Source: Acidobacteriota bacterium
GTDB lineage: Bacteria; Acidobacteriota; Blastocatellia; Chloracidobacteriales; Chloracidobacteriaceae
Direction: 5' to 3'
Length of the DNA: 64,000 bases
NCBI GenBank assembly: GCA_016208495.1
Contig: JACQXX010000030.1
Location: 1-64,000, forward strand
The position numbers and the translations under genes were made by a program. Positions 1 to 64,000 of this stretch are shown here, piece by piece (position 1 is the stretch's first letter; every line of letters begins with the position of its first letter). Below the pieces are notes generated by a model that saw nothing but the letters and a program-made list of their open reading frames with translations, was not told the DNA's origin and made no database searches.

Positions 1-163
1 CTGCCATTCCGGCCAGATATACTGCTTCCCGGCCTTGATCATTTGGAAATTTGAGTATTGTTTTTTTCATATCTTCCCATTTTTCCTGATCGGGCCTTCT
101 TTTGTCACCTCACTTTCTCAATTGGTAAAACACGAGATTCTTCATTCTCAATTCTTCATTCTT

Positions 164-1201
164 ATGACGGCTTCATATCTTAAACTCTTTCGCACCGGAG
201 AACTCCATGACCGGGCTGACCAGCTTGAGGCAATGCTCGAAAGCTGCAACATCTGTCCGCGCGACTGTTTTATTAACCGCCTTGAAGACCAGATCGCAAA
301 ATGTTTTTCTGGTCGCTTGCCGGTTGTCTCGACCTACACACCGCACTTTGGTGAAGAACCAGTCCTGATTGGCACACGTGGTGCCGGCAATATTTTTCTG
401 GGTAACTGTAACCTCCGGTGCGTCTATTGCCAGAACTTCCAAATCAGCCAGAACCCGAAAATCGAACGCAAAAACGAAGTCACCCACGAAGAAATGGCGG
501 CCATGATGCTCAAGTTGCAGGCTCATGGCTGCCACAACATCAATTTTGTGTCGCCAACACACTTTGTCCCGCAAATTGTCCGCGCGCTGGTGATTGCGGT
601 TGAACAGGGATTGCACCTGCCGATTGTCTATAACACCAATGCCTATGACTCGGTGGAAGTGCTGCGCTTGCTCGATGGAATTGTGGATGTGTATTTGCCC
701 GATTTGAAATACAGCGACGAAGAGATGGGCCAGGAATTTTCCAAAGTTGAGGGCTATGTCACCCATGCCCGGGCAGCGATTGCGGAAATGCACCGTCAGG
801 TTGGAACTGATCTTCAGTTTGGGGAAGATAACCTGCTCAAACGCGGGTTGATTATTCGGTTGCTCGTTTTACCAAACAATATCGGCGGAATTTGTGAATC
901 GTTGCAGTGGATTCACGACACGCTTTCACCTGATGTTGCGCTCTCGGTTATGGCGCAGTATTACCCGACCAACAAAGTTCCACGGGATGATTCAATTGGC
1001 GAACGATATATGCTCCTCAATCGGCGGGTTGGATTTGGCGAGTACGCGCGGGTGCTTGATACAATGGAACGGCTCGGGATGCGCGAAGGCTGGCAACAGG
1101 AAATTGAAAGCGCTTCAACCTATTACCGCCCGGATTTCAGTAACCCGGAATTGCCGTTTGAGGATATTCGCGACTTTGTAAAACCAGTTATTCGTCAGTA
1201 G
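164..1201 (+). CDS. PflX-type radical SAM protein (PFL-activating-enzyme homologue)
   Basis: The 345-residue protein carries the radical SAM cluster motif CNLRCVYCQ (Cys82, Cys86, Cys89), which binds a [4Fe-4S] cluster and SAM. An N-terminal CNICPRDC motif (28-35) is typical of the PflX/COG1313 group of pyruvate formate-lyase activating enzyme homologues. The physiological substrate of this group is not established. The frame opens upstream at 35, but the added 43 residues are hydrophobic and atypical. The ATG at 164 gives the family-like N terminus, although no strong ribosome-binding site is visible. The gene stands alone and no glycyl-radical enzyme is nearby, so its target is unknown. A 7-bp inverted repeat (1203-1227) follows the stop but lacks a T tract. 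Confidence 0.85.
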   Translation: MTASYLKLFRTGELHDRADQLEAMLESCNICPRDCFINRLEDQIAKCFSGRLPVVSTYTPHFGEEPVLIGTRGAGNIFLGNCNLRCVYCQNFQISQNPKIERKNEVTHEEMAAMMLKLQAHGCHNINFVSPTHFVPQIVRALVIAVEQGLHLPIVYNTNAYDSVEVLRLLDGIVDVYLPDLKYSDEEMGQEFSKVEGYVTHARAAIAEMHRQVGTDLQFGEDNLLKRGLIIRLLVLPNNIGGICESLQWIHDTLSPDVALSVMAQYYPTNKVPRDDSIGERYMLLNRRVGFGEYARVLDTMERLGMREGWQQEIESASTYYRPDFSNPELPFEDIRDFVKPVIRQ

Positions 1202-1277
1202 TCCACTCAGTTTATTTCCTTGAGTGGCTTGATTCTCTGAACCCTGAATCCTGAAACCCAAATCCTAAATTCTTGCT

Positions 1278-1448
1278 GTTCGCTCAAATTTTGAATGGTT
1301 TTTGAAAAATGAGGGTGATTGATCCCCAACGGGGATACCTGCATCAGCCGTGGGTCAGCGTCAGCGCCACCCACGGCTGTTTGGAGGGATCCTGTGCCGG
1401 GATGCAGGTCAAGTTGAAGGTTCAGAAGCATCCCAAATTTGAGCGAAC
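1278..1448. repeat. Nested palindromic MITE-like element
   Basis: An outer inverted repeat (GTTCGCTCAAATTTTGAATG at 1278-1297 against 1429-1448, 17 of 20 matching) encloses a second pair (CCTGCATC at 1338-1345, GATGCAGG at 1401-1408). Inside that lies a perfect 11-bp stem, CAGCCGTGGGT at 1345-1355 with its complement at 1369-1379. The nested symmetry explains the spacer between the two flanking genes. A short plus-strand frame through it is probably not a gene. Confidence 0.6.
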
Positions 1449-1463
1449 GGTAAGTAAATTGTC

Positions 1464-1775
1464 TCATTGGTGTTCAGTTTTTCGACGCGGCACAGTGGTC
1501 GTAGCCTGATTGATCCGATTTCCACCTTGAGATATAGATTTTGGTGAATCAGCGGCTTCTTTCGATTTTTCTCCTGAACCGACAAATACCCAATAAGCGG
1601 AAATTCCCAGTGCCGCCAGGATTCCAAGCACCGCAAACAAATGACCAGTCAGAATCTTGAGTGGATACCCAAGCATCAGGATATAACTGCGAATGTAGCG
1701 GTACTCAATTGGCAAAATGATAAAAGCCAACCCTAGCAAAACACAAAACACAATCAGGCGAACATAAAAAGGCAT
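1464..1775 (-). CDS. Small two-helix membrane protein, unknown function
   Basis: A 103-residue protein with two predicted transmembrane helices (about 4-26 and 42-67) and a polar, basic C-terminal tail rich in Ser, Thr and Arg. I do not recognise a family. It lies 40 bp downstream of the zinc-ribbon membrane protein on the same strand, so the two may be co-transcribed. The hydrophobic pattern and position support a real gene, but function cannot be inferred. The 3' end abuts the palindromic element at 1278-1448. Confidence 0.5.
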   Translation of the reverse strand: MPFYVRLIVFCVLLGLAFIILPIEYRYIRSYILMLGYPLKILTGHLFAVLGILAALGISAYWVFVGSGEKSKEAADSPKSISQGGNRINQATTTVPRRKTEHQ

Positions 1776-1815
1776 ATTGGGTACCAGCGAAAAAACTGTC
1801 TTTGTCAGAACACAT

Positions 1816-2334
1816 CTACCCGGTCGTTTTTTTCCTCAGCGGGCGGGGTTCTGGTTGATTGACAATCGGCAGCAGGTCAGTGGTGGGTTCAATGACATTG
1901 ATCAGTGCCTCAGCATTTGGTTCCATTAAGCGTGGATTCGTATTTCTGGCAGGAAGCGGCTCAGGTGATTTTTGGAGCTCAGGTGAGCGTTCTTCGCTTT
2001 CTTGGGCCTGGGCAAACAGAACCACGGATAGAAGTCCACAGGCAATCATGAAAAGAAACCCGAGCATTCCCAATCCGGCCAGGATCTTCCCCTGCTCGAA
2101 CATCATTTTGTAAACAATCCCATACAAAATAAGTCCAATGATTCCACAGCCAAATACACTCAAGGCCAGCATGCCCCATCGCTCAAGTTTTTCCTTCCGG
2201 GCCCGCATATTTTCTCTCAGGTCAGGTTCAAGTTGATCATTCACCAACTGTTCAATTTGATCCAAACCGAGGCCACAGGACCGGCAAAACTTTTGATTTG
2301 GCGAAGACTCTTTTCCACAACCAGGGCAAAACAT
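1816..2334 (-). CDS. Zinc-ribbon membrane protein
   Basis: The N terminus is a short zinc ribbon (Cys3, Cys6, Cys17, Cys20; FCPGCG then FCRSCG). A charged helical stretch follows, then two transmembrane helices (about residues 54-77 and 84-108) and a proline- and glutamate-rich tail. This layout is common among small bacterial zinc-ribbon membrane proteins of unknown role. The start is the ATG directly before the ribbon. It probably forms a transcription unit with the small membrane protein downstream, and the TerA-like gene starts 1.6 kb upstream on the same strand. Function is not assignable beyond metal binding and membrane location. Confidence 0.7.
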   Translation of the reverse strand: MFCPGCGKESSPNQKFCRSCGLGLDQIEQLVNDQLEPDLRENMRARKEKLERWGMLALSVFGCGIIGLILYGIVYKMMFEQGKILAGLGMLGFLFMIACGLLSVVLFAQAQESEERSPELQKSPEPLPARNTNPRLMEPNAEALINVIEPTTDLLPIVNQPEPRPLRKKTTG

Positions 2335-2402
2335 ACGACACCTCCGCTGGTAAAAGAAGATTGGCAGAGTAGCTCATACATTGACCGAACCGCCGCCAGT
2401 CT

Positions 2403-3938
2403 TCACTTTGATCCTCGTGACCACTGGAAGCCAAACTGGTAATGCTGGTCAGCCTGCGAGGCACGCTGGAAGTACCGCTCTTCCTTAATGATTTCGAGCC
2501 CGTTTGGTGTACGCTGAATCAAACAGGCAGCACACAGAATTTGATTTGGCTCCGGATTATTGAGCCACATAAAAATTTCATTTCCGTGCTGGTCGCGGAT
2601 CGTCACTCGACCATTGACGGATCGAAAATCATCCGCACCTTCATACAGAAGCCCAAAAATCATCACTCGATTGATTAAATCCGGGCGGTAAATGTAGAGA
2701 TTCTCCCCGTCAGCCGCGGCCCCTGAGCGGTCATCTTTATCCAGGAAAATAAATGGTGGCTCATTGCGCGCCCCAAAGTATCCTCCGAGCGGCTGAATCA
2801 CCCCTTTATCTCCATTGATCAGTTCAAACATACACCCAAGATCCAAATCCGGTGCCGCCGCCGCTTTTCCAAATCCGAAAAATCCCTTGCTGGCATTGGG
2901 GTTATCCCAGTTGAGATTGATATGGATTGGTCGCCCACCGACTTCTTTCTTTAAACTCACGGCTTTGCGGTCGCCTTTTTTCTCCAACGTGACTTTGGTT
3001 GGACCAGCCGGAGGTGGCGGAGGTGGTGGCGCCATGGGTGGAATTCCCATCATTGGCGGTGGTGGTTGTGGTGGGTAAGCCGGCGGCATCGGCGGGGCTG
3101 GATAGGCCGGTGGTGGCGGTGGATAGGCTGGTGGTGGTGGGTAGGCTGGTGGCGGATACGCTGGCGGTGGTGCTGGATACGGCGACATCACCGGCGGTGG
3201 TGGATAGGACGGAGGCCCTGCCGGTGGAGCTAACGGTTGCGTCACGGGGGCTGGTGGCGGCGGATACGAAGGCGGTGAAGAAAGTGGCGTGGTTGCCGCA
3301 GGTGATTGAAATGGGGCGGTCGGGGCTGGCGGAGTATACGGCGGTGGACTGATCGGCGGAGGTGGCGCTTGAATCGGAGGCGGTGGTGGTGGTGGTGAGG
3401 GGTGCGGCGTTTCGCTGCCTCCAAAATGTTTGAGCAACGCGCTCAGCCCACCGCTAAACCCCTGGCCGACTGTCCCAAACCGCCAGACGTCCTTGAAATA
3501 AATTTCAGCAACAATGATGGCCTTCTCGGTACCGAAATCTGACCCGGCAAACCGAAACATCACAATGGGCTGGCCCTGCACAACAATCTGAAACTGGCCT
3601 TGTGACAACTCAGCCATTGTTCCATCGCCGTCAAGCGTAGCGGTAAACACAAGTTTTCGAATGGTTTGGGGGAGTCGCGAGACATCCACGGTAAACCGTT
3701 CGCGATTGCTGCCAGTGTTTCCAACCAGGATGAGCGCGCCTTCCGGTGACTGTTTCTGGTTATAGAAAATGAAATATCGGTCGTCTGAAAGCTGATTGCT
3801 GGCATCCACGCCAAAACAACTGATGTCAACAACCCTCGAACCGGGAAAGGTCAACTGGATTTCAACATCAATGGTCTGAGCAGGTGTCAGGTCCGACAAT
3901 TTTGATTTCTGCCCACGGATAAACTCTTTCATATTCAC
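2403..3938 (-). CDS. TerA/TerD-like protein: two Ter domains joined by a Pro-rich linker
   Basis: Of 511 residues, about 1-177 form a degenerate TerD-fold domain (FPGSRVVDISCFGVD, DDRYFIFYNQ). Residues about 178-313 are a very proline-rich linker with repeated YPPPPA units. Residues about 314-511 are a second TerA-type domain (VTLEKKGD at its start, INLNW, LDLGCMFEL, DDRSG). TerD-family domains bind calcium and occur in stress, tellurite and phage-response gene sets; TerA commonly has two such domains. No other ter gene is visible here. The linker may hold the domains apart or bind SH3/WW-like partners, which is inference. The linker DNA is strongly strand-biased (GGTGG runs on the plus strand), producing long false frames opposite. 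The start ATG at 3938 is the first in frame. Confidence 0.8.
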   Translation of the reverse strand: MNMKEFIRGQKSKLSDLTPAQTIDVEIQLTFPGSRVVDISCFGVDASNQLSDDRYFIFYNQKQSPEGALILVGNTGSNRERFTVDVSRLPQTIRKLVFTATLDGDGTMAELSQGQFQIVVQGQPIVMFRFAGSDFGTEKAIIVAEIYFKDVWRFGTVGQGFSGGLSALLKHFGGSETPHPSPPPPPPPIQAPPPPISPPPYTPPAPTAPFQSPAATTPLSSPPSYPPPPAPVTQPLAPPAGPPSYPPPPVMSPYPAPPPAYPPPAYPPPPAYPPPPPAYPAPPMPPAYPPQPPPPMMGIPPMAPPPPPPPAGPTKVTLEKKGDRKAVSLKKEVGGRPIHINLNWDNPNASKGFFGFGKAAAAPDLDLGCMFELINGDKGVIQPLGGYFGARNEPPFIFLDKDDRSGAAADGENLYIYRPDLINRVMIFGLLYEGADDFRSVNGRVTIRDQHGNEIFMWLNNPEPNQILCAACLIQRTPNGLEIIKEERYFQRASQADQHYQFGFQWSRGSK

Positions 3939-3980
3939 CGCCCTTTTTTGAAAGATTCTATCGGTTTTGATACCAGTTTT

Positions 3981-4034
3981 TAGTCAGTAGTCAGTAGTTC
4001 ACTAAATTCGTCTGATTAAACCACTTGACTCTTT
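3981..4034 (-). repeat. Dispersed repeat with ACTACTG heptamers (copy 1)
   Basis: Read on the minus strand, this has GAGTCAAGT, an AT-rich stretch, TTTAGTGAACTACTGACTAC and further heptamer units. The same order appears at 35497-35576 (plus strand) and, degenerate, at 41706-41760. It is non-coding and lies between the TerA-like and Uma2 genes. Confidence 0.6.
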
Positions 4035-4063
4035 TCTAATACCAGGTGTTTATTGCAATGTGG

Positions 4064-4108
4064 TGTTAGTTCCTGGCTCTTGGTTCCTGGAAAATATTGA
4101 CTGTCAAT
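4064..4108 (+). repeat. Fragment of the GGTTAGT-family element
   Basis: The stretch TTAGTTCCTGGCTCTTGG followed by TTCCTGGAAAATATTGA closely matches the interior of the complete element at 49999-50091. The heptamer arrays that flank complete copies are missing here, so this is a partial copy next to the Uma2 gene's 3' end. Confidence 0.5.
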
Positions 4109-4120
4109 CGCCATTGTAAC

Positions 4121-4726
4121 TCAGCAAATCGCAGATTCAACCGGTGAAAATTCAACGCCTTCAAAGACATCTGCCAGTGCAAAGCGGCCTTCGATGGAAG
4201 CCAGCTCGAAACTGTTTTCAAGACCGGAAATGATGTACGTCTGCCAGTTTCCATCATCTGTGCGGGCAAAGAGCGTGATGGTTGGTGACTCCTGAGCAAT
4301 CACCACATATTCCCGCAAACTGGGAATTTCCTGATATGCCCTCCCTTTGACGTTTAAATCACGATCAACCGAGTCTGGCGAGAGAACTTCCACTAAAATT
4401 GTTGGATTGACCAGGGTATCAAAACCACTGACTTTTTCGCCCTGGATGTCTCCGCAGACAACGCTGGCATCCGCGTAACGATAGGGAGGTAGCGCTGGTA
4501 CTTTGATTGGTTGATCAGCAGTGAACGGGCGGCATCGTTTTCCACGAAGATGCTCACGAAGAAGTCCGAATATATTTCCAGAAATTGTGCTATGGGCAAA
4601 ACTTCCACCACTCATGCAGATAATTTCGCCGTCCCAGTACTCATAGCGGCTCATGCCGACCCGTTCAATCGCAAAATATTCTTCAAGTGTGTAGAGTGTG
4701 ATTCGGGGAATTCTGGCTGATGACAT
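4121..4726 (-). CDS. Uma2 family (DUF820) putative restriction-like endonuclease
   Basis: A 201-residue protein of the usual Uma2 length. Family landmarks include YEYWDGEII near the N terminus, YADASVVCGD in the middle, PTILVEVLSPDS and a following K in NVKGRAY. These match the PD-(D/E)XK-like core: an acidic residue, the E in EVLSP, and a Lys. Uma2 proteins are abundant in cyanobacteria, Chloroflexi and Acidobacteria, and their biological substrate is unknown. The gene lies 8 bp downstream of the first repeat-protein gene on the same strand, so the three genes from 6263 down to 4121 may be co-transcribed. Family assignment is firm; nuclease activity is inferred. Confidence 0.85.
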   Translation of the reverse strand: MSSARIPRITLYTLEEYFAIERVGMSRYEYWDGEIICMSGGSFAHSTISGNIFGLLREHLRGKRCRPFTADQPIKVPALPPYRYADASVVCGDIQGEKVSGFDTLVNPTILVEVLSPDSVDRDLNVKGRAYQEIPSLREYVVIAQESPTITLFARTDDGNWQTYIISGLENSFELASIEGRFALADVFEGVEFSPVESAIC

Positions 4727-4734
4727 AGGGGGTT

Positions 4735-5463
4735 TTACTCCTTGTGGGCCTCGTCAGAGGGCTTCTCGGTGGCGACAACCTGCTCCTTATGGATTTGGCG
4801 GTAGCGTTTTTGAGCAGCGATGGCTTGTTCCTGGTGTTCCTGGTAGTAGTGCCGGTGATAGGCGGCGATTTCTTCCTTGTGCGTCTCGCGGTAGCGTTTT
4901 TGGGCAGCGGCGATTTCTTCCTTGTGCGTCTCGCGGTAGCGTTTTCGGTAGGCGAGGCGAGCTTCCCGATGTGCCTCGTAGGATCGTTTGTTGTGGGCGG
5001 CTTCAGCTTCTTTATGGGTCGCGGCATAGCGCCGGCGTGTTTCCTGGTGCTGGTCACGATTGGTCGCGCGCCAATCGCGTGCCAGTTCTGCCGCTTGCTG
5101 CCGAGCACAGTCCCGACACCGAAAATCAAAGCCGTCAAGGCTCGTCGGCTCACGCGTGAACTCCGACACCGGCTTCGCCTCACGGCAGTGAGTGCAGACT
5201 TTATAGTCACAGACCGGACACCGGCGGGGTTGAAAATTGGGCGGATTGGGTTTCTTCGGGACGCCTCTCGGTATCCGACGGCGGGCGAGATATTCCCGTT
5301 GTCGGTCAGCGCGACAGGTCTTGCATTCCACCTGGAGGCCGTCGATGGCGCGCTTGTCCGGGTAAAAGTCGGCGGGTGGTTTGGCCTGCTCGCATTGGGT
5401 GCAAACTTTGATCTGGCAATTGGGACAAATTCGGTGGCACCGTTTTCTGGTCGTGACGCTCAT
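4735..5463 (-). CDS. Zinc-ribbon protein with 15-residue charged repeats (paralogue A)
   Basis: The N-terminal third holds two CxxC-rich modules (ICPNCQIKVCTQC ... CKTCRAD and CPVCDYKVCTHC ... CRDCARQ). These resemble the metal-binding segments of phage endonuclease-VII/HNH-like proteins. The C-terminal half is a tandem array of about 15 residues per unit (KRYRETHKEEIAAAQ and variants), predicted as a long charged helix. The frame extends to a GTG at 5508. The ATG at 5463 is preferred because AGAGG lies about 8 bases upstream and it avoids overlap with the neighbour. The next gene upstream is a paralogue with the same repeat type. Nucleic-acid binding is plausible, but no catalytic HNH is visible. 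Confidence 0.65.
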   Translation of the reverse strand: MSVTTRKRCHRICPNCQIKVCTQCEQAKPPADFYPDKRAIDGLQVECKTCRADRQREYLARRRIPRGVPKKPNPPNFQPRRCPVCDYKVCTHCREAKPVSEFTREPTSLDGFDFRCRDCARQQAAELARDWRATNRDQHQETRRRYAATHKEAEAAHNKRSYEAHREARLAYRKRYRETHKEEIAAAQKRYRETHKEEIAAYHRHYYQEHQEQAIAAQKRYRQIHKEQVVATEKPSDEAHKE

Positions 5464-5504
5464 TGGTGAAAACCTCTTCAAGTCATTGGATTCAAAGGAA
5501 TGGG

Positions 5505-6263
5505 TCACCCGGATGAGCCATCATTCCGGCTGCCGGTTTCCTCAATTGCCGGCGGTCGAGTGCGGGCTTCGGTTCGCTGGCGTTGGCGGCGCTCGGCTAT
5601 CGCGTCCTTGTGGGTCGCATAGTAGGTCTGGTTGTAGAGCCGCCGGCGGTCACGGTCAGCCTCGGAGCCCTGCCGGGCGCGGGCCTGGATTTCTTCCTTG
5701 TGGGCTACGTAATACTGCTTTTCGCGCGCCGTAACTTCGGCGCGGTTGATCTCACGGTGGTGCTTGCGGCGGGCCAGGATCGTCTCACGATGGGTTTCGT
5801 AATACTCCCGCTGCCGGGCGGCAATCTCCACCTGGTGCGATTCGCGATAGAGCTGGCTCGCCGCCCGGCAGCGGTCGCGGTTCGCCGCGCGGTAGCGGCG
5901 ACGGCGGTCGCGGTTCGCTTCCCGGTTCGTCGCCGCGTGGGTTTGGGCATACCGCCGCGCCGCTGCCCGCCAACGGTCGCGGTCAGCCTCGGAGGCCTGC
6001 CGGGCGCGGGCCAGGATTTCTTCCTTGTGGGCCGCGTAATACTGCTTTTCGCGCGCTGTGACTTCGGCGTGGTTGGCCTCGCGGTGGTGCTTGCGGCGGG
6101 CCAGGATCGCCTCGCGGTGGGTTTCGTAATACTGCCGGTTGCGAGCAGCGGCCCGCACTTTGCGGAGCTCGTCGTCGCGCCGAACCGACGCACACTGTGG
6201 ACAGTCGTCACGTCCGCAATCGGGACACATTTCGGAAACCTGGGTTCGGGTGGGACTGCTCAT
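5505..6263 (-). CDS. Zinc-ribbon protein with 15-residue charged repeats (paralogue B)
   Basis: Starting at the ATG at 6263, with AGGAGAG eight bases upstream, this protein has one CxxC pair (CPDCGRDDCPQC) followed almost wholly by repeats such as YYETHREAILARRKH and YYAAHKEEILARAR. A block of about 100 residues appears twice with few changes (YYETHREAILARRKHHRE and YYETHRETILARRKHHRE copies), suggesting internal duplication. It precedes paralogue A by 41 bp in the same direction. The Arg/Ala-rich composition and high local GC differ from neighbouring genes. No enzyme motif is seen; a coiled-coil or nucleic-acid-binding scaffold is the most that can be proposed. Confidence 0.6.
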   Translation of the reverse strand: MSSPTRTQVSEMCPDCGRDDCPQCASVRRDDELRKVRAAARNRQYYETHREAILARRKHHREANHAEVTAREKQYYAAHKEEILARARQASEADRDRWRAAARRYAQTHAATNREANRDRRRRYRAANRDRCRAASQLYRESHQVEIAARQREYYETHRETILARRKHHREINRAEVTAREKQYYVAHKEEIQARARQGSEADRDRRRLYNQTYYATHKDAIAERRQRQRTEARTRPPAIEETGSRNDGSSG

Positions 6264-6447
6264 AATCGCTCTCCTGGGGCGGGAATATCGCGCCGGGGCC
6301 GTCGGCCTCGCGCCCGCCAATCATACCCAATACGGGCGGGTGACGACCAGAATTCGGCGGCCTGATTGGTCTCACGGCGGGAGACCAATCGCAAGATGTT
6401 ATGTTCACCTGGCATGAATTTAACTGTCATTGTCCGCCAAACAGCCA

Positions 6448-8136
6448 TCAAGCTTCAAGGACCAGCCGACGCAGGAGTTCCACGGGTGGTTCGCCGTGGG
6501 CCAGGACTTGATTGTGGAAGTCGCCAAGTGAAAAGTCACTTCCCTGCTGACGGCGAAACTCTTCGAGCAACGATTGAAACTGCCATTTCCCCCAACTGTA
6601 AACCAAAACAAACGGGTCACGCATATAGCGATGGGCTTCCATTCGAGCCAGTACCGGTTCCTGCCAGACTTCCTTTTGTAAAAAGGCTTCAGCTTCGGCC
6701 ACGGTCATGCCTTCGGTGTGCATCCGCGTGGCCGCAATCACCCGGCCAATCCGTAACAAGGCATCAAATTCCTGGAAAAGAAACAACTGCGGGTCATCAT
6801 CCCAAAACCCCTGCTCCGCCATCATTTGCTCGCAGTAATGGGCCCAGCCTTCGACAAACGTCATACTGCTAAAGGATTTGCGAACGGCTGACGGAGTCAA
6901 TGCCCAGTGCAATCCCTGGACGAAATGTCCCGGATAGGCTTCGTGGACAATCGTGGTCTGGCGCATCATACGGCTATGGGCGCGTAACATTTCAGCTTGC
7001 TCATTTGAACAGGCTTTTGGATCCGGAAGCGTCACAAAAAAGAAACTCGGTAATTCAGCTTTTTCAAAGGGACCGGTGCGCTCAATGGCGGCAATGGTGA
7101 TGTCACGCAAAAACGGTGGCATTTCCTCCATCCGCAGTTCACCCGGCGGCACATCAACCAGCTTTTGATCCAGAATGAACTGTCGAGCCGCGCCGAGTTC
7201 GTGGGCATAGGCTGGGAGCACATCGTGAACCGTCGGCTGGTCACGTTCAGAGAGGTGTTTGACGCATTCCCACACCGTTTCGCAAGAGCCGATTCGAGCC
7301 ACCAGCTCGTGCATTCGCGCCTGGGTCTGGTGAAGTTTTTCAGTGGCAACCGCTACAATTTCCTCAACCGGTGTGGTGATGTGTTCTTCGGCCCGCAGTT
7401 TGGCGGCAAAGACATCATGCCCCAGCGCAAAACTGCCTGAGCTTCGAGGCCGAACGCTGGTTTCAAGCCAGGTAAGCATGTCCCGATAGATGTCCACCAC
7501 CTGATCGTTGGCATCATACCCCTGACGCCGCAACTGTGAATCCGAGACATTGTCCAGAACTCGGGTTACATCGTGCTCAAAAAACCACAGGCCACCGTCA
7601 AATTCGGTTAATGCGGCTTCAACAAACGAATGTGGAATACCGACCAGAGGCTGCAAACCTGATGTGTGAAGCGGCAAGGCTGGCGGGTCACTCAGTTCAG
7701 CTTCAAGATGCTGCCGGCCAAGATTCAGGAGTACCGGAATCTGGCGCAACCGGGCAATAAAGGCGTGGGCACGTTCATCAAGCGGGGCATAGGGACGGGT
7801 GATCAATCCGTGAATCGAGCGCGTCGCCAGATCATTATAAAAACATGGGTCACGCCGCCAGACCCGCAACACGTCCAGGTCAAGTTGTCGGGCAAAGATT
7901 TTGTTGGACAAAATGGTGTGATCCACCTGGCGCCCAGTGTCCAGCGATTCAATCGAAATCGCGGCCAGATCCTGACGCGCTGATTCCAACCAGGCACGCT
8001 GAACCTCAATCGCGCTGGCTGACAGGTCATCCAGTTCAGTATTGAAGTCATGATGTCCGAGCAGTGTGGCATTGACCGGATGAAACCGGTTGTATTCATT
8101 CAGAAAACGGCTGACAAACTGGTCAAAAACATTCAT
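6448..8136 (-). CDS. DUF885 family putative metallopeptidase
   Basis: The 562-residue length is typical for DUF885. The signature HEAYPGHF (398-405) is a variant HExxxxH zinc motif, followed by FVEGWAHYCEQMM with Glu429 as a likely third ligand. Family members are predicted zinc-dependent peptidases or hydrolases; few have been characterised. No signal peptide is evident, so a cytoplasmic location is likely. The ATG at 8136 is the only good N-terminal start, though no clear ribosome-binding site precedes it, the upstream DNA being repeat-derived. It appears to be transcribed alone. Confidence 0.85.
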   Translation of the reverse strand: MNVFDQFVSRFLNEYNRFHPVNATLLGHHDFNTELDDLSASAIEVQRAWLESARQDLAAISIESLDTGRQVDHTILSNKIFARQLDLDVLRVWRRDPCFYNDLATRSIHGLITRPYAPLDERAHAFIARLRQIPVLLNLGRQHLEAELSDPPALPLHTSGLQPLVGIPHSFVEAALTEFDGGLWFFEHDVTRVLDNVSDSQLRRQGYDANDQVVDIYRDMLTWLETSVRPRSSGSFALGHDVFAAKLRAEEHITTPVEEIVAVATEKLHQTQARMHELVARIGSCETVWECVKHLSERDQPTVHDVLPAYAHELGAARQFILDQKLVDVPPGELRMEEMPPFLRDITIAAIERTGPFEKAELPSFFFVTLPDPKACSNEQAEMLRAHSRMMRQTTIVHEAYPGHFVQGLHWALTPSAVRKSFSSMTFVEGWAHYCEQMMAEQGFWDDDPQLFLFQEFDALLRIGRVIAATRMHTEGMTVAEAEAFLQKEVWQEPVLARMEAHRYMRDPFVLVYSWGKWQFQSLLEEFRRQQGSDFSLGDFHNQVLAHGEPPVELLRRLVLEA

Positions 8137-8200
8137 TGGGGTTCTGGTTCTTGGTTCTTAGTTTTTGGTGCTTGGTGCTTGGTTCTTGGAAAGATATGGT
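8137..8200. repeat. Degenerate TTGGTTC heptamer array
   Basis: Tandem 7-mers (GTTCTTG, TTGGTGC, TTGGTTC) run directly from the start of the DUF885 gene and end in TTGGAAAGATAT. This is related to the interior of the GGTTAGT-family elements at 34 and 50 kb. The gene's own promoter region therefore overlaps the repeat. Confidence 0.5.
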
Positions 8201-8264
8201 TCCTAAGGAATGGACACAAAATAACTTGGTCAACTGAAACAAACTCTATCGGAAGTCAAAAACT

Positions 8265-8352
8265 CACCACAGAGGACACAGAGGAACACAGAGGAACACA
8301 GAGGGTTCGGTTGATTGATTTTCCTCTGTGTTCCTCTGTGTCCTCTGTGGTG
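8265..8352. repeat. Perfect 32-bp inverted repeat (CACAGAGGA family)
   Basis: The left arm at 8265-8296 (CACCACAGAGGACACAGAGG and on) is exactly complementary to 8321-8352, with a 24-base loop. It lies between the start of one gene and the stop of another, both on the minus strand. It can form a very strong hairpin in RNA or cruciform in DNA. A looser relative lies at 35636-35670. Confidence 0.8.
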
Positions 8353-8406
8353 AAAAAATGATGAAGTTATTTAATTTTCATTCCTAAGCACCACGCACCA
8401 GTCACT

Positions 8407-9975
8407 TTAGAATTTTTCAGCGACTGATTTTGCCTGCAGGAACAGCAACAAATAATCACGGCCACCAGCTTTCGAATCGGTGCCAGACATATTGAAGCCG
8501 CCAAACGGATGCACATCAACCAGCGCGCCGGTGCATTTGCGGTTCAGGTACAGGTTGCCGACGTGGAAATCCACCCGGGCACGTTCCAACCGTTCACGAC
8601 GTTGCGAATAAAGCGCCCCAGTCAGACCAAATTCGGTGTTGTTGGCAATGTCGAGCGCATTGTCAAAATCTTTGGCTTTGATCAGTGCGAGCACCGGGCC
8701 AAAGATCTCTTCCTGTGAAATGCGTGCCTGAGGGTCAACATCCGCGATCACGGTCGGCTGGATGAAATACCCGTTGCCGGCTTCTTCGAGTTTGCCACCA
8801 CCAGCCACCACGCGGCCCTCGCCTTTTCCAATTTCGATGTATTCAAGAATTGAAGTGTAGGCGCTCTTGCTCGCCACCGGACCAGTGAAGTTGCGTGGAT
8901 CCGTGGTCGGACCAACCGTCAATTTCTGGGTGCGTTCCACGACGCGCTCAAGCACAGCGTCATAGACGTCTTCAACAATCACCGCCCGTGAACAGGCTGA
9001 ACACTTCTGACCAGAAAACCCAAACGCCGCCGCCACAATCCCTTCGGCAGCAGCATCGAGGTCGGCGGTTTCATCCACGACAATCGTGTCTTTTCCGCCC
9101 ATTTCGGCCACGACGCGCTTGATCCAGAGCTGACCCGGAGAGCGTTTTGCGGCCAGTGCGTTAATCCGCAAGCCAATTTCCATGGAACCGGTAAAAGCAA
9201 TAAAGCGCGTTTTTGGATGCTCCACCAGAAAATCACCAACGGCACCACCACTACACGGCAGGAAATTCAAAACACCAGCCGGGAGCGAAACCTGTTCGAG
9301 CAATTCCACAAATTTTGCGGCAATCACCGGTGTGTCACTGGATGGTTTGAGCACCACAGTGTTTCCAGCCGCAATCGCCGCCGTGGTCATCCCAGCCATA
9401 ATCGCCAGCGGGAAGTTCCACGGTGGAATCACCACGCCAACCCCAAGCGGAATATAAAATGCCTGGTTGACTTCATTGGGCAACGGCGAAGTCGTCACCC
9501 CAATCGGCTCGCCATAGCGCACGGCTTCGCGGGCATAAAACTCCATAAAATCAATGGCTTCAGCCACATCGCCATCAGCTTCGGCCCAGCTTTTGCCGAT
9601 TTCATACACCAGCCAGGAAGACCAGAGCATTTTTTCGCGACGCATTTTGGCTGCCGCCGCCAGCAGGTATCGCGCCCGGTCCGCCGCCGGCACCCGCCGC
9701 CAGCTTTGAAAAGCGGTCGTGGCTGATTCAATCGCTTTGTCGGCCAGTTCACGCGTGGCCCGGTGGACGCTGCCGATTAGTTCATCTGTTTTGGCCGGGT
9801 TGATTGACTTGAGCAGATCGCCGGTGGTGTAGCGTTCACCACCAATGATCAATGGATATTCACGACCCAACTGGCCAGCAACGCTATCGAGCGCGCGTTG
9901 CATTTCGTTGGCATGAATTTCTTTCGAAAAATCGGTAAACGGTTCGTTCCGAAAGGATGCAATGGTAAAGGTCAT
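8407..9975 (-). CDS. rocA: 1-pyrroline-5-carboxylate dehydrogenase
   Basis: A 522-residue NAD-dependent aldehyde dehydrogenase that would oxidise glutamate semialdehyde/P5C to glutamate in proline and arginine catabolism. Visible motifs are PPWNFP (184-189), the catalytic Glu in EMGGKD (Glu291), and the nucleophile Cys325 in SGQKC. The N-terminal extension (about 50 residues before the ALDH core) and the C-terminal NRKCTGALVDVHPFGG segment are typical of the P5CDH branch. The longer frame starts at 10155, but the ATG at 9975 has GGAGA about 9 bases upstream and a normal N terminus. No proline dehydrogenase gene is in the window. Confidence 0.92.
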   Translation of the reverse strand: MTFTIASFRNEPFTDFSKEIHANEMQRALDSVAGQLGREYPLIIGGERYTTGDLLKSINPAKTDELIGSVHRATRELADKAIESATTAFQSWRRVPAADRARYLLAAAAKMRREKMLWSSWLVYEIGKSWAEADGDVAEAIDFMEFYAREAVRYGEPIGVTTSPLPNEVNQAFYIPLGVGVVIPPWNFPLAIMAGMTTAAIAAGNTVVLKPSSDTPVIAAKFVELLEQVSLPAGVLNFLPCSGGAVGDFLVEHPKTRFIAFTGSMEIGLRINALAAKRSPGQLWIKRVVAEMGGKDTIVVDETADLDAAAEGIVAAAFGFSGQKCSACSRAVIVEDVYDAVLERVVERTQKLTVGPTTDPRNFTGPVASKSAYTSILEYIEIGKGEGRVVAGGGKLEEAGNGYFIQPTVIADVDPQARISQEEIFGPVLALIKAKDFDNALDIANNTEFGLTGALYSQRRERLERARVDFHVGNLYLNRKCTGALVDVHPFGGFNMSGTDSKAGGRDYLLLFLQAKSVAEKF

Positions 9976-10402
9976 ACACAGGTCTCCGAAGGGTTTGAAA
10001 ACAACTCCATCAATGAAAAAAGGAAAGTATGCGTCAGCGTCTGAATGACGCCGTGCTCGATGAAGAAAAGTGGCTTTGTTTAATATCGTGCTTCGATTTT
10101 TTTTGCCAGTCTTTTGCGCCGCCAGCCAAAGTTGCACGACTTTTTGACTGGGCAAGACGTCTCAGGTGCAGACTCTTTCCTGGTTCGTTTCTGAAAACAC
10201 TTTTTCAATCAGACTCATTGAATTGGGTTTTCAGAAGGATTATGACCATGCTCCACCACCTGCCCCCCCTTGCCTGCGAATATCACATGACCATCACGGA
10301 TGAAGGCATCTTGTGCATCAGTCCAACTGCCAGACGCGAGTTTTTGGACTGGCGGGAAATTACTGATATTTCGACTCAAACCATTGAAAAAGGATATTCA
10401 AA
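9976..10402. other. Divergent spacer, no clear gene
   Basis: This separates the divergent P5CDH and esterase genes and must hold both promoters. A plus-strand frame (10029-10466) contains MTITDEGILCISP and EFLDWREI near 10290-10370, which could be a decayed remnant of a small protein. It runs into the next gene out of frame and has no convincing start. I see no repeat or structured RNA. Confidence 0.4.
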
Positions 10403-11875
10403 ATGCTGCGCGCTGTTTGTCAAAGCCAGAGGTACGTTGTTTGTCTCGGTCTTCTGTTGTTTCTGAGTGGACGGATGCTGATTTCGGTGAAATCAACTCG
10501 TGCGCAGACCGTTCAGCTTTCGGTGGTCAATGGCAGCGGCAACCCAGTGGTGACACCTGGGCAAACCGTCCATATCTGGGCAAATGTCCACCTGCCTGGA
10601 CAGGTGTTTGAGCGGTGGGAGGGAAACTCCGAACTGCTGGCCGACCCGCTGGCAGCCCATACGACACTGGTGATGCCGGCCAGAAGTGTTGAGCTAATCG
10701 CCCGCTTCAAACCAGCGGCTGAGTGGACACCAACCGAAGAGCGGATTAACGACAGCCGGGTGTTTTCTTATTTTCCCCAACCCCATCGTGGCGTCATCAC
10801 CTTCTATCATGGAACTGGCGGGAATGCCTCCAGTTGGACCGATGGTCGTGGTGCCCCGGAAAATCTGCTCTTTTGTCGCGATGCTGTGGCGGCTGGGTTT
10901 GCAATTGTGGCGACTGAAAGCCAGAACCGGGTGGATAAACAATGGAGCAACCGTGGGACCAACAATGGCGACGTCGAAAACGTCCAGACCATTTTAGAAA
11001 CGTTCAAAGCACGTGGTGAAATGCGCCCTGAGGCTCCGGTATTTGCCGTTGGAATGTCAAACGGCGGAGGATTTTCACCGCTCGTCTCTGCCCTGCTTGG
11101 ATTTCGGGCCACAGCTATTTTTTGTGCCGCCGGGTACGACTCTGTGATTGAGCAAACTCAGGTTCCGACCATCTGGTGTCTGGCTGAAAATGACGAGGTG
11201 GTCAAAAACACCGACGCAGTTACCAATTTTAGAGCCCTGAGCGGCAGAAATATTTCAGCAGAGCTCTACACCAATGCACCGTCTCCGGTTTTTCCGCTCC
11301 GCTTTGCCCGGATCGAAGGCATGGGCGAAGCCGATTCAACCGAGTTTTATAACCGGCTCAAAAACAACGGGTTTCTCGATGACCAGGGTTTCCTGAAAGA
11401 ATCGCCGGCAACCTCAAACTGGGAGCGGCTTTTGGGTGAATTCACTCCGTTTCGCAATGGCATCGAAGACGAACTGAGTGTGTGCCGTGCCAATCACAAA
11501 TTCTTCAGCGATGTAAATCATAAAGCCCTGCTGTTTTTCCAGCGAGCCACCACCGGTGACACAGAAAGCCCGGTTGTGTCAGAGGCTCGCACCTCAAAAG
11601 GGAAAGTCATCCGCAAAAAAGATGCCACCGTGACCATTACCTGGCGTTCAACTGACAATGTTGGGGTTGAATCTCAGGATCTGGCCTTCGCTGGGGACGG
11701 GGCAACCTTTACCACGCCTGTGGCTTCTGGATTGACAGGAAGCACACAATCGTTTTCCTGGTCAATCCCCACCAATCTGGCAAAAACCAAGACAGGCCGG
11801 TTGAGAGTTCTCGCTCGGGACACAGCGGGTAACAGCGGTGAAGCCACCACTGACGGGGTATTGATCATTCGATGA
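10403..11875 (+). CDS. Secreted esterase-like alpha/beta hydrolase with Ig-like domain
   Basis: Residues 1-35 form a signal peptide. A beta-rich domain with RWEGNS and VELIARFKP follows, resembling the repeat domains found next to secreted hydrolases. The alpha/beta-hydrolase core has an oxyanion HGTGG (136-140), the nucleophile elbow GMSNG (Ser219) and an acidic candidate in LAENDEVV (Asp264). It resembles polyhydroxybutyrate-depolymerase/feruloyl-esterase (LpqC) type enzymes. The C-terminal ~90 residues are an Ig-like/FN3-like beta domain with DNVGVES. A start with AAGGAT 9 bases upstream supports 10403. A perfect terminator follows. Substrate is unknown. Confidence 0.75.
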   Translation: MLRAVCQSQRYVVCLGLLLFLSGRMLISVKSTRAQTVQLSVVNGSGNPVVTPGQTVHIWANVHLPGQVFERWEGNSELLADPLAAHTTLVMPARSVELIARFKPAAEWTPTEERINDSRVFSYFPQPHRGVITFYHGTGGNASSWTDGRGAPENLLFCRDAVAAGFAIVATESQNRVDKQWSNRGTNNGDVENVQTILETFKARGEMRPEAPVFAVGMSNGGGFSPLVSALLGFRATAIFCAAGYDSVIEQTQVPTIWCLAENDEVVKNTDAVTNFRALSGRNISAELYTNAPSPVFPLRFARIEGMGEADSTEFYNRLKNNGFLDDQGFLKESPATSNWERLLGEFTPFRNGIEDELSVCRANHKFFSDVNHKALLFFQRATTGDTESPVVSEARTSKGKVIRKKDATVTITWRSTDNVGVESQDLAFAGDGATFTTPVASGLTGSTQSFSWSIPTNLAKTKTGRLRVLARDTAGNSGEATTDGVLIIR

Positions 11876-11904
11876 CCCAGGTGCCAATCGTTTTCCTTCG
11901 TTGT

Positions 11905-11942
11905 GCTCTGTGAGATTTCAGCCATCTCACAGAGCTTTTTTG
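11905..11942 (+). terminator. Rho-independent terminator
   Basis: A perfect 12-bp stem (GCTCTGTGAGAT at 11905-11916, complement at 11924-11935) with a 7-base loop is followed by six T residues. It ends the esterase transcript. Confidence 0.9.
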
Positions 11943-11993
11943 TATTCAGGCCCGCGCTCAATATCCGTCAGAAATGGTTCAAAATCACAGAGC

Positions 11994-12023
11994 TTTCACC
12001 CTATCGGCAAGCCATGCTAGAGT
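11994..12023 (+). promoter_or_regulatory. Candidate sigma-70-type promoter
   Basis: TTTCAC (11994-11999), an 18-base spacer and TAGAGT (12018-12023) lie upstream of the small periplasmic protein. The ATGCTAGAGT context recurs in the promoter at 27116-27144. Confidence 0.45.
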
Positions 12024-12140
12024 GCGGGGTTCTCTTCCAACCTTGAATTTCTTCATTTTCTTATAACTGATTGGGTTGAATAACCCTGAAATTTGAAAGC
12101 TAAAAACGGCCCTGCCGTTGACATAGAGGAGTTTTTTGCA

Positions 12141-12518
12141 ATGCGTTTGACCAAATTTTTGATGACCGGAATGATGTTGATGGTCCTACTTGTCGGAGGC
12201 TTTTCGCCAGTACTGGCCGCCGCCGCCTTTCAAACCAGCGGCCCCAACCTGACAGTGGTTGAATCAATGAAGACCAAACTGTCACTTACCCCCGACCAGG
12301 CCACCAAAATCAAAGACATTCTGACCAAAAGCTATGAGCAATCTGAAAAAGACCGGGCTTCGGCGGCTGGAAATAAAGAAGCGTTCAAAAAGCTGAACAA
12401 AACCCGGAAAAAACAAACCAAAGAACAAATCAAAGCAGTTCTGACCCAGGATCAAATCGCGAAGTTTGATCAGGTCAAGTCTGATTTGAAATCTGCCTTG
12501 AAACCGAAAAAAGCGTGA
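12141..12518 (+). CDS. LTxxQ-motif (Spy/CpxP-like) periplasmic protein
   Basis: A 125-residue protein with a signal peptide (about 1-28, ending near VLAAAAF) and a short all-helical mature part. Two motif-like stretches, LSLTPDQATKIKDIL and LTQDQIAKFDQV, match the LTxxQ pattern of Spy/CpxP-type periplasmic proteins. In Enterobacteria these act as chaperones or stress regulators; here the role is inferred. The C terminus is lysine rich. The start at 12141 is chosen because GAGGAG lies 8 bases upstream and it gives a clean signal peptide; the frame continues upstream to 12093. It is transcribed alone. Confidence 0.75.
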   Translation: MRLTKFLMTGMMLMVLLVGGFSPVLAAAAFQTSGPNLTVVESMKTKLSLTPDQATKIKDILTKSYEQSEKDRASAAGNKEAFKKLNKTRKKQTKEQIKAVLTQDQIAKFDQVKSDLKSALKPKKA

Positions 12519-12570
12519 GAGCCGGGACTGAAAACGTCGGGCTGAAGACTTCGGGCTCAGGGCTTGGGGC

Positions 12571-12739
12571 CATAAGCGCCAGGATAAGGAAATGTGAGCC
12601 TGTTTGAGACAAGGAGCTGGGGAGACACGGAGACAAGGAGATCCTCCGACCGACGTTGGGAGCGGGAGAATATTTTTTCTCCTTGTCCGCTTGTCCCCTT
12701 GCCCAGATCGGGTTCTGTTTCCTTATCCTGGCGCTTATG
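12571..12739. repeat. 169-bp element with perfect 22-bp terminal inverted repeats
   Basis: CATAAGCGCCAGGATAAGG(AAA) at 12571-12592 is exactly complementary to 12718-12739. The interior has further near-palindromic AGACAAGGAG/CTCCTTGTC segments. No coding content. It resembles a MITE. Confidence 0.75.
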
Positions 12740-12756
12740 GGGCTTAGGGCTCAGGG

Positions 12757-12822
12757 CTGAAGAATTGGTTTTATTTCATCCCTCATCCTTCATCCCTCAT
12801 CCCTTCAATCGCCCCAAGCCCC
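12757..12822 (+). repeat. Dispersed CATCCCT-heptamer repeat (copy 1)
   Basis: GAAGAATTGGTTTTATTTC is followed by CATCCCT/CATCCTT heptamers and CGCCCCAAGC. An almost identical copy lies in the opposite orientation at 51406-51476. Translated, the heptamers give the spurious peptide HPSSFIPHP. Confidence 0.75.
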
Positions 12823-12842
12823 AAAACCAGGACTGAAGACAT

Positions 12843-12882
12843 CGGGTCGGAGGTTGATCAACCTCCGGCCCGTTTCGTTTTC
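12843..12882 (+). terminator. Strong hairpin with T-rich tail
   Basis: CGGG, one mismatch, then CGGAGGTTGA (12848-12857) pairs with 12858-12867 and a final CCCG, followed by TTTCGTTTTC. It probably terminates transcripts coming from the periplasmic protein gene. From here to 13151 I see nothing beyond AT-rich leader sequence for the next gene. Confidence 0.65.
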
Positions 12883-13151
12883 AGACCGAAATTCTGGTAC
12901 GAAGAACGTTTCACCTGAAAACATAACCCTTTTTCAATCAGCAGGATGTGTTTTCCCTGTTGAGTTTTTGGCTCATCTTGGGTAAGAAAGAACCGTACGT
13001 TTCAATTTGCAGGTCAAAAATGCAAAGCGTTTCTTGCCGGAAACTGACACAATTGAGCCGGAGAAATGCATCTCATTGATCCATAAGATCTTCGTCTGAT
13101 TCTTCATTCTCAACTGATTTTTCACCACAACGCCAAGGAGGGTCAGTCAGT

Positions 13152-14138
13152 ATGTCTGAATTGCATAGTCCAAGCTTGCGTGAACTGGAGCACTTTTTAC
13201 GCATTTCGGTGGAAGCCAACTACTGGTTGACCTTTGCGGATGTCAATCCGGTGGCAGTCACGGAAGAAATCCAGGAACAACTGATGGACCGACGGTTTGA
13301 ATGGCTGGACGGAGCAATTTACGTCCCCAATCTCCTGACCGTGTTTGTGGTTGAACCAACCCCGGAAAAACTTGAAGAACTTGAAGTCCTGTTCAACTCA
13401 ATGGTGTTTACCAAGTATCTCTATGAACACATCACCGAGTCAGGCTTTAAGTTGTTTGATTTCATGCGCATCGAGATTAAGGTCGCGCCAACGGACCAGC
13501 AGCAGTTTGCCGGTCCATGTTACCTCTACTTTGACTGGCCAAACGCCAATGACTCAACCGAGCAAGTGACGGTCAAATATGACCTCCAGGAACGCAAGAT
13601 TTTAGAATTGTGCGAACCAAAGCCAGATATTCCCCGCCTGGCTCGCCTGACAGCGCTCAACGCCGAAGTCTATCGGAACCAATACACCATCACCCGCCCA
13701 TCGGTTTCGATAGGACGTCTGCGCAATGTGATTGATAAACACACGGGTCAGGTATTGCGTCGCAACGACTTTGTGTTTGCCCGCCAGCAGGTGCCTGATT
13801 CACCAAACGCCAGCGTTTCACGTCAGCATGGGCGGATTTCTTTTGAAGACGGAGAGTTTTTCTTTTACGACACCGGCAGCGTCAATGGCAGTGCCATCGA
13901 GCGGGCAGGAATGACCATCCCAGTTGCCACGTCAACCAACTTCCTGCAGCGGGTTCAACTCCATGACCATGACATCATCACGCTAGGCGCGGCTCGAATT
14001 TTGTTTGAAGTGATTCACACACCCGAAGAGGTTGGCGGATTACAAACCAGCGGCGAGACGACTCAGGAAAGAAGTGATTCCCTCTATGACCTGGAAGGGC
14101 TGGAAACCTTGCGCGTTTTTCCAAAAGACCTCCGTTAA
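13152..14138 (+). CDS. FHA-domain protein with FhaA-type N-terminal domain
   Basis: Residues about 20-135 resemble the FhaA N-terminal domain (DUF3662): IYVPNLLTVFV, a helical EELEVLF region and KLFDFMRIEIKV. Residues about 180-300 are a forkhead-associated domain: SIGR, then SVSRQHGRI, and DTGSVNGSAI. These match the canonical GR, SRxH and NG residues that bind phosphothreonine. Such proteins read signals from Ser/Thr kinases, and a Hanks-type kinase is encoded at 22342-24450. GGAGGG about 9 bases upstream supports the start. The gene converges on the NHL-repeat gene, with a hairpin between the two stops. Confidence 0.8.
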   Translation: MSELHSPSLRELEHFLRISVEANYWLTFADVNPVAVTEEIQEQLMDRRFEWLDGAIYVPNLLTVFVVEPTPEKLEELEVLFNSMVFTKYLYEHITESGFKLFDFMRIEIKVAPTDQQQFAGPCYLYFDWPNANDSTEQVTVKYDLQERKILELCEPKPDIPRLARLTALNAEVYRNQYTITRPSVSIGRLRNVIDKHTGQVLRRNDFVFARQQVPDSPNASVSRQHGRISFEDGEFFFYDTGSVNGSAIERAGMTIPVATSTNFLQRVQLHDHDIITLGAARILFEVIHTPEEVGGLQTSGETTQERSDSLYDLEGLETLRVFPKDLR

Positions 14139-14141
14139 AAC

Positions 14142-14173
14142 ATTCAGGCGGCCCGTCACTGGGCCGCCTGAAT
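14142..14173. terminator. Bidirectional terminator hairpin
   Basis: ATTCAGGCGGCCC (14142-14154) pairs perfectly with 14161-14173 around a 6-base loop, between two convergent genes. On the minus strand it is followed by TTTT. Confidence 0.8.
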
Positions 14174-14200
14174 AATTCTCTCTGAACCCGATTATTTCAA

Positions 14201-17200
14201 TTATTTAACTGGCTGAACCGCCTGCCGAACGACTCGAATGCGGTTGTTGACCTGATCGCTGATCACCAAATTTCCCAGTGAATCAACGGCGATATCGGCT
14301 GGCCCAAAGAGTTGTGCGGCAGTTGCCGCCCCCCCGTCACCAGCACTCCCAACCTCTCCATTTCCAACCAGAGTGGTTATCAGTTGCGTGGCAGTAGTGA
14401 CCAGCCGAACGCGGTTGTTCCCATAATCGGCAATCAAGATGTTATTGGCACCATCAACCGCCAGGGAAATTGGAAAAGTCAAACTGGAAATAATCGCCGG
14501 GCGATCATCCCCGTTAAATCCAACTTCCCCATTCCCCGCAACCGTCGAAATCCGGCCTGATCGGTCAACCACCCGGATCCGATTATTTCCCGCATCCGCA
14601 ATGTAGAGCTTTCCAGTTCGGTCAAAAGCCACATCAAATGGGGTCGAGAGACTGGCAAGTATGGCAGGTCCGCCATCCCCGCTAAATCCTTTGATAGCCG
14701 ATTGGCCAACCACGGTTTCAACAACACCACTTGACATGACAATTCTCCGAACCCGGTGCGTTCCAGCTTCAGCAAAGTACAGATTGCCATCTGGCCCAAA
14801 AGTGGCGCCCATTGGATAGACTAATCGGGAATCAGTCGCTTTTTGCCCGTCAAGCAAACTTCCATTTGGATTTCCGGCAAACGTTGAAATAGTTTGAGTT
14901 GCAGCATCAACCCGCCGAATGGTACCATCAGCATTATCAATAATATAGCTATTTCCCTGGACATCGGTCACGAGCCGAGCCGGCGATACCAGGGCGGCAC
15001 CACGAGCTGGTTCGCCATCACCCGAAGCTGGTTTATCGAAATCAAAGACACCGGCAAAAATTGACAGGCTTTGGGATGAGATATCCAGGCGGCGAACCCG
15101 TCCAATATACGGTTCGCAAATATAGAGACCGCCCTGCCCATCAAGATGCAATCCTTCAGGGTAATACAACCGCGAAACAGCCCCTGGTAATCCGTCAGGC
15201 AGGAAATCAAGGGCACCAGTTCCAACATAGGTACTGATCGTTAGTGTTTCACCATCCACCCGCCGAATGCGGTTATTGAAAGCATCGGAAATATAAAGAT
15301 TTCCAGCCCCATCCAGCGTGATATGAGTTGGGCCACTCAACAGCGCATCGGTTGAAGGACCACCATCACCCGAAATGCCAAACTGCCCTTCCCGACCCGC
15401 CACCACAAAATGCAACCCGGAACTGATTTCAAATACCCGCACACAGGAACTGAAAGTATCAGCAATCAGCAAATATCCGCCGCCGGCATATTCAATGCCG
15501 TGCGGGGAGCGCAAGGTTGGCCCAAATCCCTGACCAGCCAGCGTCGTGATGACACCTGCTGGGTCAACTTGTCGGATACAATTATTGCCTTCGTCAGCAA
15601 TAAATAGATTGCCGGATTCGTCAACGGCCACATCGGTTGGAGAATGAAGTAACGCCTGTTCCGCCGGGCCACCATCTCCTGAATATCCTTTATTTCCGAT
15701 TCCAGCTATCGTGGTGATGATCCCCTCTGGTGAAACACGCCGGATGCGCTGATTTTCAGGATCGGCAATATAGAGGTTCCCAGCTTCGTCCAGGGCCAAA
15801 CCGGCTGGTCGGCCCAGTTTGGCTTCAGTGGCCGGACCGCCGTCACCGCCAAATCCTTCCTGTCCACCGGCATACGTCGAGATTTTTCCAGTCACGACGT
15901 CAATGCGGCGAATGCGGAAATTATCCGAATCGCTGACAAAGAAATTGCCGTCAAAATCAGTGATGATATCTTCGGGAGTACCGAGACTGGCTTGCAGAGC
16001 AGACCCACCATCTCCAGTCGCCCCCAGCGTGCCGCGCCCGGCAATGGTGGTAATCAAATTGGTTTGAAAGTCCACCTGACGAATGCGGTTGTTGTAACTA
16101 TCCACCAGGAGTAAGTTTCCTTCACTATCAACCGACAAACCAGCCGGGCCAGCCAGTGTACATTTGACGGCTTCACCACCATCGCCAACATAGGTGGTGC
16201 CACCCACAAACGTGGTGATTTCGCCGGGACCAATTTCATCAAAAGAGGGAGGCTTTAAGAAAAATGGAAATTGGCGGCTTCCGCCGCGGCCCTGCACGGT
16301 TAAGGTCCGCAGACCGCTTTCCGTCAACGGCGGCGTCACGAATGTAAATTGGGTCGAGCCTTCAATATTGAGGGTTTCAACTTCCACACCATCCAAAAAG
16401 ACCTGCATGTCGGGTGTAAAGTTCACCCCTGCCACGGTCACTTCAACGCCACCTCCAACCGGTGCGGATTGGGGTGAAATGCTTGAGATACTTGGCACAC
16501 CAACGGTCACGCGGACCAACTGGGATTGACCGTTTACCTGTGAGTTGACCACCACGGCATTGGCGCGGGTACCGCCAGCGAAATTGCCTTCGACACTGGC
16601 AACCGTCACGCCGCTGACGCTGCCCAACATTCGTGAATCAGCCAGCGGAAATTGCCCTAAAGCCCGCCCGGCACGAGTTGGAAGAACCTGAACACCCTGA
16701 CTGTTGGTGACATAGATGGTTCCAATTTTATCAACACTGACGGCTCGTGGCTGGTCAAGCACCAGTGGGGTATCCACTTGTGCCTGAAATGTTCTCTGGA
16801 AATCTGAAACTGAAGCCGTCAATGTGGCTGATGAACGATGTTGCCACTGGTTATACACCGGTTTCCGGGATCCGGTGAGCGCCCCAAGGGTTAGGACCTG
16901 TCCTTCGGGTGTTACCAGTCGAATCCGGTTGTTGGCCGTATCAGCCACCACGATGTTGCGGTTTGAAGTATCGAGCGACAGTCCTTGAGGCTGGTTAAAG
17001 CGGGCATTGCCTTTTGATCCGTCAGCCAGCCCTGAAACACCCGGTGAACCCGCCACCGTTCGGACTTCCTTGCGCCGCATATCAATCACACGAATGACAT
17101 GGTTTAAGCCATCAGCAACATACACATTGCCGTCACCCGACATCACCACACCACGCGGTGAATTAAACAACGCCTGATCCAACGGGCCATCCCGATATCC

Positions 17201-18403
17201 GGCCTGTCCGGCAACACCCGCCAGAGTCACGACGCGACCATTGCGACTACTGATGGAACGAACCACCTGGTTGGCCGTGTCGGCAATAAAGACATCTCCG
17301 TCCTGATTATCAATCCCGATCCCAAGCGGGCCGTTATACCGTGCCTGAGCCAGCGGGCCATCTGAGCGGCCAGGGGCATTCACTTCGCCAGTGTAGACTT
17401 CCAGGGGTTTTCCAAATTCGCCGCGCCGAACCACATGCTGGGCCAGATCGGTTTGATATACCCGATTCGCCAGATCGGTTCGGACTTCACCGGGACCGCC
17501 TGAACTGGCCGGATTCCCGGATTCAACTTTCACCACCGCCACGGAAATAATGGTTTGGATCGTTCCGCTTTTAGCCGTGACAGCCGCAAATCCTCGCTTG
17601 ACGGCTTGAACCGCTCCACCAGCATCAATGGCCACCTGCGAAGTGTTGTCGGAACTCCACGTTACGGGTGCATCGGCAATGACATTGCCGGATGCGTCCT
17701 GCACTTCGGCTTTCAGTTGCAATGTTTCATTTTCATTGAGGACCGGATTGGCCGGAATCACCGTGATACTGGCTGGCGTTCCCGGATCCCCTCCACCAAC
17801 CACCTGAATCTCCAGCAAAGCCTCATTTCGCAAAGCTGAAACCACCACCTGGGTTGTACCAACGGTCACACCTGATACCGCCCCCGTGGCACTCACCGTG
17901 GCCACGGTTGGGTCAGTACTCCGCCAGGTGTAATTCACTCCGGTCAGTTCGCCGCCGGCAGCATCACGAGCCGTGGCGGTAAATTGCAACGTGGTGCCAA
18001 CCGGTACCTGGGCACTGGCAGCGGCGATGGTGAGGGTGACTTTGGGAGTTTGTGAAACTTGATTGTCGAAGATAACCGGGGCTGACCGCTGATTACTTTG
18101 GTTGCGAACGGTCACAATGTAGGAACCCGGCACCAGCGTTCCGCCTTGTTTGGATTTCAGCTTTTTTCCAGAAGCCGCCGCTTTGGTGTCATCAAGCCTG
18201 GAACCATCAACTTCAATGGTCGCAGCCGTCAGGTTCTGGCCTTTCACCAAAAGCGTGGTGTTCTTAATCGAGACAGTTGAAATCTGGGGAGTTGCCTGTG
18301 CAAAGGAGTGAGGATAAAACGAAGTAAACCAGAAGCAAAAACTAACGAGGAAAAAAAGTGCGAGGGAACCAGGTCGTTTGGCGTGTGGAAGAAATACCTT
18401 CAT
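14201..18403 (-). CDS. Large secreted NHL-repeat protein with Ig-like and IPT domains
   Basis: 1400 residues. A signal peptide (about 1-37) is followed by an IPT/TIG-like segment (VKGQNLTAATIEVDG) and two Big2-type Ig domains (about 120-290). Next come about four NHL blades (about 345-580), a second IPT/TIG domain (ISSISPQSAPVGGG), and some twelve further NHL repeats to the C terminus. The repeats carry the pattern GNLYIADxxNNRIRRV with VAGxGxxGxxGDGGPA between them. NHL blades form beta-propellers for protein or ligand binding, and such proteins are frequent in Acidobacteria. No catalytic motif or sorting signal is visible. The mRNA leader contains an 11-bp inverted repeat (18477-18541). Exact ligand is unknown. 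Confidence 0.85.
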   Translation of the reverse strand: MKVFLPHAKRPGSLALFFLVSFCFWFTSFYPHSFAQATPQISTVSIKNTTLLVKGQNLTAATIEVDGSRLDDTKAAASGKKLKSKQGGTLVPGSYIVTVRNQSNQRSAPVIFDNQVSQTPKVTLTIAAASAQVPVGTTLQFTATARDAAGGELTGVNYTWRSTDPTVATVSATGAVSGVTVGTTQVVVSALRNEALLEIQVVGGGDPGTPASITVIPANPVLNENETLQLKAEVQDASGNVIADAPVTWSSDNTSQVAIDAGGAVQAVKRGFAAVTAKSGTIQTIISVAVVKVESGNPASSGGPGEVRTDLANRVYQTDLAQHVVRRGEFGKPLEVYTGEVNAPGRSDGPLAQARYNGPLGIGIDNQDGDVFIADTANQVVRSISSRNGRVVTLAGVAGQAGYRDGPLDQALFNSPRGVVMSGDGNVYVADGLNHVIRVIDMRRKEVRTVAGSPGVSGLADGSKGNARFNQPQGLSLDTSNRNIVVADTANNRIRLVTPEGQVLTLGALTGSRKPVYNQWQHRSSATLTASVSDFQRTFQAQVDTPLVLDQPRAVSVDKIGTIYVTNSQGVQVLPTRAGRALGQFPLADSRMLGSVSGVTVASVEGNFAGGTRANAVVVNSQVNGQSQLVRVTVGVPSISSISPQSAPVGGGVEVTVAGVNFTPDMQVFLDGVEVETLNIEGSTQFTFVTPPLTESGLRTLTVQGRGGSRQFPFFLKPPSFDEIGPGEITTFVGGTTYVGDGGEAVKCTLAGPAGLSVDSEGNLLLVDSYNNRIRQVDFQTNLITTIAGRGTLGATGDGGSALQASLGTPEDIITDFDGNFFVSDSDNFRIRRIDVVTGKISTYAGGQEGFGGDGGPATEAKLGRPAGLALDEAGNLYIADPENQRIRRVSPEGIITTIAGIGNKGYSGDGGPAEQALLHSPTDVAVDESGNLFIADEGNNCIRQVDPAGVITTLAGQGFGPTLRSPHGIEYAGGGYLLIADTFSSCVRVFEISSGLHFVVAGREGQFGISGDGGPSTDALLSGPTHITLDGAGNLYISDAFNNRIRRVDGETLTISTYVGTGALDFLPDGLPGAVSRLYYPEGLHLDGQGGLYICEPYIGRVRRLDISSQSLSIFAGVFDFDKPASGDGEPARGAALVSPARLVTDVQGNSYIIDNADGTIRRVDAATQTISTFAGNPNGSLLDGQKATDSRLVYPMGATFGPDGNLYFAEAGTHRVRRIVMSSGVVETVVGQSAIKGFSGDGGPAILASLSTPFDVAFDRTGKLYIADAGNNRIRVVDRSGRISTVAGNGEVGFNGDDRPAIISSLTFPISLAVDGANNILIADYGNNRVRLVTTATQLITTLVGNGEVGSAGDGGAATAAQLFGPADIAVDSLGNLVISDQVNNRIRVVRQAVQPVK

Positions 18404-18476
18404 AGAAACTCCTCACAGACTTTAAGGAATGGTGCGGTGCTTTGTGAAGGCAAATGCCAAAGATCCGAGAAGGACT

Positions 18477-18541
18477 ACCCAGCAGTCAGAACGAACTCAA
18501 TCCCACCGAAAACACTTCCAATCTTTTTCAGACTGCTGGGT
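18477..18541. other. Inverted repeat in spacer upstream of the NHL gene
   Basis: ACCCAGCAGTC (18477-18487) is exactly complementary to 18531-18541, with a 43-base loop. The surrounding spacer (18404-18811) has no credible gene in either direction. It could fold in the 5' leader of the NHL-protein mRNA. Confidence 0.4.
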
Positions 18542-18811
18542 CTCCTTCAAGACGCCGAGAGAATACACAAGATTTTTCCGGACGTAAGCATCTTTGGATA
18601 TCCGGCACCACTGTCGGACAAGCGGTTTCAATATCAATCCGAAAGGCACGCGCTGAATCCCAAAGAAGTTCAGTTTTGGACCTTCCAAAATATAAGGCAA
18701 CACCTGTTCCAGTCTTTTTCGAACCAAACACCCGGCTTTCTCAATCAATCCAGGTTAATTTTCATCAAAATCGAGTCACTCGGGTGCACAACTGAAACAA
18801 AATGTGCCATA

Positions 18812-18844
18812 CCAAAGCGGTGTCAAGCCACCGCACTCCAAAAA
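18812..18844 (-). repeat. ECGGLTPL palindromic repeat, copy B
   Basis: On the minus strand this reads TTTTTGGAGTGCGGTGG then CTTGACACCGCTTTGG, directly after the stop of the acyl-CoA ligase gene. It matches copies at 55944-55974 and 32477-32511. Confidence 0.75.
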
Positions 18845-18846
18845 GA

Positions 18847-20466
18847 TTATAGCTTTCCCTCAGCATAGCGTTGCCGAAGAACTTTTTTGTCAAATTTACC
18901 CACACTGGTCTTCGGAATTTCAGGCACCAGTCGGATTTCTTCCGGCAGCCAAAACTTCGCAAACTGACCCGCCAGGTGATCAATCAATTCATCATGGGTT
19001 GGGATTTGCCCAGGCTGAGGCACCACAACCGCCAGTGGGCGTTCAGTCCATTTTTCATTGGGAATGGCAATCACAGCGGCTTCAAAAACCTTTGGATGCG
19101 ACATCAGGGCATTTTCAAGCGCCACGCTGGAGATCCATTCACCACCACTCTTGATCAGGTCCTTGCTGCGATCAGTGAGTTGCATTGAGCCTTGAGGATT
19201 GATGCGGGCAACGTCGCCGGTGATAAACCAGCCATCTTCGGTAAATTGTGCGTCTCCGCTTGGATCACGAAAATACGAAGAAACCACCCACGGCCCGCGA
19301 ACCTGCAAATCACCAACCGCTTTATCATCCCAGGGAAGTTCTTTCCCGTCTTCGCCAACAATTCGTAGTTCGATTCCAGGAACGGGTGCTCCCTGACGGA
19401 GTTTGCGTTCATAGCGTTCTTCCCGGGCTAGATGAGGCTGGTCATTGAGCAACCCTGAATTGGTGCCCATTGGGGATAATTCCGTCATCCCCCAGGCGTG
19501 CATCACCGGAACATTAAAGTCTTCTTCAAACCCCTGGATCAGACCCAATGGCGCCGCCGCACCGCCAATTAACAACACCCGAAGACTGCTGATGTCGTAC
19601 CGGTGAACTTTTAAATGCTGGTGCAATCCAATCCAGAGCGTCGGCACGCCGGCGGCCACCGTGACTTTTTCATCTTGAATCAGTTCCGCCAGATCGGCTG
19701 GTTTGAGATGTGGTCCAGGCAACACCAGCCTGGCCCCAAGCATGGCGCAGGTATAGGGCAAACCCCAGGCATTGGCATGAAACATGGGGACAACTGCCAG
19801 CACGGAATCGCGGTTGCAAATTCCGATACCATCCCCAAGTGCGGCGACAACCGAATGCAAAAACTGTGATCGGTGGCTATAGAGCGCACCCTTTGGATTA
19901 CCAGTCGTTCCTGACGTGTAGCACAACCCGGCAGCCGAGCGTTCGTCCAGGTCCGGCCAGTGGAACTCGTCACGTTCCTGAGCCAGCAAATCTTCATAAT
20001 GCAGGATTGGCGAAAGCGATGTTTGAACATCCGGCGGAGCGCCGATCAATACATACTGGCGAACAGTTTTGATCTGGTCAGCCGCCCGTTCCAGCAATGG
20101 CAACAGGCAATGATCAACAAAAATGGTTTTGTTTTCGGCGTGGTTAATCACATAGGCCAGTTGATCGGGTGAAAGTCGGATATTGAGCGTATGCACCACG
20201 CCGCCGCTACAAGGCACGGCAAAATATAGTTCCAGGTGTTGATAATTGTTCCAGGCAAAGGTCCCGACCCGCTCACCTGGCTCCATCCCGAGACGCTTGA
20301 GGGCGTTGGCCAGTTGACCCGCCCGACGAAAGCAGTCGCCATAGGTATAGCGATGCATGGCAACCGACGGGAGGCGGGTGACAATTTCACGATCCGGGAA
20401 AAGCTTCTGTGCACGTTTCAAAAGTGAAGTGATGGTCAACGGATAATCCATCATCTGTCCGAGCAT
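18847..20466 (-). CDS. Long-chain fatty-acid (acyl)-CoA ligase
   Basis: A 539-residue ANL-superfamily enzyme. The adenylation P-loop YTSGTTGNPKGALYSHRS is intact, followed by HAWGMTELSPMG (A5), DGWFITGDVARI (A7) and the C-terminal GKFDKKVLR with its catalytic Lys. The N-terminal pattern LTITSLLKRA and the LNIRLSP segment match the medium/long-chain FadD3/AlkK type rather than acetyl-CoA synthetase. It would activate fatty acids with ATP and CoA for beta-oxidation. AAGGAG 9 bases before the ATG at 20466 fixes the start. The gene ends immediately before a dispersed palindrome. Confidence 0.9.
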   Translation of the reverse strand: MLGQMMDYPLTITSLLKRAQKLFPDREIVTRLPSVAMHRYTYGDCFRRAGQLANALKRLGMEPGERVGTFAWNNYQHLELYFAVPCSGGVVHTLNIRLSPDQLAYVINHAENKTIFVDHCLLPLLERAADQIKTVRQYVLIGAPPDVQTSLSPILHYEDLLAQERDEFHWPDLDERSAAGLCYTSGTTGNPKGALYSHRSQFLHSVVAALGDGIGICNRDSVLAVVPMFHANAWGLPYTCAMLGARLVLPGPHLKPADLAELIQDEKVTVAAGVPTLWIGLHQHLKVHRYDISSLRVLLIGGAAAPLGLIQGFEEDFNVPVMHAWGMTELSPMGTNSGLLNDQPHLAREERYERKLRQGAPVPGIELRIVGEDGKELPWDDKAVGDLQVRGPWVVSSYFRDPSGDAQFTEDGWFITGDVARINPQGSMQLTDRSKDLIKSGGEWISSVALENALMSHPKVFEAAVIAIPNEKWTERPLAVVVPQPGQIPTHDELIDHLAGQFAKFWLPEEIRLVPEIPKTSVGKFDKKVLRQRYAEGKL

Positions 20467-20697
20467 AATTCGATGGCTCCTTGTGCAGTCAAAATATGGC
20501 TTTAAAACGCAATGGAATCGCTCACCCCAGGTGCATCAAAGCGGCATTGTCATCAGAGTGAGTAAAAATATTTGGGTAAGGCAGGGAAAAACGGTTTAGA
20601 CGTGTGTTGTTGTAAGCTGCTATCATCGCTGCAACCCTGGTTTTAATCAATGTCATCGTACCGCCACTTATCTCATTCTCTCCAAGGGACACAGCCT

Positions 20698-22002
20698 ATG
20701 AACTCTCAATCTACCACATTCAAGCGCCGTATTGTCTCCGTTTTGCTGATTTTACTGTGTATGACAACCCTCACTCCGGCTGTACCAGCCGCGTTTGTTG
20801 AAGATAACCCCTATAACAAATTTCGCAACCGCGAGCGAGGGAAAGGGGCCATGAGCCAGGATGATGAATTAAAATTTGCCGCCGCCGCTCATGATGAAAT
20901 CGCCAAGACAAATCGGTTTGTCACCGATCAGGCTCTGGTTGGGTACCTCAACGATCTTGGCAAACGCATTGCCACCAAATCAGAGCGTCCGGATTTACCC
21001 TATCAGTTCTACCTGATCGACAATGATCAGATCAATGCCTTTACTCCAGGTGGTGGAAGGATTTACGTCTATACTGGCCTTTTGAAAAGTACCACGTCCG
21101 AAGGTCAGCTTGCCTCCGTGTTGGCCCACGAAATTGGCCATAATGTTGGCTATCACGTCAGCGACCAGATCAAACGCGCCCAAACGCTGGGAATTCTGGC
21201 CGGGATTGCCGGTGCCATCCTTGGAAATGGGGCGCTCGGGAATGTCACCCAACTAGCCACCCAGTTGCTGGCCGGCGGATACCTGTTTAAACGCTCACGC
21301 GATGCTGAACGGGAAGCTGACTATCTTGGGCTCTACGATTTGAAGGACACCGGCTATAACACCGATGAAATGAACAATATGTTCCGATTGCTGGCTTCGC
21401 TGGGCAAACAACCTGGTGCTCTGGAAAAGGCATTTGCCTCGCACCCACCAGCCGCCGAACGACTGGCCAATACCGAGCGGGAGATCAAAGAAAATCTGCC
21501 TGGAACCAACCAACGAGGTATTCGCTCAACGGCTGCCTACGACACCATGAAACGACGGCTGACCGGCAGCGCCAGCAACACGGCTGATAGCGGTGGGTCT
21601 TCAAGCGGAAGCAATCCTGCCGATACGGCGGCTGTCCGACGAGATGCCGAGCAGTTACTGTCCAGAATGCGTGAATCTGGAGCACGGGTGCTGCAGGCTG
21701 TCCGTGGTGATGTGACCGGCGATGGCGGTAATGATCTGGTTGTTGTGTATGACCGCCGTGGGGCAACCAAAGCTGTGGTCGAAATCGGGAGCCGAACCTA
21801 TCCACTGACCATCTCAGCTCGTGAGACCTCGCTTCCATTGCGCGATATCATTCGACTCCGTGTCCGTCCCGGTACCGAAGCCGAACGGCCTCGCGTGGTC
21901 ATTGTCAGCACTGGACGCAACCGGGCCCGAGTTCGTGATTACTGGAGTTGGGATGGTCGGGCGTTTAAATACCTTGGCTCTGAAGAAAAAGACGAAGATT
22001 AG
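20698..22002 (+). CDS. Secreted M48-family zinc metalloprotease
   Basis: A 434-residue protein with an N-terminal signal peptide (about 8-32), predicted to act in the periplasm. The M48 motif HEIGHN (His144, Glu145, His148) and the downstream Glu in EREADYLGL (Glu206) form the zinc site. The layout resembles BepA/LoiP-type envelope quality-control proteases, without obvious TPRs. The C-terminal third is a Ser/Gly linker followed by a domain of unknown type (DVTGDGGNDLVVVYDRRG). AAGGGA upstream of 20698 favours this start over the in-frame ATG at 20650. A terminator follows. Confidence 0.85.
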   Translation: MNSQSTTFKRRIVSVLLILLCMTTLTPAVPAAFVEDNPYNKFRNRERGKGAMSQDDELKFAAAAHDEIAKTNRFVTDQALVGYLNDLGKRIATKSERPDLPYQFYLIDNDQINAFTPGGGRIYVYTGLLKSTTSEGQLASVLAHEIGHNVGYHVSDQIKRAQTLGILAGIAGAILGNGALGNVTQLATQLLAGGYLFKRSRDAEREADYLGLYDLKDTGYNTDEMNNMFRLLASLGKQPGALEKAFASHPPAAERLANTEREIKENLPGTNQRGIRSTAAYDTMKRRLTGSASNTADSGGSSSGSNPADTAAVRRDAEQLLSRMRESGARVLQAVRGDVTGDGGNDLVVVYDRRGATKAVVEIGSRTYPLTISARETSLPLRDIIRLRVRPGTEAERPRVVIVSTGRNRARVRDYWSWDGRAFKYLGSEEKDED

Positions 22003-22100
22003 AATGGGGCTCAGGGCTGAAAATCAGGCACCAGGTCCAGTGGGTTTCATCCTTTTCGTCCGTGATATGTGTTTTCCCGGAACGCGGAACCCAGTCACAC

Positions 22101-22140
22101 AAAACCTGGCTTGTGACCAAGCCAGGTTTTGTATTTTTTA
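22101..22140 (+). terminator. Rho-independent terminator
   Basis: AAAACCTGGCTTG (22101-22113) pairs perfectly with 22118-22130 around TGAC, followed by a T-rich run. It ends the M48 protease transcript and separates it from the kinase gene. Confidence 0.9.
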
Positions 22141-22341
22141 CGGTGGCTGGAACTTGAGAAATTGCTTTCTGGGTTCAAAAAGCAGTATCGTTTTTGGTAC
22201 TTGTTCACTTTTGGTTCTTTCCAGAATCTCAACAACCTCTCTTTTCAAACCAGTTGATCCGGAAAAAAACCTCTTTGTTTGCGCCTCACGGTTGCCCGGC
22301 GACCGACACAAGAAGCGCTTCTCGAAAAGCGAAGACACCTC

Positions 22342-24450
22342 ATGAACACCTGTCCGATTTGTTATAAACAATTTCCCGACTCAATGCGAGTTTGCCCGAA
22401 CGACGGCGTGGGATTGATTTCACCTGAATCGAAGACCATTGATGCCCGCTCGTTGCCCCAACAGGATCCATTGATGGGAAAATGTATTGCTGATCGCTTC
22501 CAAATCCTGGGCAAACTCGGTCAGGGTGGGATGGGTGCGGTGTATCAGGCGAAACACACCAAAATGAACCGGATGTGCGCCATCAAGATTATGAATGCCC
22601 AGATTGCCAACGATCCGGAGGCAATGGCGCGATTTAACCGCGAAGCCCAGATGTCGAGCCAACTTAATCATCCTCATGCCGTTACCATTTATGATTTTGG
22701 TGAAGCTGAAGGCGGGCTGGTGTATCTGGCGATGGAGTATGTCGAAGGTGAAACGCTTTCGAAAATTTTGGCCAAACGGGGACCATTGCCGCTCGATATG
22801 GTCCTCAACATTGCCCGTCAGGCGGGGTCAGCCATCGAAGCCGCCCACCGAATGCTCATCATTCACCGCGACCTCAAGCCCGACAACATCATGTTGACCA
22901 AAAACAATGGGCAAGACTGGATCAAAGTGCTTGATTTCGGAATTGCCAAAACCACTGATGACCAGCGGCATGTGACCCAAACTGGAATGACGATTGGAAC
23001 GCCGGCCTATATGTCGCCAGAACAGGCGGCTGGGGACAAGCTTGATGCCCGGTCGGATCTCTATAGTTTCGTCCTGATTGTGTATGAAATGCTGACTGGG
23101 GCGTTGCCGTTTCGAGGAGAGAATTCACAGGCCATTATGGTCAAACGGTTGACCGATCCGCCAATGCCGCTCCAGGTTGCCAATCCAAATGTCCGGGTTC
23201 ATCCCCAAATCGAAGCCGTGATTATGCAGGGGCTGGCGCGAGTTCGGGACTATCGCCCACCTTCGGTTGAACAGTTTGTCAGAAATCTTGAAATGGCCGT
23301 GGCTCAATCGGCTGGCCAGCAACAGTTTTTCCAACCCGGTCCTCAGACCCTTCCACAAACAGCGCCGGGTCGCACCGCACCACCTCCGCCACACTTTGGA
23401 ACAAATCCAGCCACTCCACCACACTCACAGTCTGGACGACCACCCATGGGGCAACCACCGATGGGACAGCCACCAATGCCACCCCCGGGTCCACTCCCGC
23501 CAGGATATGGACAGTCACCACCGCCCCCGATGCCCGGACCTGGATATTCAAGTTCCGGACCGACGGCTCCGGCCAACGCTCCGGGAATGCCTCCATCATT
23601 GATGAAGCCGCCAACCAATCCGCCAGCAAACATGCCGCCAATGAACACCCCCGGCATGCCGCTCCCAGGTCAACGACCGCCAGCAAGTAACACATTTCCT
23701 CCCCAAAACACACCTGGCAACCTGCCGACAGTTCCCTATCCACAAGGACCCGCCGTGCAATCCGGGCCCAATATGCCACACCTGCAAGGACCACCAATGC
23801 AGTCAGGGAATATGCCGCCGACAGCCAATGGACGGAGTAATCTAGGGTTGATCATTGGCGTGATTGTGGTTGTGCTTGTGCTTGGCATCGGAGCGCTCCT
23901 GTTACTGGCGGCCCTTTCCAATGCTGATGGCCAATCAACGCAAAACACCCCAACCGGTGAATCAAGTAGCGACAATTCATCATCTGGTTCGGGCGAAAGC
24001 GGTAGTTCACCGTCTGGTTCAGGCAAAGGAAAAAACAAAAACAAACCGAAAAAAGAAAATGTCACCCCAGTCGCTAACCTTTCAGGTGAATGGATTTTGA
24101 CCAACACGATTGAACAGACGTCTTACAGCGCCTATCAAGGATTGCGACTTGGTTATCGCATTTACCTGCAACAAGATGGAAATTCACTTAAGGGAAATGG
24201 GGAAAAACGCTGGGAAAACGGCGTCGAAATTTCTTCGCCAACCGCCCGGACCCCGATTTATCTTGAAGGCACCATCAGTGGGGATTCCGTCACCCTCAAC
24301 ATCACCGAAGTCGGCGCCAAACGCACCACCGCCGGTCAAATGATCTTGACGGTTCATCCTGACACCAACACGCTCGATGGGAGATTTTCCAGTAACGCCG
24401 CCGATTCGAGTGGCTTCTCCTATATCGAAAAAAATTCGAATACTTACTGA
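22342..24450 (+). CDS. Zinc-ribbon Hanks-type Ser/Thr protein kinase, membrane-anchored
   Basis: 702 residues. The N terminus has a partial zinc ribbon (Cys4, Cys7, Cys18). The kinase domain (about 53-320) has GQGGMG (60-65), Lys82, HRDLKPDN (from 175) and DFG (198-200), all intact. A proline/glycine-rich linker (about 333-495) leads to one transmembrane helix (501-526), a Ser/Gly/Lys segment and an extracytoplasmic beta-rich C-terminal domain of unknown family. The upstream TTG at 22279 is less likely than the ATG at 22342. It ends 5 bp before mtgA, so both are probably co-transcribed, linking phosphosignalling with cell-wall synthesis (inference). Confidence 0.88.
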   Translation: MNTCPICYKQFPDSMRVCPNDGVGLISPESKTIDARSLPQQDPLMGKCIADRFQILGKLGQGGMGAVYQAKHTKMNRMCAIKIMNAQIANDPEAMARFNREAQMSSQLNHPHAVTIYDFGEAEGGLVYLAMEYVEGETLSKILAKRGPLPLDMVLNIARQAGSAIEAAHRMLIIHRDLKPDNIMLTKNNGQDWIKVLDFGIAKTTDDQRHVTQTGMTIGTPAYMSPEQAAGDKLDARSDLYSFVLIVYEMLTGALPFRGENSQAIMVKRLTDPPMPLQVANPNVRVHPQIEAVIMQGLARVRDYRPPSVEQFVRNLEMAVAQSAGQQQFFQPGPQTLPQTAPGRTAPPPPHFGTNPATPPHSQSGRPPMGQPPMGQPPMPPPGPLPPGYGQSPPPPMPGPGYSSSGPTAPANAPGMPPSLMKPPTNPPANMPPMNTPGMPLPGQRPPASNTFPPQNTPGNLPTVPYPQGPAVQSGPNMPHLQGPPMQSGNMPPTANGRSNLGLIIGVIVVVLVLGIGALLLLAALSNADGQSTQNTPTGESSSDNSSSGSGESGSSPSGSGKGKNKNKPKKENVTPVANLSGEWILTNTIEQTSYSAYQGLRLGYRIYLQQDGNSLKGNGEKRWENGVEISSPTARTPIYLEGTISGDSVTLNITEVGAKRTTAGQMILTVHPDTNTLDGRFSSNAADSSGFSYIEKNSNTY

Positions 24451-24455
24451 CGATC

Positions 24456-25250
24456 ATGAAGAAGAAACACCGATTGCCTGACAACCCGGACCAGGCATTC
24501 ACGGCCCCAGCCGTTCGCCTCCCCAAAGGCCAACTGAAAAAAGGCGGCTGGTTTCGCAAAAGTTTGAAAATTTTTGGCCTGCTCCTGGTCTTGTTTCTCG
24601 GATACCAGGCGGTCACCTGGCCCAATGTCAGTCGGCTCAAAGTCGAAAACCCGGCCACCACGGCCATGATTGAAAACCGGCTGGCTCAGGCCAAAGCCGA
24701 TGGTCGCGAACCCAAACGCGAACAAACCTGGGTGCCCTACAATCAAATTTCCGCCAATCTCAAACGTGCCGTCCTGGCTGGTGAAGACTCCCGCTTCTTT
24801 GGCCACGATGGTTTTGACCGCGAAGCAATTGAAAAGGCGATGGAGGAAAACTGGGAGAAAAAAGACTTTGTCCGTGGTGCCAGCACCGTGTCACAGCAAC
24901 TGGTCAAAAACCTGTATCTTTCAGAATCCAAAGACCCATTCCGCAAATTCAAAGAAGCCATCATTACCTGGCAAATGGAGCAAAGTCTTTCCAAAGAACG
25001 AATTTTGGAATTGTATCTGAATGTGATCGAATGGGGTGACGGTATTTACGGCGCCGAAGCCGCCGCCCGGCGCTACTTTAAAAAATCCGCCTCCGGGCTT
25101 TCGGCCAGCGAAGCTGCGTTTCTGGCAGCCATGATTCCCAATCCACGCACGGTCTATAATCCAGACAAAAACCCAGGGCGCGTCCGCAGTCGCCAACGCA
25201 TCATTCTGCGATATATGAATGGCATCCGGTTACCTTCATCAAAGTCGTGA
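24456..25250 (+). CDS. mtgA: Monofunctional peptidoglycan glycosyltransferase
   Basis: A 264-residue GT51 enzyme with one N-terminal transmembrane helix (about 36-54) and a periplasmic catalytic domain that polymerises lipid II into glycan strands. The catalytic Glu lies in GEDSRFFGHDGF (Glu110), followed by RGASTVSQQLVKNL, KERILELYLNVIEWG and AAFLAAMIPNP. There is no transpeptidase domain, as expected for MtgA. Its start is 5 bp after the kinase stop with no clear ribosome-binding site of its own, so translational coupling is likely. Confidence 0.93.
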   Translation: MKKKHRLPDNPDQAFTAPAVRLPKGQLKKGGWFRKSLKIFGLLLVLFLGYQAVTWPNVSRLKVENPATTAMIENRLAQAKADGREPKREQTWVPYNQISANLKRAVLAGEDSRFFGHDGFDREAIEKAMEENWEKKDFVRGASTVSQQLVKNLYLSESKDPFRKFKEAIITWQMEQSLSKERILELYLNVIEWGDGIYGAEAAARRYFKKSASGLSASEAAFLAAMIPNPRTVYNPDKNPGRVRSRQRIILRYMNGIRLPSSKS

Positions 25251-25262
25251 CAGTTAAAGACA

Positions 25263-25411
25263 GAAACCACGAAACACACAAAATACACGAAAGATAAACC
25301 AAAGTTCTTCAATACTTTCTGGAATTCCAGCGAAATACAGCCGGAGTGTCACCACTTTGCGGTTAAAGCAAAAGATTCATTTTTTGTGTGTTTCGTGTAT
25401 TTCGTGGTTTC
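25263..25411. repeat. Imperfect inverted repeat (CCACGAAACACAC family)
   Basis: GAAACCACGAAACACACAAA at 25263 onward pairs with 25381-25411, about 26 of 31 positions matching. A single arm of related sequence lies at 62388-62424. It fills the spacer before the antitoxin-like gene. Confidence 0.65.
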
Positions 25412-25425
25412 TCTTCTGAGGCTCT

Positions 25426-25704
25426 ATGAGCAATCCTCAATTCTTGACTGGAAACTATAAAGAAATGCTCCTCGAAGGGTTAAGAAATCCTGACGAAGCT
25501 GAACAGTATATCAACGCGGCACTTGAAGAAGGCGATGACACAGTTCTTCTGCTGGCACTGCGTGATGTCGCCGAAGCCTACGGAATCAGCCAAACGGCAC
25601 CGGATCAATTGTTGTCCCAAACAGACAGATCTCACTTCTCCGACTTGATTCAAATTCTGAATGCACTGGGCCTGCAACTTGTCTTCAAACGCAAAGTTGC
25701 CTGA
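25426..25704 (+). CDS. Addiction-module antidote-like protein (HigA/COG3636 type), orphan
   Basis: A 92-residue protein close in length and sequence to the putative addiction-module antidotes of the COG3636/TIGR02684 type. It has an N-terminal acidic segment with NPDEAEQYINAALEEGD and a helix-turn-helix-like part (LALRDVAEAYGISQ), ending in LNALGLQLVFKRK. In usual loci a RelE/HigB-like toxin gene lies directly upstream. Here that position is occupied by an inverted repeat and no toxin frame is visible, so the gene is an orphan. It may now act only as a DNA-binding protein. Confidence 0.75.
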   Translation: MSNPQFLTGNYKEMLLEGLRNPDEAEQYINAALEEGDDTVLLLALRDVAEAYGISQTAPDQLLSQTDRSHFSDLIQILNALGLQLVFKRKVA

Positions 25705-25739
25705 ACTCAAAAGAATCGCCTGCAAAATATCTTTTTGCT

Positions 25740-26278
25740 TTATCTCAACGTGGCAACCACCCGAAAGCCAAGATCCTCGCGCGAATGATCAGGTTTGTTG
25801 CCGATACGACTCGCTGAACGGCAGTATCCGGCAGTGCAATGACACGATCCACCCCGGATCATCCGTGGCGATTCGCTAATCCCGGCTTCCCAGGCGCTAC
25901 CGTCCACAGGCGCGTTATCATAAGAGGTGCGAAACCGATCCTGACACCATTCCCAGACATTGCCGTGCATGTCATACAGCCCCCAGGGATTCGGAGAGAA
26001 GCTTCCGACGGACGTGGTTTTTCGGGGATACTTTTCTTTCGGCACCGCGCCATAGGAAACTTCCCCAGATAAAAGGGATGACTGATCGTCGCCTGATGGC
26101 ACGGCTGTTCACAACTGATCCAGTCCCGTTTTGCATTTGGGCTGTACCGCTGTGCTTCAATAAAAGCTGCCTCAACCTCACCATCTGATGACCTCATCAG
26201 AAAAATTCCAGATGGGATCAGCACAAATTCCATTTCAAGATCATCAGCTAATTTGAGAAAGAGTGAGGTTTCAGTCAT
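25740..26278 (-). pseudogene. Formylglycine-generating-enzyme (SUMF1) family, internally deleted and frameshifted
   Basis: Two overlapping frames together read as a SUMF1/FGE-type protein. The first (from ATG 26278) gives the N terminus with MEFVLIPSGIFLM and HPFYLGK. The second (to 25740) gives GLYDMHGNVWEWCQD, RGGSCHC and DLGFRVV. In intact members about 60-70 residues separate these parts, including the RLPTEAEWEYA segment, which is absent. The break lies near 26060-26070. The gene therefore carries both a deletion and a frame change and is very probably not functional. FGE-family domains oxidise a sulfatase cysteine or act as ergothioneine-type oxygenase partners. Confidence 0.8.
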
Positions 26279-26289
26279 TGCAGTTTCGG

Positions 26290-27072
26290 CTATCTCAAGA
26301 ATTCCAGCAATATCCGGTTAAATGTCTTGGGGTCTTCAATCGGCAGGACGTGACCCAGTTTGGGGACAACCACCATTCGGGCATTGGGTAGGGTTGAGGC
26401 CAGGGCTTCGCCAAAAAATGGTGGCGTCTGGCGGTCATTTTCCCCATACACGAGCAATGTCTCAATCTGAATTTTCGGCAATTCCGGTCTGACATCGGCC
26501 AGGGCGAGTGCCCGGCAGGTCGCCGCAAAACTCGCCGGATCCTGTTCAGCAAAGGCTGCCGCCAGCGCCTGAAACCGATCATCCAGTTTTAAATCAATCA
26601 CGCTCCCAAACAATCGCGGCGCAAAGGCATCAGCAACCGCTCGCATCCCACGATTTTCAGCCAGTTGCGCCAGTTGTTCCAGGGCTTCTTTTCCTTTTGG
26701 TGGAAAGGCTGAGGTGGTACTGACCAAAACCAGTTGTCGGACGCGCTCCGGATAGGTTGCGGCAAAAGTTTGGGCAATCACACCGCCCATTGAGAGTCCA
26801 ACCAGTCGGACATGATCAACTTCAAGGGTTTCAAGGAGCGCATTCAAATCCGCAACATGATCCTGTGGCGTCTGGACGCTTGAAACCGAAGACCCACCAT
26901 GGCCACGCAGATCATAGCGAATCACCTGAAACCGATAGGCCAGATCGCGAACCTGCCCGGCCCAAAATGAAAAATTCCCGCCCAGACCGTGGATGAATAC
27001 AACCGGTTCGCCTTCACCTGACATATTGACTCGGAGACTCACTCCGGTCGAAAGATCATATGTGTAAATCAT
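26290..27072 (-). CDS. Alpha/beta hydrolase (3-oxoadipate enol-lactonase-like)
   Basis: A 260-residue hydrolase with the oxyanion HGLGG (28-32), RYDLRGHGGSS, the nucleophile elbow GLSMGG (Ser94) and a C-terminal KLGHVLPIEDP supplying the catalytic His. Sequence pattern and length fit the PcaD/BioH-like group, but substrate cannot be fixed; no protocatechuate genes are nearby. The frame opens at 27132. The ATG at 27072 is preferred because AAGGAGC lies 8 bases upstream and it matches the family N terminus. It is divergent from the SAM-hydrolase gene. Confidence 0.85.
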   Translation of the reverse strand: MIYTYDLSTGVSLRVNMSGEGEPVVFIHGLGGNFSFWAGQVRDLAYRFQVIRYDLRGHGGSSVSSVQTPQDHVADLNALLETLEVDHVRLVGLSMGGVIAQTFAATYPERVRQLVLVSTTSAFPPKGKEALEQLAQLAENRGMRAVADAFAPRLFGSVIDLKLDDRFQALAAAFAEQDPASFAATCRALALADVRPELPKIQIETLLVYGENDRQTPPFFGEALASTLPNARMVVVPKLGHVLPIEDPKTFNRILLEFLR

Positions 27073-27115
27073 AATGGTTTGCTCCTTAATGCGCATGTGG
27101 CTGAAAAAACCCTGT

Positions 27116-27144
27116 TTGGCACTGAAAATCACCTATGCTAGAGT
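27116..27144 (+). promoter_or_regulatory. Candidate sigma-70-type promoter for the SAM hydrolase gene
   Basis: TTGGCA (27116-27121), a 17-base spacer and TAGAGT (27139-27144) within ATGCTAGAGT, the same -10 context as at 12018. Confidence 0.5.
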
Positions 27145-27255
27145 AACGGCCTCACAGAAGTCATGGGTAACGCACCTCATACCCATTTTTCAAACGTTTC
27201 CAGCTTCTTTTCTCTCCAGTTCAATTGATCATCACCATTTCAGGGGGAACTGTCC

Positions 27256-28056
27256 ATGGCCCACAAACGCCAAATTATTACCTTGATGACGGATTTTGGC
27301 ACCAGTGATCATTTTGTCGCCGCCGTAAAAGCCTCAATTTTGAATATCCATCCGGATGTGGACATTATTGACATCACCCACGATATACCAGCCCACGATG
27401 TTTTTGCTGGGGCCTTTACCCTTCGAAATGCGATTTCGCTCTTTCCGCGCTTCACGCTGCATATGGCCATAGTTGATCCAGGTGTTGGTTCCGCGCGGCG
27501 GCCCATTGTGGTGATGACCGACAATTTCAATTTTATCGGCCCAGATAACGGTTTATTTAGTTACATTTACCAGGAAGAAACCGTCAACCGGGTGCTCCAT
27601 ATCAACGCCGAGCACTATTTCCGGCATCCGGTCAGTCCAACGTTTCACGCCCGGGATATTTTCGCGCCGATTGCAGCCTACATTGCCAAAGGGGTTGACC
27701 CCCGCAAGGTCGGAGACGAGATCACCGATTATGCTCGATTTGATACACCGAAACCCGATGCCAGCAACCCGAAGATGATTCGCGGCGCTATTTTGCACGT
27801 TGACCGGTTTGGCAACTGCGTTACCAACCTCACTCGCAATGAAATCACGCTTCCAGCACTCCGGGCGGGCGGGAAACTGGTTATCAACAATCGCGAAGTG
27901 GCCAAATTCTGCACCCATTATGCCGAAGCCCAGCCCAATGAACTCTTTATGCTCTTTTCAAGCACCAATTTGCTGGAAATTGCAGCCCTAAAAACCCCCG
28001 CTGCCCGGGTCCTCGAAGCCCGCCGGGGAATGGAAGTCCAGTTCATCGTGCCCTAG
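27256..28056 (+). CDS. SAM hydroxide adenosyltransferase (DUF62 family)
   Basis: A 266-residue protein of the fluorinase/chlorinase-like DUF62 family, most members of which hydrolyse S-adenosylmethionine to adenosine and methionine. Family landmarks are LMTDFGTSDHFV at the N terminus, DITHDIPAHDV, VDPGVGSARRPI, DNGLFSY and a C-terminal VDRFGNCVTNLTRNE. Halogenases of this fold carry special loops that cannot be judged here, so hydroxide transfer is the safer call. GGGGGAA about 8 bases upstream of ATG 27256 supports the start. Its stop lies 10 bp before a GAGTAGC repeat element. Confidence 0.88.
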   Translation: MAHKRQIITLMTDFGTSDHFVAAVKASILNIHPDVDIIDITHDIPAHDVFAGAFTLRNAISLFPRFTLHMAIVDPGVGSARRPIVVMTDNFNFIGPDNGLFSYIYQEETVNRVLHINAEHYFRHPVSPTFHARDIFAPIAAYIAKGVDPRKVGDEITDYARFDTPKPDASNPKMIRGAILHVDRFGNCVTNLTRNEITLPALRAGGKLVINNREVAKFCTHYAEAQPNELFMLFSSTNLLEIAALKTPAARVLEARRGMEVQFIVP

Positions 28057-28066
28057 CGAGAAAAAG

Positions 28067-28260
28067 TGAGTAGCGAGTAGCGAGTAGCGAGTAGTCAGAC
28101 ACAGCGAGTGGTGAGTAGCGAGTAGCGAGTAGTCAGACAAATACTTCCAAATCGTGAAGTTACTCGATTGGCTTATTTCTCCTACCGGAAATGACCTCAA
28201 TGATTCTCAAATGAGTTTTAAATGAGATGGATTGACTACTCGTTACTCGCTACTCGCTAT
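28067..28260 (+). repeat. GAGTAGC-bordered element, copy 1
   Basis: Arrays of the heptamer GAGTAGC (28067-28131) and of its complement GCTACTC (28239-28260) border a core of about 105 bp. An inverted second copy at 29497-29664 has a core differing at about a dozen positions by eye. The two copies flank the TonB-like gene. Confidence 0.85.
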
Positions 28261-28374
28261 CCATCTGACATCCCCCCTTGTCAAATCCGCATCCATCGCC
28301 AAGAATGTCCACTTCTGGGACCCCCTCACTATTGTAAGCCTGGTGTGCCAGTTGCATTGAAAAGAGTGCACACG

Positions 28375-28398
28375 TTTTCCACAGGAGGCTGTGGAAAA
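28375..28398 (+). promoter_or_regulatory. Hairpin with Shine-Dalgarno-like loop upstream of the TonB-like gene
   Basis: TTTTCCACAG (28375-28384) pairs perfectly with CTGTGGAAAA (28389-28398), leaving GAGG as the loop. It overlaps a possible GTG start (28391) and lies 25 bp before the ATG at 28424. It could influence initiation. Confidence 0.4.
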
Positions 28399-28423
28399 TT
28401 CCCAGTGTTTCATTTTTGGAGCT

Positions 28424-29470
28424 ATGAAGAACAAAGACCTTATTTTACATGACTATCTCTATGCCTCGCCGGGAACGGTCGGGTTCGAAGGCCCTCCGAC
28501 ACCTGTCATCCGCTATCGCTGGGTGATTGGCGTCGTGCTGTCACTGATCTTTCATGCTGGAGTGTATAAACTCTTGATTTATCAAGGGTTTGTCAGTCAG
28601 TTTGGTGGCTGGGAAATTGTTGATCGCGACTATGACGTCAGGTGGATTAAGGTAAATTCAAAGGGTGAATTTGTTCTCCCAAGTCGGGCAGACCTGGCCA
28701 AACTCTTCGCCCACAAAGAAATCAAAACCCTCGAAGAACTGGAAAAAGAGCGACTCAAAGAAGAAAAGCGGCGGGCCGCCCACAAAGCCCGTGAAGAAAA
28801 GCTCAAGCAGCAGAAGGAAAAAGAAAAACCTGGCCAGGATACAGACGGGGAACCAACCGAAAAAGACCAGACTGCTACTGTCGGTCAACCAGGTGGCGAA
28901 ACGGGAAAACCAACCGGACCGCCCAAATTTGGCCAAATCAACAGCCGCCCGATTCGTGAAATTGTCGGCAAGGTGTATCAGAAATATAAATCAGGTGAGC
29001 TGCAAGGTGTTGAGAATGCCGTTTTTTCCGTCACCGTCGGATTTAAAATCAACCAGGATGGATCACTGTCCAATCTCAAAGTGGTGAAATCTTCCGGATC
29101 AAGCCAGATTGATGAAGCGGCACTCAATATCATTCATGCCGTCGGCGAATCACACGCCATGGCGCCGCTGGCCAGTTTGAGTTCAATGACCATTACCCTC
29201 AACAACGGCACCGATCTTTCCAGCCTTCGAGTCATTGGATTTGCCGGAACGGCAACCGAAGCGACCGAACTGGCCAACAGCCTCAATGCCCTGCTCGTCC
29301 TGGCTGCATTTGCCAAACAGGATCGCCCCGAACAAGGTGAACTCCTGCGTCGCATGCAGGTCAAAGCCGACGGCAACCGCCTCATCGGGAGCCTTTCCAT
29401 CAGCCGTGGAACAGCCAACACCATGATGCGCAAGAGTTTCGGGAATGCCGCAACCCCACCCGGCTCTTGA
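28424..29470 (+). CDS. TonB-like energy transducer
   Basis: Residues about 30-55 form a single transmembrane helix after a short cytoplasmic segment. A highly charged Lys/Glu-rich region with EKERLKEEKRRAAHKAREE follows, then a C-terminal TonB-type domain (about 185-290: GFKINQDGSLSNLKVVKSSG then EAALNIIHAV). About 60 extra residues with LRRMQVKADGNRL follow. TonB proteins transmit proton-motive force to outer-membrane receptors; no exbB/exbD or receptor genes are adjacent. A GTG at 28391 is an alternative start; both candidate sites have unusually short spacing to GGAG. The gene is isolated between inverted repeat copies. Confidence 0.75.
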   Translation: MKNKDLILHDYLYASPGTVGFEGPPTPVIRYRWVIGVVLSLIFHAGVYKLLIYQGFVSQFGGWEIVDRDYDVRWIKVNSKGEFVLPSRADLAKLFAHKEIKTLEELEKERLKEEKRRAAHKAREEKLKQQKEKEKPGQDTDGEPTEKDQTATVGQPGGETGKPTGPPKFGQINSRPIREIVGKVYQKYKSGELQGVENAVFSVTVGFKINQDGSLSNLKVVKSSGSSQIDEAALNIIHAVGESHAMAPLASLSSMTITLNNGTDLSSLRVIGFAGTATEATELANSLNALLVLAAFAKQDRPEQGELLRRMQVKADGNRLIGSLSISRGTANTMMRKSFGNAATPPGS

Positions 29471-29496
29471 TGCGTGAGCGAAGTAGCGAAGGAAAA

Positions 29497-29664
29497 GCGA
29501 GTAGCGAGTAGCGAGTAGCGAGTAGTCAATCCATCTCACTTAAAACTTGTTTGCGAATCATTGAGATTATTTCCAGTAGGAAAAATAAGCCAATCGAGTA
29601 ACTTCATGATTTGGAAGCAGTTATCTGACTACTCGCTACTCGCTACTCGCTACTCGCTACTCGC
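29497..29664 (-). repeat. GAGTAGC-bordered element, copy 2 (inverted)
   Basis: This copy mirrors 28067-28260. Its right-hand GCTACTC array runs into the 3' end of the M16 protease gene and supplies that gene's last codons and TAG stop (GCGAGTAG on the minus strand). Confidence 0.85.
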
Positions 29665-32458
29665 TTTTCTTTGTAAAATCCCCAGCCTTCACAATGGAAA
29701 TTTTGGTTGCATCAAGGTGTTTGCGCAGGGCCTGTAAAATTTGATCAGGCGTCAATGCCTGGATTTTCGCTTCAAATTCAACATCCCAGGCCAGCGTCCG
29801 GTTGAGGTATCGGTATGAAACAAGCCGACCAGCCAGTTCCCGATCCTGGGCGCGGGATACCTTACGGGATTCAAGGTAGCCAGCTTTGGCGGCTTCAACT
29901 TCCTCTGGTTTAAAACCATCCTTCAACGTGCGGGCCATTTCTTCTTGAAAAGCAACTTCAAGCTGCTTGACGTTTTGCGGTGCGCAACTGGCTGACACTT
30001 CAAAAAGGCCGATTTTATCAAATGAGTTGGCATAGAGCGAAGAATACACCCCATAACTCAGTCCTTCTTTCTGACGAATCCGAATACCGAGCCGTGAATT
30101 GAGGGTGCCGCTCCCTCCCAAAATGTAATTTCCAAGCACCAGCGCCGGGTAATCTGGATCATCATCGCGCAGGTTCAGTGGCAACCCCGCGACAAAAATG
30201 GCGTTGGCCTTGTCTGGGGTTTCCAAAATCTGGTTGATCGGTGATACCAATTGAAATGTATCGGCAACTCGCTCAAACGGGGTTTGGTTTTTCCAGTCGC
30301 CAAACTGGTTTTCGATTAAAGATTCGACTTCCTTCGGATCAAACTCGCCAATTGCCGCCATTTCACCAAAGGACGCGCCATAAAAATCAGCGTGAAATTT
30401 TTTGACATCCGCCAGTTTGACGGCTTTCAGGTCCGCAATTTGTTCTTCTGGTGACGCCACATAATTGATGTGCCCTTTGGGATATGGATTGAGGTGTTTA
30501 CTCAAAGCTACCTGGGCCAGGACTTCTGGTTCTTTGCGGCTTGATTCAATATCGGTAATGTTTTCCTGACGGAGTTTCTCAAACTCGGTGGCTGGAAATG
30601 CCGGTTCGCGAAGAATTTCCGTGACTAATGCTATAAGCGGAGCCAAATTTTCGCGGGGAACCTCAAAGGAGGCAATCACAGCCGTTGCCCCGCCATAGAC
30701 TCCCAACCGGGCTTTCAACCGGTCGAGTTCATCCTGGAGTTGCTCCCGGGTGTGTTTTTTCGTGCCACGCATCAACATTTCGCCCACCAGTTGACCTGCC
30801 AGATCCCGACCTGTCAGCGTTTTTTCCGAGCCCAAATGCAGCCGTACATTGCCAATCACAATGCCACCACGGGTTTTCTTGGGCAGCAGCGCCAGTTTGA
30901 CCCCACCTTTGGTTTCGCGGCGCGCGACACGTGATTCAATATTTGGGGGGGTTGGTTCAAACACTTCACCAGCTTCGACGACATCATCACTCTGAAATCC
31001 TTCCAGAAGTTTTGCCACATCCGGTGACGCCGGAATCTCAGCCCGGACCGGCTTGTCAGTCGGAATGAATGTCCCAAGTGTCCGGTTTGACGGAATCAGG
31101 TACGTGTTGGCGACGCGTTGGACGTCTTCAACCGTTACCTTTTTCATCCGGTCGCGATGCAGGAAAAAGAGCCGCCAGTCTCCCATCGCAATCCACTCGC
31201 TGAGTTCAAGGCCAAACTGGTCGGAAGAATTCACTGTCAATTCGATGTTTTTGAGCGCCTGCAACCGGGCGCGTTCAACTTCTTCGGAAGTAATCGGCTG
31301 AGCAGCCACCTGTTCAACGGCTTTTAAAAACAAATCACGAACTTCATCCAGCGACTGGTTTTTGGGTACCACGGCTCCAAAAGCAGCCAGCCCAGGCTCG
31401 CGTAATTGAAAATTAGACCCAAAAACACCCGTGACCTTCCCGCTATCCACTAAAACTTTGTGCAGGCGGCCTGATGGCGTGTCGCCCAAAATGGTGGAAA
31501 GTAATTCAAGCGCGGCAAAATCAGCGTGACTGCCGGCTGGGATGTGATAGGCAGCGGCCAGAATCTGGATATCACCAGTGCGGCGCACCGTGACGGTTCG
31601 TTCACCATCCTGCACCGGATCCAGCGTGTAGGTATTTTGAAGTACCCGGAGCGGCCTGGGAATCAATCCAAACGTTTCATTGATATAGGTTAAAACCTTT
31701 GATTCATCAAACTTCCCGGTTAATAACAAAACAGCGTTATCGGGCTGATAGTAGGTTCGATAAAAGCCTTGCAGCCGCTCAATCGGAACTTTTTCAATAT
31801 CTTCGCGGGCCCCGATGGTTGAATTGCCATAGTTGTGCCAGAGATAGGCCGTTGACTGAATGCGCTCAATCAAAATGCTAAACGGGCTGTTTTCGCCCAG
31901 TTCAAACTCATTGCGGACGACCGTCATTTCTGAATCAAGGTCTTTTTTGGCGATAAAGCTATTGACCATCCGGTCGGCTTCGAGTTCCAACGCCCAGCGC
32001 ACCGATTCATCCGTTGCCTGAAGGATTTCAAAATAGTTGGTTCGATCATACGAGGTTGTGGCATTGTAACGACCGCCGCGTTTATCAAGCTCTTCAGGAA
32101 TATTTGGGTGTTTGGGCGTTCCTTTAAACAGCATGTGCTCTAACAGGTGCGCCATACCGGTCTCGCCGTAGTTTTCATGCCGGGAACCGACCAGGTAGGT
32201 CATATTCACGGTGATGGTTTCTTTGGATTGGTCAGGAAATAAGAGAACTTTGAGGCCATTGGCCAGTCGGTATTGGGTAATTCCAGCCAGCGAAGTGACC
32301 CGTTCGATGCCATTGGGTAGTTTCGCCAGCGATGCTGGTGATTCAGGCTTTTCCTGTGCGGTCTCAAAGTGAGGTGCAGCGGTCAGGGCCAGTACTGGCA
32401 GGGTAGACCAGGAACCCAGCAGCAAGAGTGCCGTGACAACTGAAATATGCGGTTTCAT
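29657..32458 (-). CDS. Periplasmic M16-family zinc peptidase (pitrilysin/PqqL-like, fused two-copy)
   Basis: 933 residues with a signal peptide (about 1-25). The N-terminal half has the inverted zinc motif HLLEH (104-108) and the distal Glu in RNEFE (Glu184), so it is catalytic. It is preceded by YLVGSRHENYGETGMA. The C-terminal half repeats the M16 fold without the metal motif, ending in the SRLGIRIRQKEGLSYGVYSS region typical of the substrate-binding half. Fusion of active and inactive halves is common in Bacteroidetes and Acidobacteria. It likely degrades peptides in the periplasm. The last residues and stop codon come from the adjacent repeat element. Confidence 0.9.
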   Translation of the reverse strand: MKPHISVVTALLLLGSWSTLPVLALTAAPHFETAQEKPESPASLAKLPNGIERVTSLAGITQYRLANGLKVLLFPDQSKETITVNMTYLVGSRHENYGETGMAHLLEHMLFKGTPKHPNIPEELDKRGGRYNATTSYDRTNYFEILQATDESVRWALELEADRMVNSFIAKKDLDSEMTVVRNEFELGENSPFSILIERIQSTAYLWHNYGNSTIGAREDIEKVPIERLQGFYRTYYQPDNAVLLLTGKFDESKVLTYINETFGLIPRPLRVLQNTYTLDPVQDGERTVTVRRTGDIQILAAAYHIPAGSHADFAALELLSTILGDTPSGRLHKVLVDSGKVTGVFGSNFQLREPGLAAFGAVVPKNQSLDEVRDLFLKAVEQVAAQPITSEEVERARLQALKNIELTVNSSDQFGLELSEWIAMGDWRLFFLHRDRMKKVTVEDVQRVANTYLIPSNRTLGTFIPTDKPVRAEIPASPDVAKLLEGFQSDDVVEAGEVFEPTPPNIESRVARRETKGGVKLALLPKKTRGGIVIGNVRLHLGSEKTLTGRDLAGQLVGEMLMRGTKKHTREQLQDELDRLKARLGVYGGATAVIASFEVPRENLAPLIALVTEILREPAFPATEFEKLRQENITDIESSRKEPEVLAQVALSKHLNPYPKGHINYVASPEEQIADLKAVKLADVKKFHADFYGASFGEMAAIGEFDPKEVESLIENQFGDWKNQTPFERVADTFQLVSPINQILETPDKANAIFVAGLPLNLRDDDPDYPALVLGNYILGGSGTLNSRLGIRIRQKEGLSYGVYSSLYANSFDKIGLFEVSASCAPQNVKQLEVAFQEEMARTLKDGFKPEEVEAAKAGYLESRKVSRAQDRELAGRLVSYRYLNRTLAWDVEFEAKIQALTPDQILQALRKHLDATKISIVKAGDFTKKSE

Positions 32459-32476
32459 TCAATTTCCCCCGTCTCT

Positions 32477-32511
32477 GGAAAGCGGCGTCAAGTGGGCCGC
32501 GCTCCAAAATT
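32477..32511 (-). repeat. ECGGLTPL palindromic repeat, copy C
   Basis: On the minus strand: ATTTTGGAGCGCGGCC then CACTTGACGCCGCTTTCC. It lies 19 bp upstream of the M16 protease start. A small insertion distinguishes it from copies A and B. Confidence 0.65.
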
Positions 32512-32646
32512 TCTTCGGATTTGTTTGGCTTTTGAGTGCGGAGAGTTTTACCCTTTTTTCAGCCGCTTGACGAATACTTTTTCACGAATGTGAATTCTGG
32601 GCTGGTTGACTCTATTTTTATTTCCTTGAAAAGAAGTTCCCACAGT

Positions 32647-33339
32647 ATGACCAAACCAAACCTCTATCAATTCTTACCGCTCAATTTTCATCAACTTCCG
32701 CTTGAAACTCAGCTTGCCGAAGCCAAAGCATTTCACGACCGGCTCCTGACCCGACGTACGGTACGTGACTTTGCGCCAGACCCGGTGCCGTTTGAACTGA
32801 TCGAATCAGCGATTCACACGGCAGCCCACGCGCCGTCGGGCGCCAACCAGCAACCCTGGCGGTTTGTTGTGGTGCAGGATGCTGACATCAAACGCCAGAT
32901 TCGCCTGGCTGCTGAAGCCGAAGAGCGCGAAAACTACGGCAACCGCTTTCCGGACGACTGGTTGCAGGTCCTGGCACCGCTCGGAACTGACTGGCACAAA
33001 GAGTTTCTTGAAATTGCTCCGTATTTGATCGTGGTCTTTAAAATTGACTACGAACTTGCTCCGCCTGAAACCGAAGACGGTCAACCGCGCCATATCAAAC
33101 ATTATTATGTCAATGAATCGGTTGGGATTGCGGTTGGCTTTCTGCTGGCGGCGCTGCACTGGTCTGGCCTGGCCACACTCACGCACACACCCAATCCAAT
33201 GAAATTTCTGACTGAAATTCTGGGTCGCCCGAAAAATGAAAAGCCATATGTATTGATTCCAGTTGGCTACCCAGCCGAAGGCGCTCGGGTACCAGACATC
33301 ACCAAAAAACCGCTTTCTGAGGTGATGCAGGTTATTTAG
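32647..33339 (+). CDS. Nitroreductase-family flavoprotein
   Basis: A 230-residue FMN-binding oxidoreductase. Family landmarks are RRTVRDFAPDPVP (flavin phosphate-binding Arg region), HAPSGANQQPWRFVVV and a C-terminal VLIPVGYPAEGARVP. The mid-region LIVVFKIDYEL and the glycine in SVGIAVGFLLAALHWSGL are also typical. Residues for substrate choice cannot be read; such enzymes reduce nitroaromatics or quinones, or dehalogenate iodotyrosine. AAGAAG 8 bases upstream of ATG 32647 supports the start rather than 32536. The 33340-33627 spacer downstream holds no gene or repeat that I can recognise. Confidence 0.85.
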   Translation: MTKPNLYQFLPLNFHQLPLETQLAEAKAFHDRLLTRRTVRDFAPDPVPFELIESAIHTAAHAPSGANQQPWRFVVVQDADIKRQIRLAAEAEERENYGNRFPDDWLQVLAPLGTDWHKEFLEIAPYLIVVFKIDYELAPPETEDGQPRHIKHYYVNESVGIAVGFLLAALHWSGLATLTHTPNPMKFLTEILGRPKNEKPYVLIPVGYPAEGARVPDITKKPLSEVMQVI

Positions 33340-33627
33340 TCCAACTGTTGGAATGGGTGGCAGGAGTTCCCAGTTTTGACCAGCAATTTTCTTCAAAAAC
33401 ATGAATTTTTTTGAAAAAAGCTGTAATGATCTGGTAAGTTTCCTCATTCTTTCTATACTCTCAGCAACTCCCCAAAACTTCTCCATATTGCATGTGCTTT
33501 TTTGGGTGAAATCGGTTCGCAGCACATCGCACATCATTCTGAAAATAATCAAAGTGGATTGAGTCTGGTATTCAACTGCTTTTGAAATGAATATCTCACT
33601 CAAGATACAGATTCGAGGAGGTTTTCT

Positions 33628-34194
33628 ATGCGATTTATCGTCATTGGAATTCTCATGTATGCCCTGACTGCCCCTGTTTTTGGATTTACTGGCCCAGCTC
33701 CGGCGCCGTCACACCTGGTAGCGGCTTCGTGGTATGAGATTATTTCCCCATCCCGCCGGTGGGACAACAAATCACTTGCACGTGATGAAGCTCGGCGTCG
33801 GAGGCATGATTTGTATGAAACGTTTGTGAAGCTCCGGCAAACGTCCGAAGAACTCGCCAAACTGCTCGACCAGAATATCACGTATGCCGAACGCCAAAAG
33901 GCAGCCAAAAAAGCAAGTAAAATTGCCACAGTCGCCCGTAAAACGTGGAATGAATTGCAGTTTAACGATCCAGTGTACCAGCACCCAGGTGATAATTTAT
34001 CGCTGTCATCACGCGGTCTGGCCGTGGCCCAGAAAGAACGAAACCGGGTGGCACTTCAGGTTCGCCGGACTGAAAACACGCTCGCCAGCATGCAACGCAT
34101 GATTGTGGACCATAACCAGTATCTCTCAATGGCGCTTCAGCAACTCGAAGCCCTCGAACAAATCGCCCGTCAGATTGAAGTTGACGTCAAGTAA
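33628..34194 (+). CDS. Secreted alpha-helical protein, unknown
   Basis: A 188-residue protein with a signal peptide (about 1-20, ending near VFGF). The mature part is dominated by charged helices (LRQTSEELAKLLDQ, AERQKAAKKASKIA, LQQLEALEQIARQIEVD) that could form coiled coils. I do not recognise a family. GAGGAGG about 6 bases upstream of ATG 33628 gives a very clear start, so the gene is real. The short motif RRWDNKSLARDEARRRR may be a surface-exposed basic helix. It is transcribed alone, with a repeat element after the stop. Confidence 0.7.
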   Translation: MRFIVIGILMYALTAPVFGFTGPAPAPSHLVAASWYEIISPSRRWDNKSLARDEARRRRHDLYETFVKLRQTSEELAKLLDQNITYAERQKAAKKASKIATVARKTWNELQFNDPVYQHPGDNLSLSSRGLAVAQKERNRVALQVRRTENTLASMQRMIVDHNQYLSMALQQLEALEQIARQIEVDVK

Positions 34195-34212
34195 ACCCTT
34201 TTGAATGAAGAA

Positions 34213-34430
34213 TGTGGTTAGTGGTTAGTGGTTAGTGGTTGGTGGTTAGAAATCAATACTTTCGAAGAAAAACCAAGAACTAAGCTAAGAACTAACTATA
34301 CTGACAGCCCACATTGTTTTGATAATTTTGAGCTTTCATCTGGTTTTTCAAAGAATTACCAGGGATACACAAAACAATGTGAGTTGTCAGTATAACTAAT
34401 CACTAACCACTAACCACTAACCACTAAATA
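34213..34430 (+). repeat. GGTTAGT-bordered element, occupied copy
   Basis: GGTTAGT heptamers (34213-34249) and their complements (34396-34430) bracket AAATCAATACTTTC and AAGAACTAA stretches. The same arrangement occurs inverted at 49999-50091. Here a 98-bp element (34297-34394) has inserted into it. Confidence 0.8.
34297..34394. mobile_element. 98-bp MITE with 25-bp terminal inverted repeats, probable TA target
   Basis: TATACTGACAGCCCACATTG and following bases (34297-34321) pair with 34370-34394 at 23 of 25 positions. The element sits inside the GGTTAGT element and is absent from its copy at 49999-50091. TA lies at both ends, as in Tc1/mariner/IS630-type insertions (inference). No transposase is encoded. 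Confidence 0.7.
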
Positions 34431-34436
34431 GTTTCT

Positions 34437-35456
34437 TCATTCAGTCATCCGCATGCGGCAACGGACTTTATGGTCGGTTGCCGTTTTGAGTCTTCCGAGA
34501 ACAATTTCCCCATCCCGGCACTGGGGCTGGACTTCGCCACACCGTGGAGCAAAGGCACATCCTGGAGGGAGTTCGGTCAATTTTGGAACAACGCCTTCGA
34601 TGGTATTGAGCCGGTTGCGCGTCCGATCTCCGAGACGTGGAATGCTTGCCAGCAGCCCGGCGGTGTATGGATGCTGAGGACTGGCAAATAAATCACGGAC
34701 GGCGGCATCTTCAACGACTTTTCCAGCATACATCACCACTACCCGGTCGGCAGTTTCAGCCACGACTCCCAAATCGTGGGTAATCAACAGGAGTGCCAGT
34801 TGCCGCTCAACCCGAAGCTCATTGATGAGTTCCAGAATCTGGGCCTGGATGGTGACGTCGAGTGCCGTTGTCGGTTCGTCTGCAATCAGGATTTTTGGGT
34901 CACAACTGAGCGCCATGGCAATCATGGCTCGCTGTCGCATTCCACCTGAAAGCTGATGAGGATAATCACGGGCGCGTTTGGCCGGATCTGGAATCGAAAC
35001 TGATTGTAATGATTCGACCGCCGCATCCCAGGCTTGCTTGCGTGGCAAATTTTTGTGCAGGCGGATGGCTTCAGCAATTTGCTCGCCAATGGTGAACACC
35101 GGATTGAGCGACGTCATCGGATCCTGAAAAATCATGGCAATTTCCGAACCACGCATTCGGCGGCGGTCATCGGCAGAAAGGCTGAGCAGATTTGTGCCAT
35201 TATAGTGAATCTCCCCGCCAGTGATTTTTCCCGTTCCCCCAACCAGCCCCATGATTGAAAGGGCCGTGACGGATTTTCCCGAGCCGGATTCCCCGACAAT
35301 GCCAAGTGCCTGTCCCTGCTCAAGCGAAAAACTGACGTCATCAACCGCCCGAACAACGCCTTGCTGGGTGTAAAAATAAGTTTGCAAATGGTTTACAGTA
35401 AGAAGACTCATGAATGGAGTGAATTTTTGAAGGATGTGGGATAAAGGATGATTCAT
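34437..35456 (-). CDS. Oligopeptide/dipeptide ABC transporter ATP-binding protein (OppD/DppD type)
   Basis: A 339-residue ATPase with Walker A GESGSGKS (55-62), signature [12 protein letters not shown], Walker [13 protein letters not shown] and a switch His in [10 protein letters not shown]. The C-terminal CAFAPRC motif region is the oligopeptide-transporter extension, which in some homologues binds an iron-sulfur cluster. OppD works with OppF, two permeases and a binding protein; none is within the window, so the transporter is split or encoded elsewhere. AGGAG lies 6 bases before ATG 35456, but the family-like N terminus begins at ATG 35411, which lacks such a site. Confidence 0.88.
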
Positions 35457-35496
35457 CCTGTCTCCTGAGCTATCCCATTTTGCAATGAAATGCCCA

Positions 35497-35576
35497 TGTT
35501 AGAAAACAGTCAAGTAATTCAATCAAATAAGCTTAGTGGACTACTGACTACTGACTACTGACTACTGACCGGTATT
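35497..35576 (+). repeat. Dispersed repeat with ACTACTG heptamers (copy 2)
   Basis: GAAAACAGTCAAGTAATTC, an AT-rich stretch, then TTAGTGGACTACTGACTACT and more heptamers. It is related to 3981-4034 (inverted) and 41706-41760. Downstream, at 35636-35670, are short CACAGCGACA/CTCTGTGTCC arms of the 8265 family. Confidence 0.6.
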
Positions 35577-35848
35577 ATCTGAGTACCTTACCATTTTATC
35601 CAGGAGATTTCAGCCCTGGCTTTTTTGAACCACCGAAGACACAGCGACATTTTTTGTTTTCTCTGTGTCCGCTGCGGTGAGCGTGTGTTTGATCTCAGAT
35701 CGAGTTCACAGTAACGTCTCATTTTGTTTTGTAATGAATTATAACAAATACAAGGTGTATACGGATTTGGGGAATTCTTCACCACTTGCAGTGTGTGCTA
35801 CATTTGAAAACCAACTCCCAGAAAGCTTTCAATACCAGGAAAAAGACC

Positions 35849-37042
35849 ATGACCAAAGCAAGCGCCACAGATCACCGCTTATTGCAGGAAATCACCCTGC
35901 GCAACGTGTTGTCATTCGGCCCACAAACCGAGACTTTGCCGATGGAAAACCTGAATGTGCTCATTGGGCCGAATGGCTCAGGTAAATCAAATCTGATTGA
36001 AACAATTGCACTTATGCGGGCTGCTCCTGGAGATATGGCTGCTGTTATTCGTCGAGGCGGTGGTGTTGAAGAATGGATTTGGAAGGGAAACAAAACAGGG
36101 ACTGCAACCATTGATATGGTACTCAGATATCCGCACGGAAAACAACCAATCAGGCATGTGATTGAATTTCGTGAGAATAATCAACGCTTTGAATTTGAGG
36201 ATGAACGAATTGAGAACAAAGCTCCTTTTGGGAGAGAAAAGGAGACTTACTTTTATTATCGTTTTCAGCAAGGTCGCCCAGTAATGAATATGGCTGGAAA
36301 TAAGAAACGACCACTGGCACGGGAAACCATCAACCCAAACCTATCAATTTTAGCTCAACGCCGTGATCCAGAACTTTACCCAGAAGTATCTTATCTGGCT
36401 GAAGTTTATGAAAAAATAAGGCTTTATCGAGAGTGGGCTTTGGGGCGTAACACTATTTTTCGGGAGCCACAGAAAACGGATACCCGAGATGATCGCCTTG
36501 AAGAAGATTTTTCCAATCTTGGGATATTTTTAAACCAACTTCGCCAAACTGCCGACGCTAAAATCGCAGTCTTAGAAGCACTGAAGGATCTTTACACTGG
36601 AATCACTGATTTTGACATCAATATTAAAGGTGGCAGCACAGTGCAAGTGGTTTTGACTGAAGGTGGATTCACCATTCCAGCCACACGGTTGTCAGATGGG
36701 ACACTCCGGTATTTGTGTCTGCTCGCTATTTTGTGTGCTCCGACACCCCCGCCGTTGATTTGTATTGAAGAGCCTGAACTGGGTCTCCACCCAGATATTT
36801 TGCCAGACCTGGCTGACCTTCTCGTTGAAGCATCAAATCGAACCCAGCTCATTGTGACCACACATTCCGATATTCTGATTGACGCTTTGACTGAACATCC
36901 TGAATTTGTCGTGGTGTGCGAAAAACACAACGGTCAGACTGAAATGAAACGACTGAATCAAGAAGATTTAACTGAGTGGCTGGATAACTACCGACTTGGA
37001 CAGCTTTGGATGACAGGTCAGATCGGAGGAACTCGATGGTAA
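35849..37042 (+). CDS. AAA family ATPase (AAA_21, OLD/SMC-like), partner of DUF4276 protein
   Basis: A 397-residue ABC-class ATPase with Walker A GPNGSGKS (40-47), signature LSDGT (281-285), Walker B LICIEE (303-308) and the switch TTHSD (337-341). This is the AAA_21/RecF-like arrangement seen in OLD nucleases, PARIS, AbiL and other defence ATPases. No TOPRIM domain is fused; the next gene probably supplies it. ATG 35849 with AGGA 9 bases upstream is preferred over 35786. Its stop overlaps the next start by 7 bases, indicating translational coupling. A phage-defence or DNA-maintenance role is inferred from this pairing. Confidence 0.85.
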   Translation: MTKASATDHRLLQEITLRNVLSFGPQTETLPMENLNVLIGPNGSGKSNLIETIALMRAAPGDMAAVIRRGGGVEEWIWKGNKTGTATIDMVLRYPHGKQPIRHVIEFRENNQRFEFEDERIENKAPFGREKETYFYYRFQQGRPVMNMAGNKKRPLARETINPNLSILAQRRDPELYPEVSYLAEVYEKIRLYREWALGRNTIFREPQKTDTRDDRLEEDFSNLGIFLNQLRQTADAKIAVLEALKDLYTGITDFDINIKGGSTVQVVLTEGGFTIPATRLSDGTLRYLCLLAILCAPTPPPLICIEEPELGLHPDILPDLADLLVEASNRTQLIVTTHSDILIDALTEHPEFVVVCEKHNGQTEMKRLNQEDLTEWLDNYRLGQLWMTGQIGGTRW

Positions 37043-37635
37043 AGGCCATAATTTTTCTTGAAGGTGGTGGTGATTCAAATGAACTGAAGAGCCGCTGTCG
37101 GAAAGGATTTCATAAACTTTTAATCAGTTGTGGTTTTACCAACCGCCTCCCTACCTTAAAACCTTGCGGTGGCAGGCATAGGGCCTTTGATCAGTTCAAA
37201 ACCGAGGTCAAAAAATCCAACTATGATTTTGTCGGTTTATGGATTGACAGCGAAGACCCATTGGACGACCTTGAAGCCACCTGGGAACACTTGCTGAACC
37301 GTGACAACTGGGAAAAACCTGAAGATGCCACTGATGGTCAGGTACTTTTTATGACAACGTGCATGGAAACCTGGATTGTGGCTGACCGGGAAACACTGAA
37401 AAAACACTTTGGGAGTGACCTTCAGTTATCAGCACTTCTGCCGTTGAAAAAGCTTGAAGAACGCACTCGCAAAGAAGTTTTAGAGAGCCTGGAACACGCA
37501 ACTCGCAATTGCTCAAATGCTTACAAAAAAGGAAAGCGGTCGTTTGAAATTCTTGGAAAATTGTCACCGACTGTTTTAGAACACCATCTGCCCAGCTTTG
37601 TTCGAGTTGTGAGGATTCTCAAAGATCAACTTTGA
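37036..37635 (+). CDS. DUF4276 family protein (TOPRIM-like)
   Basis: A 199-residue protein beginning IIFLEGGGD (Glu9), with CGGRHRAFDQFK, WIDSEDP (71-75), FMTTCMETWIVAD, EHATRNC and YKKGKRSFEILGKL. This order matches DUF4276 proteins, whose Glu and DxE/DSE residues are those of a TOPRIM metal site. GGAGGA lies 6 bases upstream of ATG 37036, inside the ATPase gene. Such proteins are usually encoded directly after an AAA_21 ATPase. In related two-gene systems the TOPRIM partner is a nuclease or RNase effector held by the ATPase. Catalysis here is untested. Assignment by eye, moderately sure. Confidence 0.75.
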   Translation: MVKAIIFLEGGGDSNELKSRCRKGFHKLLISCGFTNRLPTLKPCGGRHRAFDQFKTEVKKSNYDFVGLWIDSEDPLDDLEATWEHLLNRDNWEKPEDATDGQVLFMTTCMETWIVADRETLKKHFGSDLQLSALLPLKKLEERTRKEVLESLEHATRNCSNAYKKGKRSFEILGKLSPTVLEHHLPSFVRVVRILKDQL

Positions 37636-37643
37636 ACCAATCC

Positions 37644-37685
37644 GGCTGGTGATTTGAAGGATTTTGACCAGACAAACCACCAGCC
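37644..37685. terminator. Possible terminator between convergent genes
   Basis: GGCTGGTGATTTG (37644-37656) pairs with 37673-37685 with one mismatch. No long T tract follows on either strand, so this could also be an attenuator-like hairpin. Confidence 0.5.
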
Positions 37686-37691
37686 TGCCGT

Positions 37692-39362
37692 TTATCGTGC
37701 CGCCTGTCGGAGTCGCTTGACTTCGTCTAATGCTGTCAGAAGCACCCGGTCACGGTCGGCGCGAAAATCTGCCAGGGTCGGTTTCACCAGAATTTGGGGC
37801 TGGATACCGACGCCGACAAATTCTTTGCCATCCGGGTAGGTGTCGCGTTTGGTACAAATGCGTGCGCCACCGCCACCCGGCAATTGAATATTCAACGGCT
37901 GACCAGTACTGCCGCCGGTGGGCTCTCCGATCAGCGTCCCGCGTTTCATCGCATCAAACGCCACAGCAAAATCTTCAGCCGCTGAAAAAGTACGCGGACT
38001 GATCAACACCACGACGGGCTTTACATATGGCTTGTCGAGCAGCGGGGCCACTTCTGAAACCTGCCCATGATACCAGCTTTCGCCGCGTCCCCAGGCACGA
38101 AACGAGGGTCGGTACATTCGTGTCCGCCACATCGAGGTTTTGAAGGGTTTATCCGTCAAATGAGCCAGGATGTTCCATCCGTAACCGCTGTTTCCTCCGC
38201 CATTGTTGCGAACATCAATGATCAGTGCATCCGTCGTCATCAGTTGCGGAAGGACTTTGGCAAATTCGGCTTCGATTTTGCCGTCGTTGAAGCTGTTGAG
38301 CACCAGCAGCCCAACATTGGACTCCAGAATTTTAAATTCCAGGATCGGGGATGGTGGAAGTTTTAAAACCGCCCATTGTTCACCGTTCAAACGCGGCACC
38401 GATTTTTTGAAGATCTCGCCAGATTCAGTTCGAAAGGTCAGTTCAAGGGCTTGCTGAACCGGCCCCCGGAGCAATTCATAAGAAAACAACCGGGTTTCCG
38501 CATCCTGTGGAGTCGAAGCAGCAACATAGGGTTGAATGAATTTCCCGGCATACGCTTTGACTGGCATTCCATTGATTTCCAGAATTTCCAGCCCTGGTTG
38601 AATGCCGGCTTCCACCAGTTGTGGATCCCAAACCCGGCGCACCATGACCCGATCTTCAATCATTCTGGTCGAAAGCGCCGGAACGGCATACCACTGCAAG
38701 GCCAGTTCATCTGGAGGACTCAAATTGGTGTGGCCATCTTTTAATTGAGCAACCAGTTCGGCCAAAATCCGATAATATTCATCGGTACTTTTGGTTTGCC
38801 GGACTTTTGGAAGGTACACCAGATAGAGTTTGTCCCAATCCAGTTCTGGGACAAGATCAAAATTGGCAAAGTTGAACTTGACCTCAGCCCACAACTTTGA
38901 GAGACCAGCGATTTTTTCGTCTTCGGACAGATTCTCACGATAGGGCGACTGGAGCGCCAGGTTGTTCCACATCAAAGCCAGCCGCTTTTCGTTGCGGGCG
39001 CAGGCGTCCAGTGTGGGTTGCCAGCGTGGATCTTCGCGCACTGACTGGAAATCAGTATCTTGTTTGAGTTGGGCTGAGTTCCCATACCCAAGCTTGAGCG
39101 CCCGGTTCAGTAGATCGAAGGTATCGTCCTTTCGACCAGCCAGTGCACAGGCACAGGCGGCGTTATAGAACAACCCGGAATCATCGGTTTGGATTTTGGT
39201 CGCTGCCACAAACAACTCGGCACTTCGGGCATAATCTTTTTTCGCGTAGGCTTGTTCAGCCTGGGTGACCAGTGCATCAGGATTTTGTTGGGCCTGTACT
39301 CCAACTGGTTGAAGCACCAACCAAATCACAAATATCATCAGGGCAATGGGGTTTCGTTTCAC
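37692..39362 (-). CDS. Secreted S41-family (C-terminal processing) peptidase
   Basis: 556 residues: signal peptide (about 1-24), TPR-like helices (about 30-110, AEQAYAKKDYARSAELF), a helical region with KDGHTNLSP, a PDZ-like segment (PGLEILEINGMPVKA) and the catalytic tail-specific protease core. The core has ALIIDVRNNGGGNSG, LISPRTFSAAEDF with the nucleophile Ser, and a final GVGIQPQILVKP. It probably processes or degrades envelope proteins. The unusual feature is the N-terminal TPR with an S41 core. It converges on the DUF4276 gene, with a hairpin between. Confidence 0.88.
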   Translation of the reverse strand: MKRNPIALMIFVIWLVLQPVGVQAQQNPDALVTQAEQAYAKKDYARSAELFVAATKIQTDDSGLFYNAACACALAGRKDDTFDLLNRALKLGYGNSAQLKQDTDFQSVREDPRWQPTLDACARNEKRLALMWNNLALQSPYRENLSEDEKIAGLSKLWAEVKFNFANFDLVPELDWDKLYLVYLPKVRQTKSTDEYYRILAELVAQLKDGHTNLSPPDELALQWYAVPALSTRMIEDRVMVRRVWDPQLVEAGIQPGLEILEINGMPVKAYAGKFIQPYVAASTPQDAETRLFSYELLRGPVQQALELTFRTESGEIFKKSVPRLNGEQWAVLKLPPSPILEFKILESNVGLLVLNSFNDGKIEAEFAKVLPQLMTTDALIIDVRNNGGGNSGYGWNILAHLTDKPFKTSMWRTRMYRPSFRAWGRGESWYHGQVSEVAPLLDKPYVKPVVVLISPRTFSAAEDFAVAFDAMKRGTLIGEPTGGSTGQPLNIQLPGGGGARICTKRDTYPDGKEFVGVGIQPQILVKPTLADFRADRDRVLLTALDEVKRLRQAAR

Positions 39363-39485
39363 GGGTTTCTTCCTTTGGAGAATGAAAAAATTCAGGTGAG
39401 AGACTGCACGAACAAAGCATTTCGGTGCTTTTGGCCGGGTAAGTGAAATAAACCACGTTCTGGTTGCAACAATTCCTGGTGTGGA

Positions 39486-40154
39486 ATGAAACCAGGATTT
39501 TCAAGAATCGAGCAAAAGTATATGGATCAAAACCATCTCGATGAAGTCCTGTTACACACGGCTGGTGCCATCGTGCGCCACCAGAGTCCGTTTCACGACC
39601 TGCCGGTTTTGACCAGGTTGACTCCAATGAACCACGACCAACTGTTGTACTGGGTGAAACCCTTTTATATGACTGACTTACAATCTGAAGAATTTGCTGA
39701 ACGGTTTCTGCCTGTCCGCAATGAAATCACGATTGACCTGGTGAAAGAGTTGCTCGCTCAATTCAACTGGCGACCTCGCCTTGTAGCAGCAATGTTTGCC
39801 GCTATTAAAAATTATGGACTGCTGGAAATCCCTATCGGCTATCTTTTGCTCCGCAGTGATATGTGTTATGCCGGAAAGGGATACTGTCTCGCACTAGCAA
39901 CCTTTAATACTACGGAATCAGTTGATTTTCTGACACACTATCTTGATTATTACTTGAAACAGAAAGATTTATGGTATGACCAGGGAGAAGCAATGGGGGC
40001 AATCGCTTATCTTGATCAACAAAACGGAACGAATGTTCTAGCTCAATTCCTGCCAGCCTGGGAAGAATTCAATGCGAACAAACACTGGAATTTAGATGAC
40101 CATCTCCGGCGGTTTGCTGAACAGATGAAAGCCATCCGGCGGTTGAGAGATTAA
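39486..40154 (+). CDS. DUF6000-like protein
   Basis: A 222-residue mainly helical protein with RPRLVAAMFAAIKNY, EIPIGYLLLRSDMCYAGKGY and a C-terminal YLDYYLKQKDLWYDQGEAMG segment. This resembles DUF6000, a family of unknown role seen in many bacteria, sometimes near contact-dependent or immunity-type genes. I recognise it only from memory of the pattern. The start is uncertain: ATG at 39486 or ATG at 39522, neither with a good ribosome-binding site. It lies just upstream of a Dbr1-like phosphoesterase and a GrpB gene on the same strand, forming a small cluster of accessory genes. Confidence 0.55.
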   Translation: MKPGFSRIEQKYMDQNHLDEVLLHTAGAIVRHQSPFHDLPVLTRLTPMNHDQLLYWVKPFYMTDLQSEEFAERFLPVRNEITIDLVKELLAQFNWRPRLVAAMFAAIKNYGLLEIPIGYLLLRSDMCYAGKGYCLALATFNTTESVDFLTHYLDYYLKQKDLWYDQGEAMGAIAYLDQQNGTNVLAQFLPAWEEFNANKHWNLDDHLRRFAEQMKAIRRLRD

Positions 40155-40181
40155 AGTTTGTCACACAGTGAAAACAATGCT

Positions 40182-41006
40182 ATGGAAAAGCCATTTTATT
40201 TCGGTGCCGTCGGAGATGTTCACGGAGAAATGCAGCGTATGGTTGCCCTGCTCTCAGGTATGGAGAAAAAGCGGGGCATCCAGATTGAATTCGTTCTGCA
40301 AGTTGGAGATTTCGAACCCCATCGCGACGAACAGGACCTCCAAACCATGGCCGCGCCGTCCAAATATCGTGATTTGGGTGATTTTCACCATTATCATCAA
40401 GGCTGGCAATCCTTTCCCTGGCCGATTTATTTTATTGGCGGCAATCACGAACCATATGGCTACCTGGACCAGTTTCCACAAGGCGAATGGTTGACTGAGA
40501 ATTGCCGCTACCTTGGCCGCTCAGGATGGCTCGAACTTGATGGCGGATTTACCATTGCTGGTCTGTCCGCAATTTACAATTCGGACTGGTTTTCTCAACC
40601 TCGACCTGACGTGAGTTTGTTTGGGACGATCAGCAATAAGTCGTTTATTTACTTCAATGAATCAGACCTTCAATTGCTCCTGGGTCTTGAGCGAAACATT
40701 GATATCCTGCTGCTCCACGAATGGCCTGCCAATATCATTGACCCAGCCGACCAGGCTGAATTTGAGCAGGCCCGCCGAAGCATGCGCTATGACTGCGTTG
40801 GAAACGAAATGAGTGAGATCGTCATGCACTGGCTATCACCGAAACTGGTTTTGTGCGGTCATATGCACAAAAAGTACCGGCGGCAGCTTCAATCCTCAAA
40901 AAATGAGGCCATGACTATCTGCTGTCTGGCCAATGTCCATCAGGGCACTGAGTCGGTAGCGATCTTCGAAGCGAATCAGGACGGCGAGATCAACGAAGTT
41001 CAGTAA
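40182..41006 (+). CDS. Dbr1-like calcineurin-family metallophosphoesterase
   Basis: Motifs for a dinuclear metal centre are complete: GDVHGE, GDF, GGNHE, LLHEWP and GHMH. Between them VGDFEPHRDEQDLQTMA, APSKYRDLGDFHHYHQG and YFIGGNHEP resemble the eukaryotic RNA lariat-debranching enzyme Dbr1 at the same positions, as does the following RYLGRSGWLEL and GLSAIYN. Dbr1 cleaves 2'-5' branches of lariats. One difference is Asp in GDVHG where Dbr1 has Cys. Its substrate in this bacterium is unknown. A TTG at 40158 is an alternative start. It lies between the DUF6000-like and GrpB genes. Confidence 0.75.
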   Translation: MEKPFYFGAVGDVHGEMQRMVALLSGMEKKRGIQIEFVLQVGDFEPHRDEQDLQTMAAPSKYRDLGDFHHYHQGWQSFPWPIYFIGGNHEPYGYLDQFPQGEWLTENCRYLGRSGWLELDGGFTIAGLSAIYNSDWFSQPRPDVSLFGTISNKSFIYFNESDLQLLLGLERNIDILLLHEWPANIIDPADQAEFEQARRSMRYDCVGNEMSEIVMHWLSPKLVLCGHMHKKYRRQLQSSKNEAMTICCLANVHQGTESVAIFEANQDGEINEVQ

Positions 41007-41048
41007 GAGGGTTGAAATTTGACAACTGTTCGGAAAGGGGGTTCTCTG

Positions 41049-41612
41049 ATGAAGAAAAACCTTGAGCAGCGGATTGTCGAAGTGATCCGCGAAGAAATTG
41101 ATCTATCGCCATACAATCCCGACTGGCCGCGCTTGTTTGATCTCGAAGCCGCCTTTCTGCGCAATTTTTTGCCGGAAGGGTCCCTTGGCCGCATTGAACA
41201 TTTCGGCAGTACGGCGGTTCCAGGGCTGGTTGCCAAACCGATTGTTGATTTGCTCGTTGAAGTCCGAAGCCTGACCGAAGCCCAGCAACTCATCGCTCCG
41301 GCGCTGGAGTCTCAAGGCTACGACTACTTCTGGCGGATTGATGTTTCCCCACCCTATGCGTGGTTTATCAAGCGCAATCTGGAAGGCAAACGTACTCACC
41401 ATCTCCATCTGGTCGAAGCCGATTCGATCCTCTGGGAACGGCTTCTGTTTCGTGATTACCTGCGCGAAAATCCTGACATTGCCTGTCAATATGCCAGCCT
41501 CAAACGCCTTCTGGCAGAACAATATCCAGCCGACCGGATTACTTACACAAAAGGCAAAACCGAATTTGTTATTAAGGCTACTGAACAGGCTAAAAGCTTT
41601 TATAATCAATAA
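41049..41612 (+). CDS. GrpB family protein (UPF0157, nucleotidyltransferase fold)
   Basis: A 187-residue protein with the GrpB signature YNPDWPRLFDLEAAFLRN, EHFGSTAVPGLVAKPIVDLL, and a C-terminal DRITYTKGKTEFV. The GSTAVPGL segment is the nucleotidyltransferase-fold GS motif, with D in the following IVDLLVEV as acidic partner. GrpB proteins are widespread and of unknown substrate. AGGGGG 8 bases upstream of ATG 41049 fixes the start; the frame itself opens with a TTG at 41019. It follows the Dbr1-like gene after 42 bp on the same strand, so both may share a transcript. Confidence 0.85.
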   Translation: MKKNLEQRIVEVIREEIDLSPYNPDWPRLFDLEAAFLRNFLPEGSLGRIEHFGSTAVPGLVAKPIVDLLVEVRSLTEAQQLIAPALESQGYDYFWRIDVSPPYAWFIKRNLEGKRTHHLHLVEADSILWERLLFRDYLRENPDIACQYASLKRLLAEQYPADRITYTKGKTEFVIKATEQAKSFYNQ

Positions 41613-41705
41613 ATCGGCTTGATTGACTATGATGGTGAACTTTATTTCAGCCAATATCACGACCCAATCGAATAACAATTTTTAACTTCTTGATCAATTG
41701 CTTTT

Positions 41706-41760
41706 TGTTTCAGGAAACAGTCAAGTCATTCCATTAAATAAATTTAGTGAATTACTGGCC
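41706..41760 (+). repeat. Dispersed repeat of the 3981/35497 family (degenerate copy 3)
   Basis: GGAAACAGTCAAGTCATTCC, an AT-rich stretch, then TTTAGTGAATTACTGGCCAC. The order matches the copy at 35497, but the terminal heptamer array has decayed. The rest of the 41613-41924 spacer has only a short unsupported frame. Confidence 0.5.
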
Positions 41761-41924
41761 ACAAACCGGCCTGACCTGACCGCCAGGAATTTGGGTGACT
41801 GTACCCGGCGGTCTTCAGTCCTGAACTCAAAACTTCAACCTGAAGAACGGGTGATTATTCGATTACCAGAGCTCAGCATCTGACCATTCACAAAGGGATC
41901 GATCAATGTGAAGTCTCACCTTCC

Positions 41925-42308
41925 CTAAACCGACCCAAAGGTAAACGACTTACTTTCCTCCCAGTCATAGGCATAAACAATAAAGTCAATATGCACGGTG
42001 TATTTCAACTTGAGAACCAGGTCATTCCCTTTTCGTTCAATGGTGAACTCAGTTTCTTCAGGCATGCGGGCATCGTTTCGAATTTTGACAAATTCATCAT
42101 TGATTTTTTGATCTTTATATCCACGTAAGGCAGCCACACTCGCCAGTTCCCCAACTTTGTTATTAAACTCAGTCGTGGTGTACCACACTGGAATAATTTT
42201 GAAGAGAACAAACCCAACCACCCCAAGGACCAACATCGTCACATAAAACTGGCCTTTGCCCTCTCCTCGCTCTGAATACCGCCGTCTCATAAGTGCTGGA
42301 ATGCGCAT
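41925..42308 (-). CDS. DUF4845-like single-pass membrane protein
   Basis: A 127-residue protein: a basic N terminus (MRRRYSERGEGKGQ), one transmembrane helix (about 22-42) and an extracytoplasmic ~85-residue domain. The profile resembles DUF4845/pseudopilin-like small membrane proteins, in which a short basic stretch and a TM helix precede a globular domain. AAGGAG 7 bases before ATG 42308 gives a secure start. It is located downstream of aroB on the same strand but 220 bp away, so likely separately transcribed. Function unknown. Confidence 0.6.
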   Translation of the reverse strand: MRIPALMRRRYSERGEGKGQFYVTMLVLGVVGFVLFKIIPVWYTTTEFNNKVGELASVAALRGYKDQKINDEFVKIRNDARMPEETEFTIERKGNDLVLKLKYTVHIDFIVYAYDWEESKSFTFGSV

Positions 42309-42528
42309 GCCTAAACTCCTTCTTCAAATTGAAATTTCGAGGAAAATAATTCTTCTCGAAAAAGTCAGAATTCTATTCCTAAAACCTGAGCGCAGATTGT
42401 TGCTTTCAGATTTGTTCCTGGTTGATTTGAATGGGTTTTGTGAATGATGAACGAAAGTGGTGACTCGATCAAGAACTCAATATTGGCATAAGATCCAAAG
42501 GACTACCAGATGAAAATAGGCGCAGTCG

Positions 42529-43677
42529 TCAACCTGAAGCATTCCACTCACTTACTTTTCGTTGGACAGTCCTGAGGGTTGCCTTTAACACCGTGGCTTC
42601 TGGAGATGGAATCTCCACCACTTCACCAATGGTTGTCGGCACAATAAACCGAACGGTGCCTCCGCTTGATTTTTTATCGAGTTGAAGCGCTTGAAGAACC
42701 TCATCACCATCAAGCAGATCCAGCCCTGGCAGGTGACCCAAACCCAAAACAACATCCAGTACCCGATTGGCAGCCGACTCAGTACACATCCCCAGTTGGA
42801 GTGCCAGCTCAAAGACGGCAATCATGCCATATCCCACCGCTTCCCCATGACGGAACCACCGATACCGGGTCACGGCTTCAAACGCATGACCAAACGTATG
42901 CCCGAAGTTCAAAATTCGCCGAAGCCCCCCTTCCCGCTCATCAGCCTCCACCACATCAGCTTTAATGCGGCAACATCGGGCAATAGCCTGACGCAAAAAA
43001 GCGGTATCCTCAGAACTCCAGGTACTGACTCGGCGGGTTGGAAACGGGAGAAAGTGCTCTAGCTCGGAAAAAAACGAGGCATCCCGAATCACACCATACT
43101 TCAGCGCCTCGCACCACCCCGCGTTCCACTCACGCTTTGGGAGTGTTTGGAGCGTCGTTGGGTCAATCAGAACCAGTGCCGGTTGATGAAAGGCACCAAT
43201 TAGATTCTTGCCTCGTGGATGATTGACCGCTGTTTTGCCGCCGACTGAACTATCAATCTGGGCCAGCAGCGTGGTTGGCATCTGAACATAGGGAACTCCA
43301 CGCAGGTAGGTGGCGGCGATAAATCCCGTCATATCCCCGACTACGCCACCACCAAGGGCGAGCAACGAAGCTTCGCGTTCCACTTTCTGTTCAATCAGAA
43401 AGGACCAGATTCGGTTGGCAGTCTGAATCGTCTTAAAGCGTTCCCCATCTCCCATCAAAAAAACCAGGGTGCGAATTCCAGCTTGCTGCAGGCTGGCGTC
43501 CACGGTTGAACCATACAACCTCCACACCTTTGGATTTGAAACAATCACCACCGTGCGGGCATACTTTCCAAGCCGGTCGTTGACTGCCTGACCAGCCTGG
43601 CGACATACATCGGCGGCAACCCAAACCGGATAAGATCGCTCTCCCAGGGCCACTTCAACAATTGTGGTTTCCGTCAT
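42529..43677 (-). CDS. aroB: 3-dehydroquinate synthase
   Basis: A 382-residue enzyme of the shikimate pathway converting DAHP to 3-dehydroquinate with NAD and a divalent metal. Signatures are GDGERFKTIQT, GGGVVGDMTGF, TTLLAQIDSSVGGKTAVNHP, FGHTFGHAFE and the metal-binding GEAVGYGM. Lys in GGKTAV and the His residues of FGHTFGH are present. The start at 43677 gives an ATGA overlap with the upstream gene's stop, indicating translational coupling. An ATG at 43686 is an alternative. It is the last gene of a three-gene run with a protein of unknown function and a glycosyltransferase. Confidence 0.95.
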   Translation of the reverse strand: MTETTIVEVALGERSYPVWVAADVCRQAGQAVNDRLGKYARTVVIVSNPKVWRLYGSTVDASLQQAGIRTLVFLMGDGERFKTIQTANRIWSFLIEQKVEREASLLALGGGVVGDMTGFIAATYLRGVPYVQMPTTLLAQIDSSVGGKTAVNHPRGKNLIGAFHQPALVLIDPTTLQTLPKREWNAGWCEALKYGVIRDASFFSELEHFLPFPTRRVSTWSSEDTAFLRQAIARCCRIKADVVEADEREGGLRRILNFGHTFGHAFEAVTRYRWFRHGEAVGYGMIAVFELALQLGMCTESAANRVLDVVLGLGHLPGLDLLDGDEVLQALQLDKKSSGGTVRFIVPTTIGEVVEIPSPEATVLKATLRTVQRKVSEWNASG

Positions 43678-45155
43678 CGGTTCCAATCCTCACTCAGGGC
43701 TTCAGCATTGAGAGCTCCAAGTCCAATTTGGGCAGCCAGTTCTTCAAGGGTGTAGCGATGCCCGGTATTCCATAAATCAATCACCAGGTCCCCTGCCCGG
43801 CGGGATCGCCACCAGTATCCGAACCGGGTTTTCACATAGTCTCTCAACTGCGCTTCAAAACAATAGGCTCGAACGGTCACCCCGGCTTCAAACCCGCGAT
43901 TGAGTAAAAAGAGTGCCTCAGATGGGGTGTATTCGATCTGCATCAACTCTGAAAAACGTCTGGCGACCTGTTCGAGCGACGGGCGGGGTTCCCCAGGGGT
44001 GGTTTGAAAATACCTGGCGGCACAGAGCAGGCAGGCAGCGGCTTCGCGGAGTTCCCACAGCTTTGCCCGGCGAACCGGGCTTAGAATGCGTTGGGGCAAC
44101 GGCAGGTCCAGCATTTCCCCTAACCATTGTTTTTCCAGCAATAATTGCCCAAAGAACGCCGCAAACCCCTGGCGAACAGAAGTGTCGGCACCATAGCGAA
44201 GCTCAATCGGCAACTGGCGGGACGTCCACACTGCCTGTTGGGCCATTGCCGCCGTTTGAAAAAAGCGGACAAAGGCATTCCATCCACTGTCTGATTGAAA
44301 CCCAACCCGAATGTCATCTGGAATCTGAACTCGGGCACAATAGAGTTGCAGTTGAGAAACGGCCTGAAACCGAAGCGCTGGTTGTTGCCAGGGCCGGACG
44401 CCAAACCCACGAACCGTCGCCTCATAAGATCGCACCAGTTTTTCAGCCGGGAAGAATTCATTGAGCGCTCCGACGTGCCCCCAACTCACACAATCAGCCC
44501 GACGAAGAGAGACAACTGAGCGGCACAACTCATTGGCCCAGAGGGAAAGCGCCTGATTCCATTGGTTTTCGGTCAAGTGCAGGAACGATTCGCAGAGACT
44601 TAGCAGTGATGAAAATTCACATCCGAATGCCTGAGCCTGGTCAACCTGTAGTTTTCCCCAACTCGAAACGCCCAGCCGCGCGGCGCCTTCATCGAGCCGA
44701 ACAATGCGTTCCACGTACAAATCAACCAGTGATGCCAGCGCATTTTCCCACTGTCGAGTCAGCGCTTCGGGATGGTGTCGAGGATGGAGTTGCGATAATT
44801 GGCGTTCAGCCTGAAAAAAACCAAGTGGTTCGCTTTTCCACTGCAACTGATACTTACTCGTGGCCCGGGCCAGTTCCAGACTCACTTCGCGAGCCTGCAT
44901 TTCAACAAATTCGGTTTGGGCAAAAACAATCAATGTCTCAATCGCCCGCCGTGCCGATTCCCCTCGCGGTTTGGCAGCTTCGCGTTCTTTGGAAAGTGTA
45001 TCGAGCCCCGAATCAGTAAACAGGTCCTGAAATCGGCTAAATATGGATCCAGGCATTGGTTCAGTTGGGTTTATAGACCGCCACCCCTGGCACAGAGCCA
45101 GATTGAGGGCGGTCTGAAACGTCTGAAACTCAACTCGATACTCATCAAAATTCAT
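43674..45155 (-). CDS. Unknown 493-residue all-helical protein
   Basis: A mainly helical protein rich in Trp, Gln and Arg, with a C-terminal segment YWWRSRRAGDLVIDLWNTGHRYTLEELAAQIG. The overall helical profile and the ending are vaguely like those of M3/M32-type gluzincin peptidases, but there is no HExxH motif, so no metal centre is apparent. It overlaps aroB by 4 bases (ATGA) and begins 3 bases after the glycosyltransferase stop, so all three are co-transcribed. No family is recognised. Confidence 0.6.
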   Translation of the reverse strand: MNFDEYRVEFQTFQTALNLALCQGWRSINPTEPMPGSIFSRFQDLFTDSGLDTLSKEREAAKPRGESARRAIETLIVFAQTEFVEMQAREVSLELARATSKYQLQWKSEPLGFFQAERQLSQLHPRHHPEALTRQWENALASLVDLYVERIVRLDEGAARLGVSSWGKLQVDQAQAFGCEFSSLLSLCESFLHLTENQWNQALSLWANELCRSVVSLRRADCVSWGHVGALNEFFPAEKLVRSYEATVRGFGVRPWQQPALRFQAVSQLQLYCARVQIPDDIRVGFQSDSGWNAFVRFFQTAAMAQQAVWTSRQLPIELRYGADTSVRQGFAAFFGQLLLEKQWLGEMLDLPLPQRILSPVRRAKLWELREAAACLLCAARYFQTTPGEPRPSLEQVARRFSELMQIEYTPSEALFLLNRGFEAGVTVRAYCFEAQLRDYVKTRFGYWWRSRRAGDLVIDLWNTGHRYTLEELAAQIGLGALNAEALSEDWNR

Positions 45156-45158
45156 AGG

Positions 45159-46151
45159 TCAGTTCTGGCCGGATTGAAGCTCATTCACTAAATGCACCCA
45201 CTCCTGTTGAAAGTACGCCTGATTGAATCGGGCAACCTGGGTATAGGCGGCAAGTCTGGTTTCCATCGGTGTTTGAAGCTGCGCCTGAATTTGGGTTGAA
45301 AGGCAGTTCCAATCCAAAAACGGCTGCCGGGCCAGTTCAGCCAGTTGTTTCATCCCCGCAACCGGGTTCAAAAGAGTTGGGACATGCACCAAAATGGCTT
45401 CAGTCGCACACCGTCCCCACCCTTCCAGCACGGTTGATGGAAAAATCGCCACGTCACAGGCTCTGAGAAATTCGAGATACGCTGAATAGGAAAGGCTGGT
45501 GTTGGGCATCAGGGCATTCAATACAGCTTTGTTCCCAGTGGTCACAAAGTGGTATTGAGGGTGGTGGTCAATAAACTCCGTCAATTTTCGGACTTCAATA
45601 TTGTGTTTGACACGCCCGACATACACCACTGGCTTGTTTGGTGGAAAATTGAATTTTGTTTTGAGGTCGCTTTTGGGAAGCAGATTGATGGCGTCAATCA
45701 GGTTGACATCATAGGCATTGTAAATCACCCGTGATCGAATATGATGCTCAGCCAGAAACGTCTGCCAGTAGGGTGACACACACACCACTTCAAAACAGTC
45801 AGCCAGTGCCTTTAGCGTTTTCTCCCACAGCCAATCTTCCTGCCAGGTGCGAAGAATCGTTGGATCATAATGGTGCAGGATAAAAATGGCTCGCTGCCGC
45901 ATGGTCTTGCGAAACAACCAGAAGCTGAAATCGTCCCAGAGAAAGAAGGCATTTCGGTCAAACCAGGGAAGTGACCAGGCGGTCCGCCAGAGATGCTGTA
46001 ATCGGCGATTGCGACGCGGATCGCCTGTCCGTTTGTGGTCCACCAGCGTGTGGAGTGAAGCGTAGGGAGCAAGCGCCTCGTGAACCATCCGCAAATAGAC
46101 TCTTCCACCCGTAATCCCTTCAGGCTCAAGTAAATAAAGACGCTTTCCCAT
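45159..46151 (-). CDS. Glycosyltransferase, GT4 (group 1) type
   Basis: 330 residues with N-terminal GITGGRVYLRMVHEAL (glycine-rich acceptor side) and a nucleotide-sugar half with VVYVGRVKHNIE, AIFPSTVLEGWGRCATEAI and PVAGMKQLAEL. The E-x7-E motif (EGWGRCATE) is the donor-binding signature of GT4. A charged basic helix and hydrophobic patches suggest membrane association. It starts the operon with the unknown protein and aroB; the sugar and acceptor cannot be inferred. ATG 46151 is directly followed by the family-like GKRLYLLEPEG. Confidence 0.8.
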   Translation of the reverse strand: MGKRLYLLEPEGITGGRVYLRMVHEALAPYASLHTLVDHKRTGDPRRNRRLQHLWRTAWSLPWFDRNAFFLWDDFSFWLFRKTMRQRAIFILHHYDPTILRTWQEDWLWEKTLKALADCFEVVCVSPYWQTFLAEHHIRSRVIYNAYDVNLIDAINLLPKSDLKTKFNFPPNKPVVYVGRVKHNIEVRKLTEFIDHHPQYHFVTTGNKAVLNALMPNTSLSYSAYLEFLRACDVAIFPSTVLEGWGRCATEAILVHVPTLLNPVAGMKQLAELARQPFLDWNCLSTQIQAQLQTPMETRLAAYTQVARFNQAYFQQEWVHLVNELQSGQN

Positions 46152-46196
46152 AGTTTATCCAACTCAGGCAACCAGAAAAATCGCTATCCGCAATCG

Positions 46197-47018
46197 CTAT
46201 CGTTTCTCAACTTGAATGCGCACAGTATAGCTGCCTGAGTTGTCGGCTAAGTCATTTTCATTGACACTCAGAAAGAGCTTTCCGCTGCGGGGGGCAGTAA
46301 ATTCACGTGATTTTCCGATGAATAAAAATTCATCATTGTCATCACCAATCACCGCAATCAGTGCTCCGGTCGGACGGTCAGCCACGAGTTTTCCAGGGTC
46401 CTCGCTTTCAATCCCATCCGGAGAAGCTTCAAACCCTTTTCCAAGTTGAATGGTGCCATCCGCCGAAATTGTCACCCGGTCTCCTTTTTCGACATCAATT
46501 TTGGCGTAAGTCCAATCTTCTTTGGCCACAACGGTTGCAAACCCAATCACGGGTGGGACGGCTGGTCGTGGTGGTTCAGGATTGGTGGTTGGAGTGGTCG
46601 TACGATCAGATTCACCAGTAACTGGCGGCTCAGTGGTTGTGGTGCCGGAGGTTGAAGCACCGGTTCCTGGGTCGGAAGGTTGGGTTGAAGTCGCTGAGGG
46701 ACTGGTGTAGGTATCGGTTCGGGTCGGTGACTTTTCTCCATAGGAACTACCAAACCCAGACGGTAACGGACGACCATCAAATTCAACGCTGTCAATGTCA
46801 TCCAGGGCAATAATCGCTCGTGACTCAGCCGAAGCCCCTTCATACACAATGACAAATTTTCGATCACTGTAGCTGACGATTTTTCCCGTAATGGCCTGGC
46901 CGTTTTTCATTCGGATCACATCTGCCCAGGTTGGAACAACCAGTACCAGCAAACAGAGGGCACTGCCTAAAACGGTCAAAAAACGTGAGGATTGACGAAC
47001 GGATATCTTCTTCTGCAT
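46197..47018 (-). CDS. Secreted protein with LecA-like C-terminal domain
   Basis: 273 residues with a signal peptide (about 1-34). Next comes a small Sm-like/SH3-like segment (VIRMKNGQAITGKIVSYSDR), a Ser/Thr/Pro-rich linker (about 95-150), and a C-terminal ~115-residue beta-sandwich resembling PA-IL/LecA and related galactose-binding-like domains. Its pattern is GDRVTISADG, RPTGALIAVIGDDNDEFLFIG and GKLFLSVNENDLADNSGS. LecA binds galactose via Ca; whether the metal ligands are kept cannot be told. A TTG at 47042 is less likely than ATG 47018. The gene is divergent from the following one. Confidence 0.65.
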   Translation of the reverse strand: MQKKISVRQSSRFLTVLGSALCLLVLVVPTWADVIRMKNGQAITGKIVSYSDRKFVIVYEGASAESRAIIALDDIDSVEFDGRPLPSGFGSSYGEKSPTRTDTYTSPSATSTQPSDPGTGASTSGTTTTEPPVTGESDRTTTPTTNPEPPRPAVPPVIGFATVVAKEDWTYAKIDVEKGDRVTISADGTIQLGKGFEASPDGIESEDPGKLVADRPTGALIAVIGDDNDEFLFIGKSREFTAPRSGKLFLSVNENDLADNSGSYTVRIQVEKR

Positions 47019-47215
47019 AAGTGGTGTGTACTTGCAACCCAATTGGGCTGCATGACTGCCTCCAGATGGATGAAATCAGCAATGTGTGGGACGTCTTTGA
47101 GCGCACCTCGTTGGCGGGTACAGCCATCAACACATTGATCGGTGTGGACTGCCAGACTACTTTTATCTTCCCCAAATTTCAACCTGTCACAGGTTTCAGT
47201 TTTGAGATCCAAGCC

Positions 47216-47716
47216 ATGAAAACCATTCATGTTGACCAAAAAACAGGTCTTCAACACGTTCGCTTCTCGGGGTTTATTGAACGCTTTCGGCTCGCCGGTA
47301 TCCAGATTTGCGGTTTGGGATTGCTGGTGATCTTGTTTTTGGGGTCAACCGTCAGCGCCCAAACCGCCAGATCCAAACCCACGGCCTTCCCAACCCGAGA
47401 ACTGGCTGAATTTCATAAAGCCCTTTCCCCACTGGTCAAGCAGGCATTGCCAAACAAGGATTTTGGCCGAATCCGCCGCAGTACCCCAGTCCTGAGCCGG
47501 TTGCGCACAAAGATTCTGCAATCCCCACTCCCGCCAGTCCGAAGCGAAGAAGAACCGGGCATCCACGAATTGCTCAGTTTTCTTGATGAAGCCACCAGCG
47601 ATCTGGTACGGGTGGTCAACGAACACGGTAGCAATGATGATGTCAAAGACGCCCTGCTCGCCATTGAGTTGGAATTTGAGGATCTGGTGGATGCGATAAA
47701 CTCGGCGAAAGAGTAG
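47216..47716 (+). CDS. Secreted helical protein, unknown
   Basis: A 166-residue protein with an N-terminal hydrophobic helix (about 27-48, ending in STVSAQ) acting as a signal peptide. The mature part is mainly helical (HKALSPLVKQALP, IHELLSFLDEATSDLVRVV, ALLAIELEFEDLVDAI). I recognise no family. The frame extends to 47021 but the first 65 residues have no support, and ATG 47216 gives the signal peptide. It ends just before a composite repeat region. Confidence 0.5.
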   Translation: MKTIHVDQKTGLQHVRFSGFIERFRLAGIQICGLGLLVILFLGSTVSAQTARSKPTAFPTRELAEFHKALSPLVKQALPNKDFGRIRRSTPVLSRLRTKILQSPLPPVRSEEEPGIHELLSFLDEATSDLVRVVNEHGSNDDVKDALLAIELEFEDLVDAINSAKE

Positions 47717-47734
47717 GGGAGTTGGGGTGGAAAG

Positions 47735-48076
47735 AAAAAAGGACATAAAGGACGAAAAGGACATAAAGGACATAAAGTCAAAAACTTAGAAGCTCAAGCT
47801 CAGGAGGTTCACACCATTTTGGAATGAACCCACCGTATTACGGCAAGGTTAAATTATTGAAAGAATTGGGTTTCTCTGACCCCTGACCCCGATACCCTGA
47901 CCCCAAATTGGTATCACATCATGCTTTCGTCTTTTATGTCCTTTTCGTCCTTTCGCTGTTTTCCCAGCCCCAAACACAAAAGGTGAAAGACCAGCACGTC
48001 TTTCACCTTTTCTAGCTGTTGAACCTTTCGAAAACCCCGAACCCCGAACCCCGAACCCGGAACCCCGAACCCTAAT
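47735..48076. repeat. Composite repeat region: GGACATAAAG units and CCCTGAC/CCCGAAC heptamers
   Basis: GGACATAAAGGACGAAAAGG (from 47742) is mirrored by TTTATGTCCTTTTCGTCC at 47935. CCCTGAC-type (47880-47905) and CCCGAAC-type (48031-48074) heptamers border it. A 48001 hairpin (TTTCACCTTTT and AAAGGTGAAAG) lies inside. The second array runs up to the 3' end of nuoF. No gene is present. Confidence 0.75.
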
Positions 48077-49343
48077 CAGCGGCCACGGTCTCAACTTTGC
48101 GAACCCGACGTTCGAAATCTTCACGGAATTTCTTCATGGCACTGGTGATTGGCCAGACGGCAGCTTCACCGAGCGGGCAATGCGAACGGCCTTCGATATT
48201 GGGACAAATCCGTTCGATGATCTTTAAATCTTCGGTTGTCCCATCGCCGCGTTTAATTTTCTTGAAGAGTTTCAAGAGCCAGTCGGTGCCTTCCCGGCAC
48301 GGCGTACACCAGCCACAGGATTCGTGGTTATAGAAGTGAATCAGGTTAAACGTGGTTTCAAAGATGTCGGTGGTTTCATCCATCACAATCACGCCACCGG
48401 ACCCAATCGAAGAACCCGCTTTGACCATACCTTCATAGTCCAGCGTGGCGTCTTCGCATTCCTTGGCCGTCATAATGTACACCGACGAACCGCCAGGAAT
48501 GATCGCTTTCAATTTGCGTCCCCCCCGGATTCCGCCACAGTCTTCATTGATCAGCTTCATCAAGGGATAACCCATTGGAACTTCAAAGTTTCCGGGTTTG
48601 TTGACGTGCCCGCTGACCGAAAACATCTTGGTACCGCCTGATTTTTCAGTACCGAGGCCCCGATACCAGTCACCACCTTTCAGGATGATGTGCGGGACGG
48701 CGGTAAAGGTTTCGACGTTGTTGACAATTGTCGGGCAGCCATAGAGGCCAGCCACGGCTGGAAACGGCGGCTTGATGCGTGGGTGACCACGTAGACCTTC
48801 AAGTGAATTGAGCAGTGCGGTTTCTTCGCCGCAAATGTAGGCACCTGCCCCTGGGTGGACAAAAATATTGCACTCAAAGTCTGTTCCAAACAGGTTTTTG
48901 CCGAGATATCCGCGCTCGCGGGCTTCGGCAATCGCGGTTTCAAGAATTTTGATGAGATACCAGTATTCGCCGCGGATGTAGATGTAGGAGAGTTTGGCCC
49001 CAAGCGCAAAAGCCGCAATCGCCATTCCTTCAATCAGTTGATGGGGATCATATTCCATCAACGGGCGGTCTTTGCACGTCCCTGGTTCGCTCTCGTCGGC
49101 ATTGCACACCACATATTTGGGTTTGGGCGATTGGCGCGGCACAAAACTCCATTTGAGTCCGGTCGGGAAGCCAGCACCACCGCGTCCGCGCAAGACTGAC
49201 TTTTTGACTTCATCAATCACCTGATCCTGGGTCATCGTGGTGACGACTTTTTTGAGCGCCTGATAGCCTTCAGTCGCCAGGTAGGTATCAATGCTTTGAG
49301 AATTTGGCATCCCAAATCGTTTGGTAAGCAGCTTCATTTCCAT
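48072..49343 (-). CDS. nuoF: NADH-quinone oxidoreductase subunit F
   Basis: A 423-residue subunit carrying FMN, the NADH site and the N3 [4Fe-4S] cluster. GRGGAGFPTGLKW and the glycine-rich GAGAYICGEETALL are the FMN/NADH sites. The cluster ligands SCGWCTPCREG and, further on, HCPLGEAA are in place. It accepts electrons from NADH in complex I. GAGG upstream of ATG 49343 favours this start; the frame extends to 49421. It follows nuoE by 119 bp. The rest of complex I (nuoG-N) is not downstream, where a repeat region follows. Confidence 0.95.
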   Translation of the reverse strand: MEMKLLTKRFGMPNSQSIDTYLATEGYQALKKVVTTMTQDQVIDEVKKSVLRGRGGAGFPTGLKWSFVPRQSPKPKYVVCNADESEPGTCKDRPLMEYDPHQLIEGMAIAAFALGAKLSYIYIRGEYWYLIKILETAIAEARERGYLGKNLFGTDFECNIFVHPGAGAYICGEETALLNSLEGLRGHPRIKPPFPAVAGLYGCPTIVNNVETFTAVPHIILKGGDWYRGLGTEKSGGTKMFSVSGHVNKPGNFEVPMGYPLMKLINEDCGGIRGGRKLKAIIPGGSSVYIMTAKECEDATLDYEGMVKAGSSIGSGGVIVMDETTDIFETTFNLIHFYNHESCGWCTPCREGTDWLLKLFKKIKRGDGTTEDLKIIERICPNIEGRSHCPLGEAAVWPITSAMKKFREDFERRVRKVETVAAD

Positions 49344-49462
49344 GATTGCCTCAAATAGTATCGTTTGCCCTGAACACCAGCTTTCCTTGCCACAAACAGC
49401 GCCTGGCATCCGGCAGGTCATTTGCCCAGAACACGACGAAAAGTCTGAATGAATTCAATTCC

Positions 49463-49927
49463 TTACGGGAGCGAGTCCAAAATCTGGTCGATTTTTTCCG
49501 GCGTCAGATTTTCATGGTAATCAAAGTTGATTTGGAACATCGGTGCCGTACAGCACGAGCCCAAACACTCGACTTCGCTCAACCGGAACCGTCCGTCTTC
49601 GGTGCGCTGCCCAGGCTTGATTCCCAATCGCTTGACCAGATGGGCGGTGATATCTTCGGCACCGCACAAATAACAACTGATTGTCCGGCATACCTGAATA
49701 TGATATTTACCAATTGGCTCAGTAAAATACATCGTGTAGAAGGTTAACACTTCATACACGTCGTTCATTTCAACTCCGAGCTTTTTGGCGACAAATCGCA
49801 TGCCATCCTTACTAATCTGGTTTTCTTCATTCTGAACCAGATGCAGCAAGGGCAGAATAGCAGAGCGTTTGACAGGGTACCGCGCAATGATTTCGTCGGC
49901 TTTTTTGTTGATTTGTTCGCTAAACAT
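49463..49927 (-). CDS. nuoE: NADH-quinone oxidoreductase subunit E
   Basis: A 154-residue thioredoxin-fold subunit that binds the N1a [2Fe-2S] cluster. Ligand Cys are in CRTISCYLCG and ECLGSCCTAP, in the usual order. It forms the NADH module with NuoF and passes electrons toward NuoG. The start is ATG 49927 with a weak site upstream. A heptamer-bordered repeat occupies the gap to nuoD, so nuoD and nuoE may still be co-transcribed across it. Confidence 0.93.
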   Translation of the reverse strand: MFSEQINKKADEIIARYPVKRSAILPLLHLVQNEENQISKDGMRFVAKKLGVEMNDVYEVLTFYTMYFTEPIGKYHIQVCRTISCYLCGAEDITAHLVKRLGIKPGQRTEDGRFRLSEVECLGSCCTAPMFQINFDYHENLTPEKIDQILDSLP

Positions 49928-49998
49928 AGTGATCTCAGCGGGGAATGAGAGGGATAAGAAGTGGTGATAAACCCTGAGTTTCAGATGAAGAAATCAAT

Positions 49999-50091
49999 GA
50001 GTGGTTAGTGGTTAGTGGTTAGTTCCTGGCTCTTTGTTCTTGGAAAGTATTGATTTCTAATCACTAACCACTAACCACTAACCACTTTCTT
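49999..50091 (-). repeat. GGTTAGT-bordered element, empty-site copy
   Basis: GGTTAGT heptamers (50001-50022) and their complements (50060-50091) bracket AGTTCCTGGC and GGAAAGTATTGATTTC. This is the same element as at 34213-34430 without the 98-bp insertion, in inverse orientation. Confidence 0.8.
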
Positions 50092-50100
50092 CAGTCTTCC

Positions 50101-51369
50101 TCAGCGGTCAATTTCTCCGAGCACGATATCGAGGCTGCCGATAACTGCCACCACGTCGGCAATCATGGTGCCTTCGACAATTTTCGGTAGGGCCTGCAGG
50201 TTCACAAATGACGGCCCACGAACGTGTACCCGGCAGGGTCGCTCCGTACCGTCGCTGATGATATAGAAGCCAAGTTCGCCTTTTGAGCCTTCAATCGCGT
50301 GATAGGCTTCACCCGCCGGGACGCTAAACCCATAGGCCGCCAGCAGGAAGTGGTGGATCAGCGCATCCATCTGGTGCTTCATTTCTTCCCGCTCAGGCAA
50401 CACAACTTTCGGAGTGTTGGCCTTGACCGGGCCGGGTTTTAAGCGGTCCAGGGCTTGACGGCAGATTTTCCAGCTTTCGTGCAGTTCGCGCATGCGCACC
50501 ATATACCGGGCGAAAATATCGCCATCCTGCTCGACTGGAATATCAAAATCGTAGGTTTCATAGCCGCAATAGGGCTCGCTCCGACGAACGTCATGCGGTA
50601 ATCCCGACCCACGCAGGCTCGGGCCGGTCACCCCCAGATTGATGGCATCTTCGGCACTGATGTGCCCCACGCCTCGGGTTCGTTTCTGGAAAATCTGGTT
50701 GCCGGTTAACAACCCGTGATATTCCTTGATGGCGGCTGGAAATTCTTCCAAAAACTGGCGCACCATCTTGGCGAAGCCCGGCGGCACGTCATACGGAAGC
50801 CCCCCAACGCGGAAGTAACTCACCGTCATGCGACCACCGCAGACAGCTTCATAAATGTTGAGAATCTTTTCACGCTCGCGGAAGCAATAGAAAAACATGG
50901 ACATCGCGCCCAGATCAAGGGCGTGGGTTCCCAGCCAGACCAGATGCGAGGCAATGCGCTGCAATTCAGTCAGCAGCACGCGCAGGGTCTGGGCTCGCGG
51001 CGGAATGTCATCCACAATCCCGAGCAATTTTTCGACCGTCATCACATACCCGAGGTTATTCCCCATCGGGTTGAGATAGTCCATGCGGTCGGTAATCACA
51101 ATATTCTGCTGGTACTTTTTGGTTTCCATCTGCTTCTCCATCCCAGTGTGGAGATAGCCGATGTCTGGAATCGCCTGGATGACGGTTTCACCGTCCAGTT
51201 CCAGTTGTAACCGCAACACACCATGGGTTGACGGGTGCTGAGGGCCCATGCTGATGGTGACGGTATTGTCGAGGGCAGATTGTTCCCGAATATGCTGAGC
51301 CAGCTTATCTTGTGGCGCATAATCGAGATCAACAACTGTATTCCCGGTTGTTGTGGCAATTTCAGGCAT
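50101..51369 (-). CDS. nuoD: NADH-quinone oxidoreductase subunit D
   Basis: A 422-residue subunit homologous to the [NiFe]-hydrogenase large subunit and lining the quinone cavity. Landmarks are MGPQHPSTHGVLR, the DIGYLHTGMEK segment with its conserved His region, and the C-terminal IVEGTMIADVVAVIGSLDIVLGEIDR. ATG 51369 with AGGGAA upstream is the preferred start. The frame continues to 51465, but the added residues (HPSSFIPHP type) come from the heptamer repeat. It follows nuoC after a 144-bp spacer that contains the repeat. Confidence 0.95.
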   Translation of the reverse strand: MPEIATTTGNTVVDLDYAPQDKLAQHIREQSALDNTVTISMGPQHPSTHGVLRLQLELDGETVIQAIPDIGYLHTGMEKQMETKKYQQNIVITDRMDYLNPMGNNLGYVMTVEKLLGIVDDIPPRAQTLRVLLTELQRIASHLVWLGTHALDLGAMSMFFYCFREREKILNIYEAVCGGRMTVSYFRVGGLPYDVPPGFAKMVRQFLEEFPAAIKEYHGLLTGNQIFQKRTRGVGHISAEDAINLGVTGPSLRGSGLPHDVRRSEPYCGYETYDFDIPVEQDGDIFARYMVRMRELHESWKICRQALDRLKPGPVKANTPKVVLPEREEMKHQMDALIHHFLLAAYGFSVPAGEAYHAIEGSKGELGFYIISDGTERPCRVHVRGPSFVNLQALPKIVEGTMIADVVAVIGSLDIVLGEIDR

Positions 51370-51405
51370 ATGTTGTTCCCTGATGGTTGACGGAAAATCG
51401 AGAGC

Positions 51406-51476
51406 TGAGGGCTTGGGGCGACTCAAGGGATGAGGGATGAAGGATGAGGGATGAAATAAAACCAATTCTTCATCCT
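51406..51476 (-). repeat. Dispersed GGATGAG-heptamer repeat (copy 2)
   Basis: GCTTGGGGCGACTC, AGGGATGAGGGATGAAGGAT and following units, then AAATAAAACCAATTCTTC. This is a near-identical, inverted copy of 12757-12822. It lies in the leader of nuoD. Confidence 0.75.
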
Positions 51477-51513
51477 AACTTCTTCATCCCCAAGCCCTAT
51501 GTCCGAAAAGAAA

Positions 51514-52029
51514 TCAGTACCCACGCAACGGAAAGTCTTTGCGCAACGGATACCCTTCCAGATCTTCCGGTGTCAGAATTTTGCGGAGGTCGGGGTGATT
51601 GACAAACGTAATTCCCAGTAAATCAAAGGTTTCGCGCTCATGCCAGTTGGCAGTGGCCCAGATTCCCGACACGGTGGCCACCTGACAATCGTCTTCTGGA
51701 ACGCGGACTTTGAGCCGCAACCGGATTTTATTGGGGATTGAAAACAGGTGATACACGACTTCAAAGCGTGGATCTTCTTCAAGTCCGCGATCAACCCCAC
51801 ACAAATCCGACAGCAGGTTAAACAACAATTTGGGTTCATCGCGCAAGAAGCGGCAGACGGGCACGATGGATTCACGCTTGACGTAAACAGTGACCTCACC
51901 ATTTTGGACTTTGATGTCTTCGACCGCATCTTCAAACCGCAATCGCAGTTCGGCCAGAGTATCAGTGGCCCCCTTTACGGTGGAAAGCTGGGCGTCAAGG
52001 GTTTCCATGGCAGTTTCATTGATGCTCAT
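51514..52029 (-). CDS. nuoC: NADH-quinone oxidoreductase subunit C
   Basis: A 171-residue hydrophilic subunit of the complex I connecting module. The family pattern [20 protein letters not shown], a Trp-rich [17 protein letters not shown] and the terminal [10 protein letters not shown] are evident. NuoC is the separate form, not fused to NuoD. Its start overlaps the nuoB stop by 4 bases, so translation is coupled. Confidence 0.95.
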
Positions 52030-52547
52030 TTCGTAGCCACCTCTTCTAAAAGATCAATGTCTTTGCGATCACGCAGACTCTCGGTCATGATTTTTTCCTG
52101 GAGCTTCATCACGGCATACATCAAGGTTTCAGGACGCGGCGGGCAACCCGGCACATAGACGTCAACCGGAACCACCTGATGGACGCCCTGCACAATCGCG
52201 TAATTGTCAAAAATTCCGCCAGCCGTGGCGCAGGCACCCATCGAAATCACCCACTTCGGTTCCGGCATCTGGTCATAGATTCGGCGCAGGACCGGAGCCA
52301 TCTTGCGCGAAACCCGGCCCGCCACAATCATCACATCCGCCTGTCGCGGGCTGGCCCGAAACACTTCAGCGCCAAACCGGGCTAAGTCATTGCGCGCGGA
52401 GGTAATATTCATCATTTCAATCGCACAGCACGCCAACCCAAAAGTGGCTGGCCAGAGTGACGATTTGCGCGACCAGTTCACCAGAAAATCCAGTGTCGTC
52501 AGACCAACTTCCGGCAACATGTCTGCAAGCTTTGTCTCTAAACCCAT
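52026..52547 (-). CDS. nuoB: NADH-quinone oxidoreductase subunit B
   Basis: A 173-residue subunit that binds the N2 [4Fe-4S] cluster, the last before quinone. The ligands lie in [10 protein letters not shown] (two adjacent Cys), in [10 protein letters not shown] and in PGCPPRPE. It couples to NuoD and NuoC in the connecting module. The gene starts 112 bp after nuoA and its stop overlaps the start of nuoC by 4 bases. Confidence 0.96.
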
Positions 52548-52658
52548 ATCTCAACCCTCACTTCTGAATTCTGAACTCTGAGTCACCTAACTCTTTGGTA
52601 ATCAACCAGATGAAGTATGAATCCTCAATCAGGGAAGTTCTTCTTCATTCTTCATTCC

Positions 52659-53051
52659 CTATTTGTTCCAGCGAAAGACACCCTTTTTCCAGATGTAGAT
52701 ATACCCAATAAACAGGATGGCAATAAACACCATCATTTCAGAAAACACAAAAATCTTGAAGGATGGTGAAATCGCCGCCAGGTCCTTAAACACCACGGCC
52801 CAGGGAATCAAGAAAATGGCTTCAATGTCGAAGAGAATAAAGAGCAGACAGACGAGATAAAACTTCACGGAAAAGCGTTCGTGGGCCGACCCAACTGGAT
52901 CTTTCCCGCATTCATACGGCATCAGCTTTTCACGGGTATTGAGGCGGGGGCCGATGAAGCGGGACGTATTGAGCATGACCAGGGCTGTTCCGGCGGCCAG
53001 AAAAAACACCATTAAAATCGGAAAATAGGCAAGCAAGCTGTCAGGTTGCAT
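52659..53051 (-). CDS. nuoA: NADH-quinone oxidoreductase subunit A
   Basis: A 130-residue membrane subunit with three transmembrane helices. Landmarks are the loop PYECGKDPVGSAHERFSVKFYLVCLLF (the ECGxxP loop lies at the quinone entry) and FDIEAIFLIPWAVVFK. It is the first gene of the operon (nuoA-B-C-D-E-F), whose promoter should lie in 53052-53563. Confidence 0.96.
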   Translation of the reverse strand: MQPDSLLAYFPILMVFFLAAGTALVMLNTSRFIGPRLNTREKLMPYECGKDPVGSAHERFSVKFYLVCLLFILFDIEAIFLIPWAVVFKDLAAISPSFKIFVFSEMMVFIAILFIGYIYIWKKGVFRWNK

Positions 53052-53563
53052 GACGGAATCCTTCGTGCAGTGCGCAAAAATTGGATATCAGATCAATGGG
53101 CGATGCGCATTCTTGGTTTCGAGGTCTCTGGTTTTTGGTCAGCGATTGACATGCAGGGGTCTCAAGAGGAAGCACCGACCACCAGACACATTCATGAGGA
53201 CTGAAGAGTACCACGGCGTTTGCGCCGCAAAGCTTGCGCCAGAAACAGGGTGCATTCCCGGTTGATCGGCATAAAGCGTTGCTGCGTCAAGATGTTAGGA
53301 AAAACGCGGGGGCAAGAATTTGCTCCGTGATACTAGGCCAGCCGACTTTGGAGTGTCAAGGACAGGCTGCCTTCCCTGATTGGAAGATCACCACTCACCC
53401 TTGCTCCAAACCACCTCTTATCCTTATTATGTGAGACTCTCATCAGTCAAGTTGCTGTCACGATATCTTCATCCACTCCAAAACTCTTTATATTGCGTGC
53501 CGGGAGCGTTCTGAGAGACCTGCGGCTAAAACCCACTCTTTCGCCAAGGGAACGTACATCACA
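53052..53563. other. Divergent spacer between nuoA and the hybrid kinase
   Basis: This 512-bp region holds promoters for the nuo operon (minus) and the kinase gene (plus). I see no gene, clear repeat or RNA. A plus-strand frame at 53050-53265 has no supporting features. Confidence 0.4.
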
Positions 53564-55975
53564 ATGAACGACAAACGATCTTCTTCCGTCCCCCAGGCCA
53601 CCAGTTCGGAGGAAAAGCTGTTATCCAATCCCCCATCGGAGCATTTTATGACAGCGCCCACGACCGGGGCTAATCCAAATGTACTCAAGGCGGCTCTCCA
53701 ACGGGAGCAGGCCGCACGCAATCGCCTGGATGCACTGGTCAAAATCAGCAGTGCCGTGAATTCAAGCCGCGATTTAAACGGGATTTTTGAAGTGATTGCG
53801 GCAGAAGTTCGTCATCTGGTGCCGTTTGATCGTGCCAGCCTGGCTTTTTTAAATGAAGATCGGACGCGAGTGCAGGTCTATGCCCTGTCATCAGATGACC
53901 CGGCTTCGCTCCAGGTCGGAAACAGCAATCCGGCTGACGGAACGGTGACCCAGTGGGTGGTTGATCGCGGGGAGCCGGTGATTAGCAATGATTTACAGGC
54001 CGAATCGAGATTTGTCTCGCATCCCAATATGCTGGCCCACGGCTTTCGGTCGTCGGTGTCGTACCCGCTCATCGTCCGCGAACAAAAACTCGGCACCCTC
54101 AATTTCACCAGCCGTCAGGCAAACTGCTATAGCGAAGTTGATCTGGACATTATTCGGCTGGTGGCGGATCCAATTGCGATTGCCGTTGATAACCTGCGCC
54201 TGTTGTCGCTGGCCGAAGCCCGCCTGCAGGAAGCCCAGGCCGTTGCGGCCCGTGAAGAGACCATCAACCGCATTGTCAGCGCCATGCGGCGCACGCTCGA
54301 CACCGAATCAATTTTGCATACGACCGCCGAACAGCTCGGGCGACATACCAAGGCTGACCGGTGTCTGGTCTACACACTGGAAGATACAGATCGTTCCGGC
54401 TCGGTTCGGGCCAGTTGTTTTGCCCTTGACCCGGCGTTTTCTGGTGCCGCTACCTGGCCGACGATTCGTGAAGCAGTGACCTCTGATTTGATCCAGGGCC
54501 ACCATCTGTCCTTTCCCGATACATCGGCTGATTCAGCGCCGGCTGCCATTAATAGCCTGCATCGGATTTTTGAAATCGGGGCCGTGGTGTATGTACCGGT
54601 GATTTCACAGGACAAATTGACGGCGGTGATTGAACTCAACCAAAACACCGCTCGCCAATGGAGCGAAAGCGACGTGACGCTGGTCAAGGCCGTGGCTGAT
54701 CATCTGGCGGTTTCGCTCTATCAATCCCAGCTTCACCACGAAGTCATCCGCCACAGCGCCGAAAATGCCCACCTGGTCAACGAGTTGCGCGAAACCAACC
54801 AGAAACTGGCCAAGGTCAATAAGCTGAAAGATGAATTCCTGGCCAATCTCTCGCACGAACTCCGCACCCCGTTGACCGCGATCACCGCCTGGGCCGAACT
54901 GCTTGATACCCTCTATGCCAAAGACCTGGGACTGCGCACCCCTGAACTCAGCGAAGGTCTCAACACCATTCTAAATTCATCAACCGCGCTGACTCAGATT
55001 ATTGAGGATTTGATTGACCTTTCGCGGATTCAAAATGACAAGCTTGATCTTGACCTGATTCCAACTGACATCCATGCGCCAATCAAAGAAGCGCTGCAGA
55101 TGATTCGCCAGCAAGCCAAAAACAAGCAAATTCAACTTGAGCTACGCCAGGACAGCCACCTGCCTGCCATGCCGATTGATGCCCAACGCATCCGGCAGGT
55201 CATTTGGAATTTGTTGAGCAACAGCCTGAAGTTTACGCCTCCCAATGGCAAGATCACCGTCACCACGCAGATCCAGGAAGGACAGATTGAAGTCCTGGTG
55301 CAGGATACCGGCATTGGAATCGAACCGTCGTTCCTGCCTTATGTCTTTGATCGGTTCCGCCAGGAGGAAGGCACCAAAAAACGGCGCTTCCAGGGGCTGG
55401 GGATTGGCTTAACCATTACCAAAGCGTTGATTGAAGCCCACCACGGACAAATCAGCGTCTCCAGCGCAGGCCGCAACCAGGGCACGACCTTTACCCTGAC
55501 CTTTCCACTTCCCACCAAAATCATCCACACCCAATCGCTACCACAGACAGAAGCTACCAACGGGTCAGTCGGCGCCGATTCGTCACAAAAGGAAATTCTG
55601 GTGGTTGAGGATGACCCGCTGGTCCTTCGACTGGTCGGGCGAATGGTCGAACACCTGGGCTACACGCCACATCTGGCGGAAAGTGGGCATCTCGCCCTGC
55701 AACTTCTTGAGCAATGGACGCCGGCACTGATTCTGACAGACATCAATATGCCGGAAATGGATGGATTTGAATTTCTCACCATGGTGCGCAAATCACCGCA
55801 CACCGCACACACACCGGTTGTTGCCTTGACGGCATTTGTCACCAACACCGACCGGGCTCACATGGAAAAAGCGATGTTTGACGGCATTCTGGCCAAGCCG
55901 GTGCGGCAATATCAACTGGCGGAAATGATTCAAAAACAACTTGCTTTGGAGTGCGGCGGCTTGACGCCGCTTTGA
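53564..55975 (+). CDS. Hybrid sensor histidine kinase with two GAF domains and a receiver
   Basis: 803 residues with no transmembrane segment, so probably cytosolic. Two GAF domains (about 55-212 and 232-388) precede a coiled helix, HisKA with NLSHELRTPL (His431), a HATPase core (NLLSNSLKF near 549-557, DTGIGI near 581, GLGIGL near 611), and a C-terminal receiver. The receiver carries acidic VEDD, the phospho-acceptor Asp726 in LTDINMPEMDG and Lys778. The final residues ALECGGLTPL are encoded by a dispersed palindrome. The regulator gene at 60049 may be a downstream partner, but this is only suggested by proximity. AAGGGA supports ATG 53564. Confidence 0.92.
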   Translation: MNDKRSSSVPQATSSEEKLLSNPPSEHFMTAPTTGANPNVLKAALQREQAARNRLDALVKISSAVNSSRDLNGIFEVIAAEVRHLVPFDRASLAFLNEDRTRVQVYALSSDDPASLQVGNSNPADGTVTQWVVDRGEPVISNDLQAESRFVSHPNMLAHGFRSSVSYPLIVREQKLGTLNFTSRQANCYSEVDLDIIRLVADPIAIAVDNLRLLSLAEARLQEAQAVAAREETINRIVSAMRRTLDTESILHTTAEQLGRHTKADRCLVYTLEDTDRSGSVRASCFALDPAFSGAATWPTIREAVTSDLIQGHHLSFPDTSADSAPAAINSLHRIFEIGAVVYVPVISQDKLTAVIELNQNTARQWSESDVTLVKAVADHLAVSLYQSQLHHEVIRHSAENAHLVNELRETNQKLAKVNKLKDEFLANLSHELRTPLTAITAWAELLDTLYAKDLGLRTPELSEGLNTILNSSTALTQIIEDLIDLSRIQNDKLDLDLIPTDIHAPIKEALQMIRQQAKNKQIQLELRQDSHLPAMPIDAQRIRQVIWNLLSNSLKFTPPNGKITVTTQIQEGQIEVLVQDTGIGIEPSFLPYVFDRFRQEEGTKKRRFQGLGIGLTITKALIEAHHGQISVSSAGRNQGTTFTLTFPLPTKIIHTQSLPQTEATNGSVGADSSQKEILVVEDDPLVLRLVGRMVEHLGYTPHLAESGHLALQLLEQWTPALILTDINMPEMDGFEFLTMVRKSPHTAHTPVVALTAFVTNTDRAHMEKAMFDGILAKPVRQYQLAEMIQKQLALECGGLTPL
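55944..55974 (+). repeat. ECGGLTPL palindromic repeat, copy A
   Basis: CTTTGGAGTGCGGCGGCTTG then ACGCCGCTTTG. GCGGCG (55953-55958) and CGCCGC (55965-55970) form a hairpin. It overlaps the last codons of the kinase gene and provides its TGA stop. Confidence 0.75.
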
Positions 55976-55996
55976 TGTTTTAAGAGAGGTTTTATC

Positions 55997-57412
55997 ATGG
56001 GCTTTGTACTCAATCGCGCGCATTTCAGCCGCCTGTTCCTGAATTCACGCCACATTCGCCGGGTCGGATTTGGCGTCTGGTGTGCCCTGCTTCTGCTTTC
56101 CAACTGGGTGCCGGTCCCAACCGCTTCAGCCGAAGGGCCGTCAGCACCGGTTCGAACGCTGGTCAATCAACCAATCAGCGAATACAAACTTCGTCGTCAA
56201 AAACTGATGGATCAAACCCGTGACGGGATTGTGGTCCTGCTCGGCAATCTGGACGAAGGCAACGGGATTGACACCAAATTTCGCCAAAATGACAACTTTT
56301 TGTATTTGACCGGTGTGGAAACCCCTGGCGCCTATTTGATTCTGGCGCCAGATGGATATCAGGGCGCGAAAGAACTGCTGTTTATTCCGCCACGCAACCC
56401 AAACCAGGAACGCTGGACCGGTCCGCAGATCGGCCCAGGTGAAGAAACGGCGAAATTGTTCAATGTAGATCGCGTTCTGTCGGCGAGCGATTTTTACCGG
56501 GTGCTCTATGACATTACCAATGCGGAATTTCGCAGCGACTGGAAAAAGCTCTACACGATTGATTTCGGGAATGGTGCGAAATTTACCCGCGAACGCGAGT
56601 TCACCGATACGCTTCGTCAGACGCTCTTCAACCTGCAAATTGTAGACGTGAACCCCAAAATTGCCGAACTGCGCAAGATTAAAGCCGCCTCGGAAATTGC
56701 CTTACTGCAAAAAGCAATTGATATCACGGGTGAAGCGCAACGCGACGCCGCCCAATTTTTAGCGCCAGGACGGCATGAATTTGAACTCGAAGCCCTCATC
56801 ATCGGCGCCTTTTTGCGCAATGGGGCAGAACGAGCCGGATTTCCCTGCATCGTCGGATCAGGGACTTATTCAACCATCCTGCACTACAACAAAAACAAAA
56901 AGCAGATTGACGACGGCGACACGGTGGTAATTGACATCGGCGCCGAATACAGCCAGTACACGGCTGACATCACGCGCACCTATCCAGCCAATGGAAAATT
57001 CACCAAACGCCAGCGTGAAATTTACGACCTGGTGCTGGCTGCCCAGGAAGAAGCCACCAAAGGCTTTAAACCCGGCGTGACAACGATCAACGACCTGAAT
57101 CGTGTTGTCCGTGATTTCTTTAGCCAAAGCCCACTGCGAGGTGGGAACAACCTGCCGATGGATTATTTTTTCATCCATGGCCTGACCCACTATCTTGGGA
57201 TGAATGTCCACGATGTCGGGGATCTTACCAAACCGCTGGCACCGGGCACGGTGATTACCATCGAACCAGGGATCTACATTCCAGATGAAAAACTTGGAAT
57301 TCGAATCGAAGACGATTTTCTGGTCACCGAAAAAGGATTGGAAAAACTCTCGAAAAACATTCCTTCCAAACCAGATGAAATTGAACGCCTGATGGCGGAA
57401 AACCGGAAATAG
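55997..57412 (+). CDS. Xaa-Pro aminopeptidase (M24B), secreted
   Basis: 471 residues with an N-terminal signal-like segment (about 24-50). The creatinase-type N-terminal domain (DGIVVLLGNLDEGNG) is followed by the M24 'pita-bread' domain. This has the metal-binding Asp in VVIDIGAEYSQYTADITRTY, the His in FIHGLTHYLGMNVHDVG, and Glu in TIEPGIYIP and RIEDDFLV. It would remove N-terminal residues before proline, probably in the periplasm. AGAGAGG 8 bases upstream of ATG 55997 supports the start. It lies 21 bp after the hybrid kinase gene; its stop runs into a GGGTTCC heptamer array. Confidence 0.9.
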   Translation: MGFVLNRAHFSRLFLNSRHIRRVGFGVWCALLLLSNWVPVPTASAEGPSAPVRTLVNQPISEYKLRRQKLMDQTRDGIVVLLGNLDEGNGIDTKFRQNDNFLYLTGVETPGAYLILAPDGYQGAKELLFIPPRNPNQERWTGPQIGPGEETAKLFNVDRVLSASDFYRVLYDITNAEFRSDWKKLYTIDFGNGAKFTREREFTDTLRQTLFNLQIVDVNPKIAELRKIKAASEIALLQKAIDITGEAQRDAAQFLAPGRHEFELEALIIGAFLRNGAERAGFPCIVGSGTYSTILHYNKNKKQIDDGDTVVIDIGAEYSQYTADITRTYPANGKFTKRQREIYDLVLAAQEEATKGFKPGVTTINDLNRVVRDFFSQSPLRGGNNLPMDYFFIHGLTHYLGMNVHDVGDLTKPLAPGTVITIEPGIYIPDEKLGIRIEDDFLVTEKGLEKLSKNIPSKPDEIERLMAENRK

Positions 57413-57580
57413 GGTTCCGGGTTCCGGGTTCCGGGTTCCGGGTTCCGGGTTCCGGGTTCCGGGTTCCGGGTTCCGGGTTCCGGGTTTTCGATATTTATGT
57501 CTTTTTCGTCCTTTATGTCCTTTTGATCTTTTTTGTCTTTTCCTGACCCCTGACCCCTGACCCCTATCCCCTTCTCCCTC
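57413..57580. repeat. GGGTTCC heptamer array (about ten units) with inverted CCCTGAC array
   Basis: About ten uninterrupted copies of GGGTTCC fill 57413-57485, followed by TTTATGTCTTTTTCGTCCTT (57494 on) and CCCTGAC heptamers at 57541-57570. The array starts immediately at the aminopeptidase stop. The same layout recurs at 59640-59775. Confidence 0.9.
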
Positions 57581-57594
57581 TCTACCTACACGCT

Positions 57595-59631
57595 ATGATT
57601 CAAAGCCTTCTTACTCGTTCTCTTCAACGTCGAGCGGACTCGCTCACGATGACTGGCCGGATTTTGTACCTCACCGAAGACCCCGCCGTGATCAAACAGC
57701 AACTGGCTGGTCAAGACCTTGACTGGTCACCGGATAACCCGGCCCTGAAATTACGCGACAACATCAGCACCGACGAAATTACCCCTGGGTATGTGTGTTA
57801 TTACTATGATGAGACATTGGGTGAATTTCCCTACGTCGGCTTGAAATGCGGCGACCAGTTGCCGATTGGCCGAAATGACATCCGCCAGGGTGGCTTTGCG
57901 GTCTCGGTTTCAGGCACCCGTCGTGGAAAAGGCTCCAGCCGCGAGCAATCGCCGTTTGCCGAACTCACTGCCGGGATTCAGGTTGTGATTGCCGAAAATA
58001 TTGAGCGCATTTACAACCAGAATTGCCAGAACCTGGGCATTTTGACGTCAACGAATTTTGCGCTGCTCGACAAAATCAAAGCCGGTGAAGAAATCCCGTT
58101 GTCCGAATTTACCAGGGACGCAGACGACATCACGCGGCAAATTATTGAATATGGCGGGCTGTTTGCCTTCAATCTGGCCCGACTCCAGGGCAAGGTCAGC
58201 ATTCCGGAAATCACCACGGCCCCGCGCCCGATGACGCTCGCGGAGAAGATTTTTGCCGAGCACATGGTGGTGGATCTGGCCCACAATCAACTTGGCGTCG
58301 CCGCCGTTAAACCAGGAGATGCCGGTTTTGTGCGGGTTGACTGGCGATTCAGCCATGAATATGTGACGCCGATGGCCGCCAGCTTTTTTGAAAAGTATGT
58401 TGGCGCAGATGAAAAAGTCACTCATCCGGAATCAGTGCTCCTGTTCCGCGATCATTTGACCTTTCTGGATCAGGTTTTGTCGCCAGAACGCCGCAAACTT
58501 GGGTTGCTTGACGCCGCCGCCGGACTGGCTATTAAACAACAGTCATTTGCCAGCCAGCAGGGACTCACGCTCCACGGCGAACTCACTGACCGCAAAGGGT
58601 CAGAAGCCATCTGTCACAGCAAAATGTTGCAATCCTATGTGCTCCCCGGACAGATCATCGTCGGTTCGGACTCACACACGACCCATTCAGGCGCTGTCGG
58701 ATGTATTGCCTTCGGCATTGGCACAACCGATGTCTTTAATGCCTGGATTACCCAGGATGTGCGGGTCAAGGTACCGCCATCAGTCAAAATCGTGGTTCAT
58801 GGTCGCAAACCGGAAAGCCTGACGGCCAAAGACTTTATGCTGGAGATTTTGCGACACCCCTATGTCAAAAATGGCGAAGCCATCGGCAGCATTGTCGAAT
58901 ATACCGGCGAAGCCGTGGCTGCCCTGTCCATTGACGAGCGCGCCACAATGACCAATATGGCCGCCGAAGTCGGTGCCTTTACCGGCATTGTGGCGGCTGA
59001 TGAAAAAACGGTCGAGTACCTGATTGCCCAACGCGGCATGTCACGGGCTGAAGCCGAACGGCTCTGTGCTGGCCGGTACAGCGACCCGGATGCCGAATAT
59101 GCCAGAGTCATCGAAATTGATGCCTCAGCCATGCGACCGCTGGTTGCCCTGCCCGGCGACCCGGGCAATGGCGTGGCGATTGATGAACTGACCGAGCCGG
59201 TCAAAATTGATATTGCCTACGGCGGCTCCTGCACCGGCGGCAAAGCCGAAGACATGGATCTCTATGCCCAGGTCTTTCGCGAAGCACTTGATCAGGGAAA
59301 TCGAGTGGCCGACTCGGTCCAGTGCTTTATTCAATTTGGCTCACAGGAAGTTCGGGAATACAGCGTGGCACGCGGGTATCTGGAAATCTTTGAGAAGGTC
59401 GGCGCCCAGGTCATCGAACCAAGCTGCGGTGCCTGTATCAGTGCCGGGCCGGGTGTCAGTACCCGACCCGACCAGATCACCATTTCGGCCATCAACCGAA
59501 ACTTTCCTGGCCGGAGCGGACCGGGACAAATGTATCTGGCCAGTCCCCTGACCGTTGCCGCCTCAGCGATTGCCGGGCGCATTACGGAATATAAACCAGC
59601 TATTCCAAAGCACATCGCCCAGGGTAAATAA
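57595..59631 (+). CDS. Aconitase-family hydratase with the swivel domain at the N terminus
   Basis: 678 residues. Residues about 45-190 hold the swivel (small-subunit-like) segment, with DNISTDEITP and FAVSVSGTRRGKGSSREQSP. Residues about 210-660 are the large catalytic part: GSDSHTTHSGAVGC, the first cluster Cys region GGSCTGGKAEDM, then SCGACISAGPG and NRNFPGRSG. Canonical aconitase has SCTN and an N-to-C order of large part then swivel; here the order is reversed and SCTN is SCTGG. Aconitase, homoaconitase or isopropylmalate dehydratase activity cannot be separated. Start uncertain: ATG 57595 or 57649, neither with a clear ribosome-binding site. Confidence 0.8.
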   Translation: MIQSLLTRSLQRRADSLTMTGRILYLTEDPAVIKQQLAGQDLDWSPDNPALKLRDNISTDEITPGYVCYYYDETLGEFPYVGLKCGDQLPIGRNDIRQGGFAVSVSGTRRGKGSSREQSPFAELTAGIQVVIAENIERIYNQNCQNLGILTSTNFALLDKIKAGEEIPLSEFTRDADDITRQIIEYGGLFAFNLARLQGKVSIPEITTAPRPMTLAEKIFAEHMVVDLAHNQLGVAAVKPGDAGFVRVDWRFSHEYVTPMAASFFEKYVGADEKVTHPESVLLFRDHLTFLDQVLSPERRKLGLLDAAAGLAIKQQSFASQQGLTLHGELTDRKGSEAICHSKMLQSYVLPGQIIVGSDSHTTHSGAVGCIAFGIGTTDVFNAWITQDVRVKVPPSVKIVVHGRKPESLTAKDFMLEILRHPYVKNGEAIGSIVEYTGEAVAALSIDERATMTNMAAEVGAFTGIVAADEKTVEYLIAQRGMSRAEAERLCAGRYSDPDAEYARVIEIDASAMRPLVALPGDPGNGVAIDELTEPVKIDIAYGGSCTGGKAEDMDLYAQVFREALDQGNRVADSVQCFIQFGSQEVREYSVARGYLEIFEKVGAQVIEPSCGACISAGPGVSTRPDQITISAINRNFPGRSGPGQMYLASPLTVAASAIAGRITEYKPAIPKHIAQGK

Positions 59632-59639
59632 TGCCAGTT

Positions 59640-59775
59640 AGGGTTCAGGGTTCAGGGTTCAGGGTTCAGGGTTCAGGGTTCAGGGTTCAGGGTTCAGGGT
59701 TCAGGGTTTTCGAATTTATGTCCTTTTCGTCCTTTATGTCCTTTCTAGCCCTGAACCCCGAACCCTGGAACCCAA
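59640..59775. repeat. GGGTTCA heptamer array (about nine units) with inverted partner
   Basis: GGGTTCA repeats at 59640-59706 are followed by TTTATGTCCTTTTCGTCC (59718 on) and CCCTGAACCCCGAACCC (59748-59768). The layout equals that at 57413-57580. The remaining 59776-60048 is leader of the regulator gene with no other feature seen. Confidence 0.9.
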
Positions 59776-60048
59776 ACCTGTGCCCCTCAATCGCCGGAAT
59801 ATTCGGTCAAACTTCTTTTGGGCTCCCTGCAAAAAGACAGTTGCCCGTGAACCCAAAGCCGTGCATGCTTACCACCTCCATCTTTTCCTTTCCGCTATTT
59901 TCAAGACACTTCCAAGGGGGCAACCAGCGGGGTTTTCGAAACCACTCACGTTCACCTCAGCCAGCGAAAGTCTGGCGGGCGTTGGGTTTCAGCTTGCAAC
60001 CACACACGACAAGCCAGGGGAAACTTACCGTTCACCAAGGAAGATCGT

Positions 60049-61560
60049 ATGGGACTGTTCGACCAAATTCGCTCGATCACGCACCAGATGTCCACGATGC
60101 TGGACGACGCCAAAGCCCGGCGTGAAATTGACCGCTACGAACAAGAACTCCGCACCAATCCCAACAGCGTCCACGCCCTCCAGGAACTCAGTGCCCTGTA
60201 TCAGGAAATTGGCGAGAATAATAAAGCCGCCGAAATCCTGGCCCGGGCGGCAGACATCCACCGCCAGCGCCAATCCATTGATCTCGCCCTGGGCCTGCTG
60301 CGACAGGCGGAACGCCTTGCGACCAAAGAGCAGCGTCCAGCCATTATTCGCCCGCTGGTTGAGATCTATACCCAGTTGAAACGCTATGATGAAGCCGCCC
60401 AACATATTCGGCAGGCACTTGATTCCTTCATCACCAACCAGCAGCGAACCGAAGCGGTAGCCTTTATTGAAAGCCTGCCGCCACTTGGGAAAAAAGATCA
60501 ATTATACCGTGGCGAGTTTATGGAGATGATGCGGGTTGGGCCGGAAGGCAAATCCGTTGAATCATCCGGGTCCTGGGTGCTTGATAAAGCAGCCTTGCCC
60601 AGCCAGGGGATGTTTCCGAAAGTCAGCGACAAATTTCCTGAACAAACCCTTCTGATTGTTGACGACGACTCGGAAATGCTCCAGGTCTTAACCACTCTTT
60701 TCATTCCATTTGACTGTAAAATCATCACGGCGGCCAATGGCGAAGAAGCACTGGCCAAAGCGATTGAACAGAAGCCAACCCTGATTGTTTCGGACTTGAT
60801 TATGCCGCGCATGGATGGGTGTGAGTTCTTTACCGCCTTGCGGCAACACCCAACCCTGAGCGAAGTTCCGTTTGTTTGCATGTCTTCGCGTGGCCAGGAA
60901 GAAGAACGACTGGCGGCCCTGGCTCAGGGAGTCGAGGAATACTGGGTCAAGCCGTTTGTATTGCCTGAACTGCTCTTCAAAATGCGGAATCTGTTGAAGC
61001 GGCTGCGCCCACCCGCCGATTTATCAGGACGGCTTTCGGAAATGAGCGTGGTTGAACTCCTGCAATTCCTTGATTCAAAAAAGAATACCGGTATTTTGAC
61101 ACTTCGCTCAAAACCATATAAAGCCTGGGTGTATATCAGCGATGGTCAGGTTATCAACGCGATCCTGGACTCGATTCAAGGGCGGATGGTCATTTATAAA
61201 GCGGTGTACTGGTTGACTGGCGATTTTGAATTTCGATCCTGTCAGGTGACAGCCAGCGACACCATTGAACTCCCGACCCAGACGCTGGTCGTTGAAGCCA
61301 TCCGTCGCTATCAACAGGCCCAGCAAATTATGGATACCTTTCCAGATCAGTCGCTGGTGTTTAAATCCACAATTGAACTCCAACAACTGACCACGACCGA
61401 ACCGGAACTGGCGGCCCATTTTAATTATTTAATGGCCGTGTTTAATGGTCAGCGTACGTTGCAGGACTGCCTGGCGATTCTAACCGGAGACCTGGAGGCA
61501 CTGGTGCTGGCCCAATCCCTCATCAAGCAGAATTACCTGATTCCCTTATCTTCCGGGTGA
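60049..61560 (+). CDS. TPR-receiver-DUF4388 regulator
   Basis: 503 residues: N-terminal TPR helices (about 25-145, ELRTNPNSVHALQELSALYQ), a linker, a CheY-like receiver (about 198-315) and a C-terminal DUF4388/PATAN-like domain (about 325-420, SGRLSEMSVVELLQFLDSKK then GILTLRSK). The receiver has DDD (205-207), phospho-Asp249 and Lys301. DUF4388 proteins occur in delta-proteobacteria and Acidobacteria as outputs linked to gliding or type IV pili signalling, but targets vary. It has no DNA-binding domain, so it acts by protein contacts. AAGGAAG upstream supports ATG 60049. A terminator follows. Confidence 0.88.
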   Translation: MGLFDQIRSITHQMSTMLDDAKARREIDRYEQELRTNPNSVHALQELSALYQEIGENNKAAEILARAADIHRQRQSIDLALGLLRQAERLATKEQRPAIIRPLVEIYTQLKRYDEAAQHIRQALDSFITNQQRTEAVAFIESLPPLGKKDQLYRGEFMEMMRVGPEGKSVESSGSWVLDKAALPSQGMFPKVSDKFPEQTLLIVDDDSEMLQVLTTLFIPFDCKIITAANGEEALAKAIEQKPTLIVSDLIMPRMDGCEFFTALRQHPTLSEVPFVCMSSRGQEEERLAALAQGVEEYWVKPFVLPELLFKMRNLLKRLRPPADLSGRLSEMSVVELLQFLDSKKNTGILTLRSKPYKAWVYISDGQVINAILDSIQGRMVIYKAVYWLTGDFEFRSCQVTASDTIELPTQTLVVEAIRRYQQAQQIMDTFPDQSLVFKSTIELQQLTTTEPELAAHFNYLMAVFNGQRTLQDCLAILTGDLEALVLAQSLIKQNYLIPLSSG

Positions 61561-61592
61561 TCGCTTCTTAAAAATACGCGTTGAGCCCCTTG

Positions 61593-61640
61593 CCCCAGCC
61601 TGAGTCTGATTGCAGACACGAGCTGGGGTTTGTTGTTTCT
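61593..61640 (+). terminator. Rho-independent terminator
   Basis: CCCCAGC (61593-61599) pairs with GCTGGGG (61622-61628); within it GTCTG pairs with CAGAC. A TTTGTTGTTT tail follows. Confidence 0.8.
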
Positions 61641-61710
61641 GGCGAAACAGTCAGAAAATCATCATTTTAAGACACTCAACAAAAGCTTAGTTATTTCCGG
61701 TAAAATATAC

Positions 61711-61740
61711 TTGACATCAATACACTCAGATTTTTATTAT
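61711..61740 (+). promoter_or_regulatory. Promoter of the hsp20 gene
   Basis: TTGACA (61711-61716), an 18-base spacer and TATTAT (61735-61740). This is a near-consensus sigma-70 promoter. No CIRCE-like inverted repeat is visible between it and the ATG. Confidence 0.7.
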
Positions 61741-61817
61741 AGCAGCAACATCAACATTTACACATTTACACATCATGACGTCAGTTCATTCATTGAACAC
61801 CAGGAGGTTATTAAGAT

Positions 61818-62261
61818 ATGTCCCGAGCACTTGCATGCACCCCAGCTTCAGCCGTACCAGCTTTTTCAAATCAACTGCTCAATCGCTGGCTGCAGGATTC
61901 CTTCACACGGTTTGAATCTCCATCCCTGAGCCAGACCCAGGGTCCAGCCGTGATTGTGTATGAGACCGCCGAAGCCTTCGTGGTTCAGGCTGAATTGCCA
62001 GGTTGGTTGCCAAACCAGGTCACCGTAGACTTTGAAAACCAGACGCTGACCCTCAAGGGAAACCGCGAACTGCCCAATGACGACACCCGCAAATATCATC
62101 GAGTCGAAGGGTTCTTTGGCCAATTTACCCGCTCATTCAAAATTCCGAGCACCATTGACGTTGATACCGTCAAGGCGGATTTGAAGGAAGGTGTATTGAC
62201 AATTACCCTGCCGAAGAAAGAAAGCGTGCGTTCGCGCCAGATTACAATTGAAGCCAACTAA
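61818..62261 (+). CDS. Hsp20/alpha-crystallin small heat-shock protein
   Basis: A 147-residue chaperone with a variable N-terminal part (about 1-50) and an alpha-crystallin domain. The domain has YETAEAFVVQAELPGW, QTLTLKGNREL, FFGQFTRSFKIP and ADLKEGVLTITLPKKES, the LKxGVLTIxxPK block being the family signature. It would bind unfolding proteins as oligomers. AGGAGG 9 bases upstream of ATG 61818 and a strong promoter at 61711-61740 support independent expression. No typical C-terminal IXI tail is seen beyond ITIEAN. Confidence 0.95.
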   Translation: MSRALACTPASAVPAFSNQLLNRWLQDSFTRFESPSLSQTQGPAVIVYETAEAFVVQAELPGWLPNQVTVDFENQTLTLKGNRELPNDDTRKYHRVEGFFGQFTRSFKIPSTIDVDTVKADLKEGVLTITLPKKESVRSRQITIEAN

Positions 62262-62263
62262 AC

Positions 62264-62282
62264 CCGGGTTCCGGGTTCCGGA
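62264..62282 (+). repeat. Short GGGTTCC heptamer array
   Basis: Two and a half GGGTTCC units directly after the hsp20 stop. Related to the long array at 57413. Confidence 0.6.
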
Positions 62283-62387
62283 TTTTCGAAGGTTTTGTAT
62301 TTTAACCCTCAGCCCTTAGGGACTGTAAAAATACAACTTCCCGTTTTTATCGAAAGTCACCCGGAGAGATCCAATTTCAGAACAGGA

Positions 62388-62424
62388 AACCACGAAAAAC
62401 ACGAAAAACACGAAAAAGAAATCC
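62388..62424 (+). repeat. Single arm of the CCACGAAACAC repeat family
   Basis: AACCACGAAAAACACGAAAA and following repeats resemble the left arm of the inverted repeat at 25263-25411. No matching arm is nearby. Confidence 0.5.
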
Positions 62425-62600
62425 AAAGACTTCAATGGGGTCTGAGCTTTTGTCAGGGAAAGTGCCACCGAACTCAAAAGAAAATGGCTTCGACCCAAAT
62501 GAAAATCGGGAACACCCCAAAATCGGGGTTTGCCGCGCGTAGTATCCAGCTGTAACCTCGACTGTTATTTCTCCTCTGTGACGGTAGGTCGCTTTTTAAA

Positions 62601-62639
62601 GGAATGAGAACCCTTTTGGGGGACTCATTCCTTTTTTTG
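62601..62639 (+). terminator. Terminator-like hairpin
   Basis: GGAATGAG (62601-62608) pairs with CTCATTCC (62624-62631), with an internal CCC/GGG pair, followed by seven T residues. It lies 340 bp after the hsp20 stop and could end a longer hsp20 transcript or a small RNA. The 62640-62978 spacer shows no gene. Confidence 0.7.
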
Positions 62640-62978
62640 TTTTTGGCCAGCCAGTTGATGCCGTTCTTTCCTGTTCAACGCTTCAGCGAATTTTGCGCTT
62701 GTTCCCGTTCAGTGCTGTGATAGTATTTCGCCCGTTTTGACGCGCCAAACTTTCTGCTTCCAGCAGCGTTCGCCAATCCGCCCATCAGTTTCCATCTCAT
62801 TGTAATCAAACTACTTGTCAACTTTGTATCGGGCAGTCGGCGAACCTCGGCAACACGACTTCCCGGACCTCTTTTTCGTCAAAACTGCACGCCCACTCAC
62901 CCATCTGCCGCTCGTGGCAATTGGAATCACTCCCTGACCTCAACGAGCGATGTGTCAGGAAAGGAGACTTACCCTCGT

Positions 62979-64000
62979 ATGAAAGTCTATACCACACAAC
63001 AGATTCGCAATATTGGACTGGCAGGACACGGCCACTCTGGCAAAACGTCGCTGGCAGCGGCCATGCTGTTTACCGCCGGTGCCGTTTCCCGACTTGGACG
63101 GGTTGATGATGGTTCAGCTCCAACTGATTTCGATGACATTGAAATTGGTCACAAAGTCTCGATGTATTCAGCACTGGCCTACCTGGAATGGCACGACCAC
63201 AAGGTCAATGTGATTGATACTCCAGGAGCAAACGCATTTATTCTGGATGCCCGCGCCACCTTGCGCGCCGCTGATACCGCCCTGGTCGTGGTGGATGCCA
63301 ACCAGGGAGTTGGTGTCGGAACGGAAAAAGCCTGGGCCTACGCCGATGAATTTCAAATCCCGAAAATGATCTTTATCAACAAGCTCGATAAGGATCAGTC
63401 AAACTTTGACGAGTGCTTCCAATCCATTAAACAGGACCTTTCGCCACATGCCATTCCATTTCAAATTCCGATTGGCGCTGAGAAAAATTTCCAGGGATTG
63501 ATTGACCTGATTTCAATGCGGGCCTTTTTGTTTGAAAAAGATGGGAGCGGAAAATTTAAAGAAAGCGACATTCCGGCTGATTTGCAGGATGACGCCCAGG
63601 TGGCTCGCGAAGCCCTGATTGAAAAAGCGGCTGAAATGGATGATGACTTGATGGAGCAATTTTTCTCGGAGGGCACGCTCACGGATGACGAATTGCTCAA
63701 AGGGATTCGACTTGGTGTGGCCAGCCGGGCGATGGTGCCGGTGTTTGTCGGCTCCGCCTACCTCAATATCGGAATCCAAAACCTGCTCAATGCGCTGGTG
63801 AAATTTGCCCCAAGCCCAGATGTGCTCGGTGAAGCCAAAGGGACCGCGCCGGATGAACCGGAAACAGAAATCACCCGCCGAATTGACGCCAAAGAACCTT
63901 TCTCAGCCCTCGTCTTTAAGACGCTTATTGATCAATTCAACCGCATTACTCTCTGCAAAATTTATTCCGGAGTGCTGAAAAGTGATTCAACCGTGTTTAA
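62979..64000 (+). CDS. EF-G-like GTPase (partial, runs off the window)
   Basis: The first 340 residues of a translational-GTPase homologue of the EF-G-like (EF-G2) branch. The P-loop GHGHSGKTS, the NKLD GTP-specificity motif (FINKLDKD) and the SALVFK start of domain II are present. Differences from EF-G proper are notable: the G2 region reads EIGHKVSMYSAL, and the G3 motif is DTPGANAF instead of DTPGHVDF, so the catalytic His is missing. EF-G2-type factors have roles distinct from elongation in some bacteria. AAGGAG lies 14 bases upstream, longer than usual, and no better start is nearby. Confidence 0.85.
   Translation, partial: MKVYTTQQIRNIGLAGHGHSGKTSLAAAMLFTAGAVSRLGRVDDGSAPTDFDDIEIGHKVSMYSALAYLEWHDHKVNVIDTPGANAFILDARATLRAADTALVVVDANQGVGVGTEKAWAYADEFQIPKMIFINKLDKDQSNFDECFQSIKQDLSPHAIPFQIPIGAEKNFQGLIDLISMRAFLFEKDGSGKFKESDIPADLQDDAQVAREALIEKAAEMDDDLMEQFFSEGTLTDDELLKGIRLGVASRAMVPVFVGSAYLNIGIQNLLNALVKFAPSPDVLGEAKGTAPDEPETEITRRIDAKEPFSALVFKTLIDQFNRITLCKIYSGVLKSDSTVF

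Follow-up and report, generated by a model that had tools for sequence, protein, structure and literature searches.

The window, by which we mean the whole stretch of 64,000 nucleotides of Acidobacteriota DNA that was analysed, carries on its forward strand a gene for a protein related to Dbr1, the enzyme with which eukaryotes open the 2'-5' branches of excised introns. The gene, its two immediate neighbours and the parts of the coding sequence that matter for the comparison with Dbr1 are as follows.

39486..40154, + strand: DUF6000 protein, the upstream neighbour, which ends 27 nt ahead of the ATG
40182..41006, + strand: Dbr1-related calcineurin-like metallophosphoesterase, 274 aa, starting with ATG (alternative in-frame TTG upstream at 40158)
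40203..40226, + strand: metal site 1, GAVGDVHG, with Asp12 at the position of Dbr1 Cys14 and His14 equivalent to Dbr1 His16 in the alignment with EhDbr1, the Entamoeba enzyme
40305..40370, + strand: GDFEPHR to MAAPSKYR, with metal ligand Asp43 (Dbr1 Asp45) and Tyr62 (Dbr1 Tyr64)
40431..40451, + strand: FIGGNHE, with Asn88-His89 (Dbr1 Asn90-His91)
40566..40652, + strand: insert that matches the lariat-recognition loop of Dbr1 in size and position (about 28 residues); it has a conserved RPxxxxxxxxSNKxxxY pattern of its own and no Arg158
40707..40727, + strand: LLLHEWP, with metal ligand His179 (Dbr1 His180, HDWP)
40854..40871, + strand: CGHMHK, with metal/phosphate ligands His227 and His229 (Dbr1 His230 and His232)
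41019..41612, + strand: GrpB-family protein, the downstream neighbour

The DUF6000 and GrpB neighbours are absent beside all of the relatives that were fetched. Further upstream in the window (35786-37635) there is an AAA ATPase and DUF4276 pair, which PADLOC matches to the candidate defence system HEC-01A/B (585 and 214 bits).

Domain annotation says little about this protein. The only Pfam match is Metallophos (1.2e-10) and an NCBIfam search gave nothing significant, as one would expect of an ordinary calcineurin-like phosphoesterase whose likeness to Dbr1 is just superfamily background. However, this generic reading is contradicted by both profile and fold searches, and we reject it as having hardly any chance of being right. 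A phmmer search against all PDB chains is led by five EhDbr1 sequences (1.9e-32 to 1.1e-30), with CWF19L1 second (6e-4 to 2e-3) and Mre11/Rad32 next (0.35). With a profile built on 36 relatives, Dbr1 scores 1.9e-54 and CWF19L1 6e-15, and no phosphoesterase beyond these two is reached up to E=0.1. An AlphaFold2 model of the 274-residue protein (mean pLDDT 95, pTM 0.93) was used for a fold search, which returned Dbr1 at 3.8e-25 (TM 0.84), CWF19L1 at 4e-17 and LpxH next at 5e-8; this places Dbr1 17 orders of magnitude ahead of the first match that is neither Dbr1 nor CWF19L1. The likeness is real, specific and far beyond chance, and sequence, profile and fold all bear out the claim of the first-pass annotation that it goes further than the common phosphoesterase motifs.

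Two other groups of known proteins help to place the new one. The N-terminal domain of CWF19L1/Drn1, a spliceosomal paralogue of Dbr1, is the next-best relative by fold and profile; it has lost metal ligands (e.g. GANNQE where the window's protein has GGNHE), whereas the 274-residue protein retains them. Generic bacterial metallophosphoesterases, such as LpxH, SbcD and Rv0805, have the superfamily fold and the DxH...GD...GNHE...H...GHxH pattern in common with it, but are very distant: the fold search reaches LpxH only at the value given above, and the profile detects none of them. Within the metallophosphoesterases the protein belongs to the Dbr1 branch, as a bacterial member.

With Dbr1 itself (Entamoeba, human and yeast; PF00149 plus PF05011) the protein shares its fold, at an identity to EhDbr1 of 27% in a structural alignment and 33% in a sequence alignment of the phosphoesterase domain. 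Both have Tyr64, the HD/EWP motif and, save for one position, the full set of metal and catalytic residues; the protein also has an insert at the loop position. The blocks that had been singled out as marks of Dbr1 are all present (MAAPSKYR, FHHYHQG, FIGGNHE and YLGRSG). Across an alignment of 76 relatives, in EhDbr1 numbering, the equivalents of Asp45, Asn90, His91, His180, His230 and His232 are invariant and that of His16 is nearly so; position 64 is Tyr in 62/76 rows and position 182 is Trp in 75/76. Lys63, Arg50 and Gly210 are retained as well, as is the HD/EWP motif. Counted with its two flanking residues, the loop insert measures 29-31 in most of the window's clade, compared with 31 in EhDbr1 and 22-29 in the actinobacterial rows, most of which have a somewhat shorter insert. 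The Dbr1 arginine at position 158 is lost.

Unlike Dbr1, the protein has Asp in place of Cys14, an invariant Dbr1 residue of the alpha metal pocket, and belongs to a bacterial host that has no spliceosome. The replacement of Cys by Asp had been noted at the outset; the motif reads GDVHGE here, and all relatives agree (Asp in 74/74 rows with a letter at position 14). Only about 45 residues remain past the GHMH motif before the C-terminus, and Pfam finds no match to PF05011, the DBR1 C-terminal domain, which in a control matched a human Dbr1 sequence at 108 bits. Judged by its sequence, the protein is thus a bacterial relative of Dbr1 rather than Dbr1 proper, because it lacks two defining features, Cys14 and the C-terminal domain. 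The original reading survives as far as the overall likeness, the Dbr1-type residues and the loop-sized insert are concerned; strict identity with Dbr1 is not supported, with Cys14 changed to Asp and both Arg158 and the C-terminal domain gone. Asp is the residue found at position 14 in nearly all other superfamily members. In EhDbr1 the mutations C14A and C14S, deletion of the loop and deletion of the C-terminal domain each abolish complementation in vivo (PMC4176325). A working two-metal site with Asp at position 14 is nonetheless plausible by analogy, since Asp is usual in the superfamily and the EhDbr1 tests covered only these two substitutions.

The family is sparse but widely spread in bacteria. 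A clear relative is found in 8/297 Acidobacteriota genomes (11 match at E<=0.001), and among named genomes there are at least 80 loci, from Myxococcus, Corallococcus, Archangium, cyanobacteria, Sulfidibacter, Holophagae, Pleionea, actinobacteria, archaea and others. One of these hosts, Comamonas sp. KCTC 72670 (L020), has a Myxococcus-like sequence and neighbours in a 9 Mb genome, and the name looks wrong. Collections of phages, plasmids and IMG/VR contigs were essentially empty of the Dbr1-like gene. A viral origin was rejected on this ground; the one clear match (L094) lies on a contig with BREX genes.

We built two trees to place the bacterial clade. The first has 44 rows, among them human and yeast Dbr1 sequences whose letters were checked by their PF05011 match only; in it the bacterial clade joins Dbr1 and CWF19L1 and is set apart from the other bacterial phosphoesterases that were tried (91/95). 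A second tree, without these human and yeast sequences, is more weakly supported (83/56 for bacteria plus EhDbr1). The trees differ on whether the bacterial clade is sister to Dbr1 alone or to Dbr1 plus CWF19L1 (p-AU 0.39). The comparison with Dbr1 and generic phosphoesterases, which had been put forward as the way to check the assignment, therefore favours the grouping with Dbr1 and CWF19L1 and leaves the inner order dependent on the tree. A giant-virus Dbr1 was sought for this purpose and not found.

Across phyla no conserved gene neighbourhood exists, a possibility that we considered and dropped. Some individual loci have suggestive neighbours. In Pleionea (L034, 5274-8822) the Dbr1-like gene is preceded by two RNA ligase genes with one for an AAA_33 kinase-like protein between them, an arrangement that resembles an RNA-repair cluster, and the same locus has a HEC-01A homologue nearby (11500-12663). 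A DEAD-box helicase gene adjoins the relative at five myxobacterial loci (L016, L017, L021, L024 and L033), with a DbpA RNA-binding domain by Pfam in L016. On the IMG/VR contig (L094, 3172-8768) a distant Dbr1-like gene with the Dbr1-type motif GDFQAVR comes directly after BrxL of a BREX-like cluster. Such neighbours are limited to single loci or to one clade, and they fit RNA repair or defence.

Retrons are bacterial immune elements whose DNA product is held by a 2'-5' branch of the same kind as the one that Dbr1 opens. The first-pass annotation had reported no branched substrate in view; this is true for the window, but the genome does contain a type XIII retron with msr-msd on another contig. 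There, on contig C70, we find a reverse transcriptase (RT) with NAxxH, YADD and VTG motifs that PADLOC identifies as RT_XIII (663 bits). Two accessory proteins are encoded upstream of it, one of them with WGR/HEAT repeats, and both recur in other type XIII loci. Between the accessory genes and the RT lie two strongly folded elements in tandem (region z-score -13).

L146 (G000:C70), 5041-5230: first of two tandem msr-msd-like elements upstream of one type XIII RT
L146 (G000:C70), 5353-5545: second element, with the same flanks and a different hairpin

Across type XIII loci from Acidobacteriota, Cyanobacteria, Gammaproteobacteria and Archangium, a 5' part of about 75 nt and a 3' part of about 40 nt are found again, and the hairpin that they enclose differs. 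This layout is that of a retron msr-msd; the elements and their branch nucleotide are putative. Two such elements are likewise found in another genome (G014, L148). A second RT of the window's own genome (G000:C168, L096/L097) has an extra stretch inside the RT domain and is near a Cas1-like protein; it is probably CRISPR-associated. We use the label type XIII as assigned by the PADLOC model; from that match and the usual classification, the Mx162-like group is probably the type XIII retrons. The myxococcal RTs Mx162, Mx65, Sa163 and Ne144 have been grouped with cyanobacterial RTs, and the msr and msd of a retron are joined by a 2'-5' bond (PMC6868368).

The distribution of the two genes suggests a connection. 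A type XIII RT is present in 27/50 genomes that carry the Dbr1-like gene, made up of 27/37 in the full-loop clade, whose genomes span four or more phyla, and 0/13 among the actinobacterial relatives. The background is 1-6%: 4/297 Acidobacteriota (>500 bits), 16/273 Cyanobacteria (>450 bits) and 6/274 Gammaproteobacteria. In these same sets the Dbr1-like gene occurs 8, 2 and 2 times, with 2, 2 and 2 genomes holding both. All three two-by-two tables lean the same way, with a stratified exact p=1.6e-8 that is uncorrected for phylogeny and p=0.005 when the genomes chosen as centres are left out; these statistics allow only roughly for genome size and a shared lifestyle. The p-values overstate the evidence, because related genomes are not independent and the Myxococcus genomes seen always have both genes. 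Among gene-bearing cyanobacteria 7/12 have a type XIII retron, against about 5% overall and, by an estimate from a partial list, about 12% among large genomes.

The reverse association does not hold. Most genomes with a type XIII retron lack the Dbr1-like gene (14/16 in Cyanobacteria), and therefore the retron does not need it. Conversely, 10/37 full-loop genomes have the gene and no type XIII retron. None of these ten has a retron-like RT at E<=1e-20, and therefore no link to other retron types is seen. Nor is there an RT within 8 kb of any relative; the gene lies outside the retron operon in every locus examined, so that it is no retron accessory protein by operon membership and co-occurrence is the only connection.

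Group II introns are another source of branched molecules, and they occur above cutoff in 6/10 of the type XIII-negative full-loop genomes, with one more just below; the other three have no detected source of branched nucleic acid. The protein could then be a debranching enzyme mainly for group II intron lariats, its link with type XIII retrons being incidental to large, retroelement-rich genomes. The fold and residues do suit a branched RNA substrate, and introns are above cutoff in 19/50 gene-bearing genomes, including 5/5 examined cyanobacteria that have the gene and no type XIII retron. However, introns are common in Cyanobacteria, most gene-bearing Myxococcus and Corallococcus genomes have none above cutoff, and the group II model (RF00029) has no match in the window's own genome. 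We regard this explanation as improbable.

A further alternative is that a phosphoesterase of the Dbr1 fold has turned to some other substrate, such as linear 2'-5' or cyclic nucleotides, or works in RNA end healing or defence signalling. Such a change would be marked by the Asp in place of Cys14 and by the loss of the C-terminal domain, and the absence of Arg158 speaks for it as well. So do a weak match to the PADLOC candidate PDC-S10 (2.3e-8), the distant relative that follows the BREX gene and the HEC-01 pair upstream in the window. Against this, the clade keeps Tyr64 and an insert of recognition-loop length, which a generic phosphodiesterase would not need, and the generic phosphoesterases are much more distant than Dbr1. 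We consider a change of substrate rather unlikely.

Because its best-conserved relatives tend to co-occur with retrons across unrelated groups, the protein may instead be a bacterial debranching enzyme. We give about even chances to the best-supported proposal, made by analogy with Dbr1, that it works as a 2'-5' phosphodiesterase, here on the branch of type XIII msDNA and elsewhere perhaps on group II intron lariats. Two metals would be held by Asp12, His14, Asp43, Asn88, His179, His227 and His229. The branch-point base would be stacked by Tyr62 and His14, much as Tyr64 stacks it in Dbr1, and His89 would protonate the leaving 2'-oxygen, as proposed for Dbr1 with His91 as the catalytic acid (PMC4176325). 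The likeliest natural substrate in this genome would be the RNA-DNA branch of the type XIII msDNA, whose retron is the proposed source of branched molecules and which would be cleaved in trans; hosts that have no type XIII retron may offer group II intron lariats. In vitro, the 2'-5' link in retron RT-DNA is a substrate of DBR1 (PMC8989520), and therefore such chemistry is within reach of the fold. The neighbours that work on RNA, namely the RNA ligases and kinase-like protein of Pleionea and the DbpA-type helicase of Myxococcus, point the same way. Counting against the proposal are the lack of Arg158 and of the two features that EhDbr1 needs in vivo, Cys14 and the C-terminal domain, together with the lack of linkage to an RT and the existence of both retron-only and gene-only genomes. 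Myxococcal msDNA has been isolated in branched form (PMC6868368), so any debranching would have to be partial or regulated. For the biological role we infer either msDNA turnover or a tuning of the retron.

We found no report of a bacterial debranching enzyme in the literature searched, and Dbr1 is described as the sole known enzyme that selectively hydrolyses the lariat 2'-5' linkage (PMC10470207). The full picture, in which bacteria have a Dbr1-type debranching enzyme of their own that uses the superfamily's usual Asp and acts in trans on the type XIII msDNA branch, so controlling or recycling an immune element, is one that we offer tentatively, as less likely than not. If true, it would provide a turnover route for retron msDNA and group II lariats, hint at a means by which retron immunity might be set or reset, and supply a natural counterpart with Asp against which to compare Dbr1 and its Cys14, so far unexplained. 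It would also bear on the origin of the eukaryotic debranching enzyme, and debranching by the Dbr1 fold would then be older than the spliceosome or have arisen in parallel with it.
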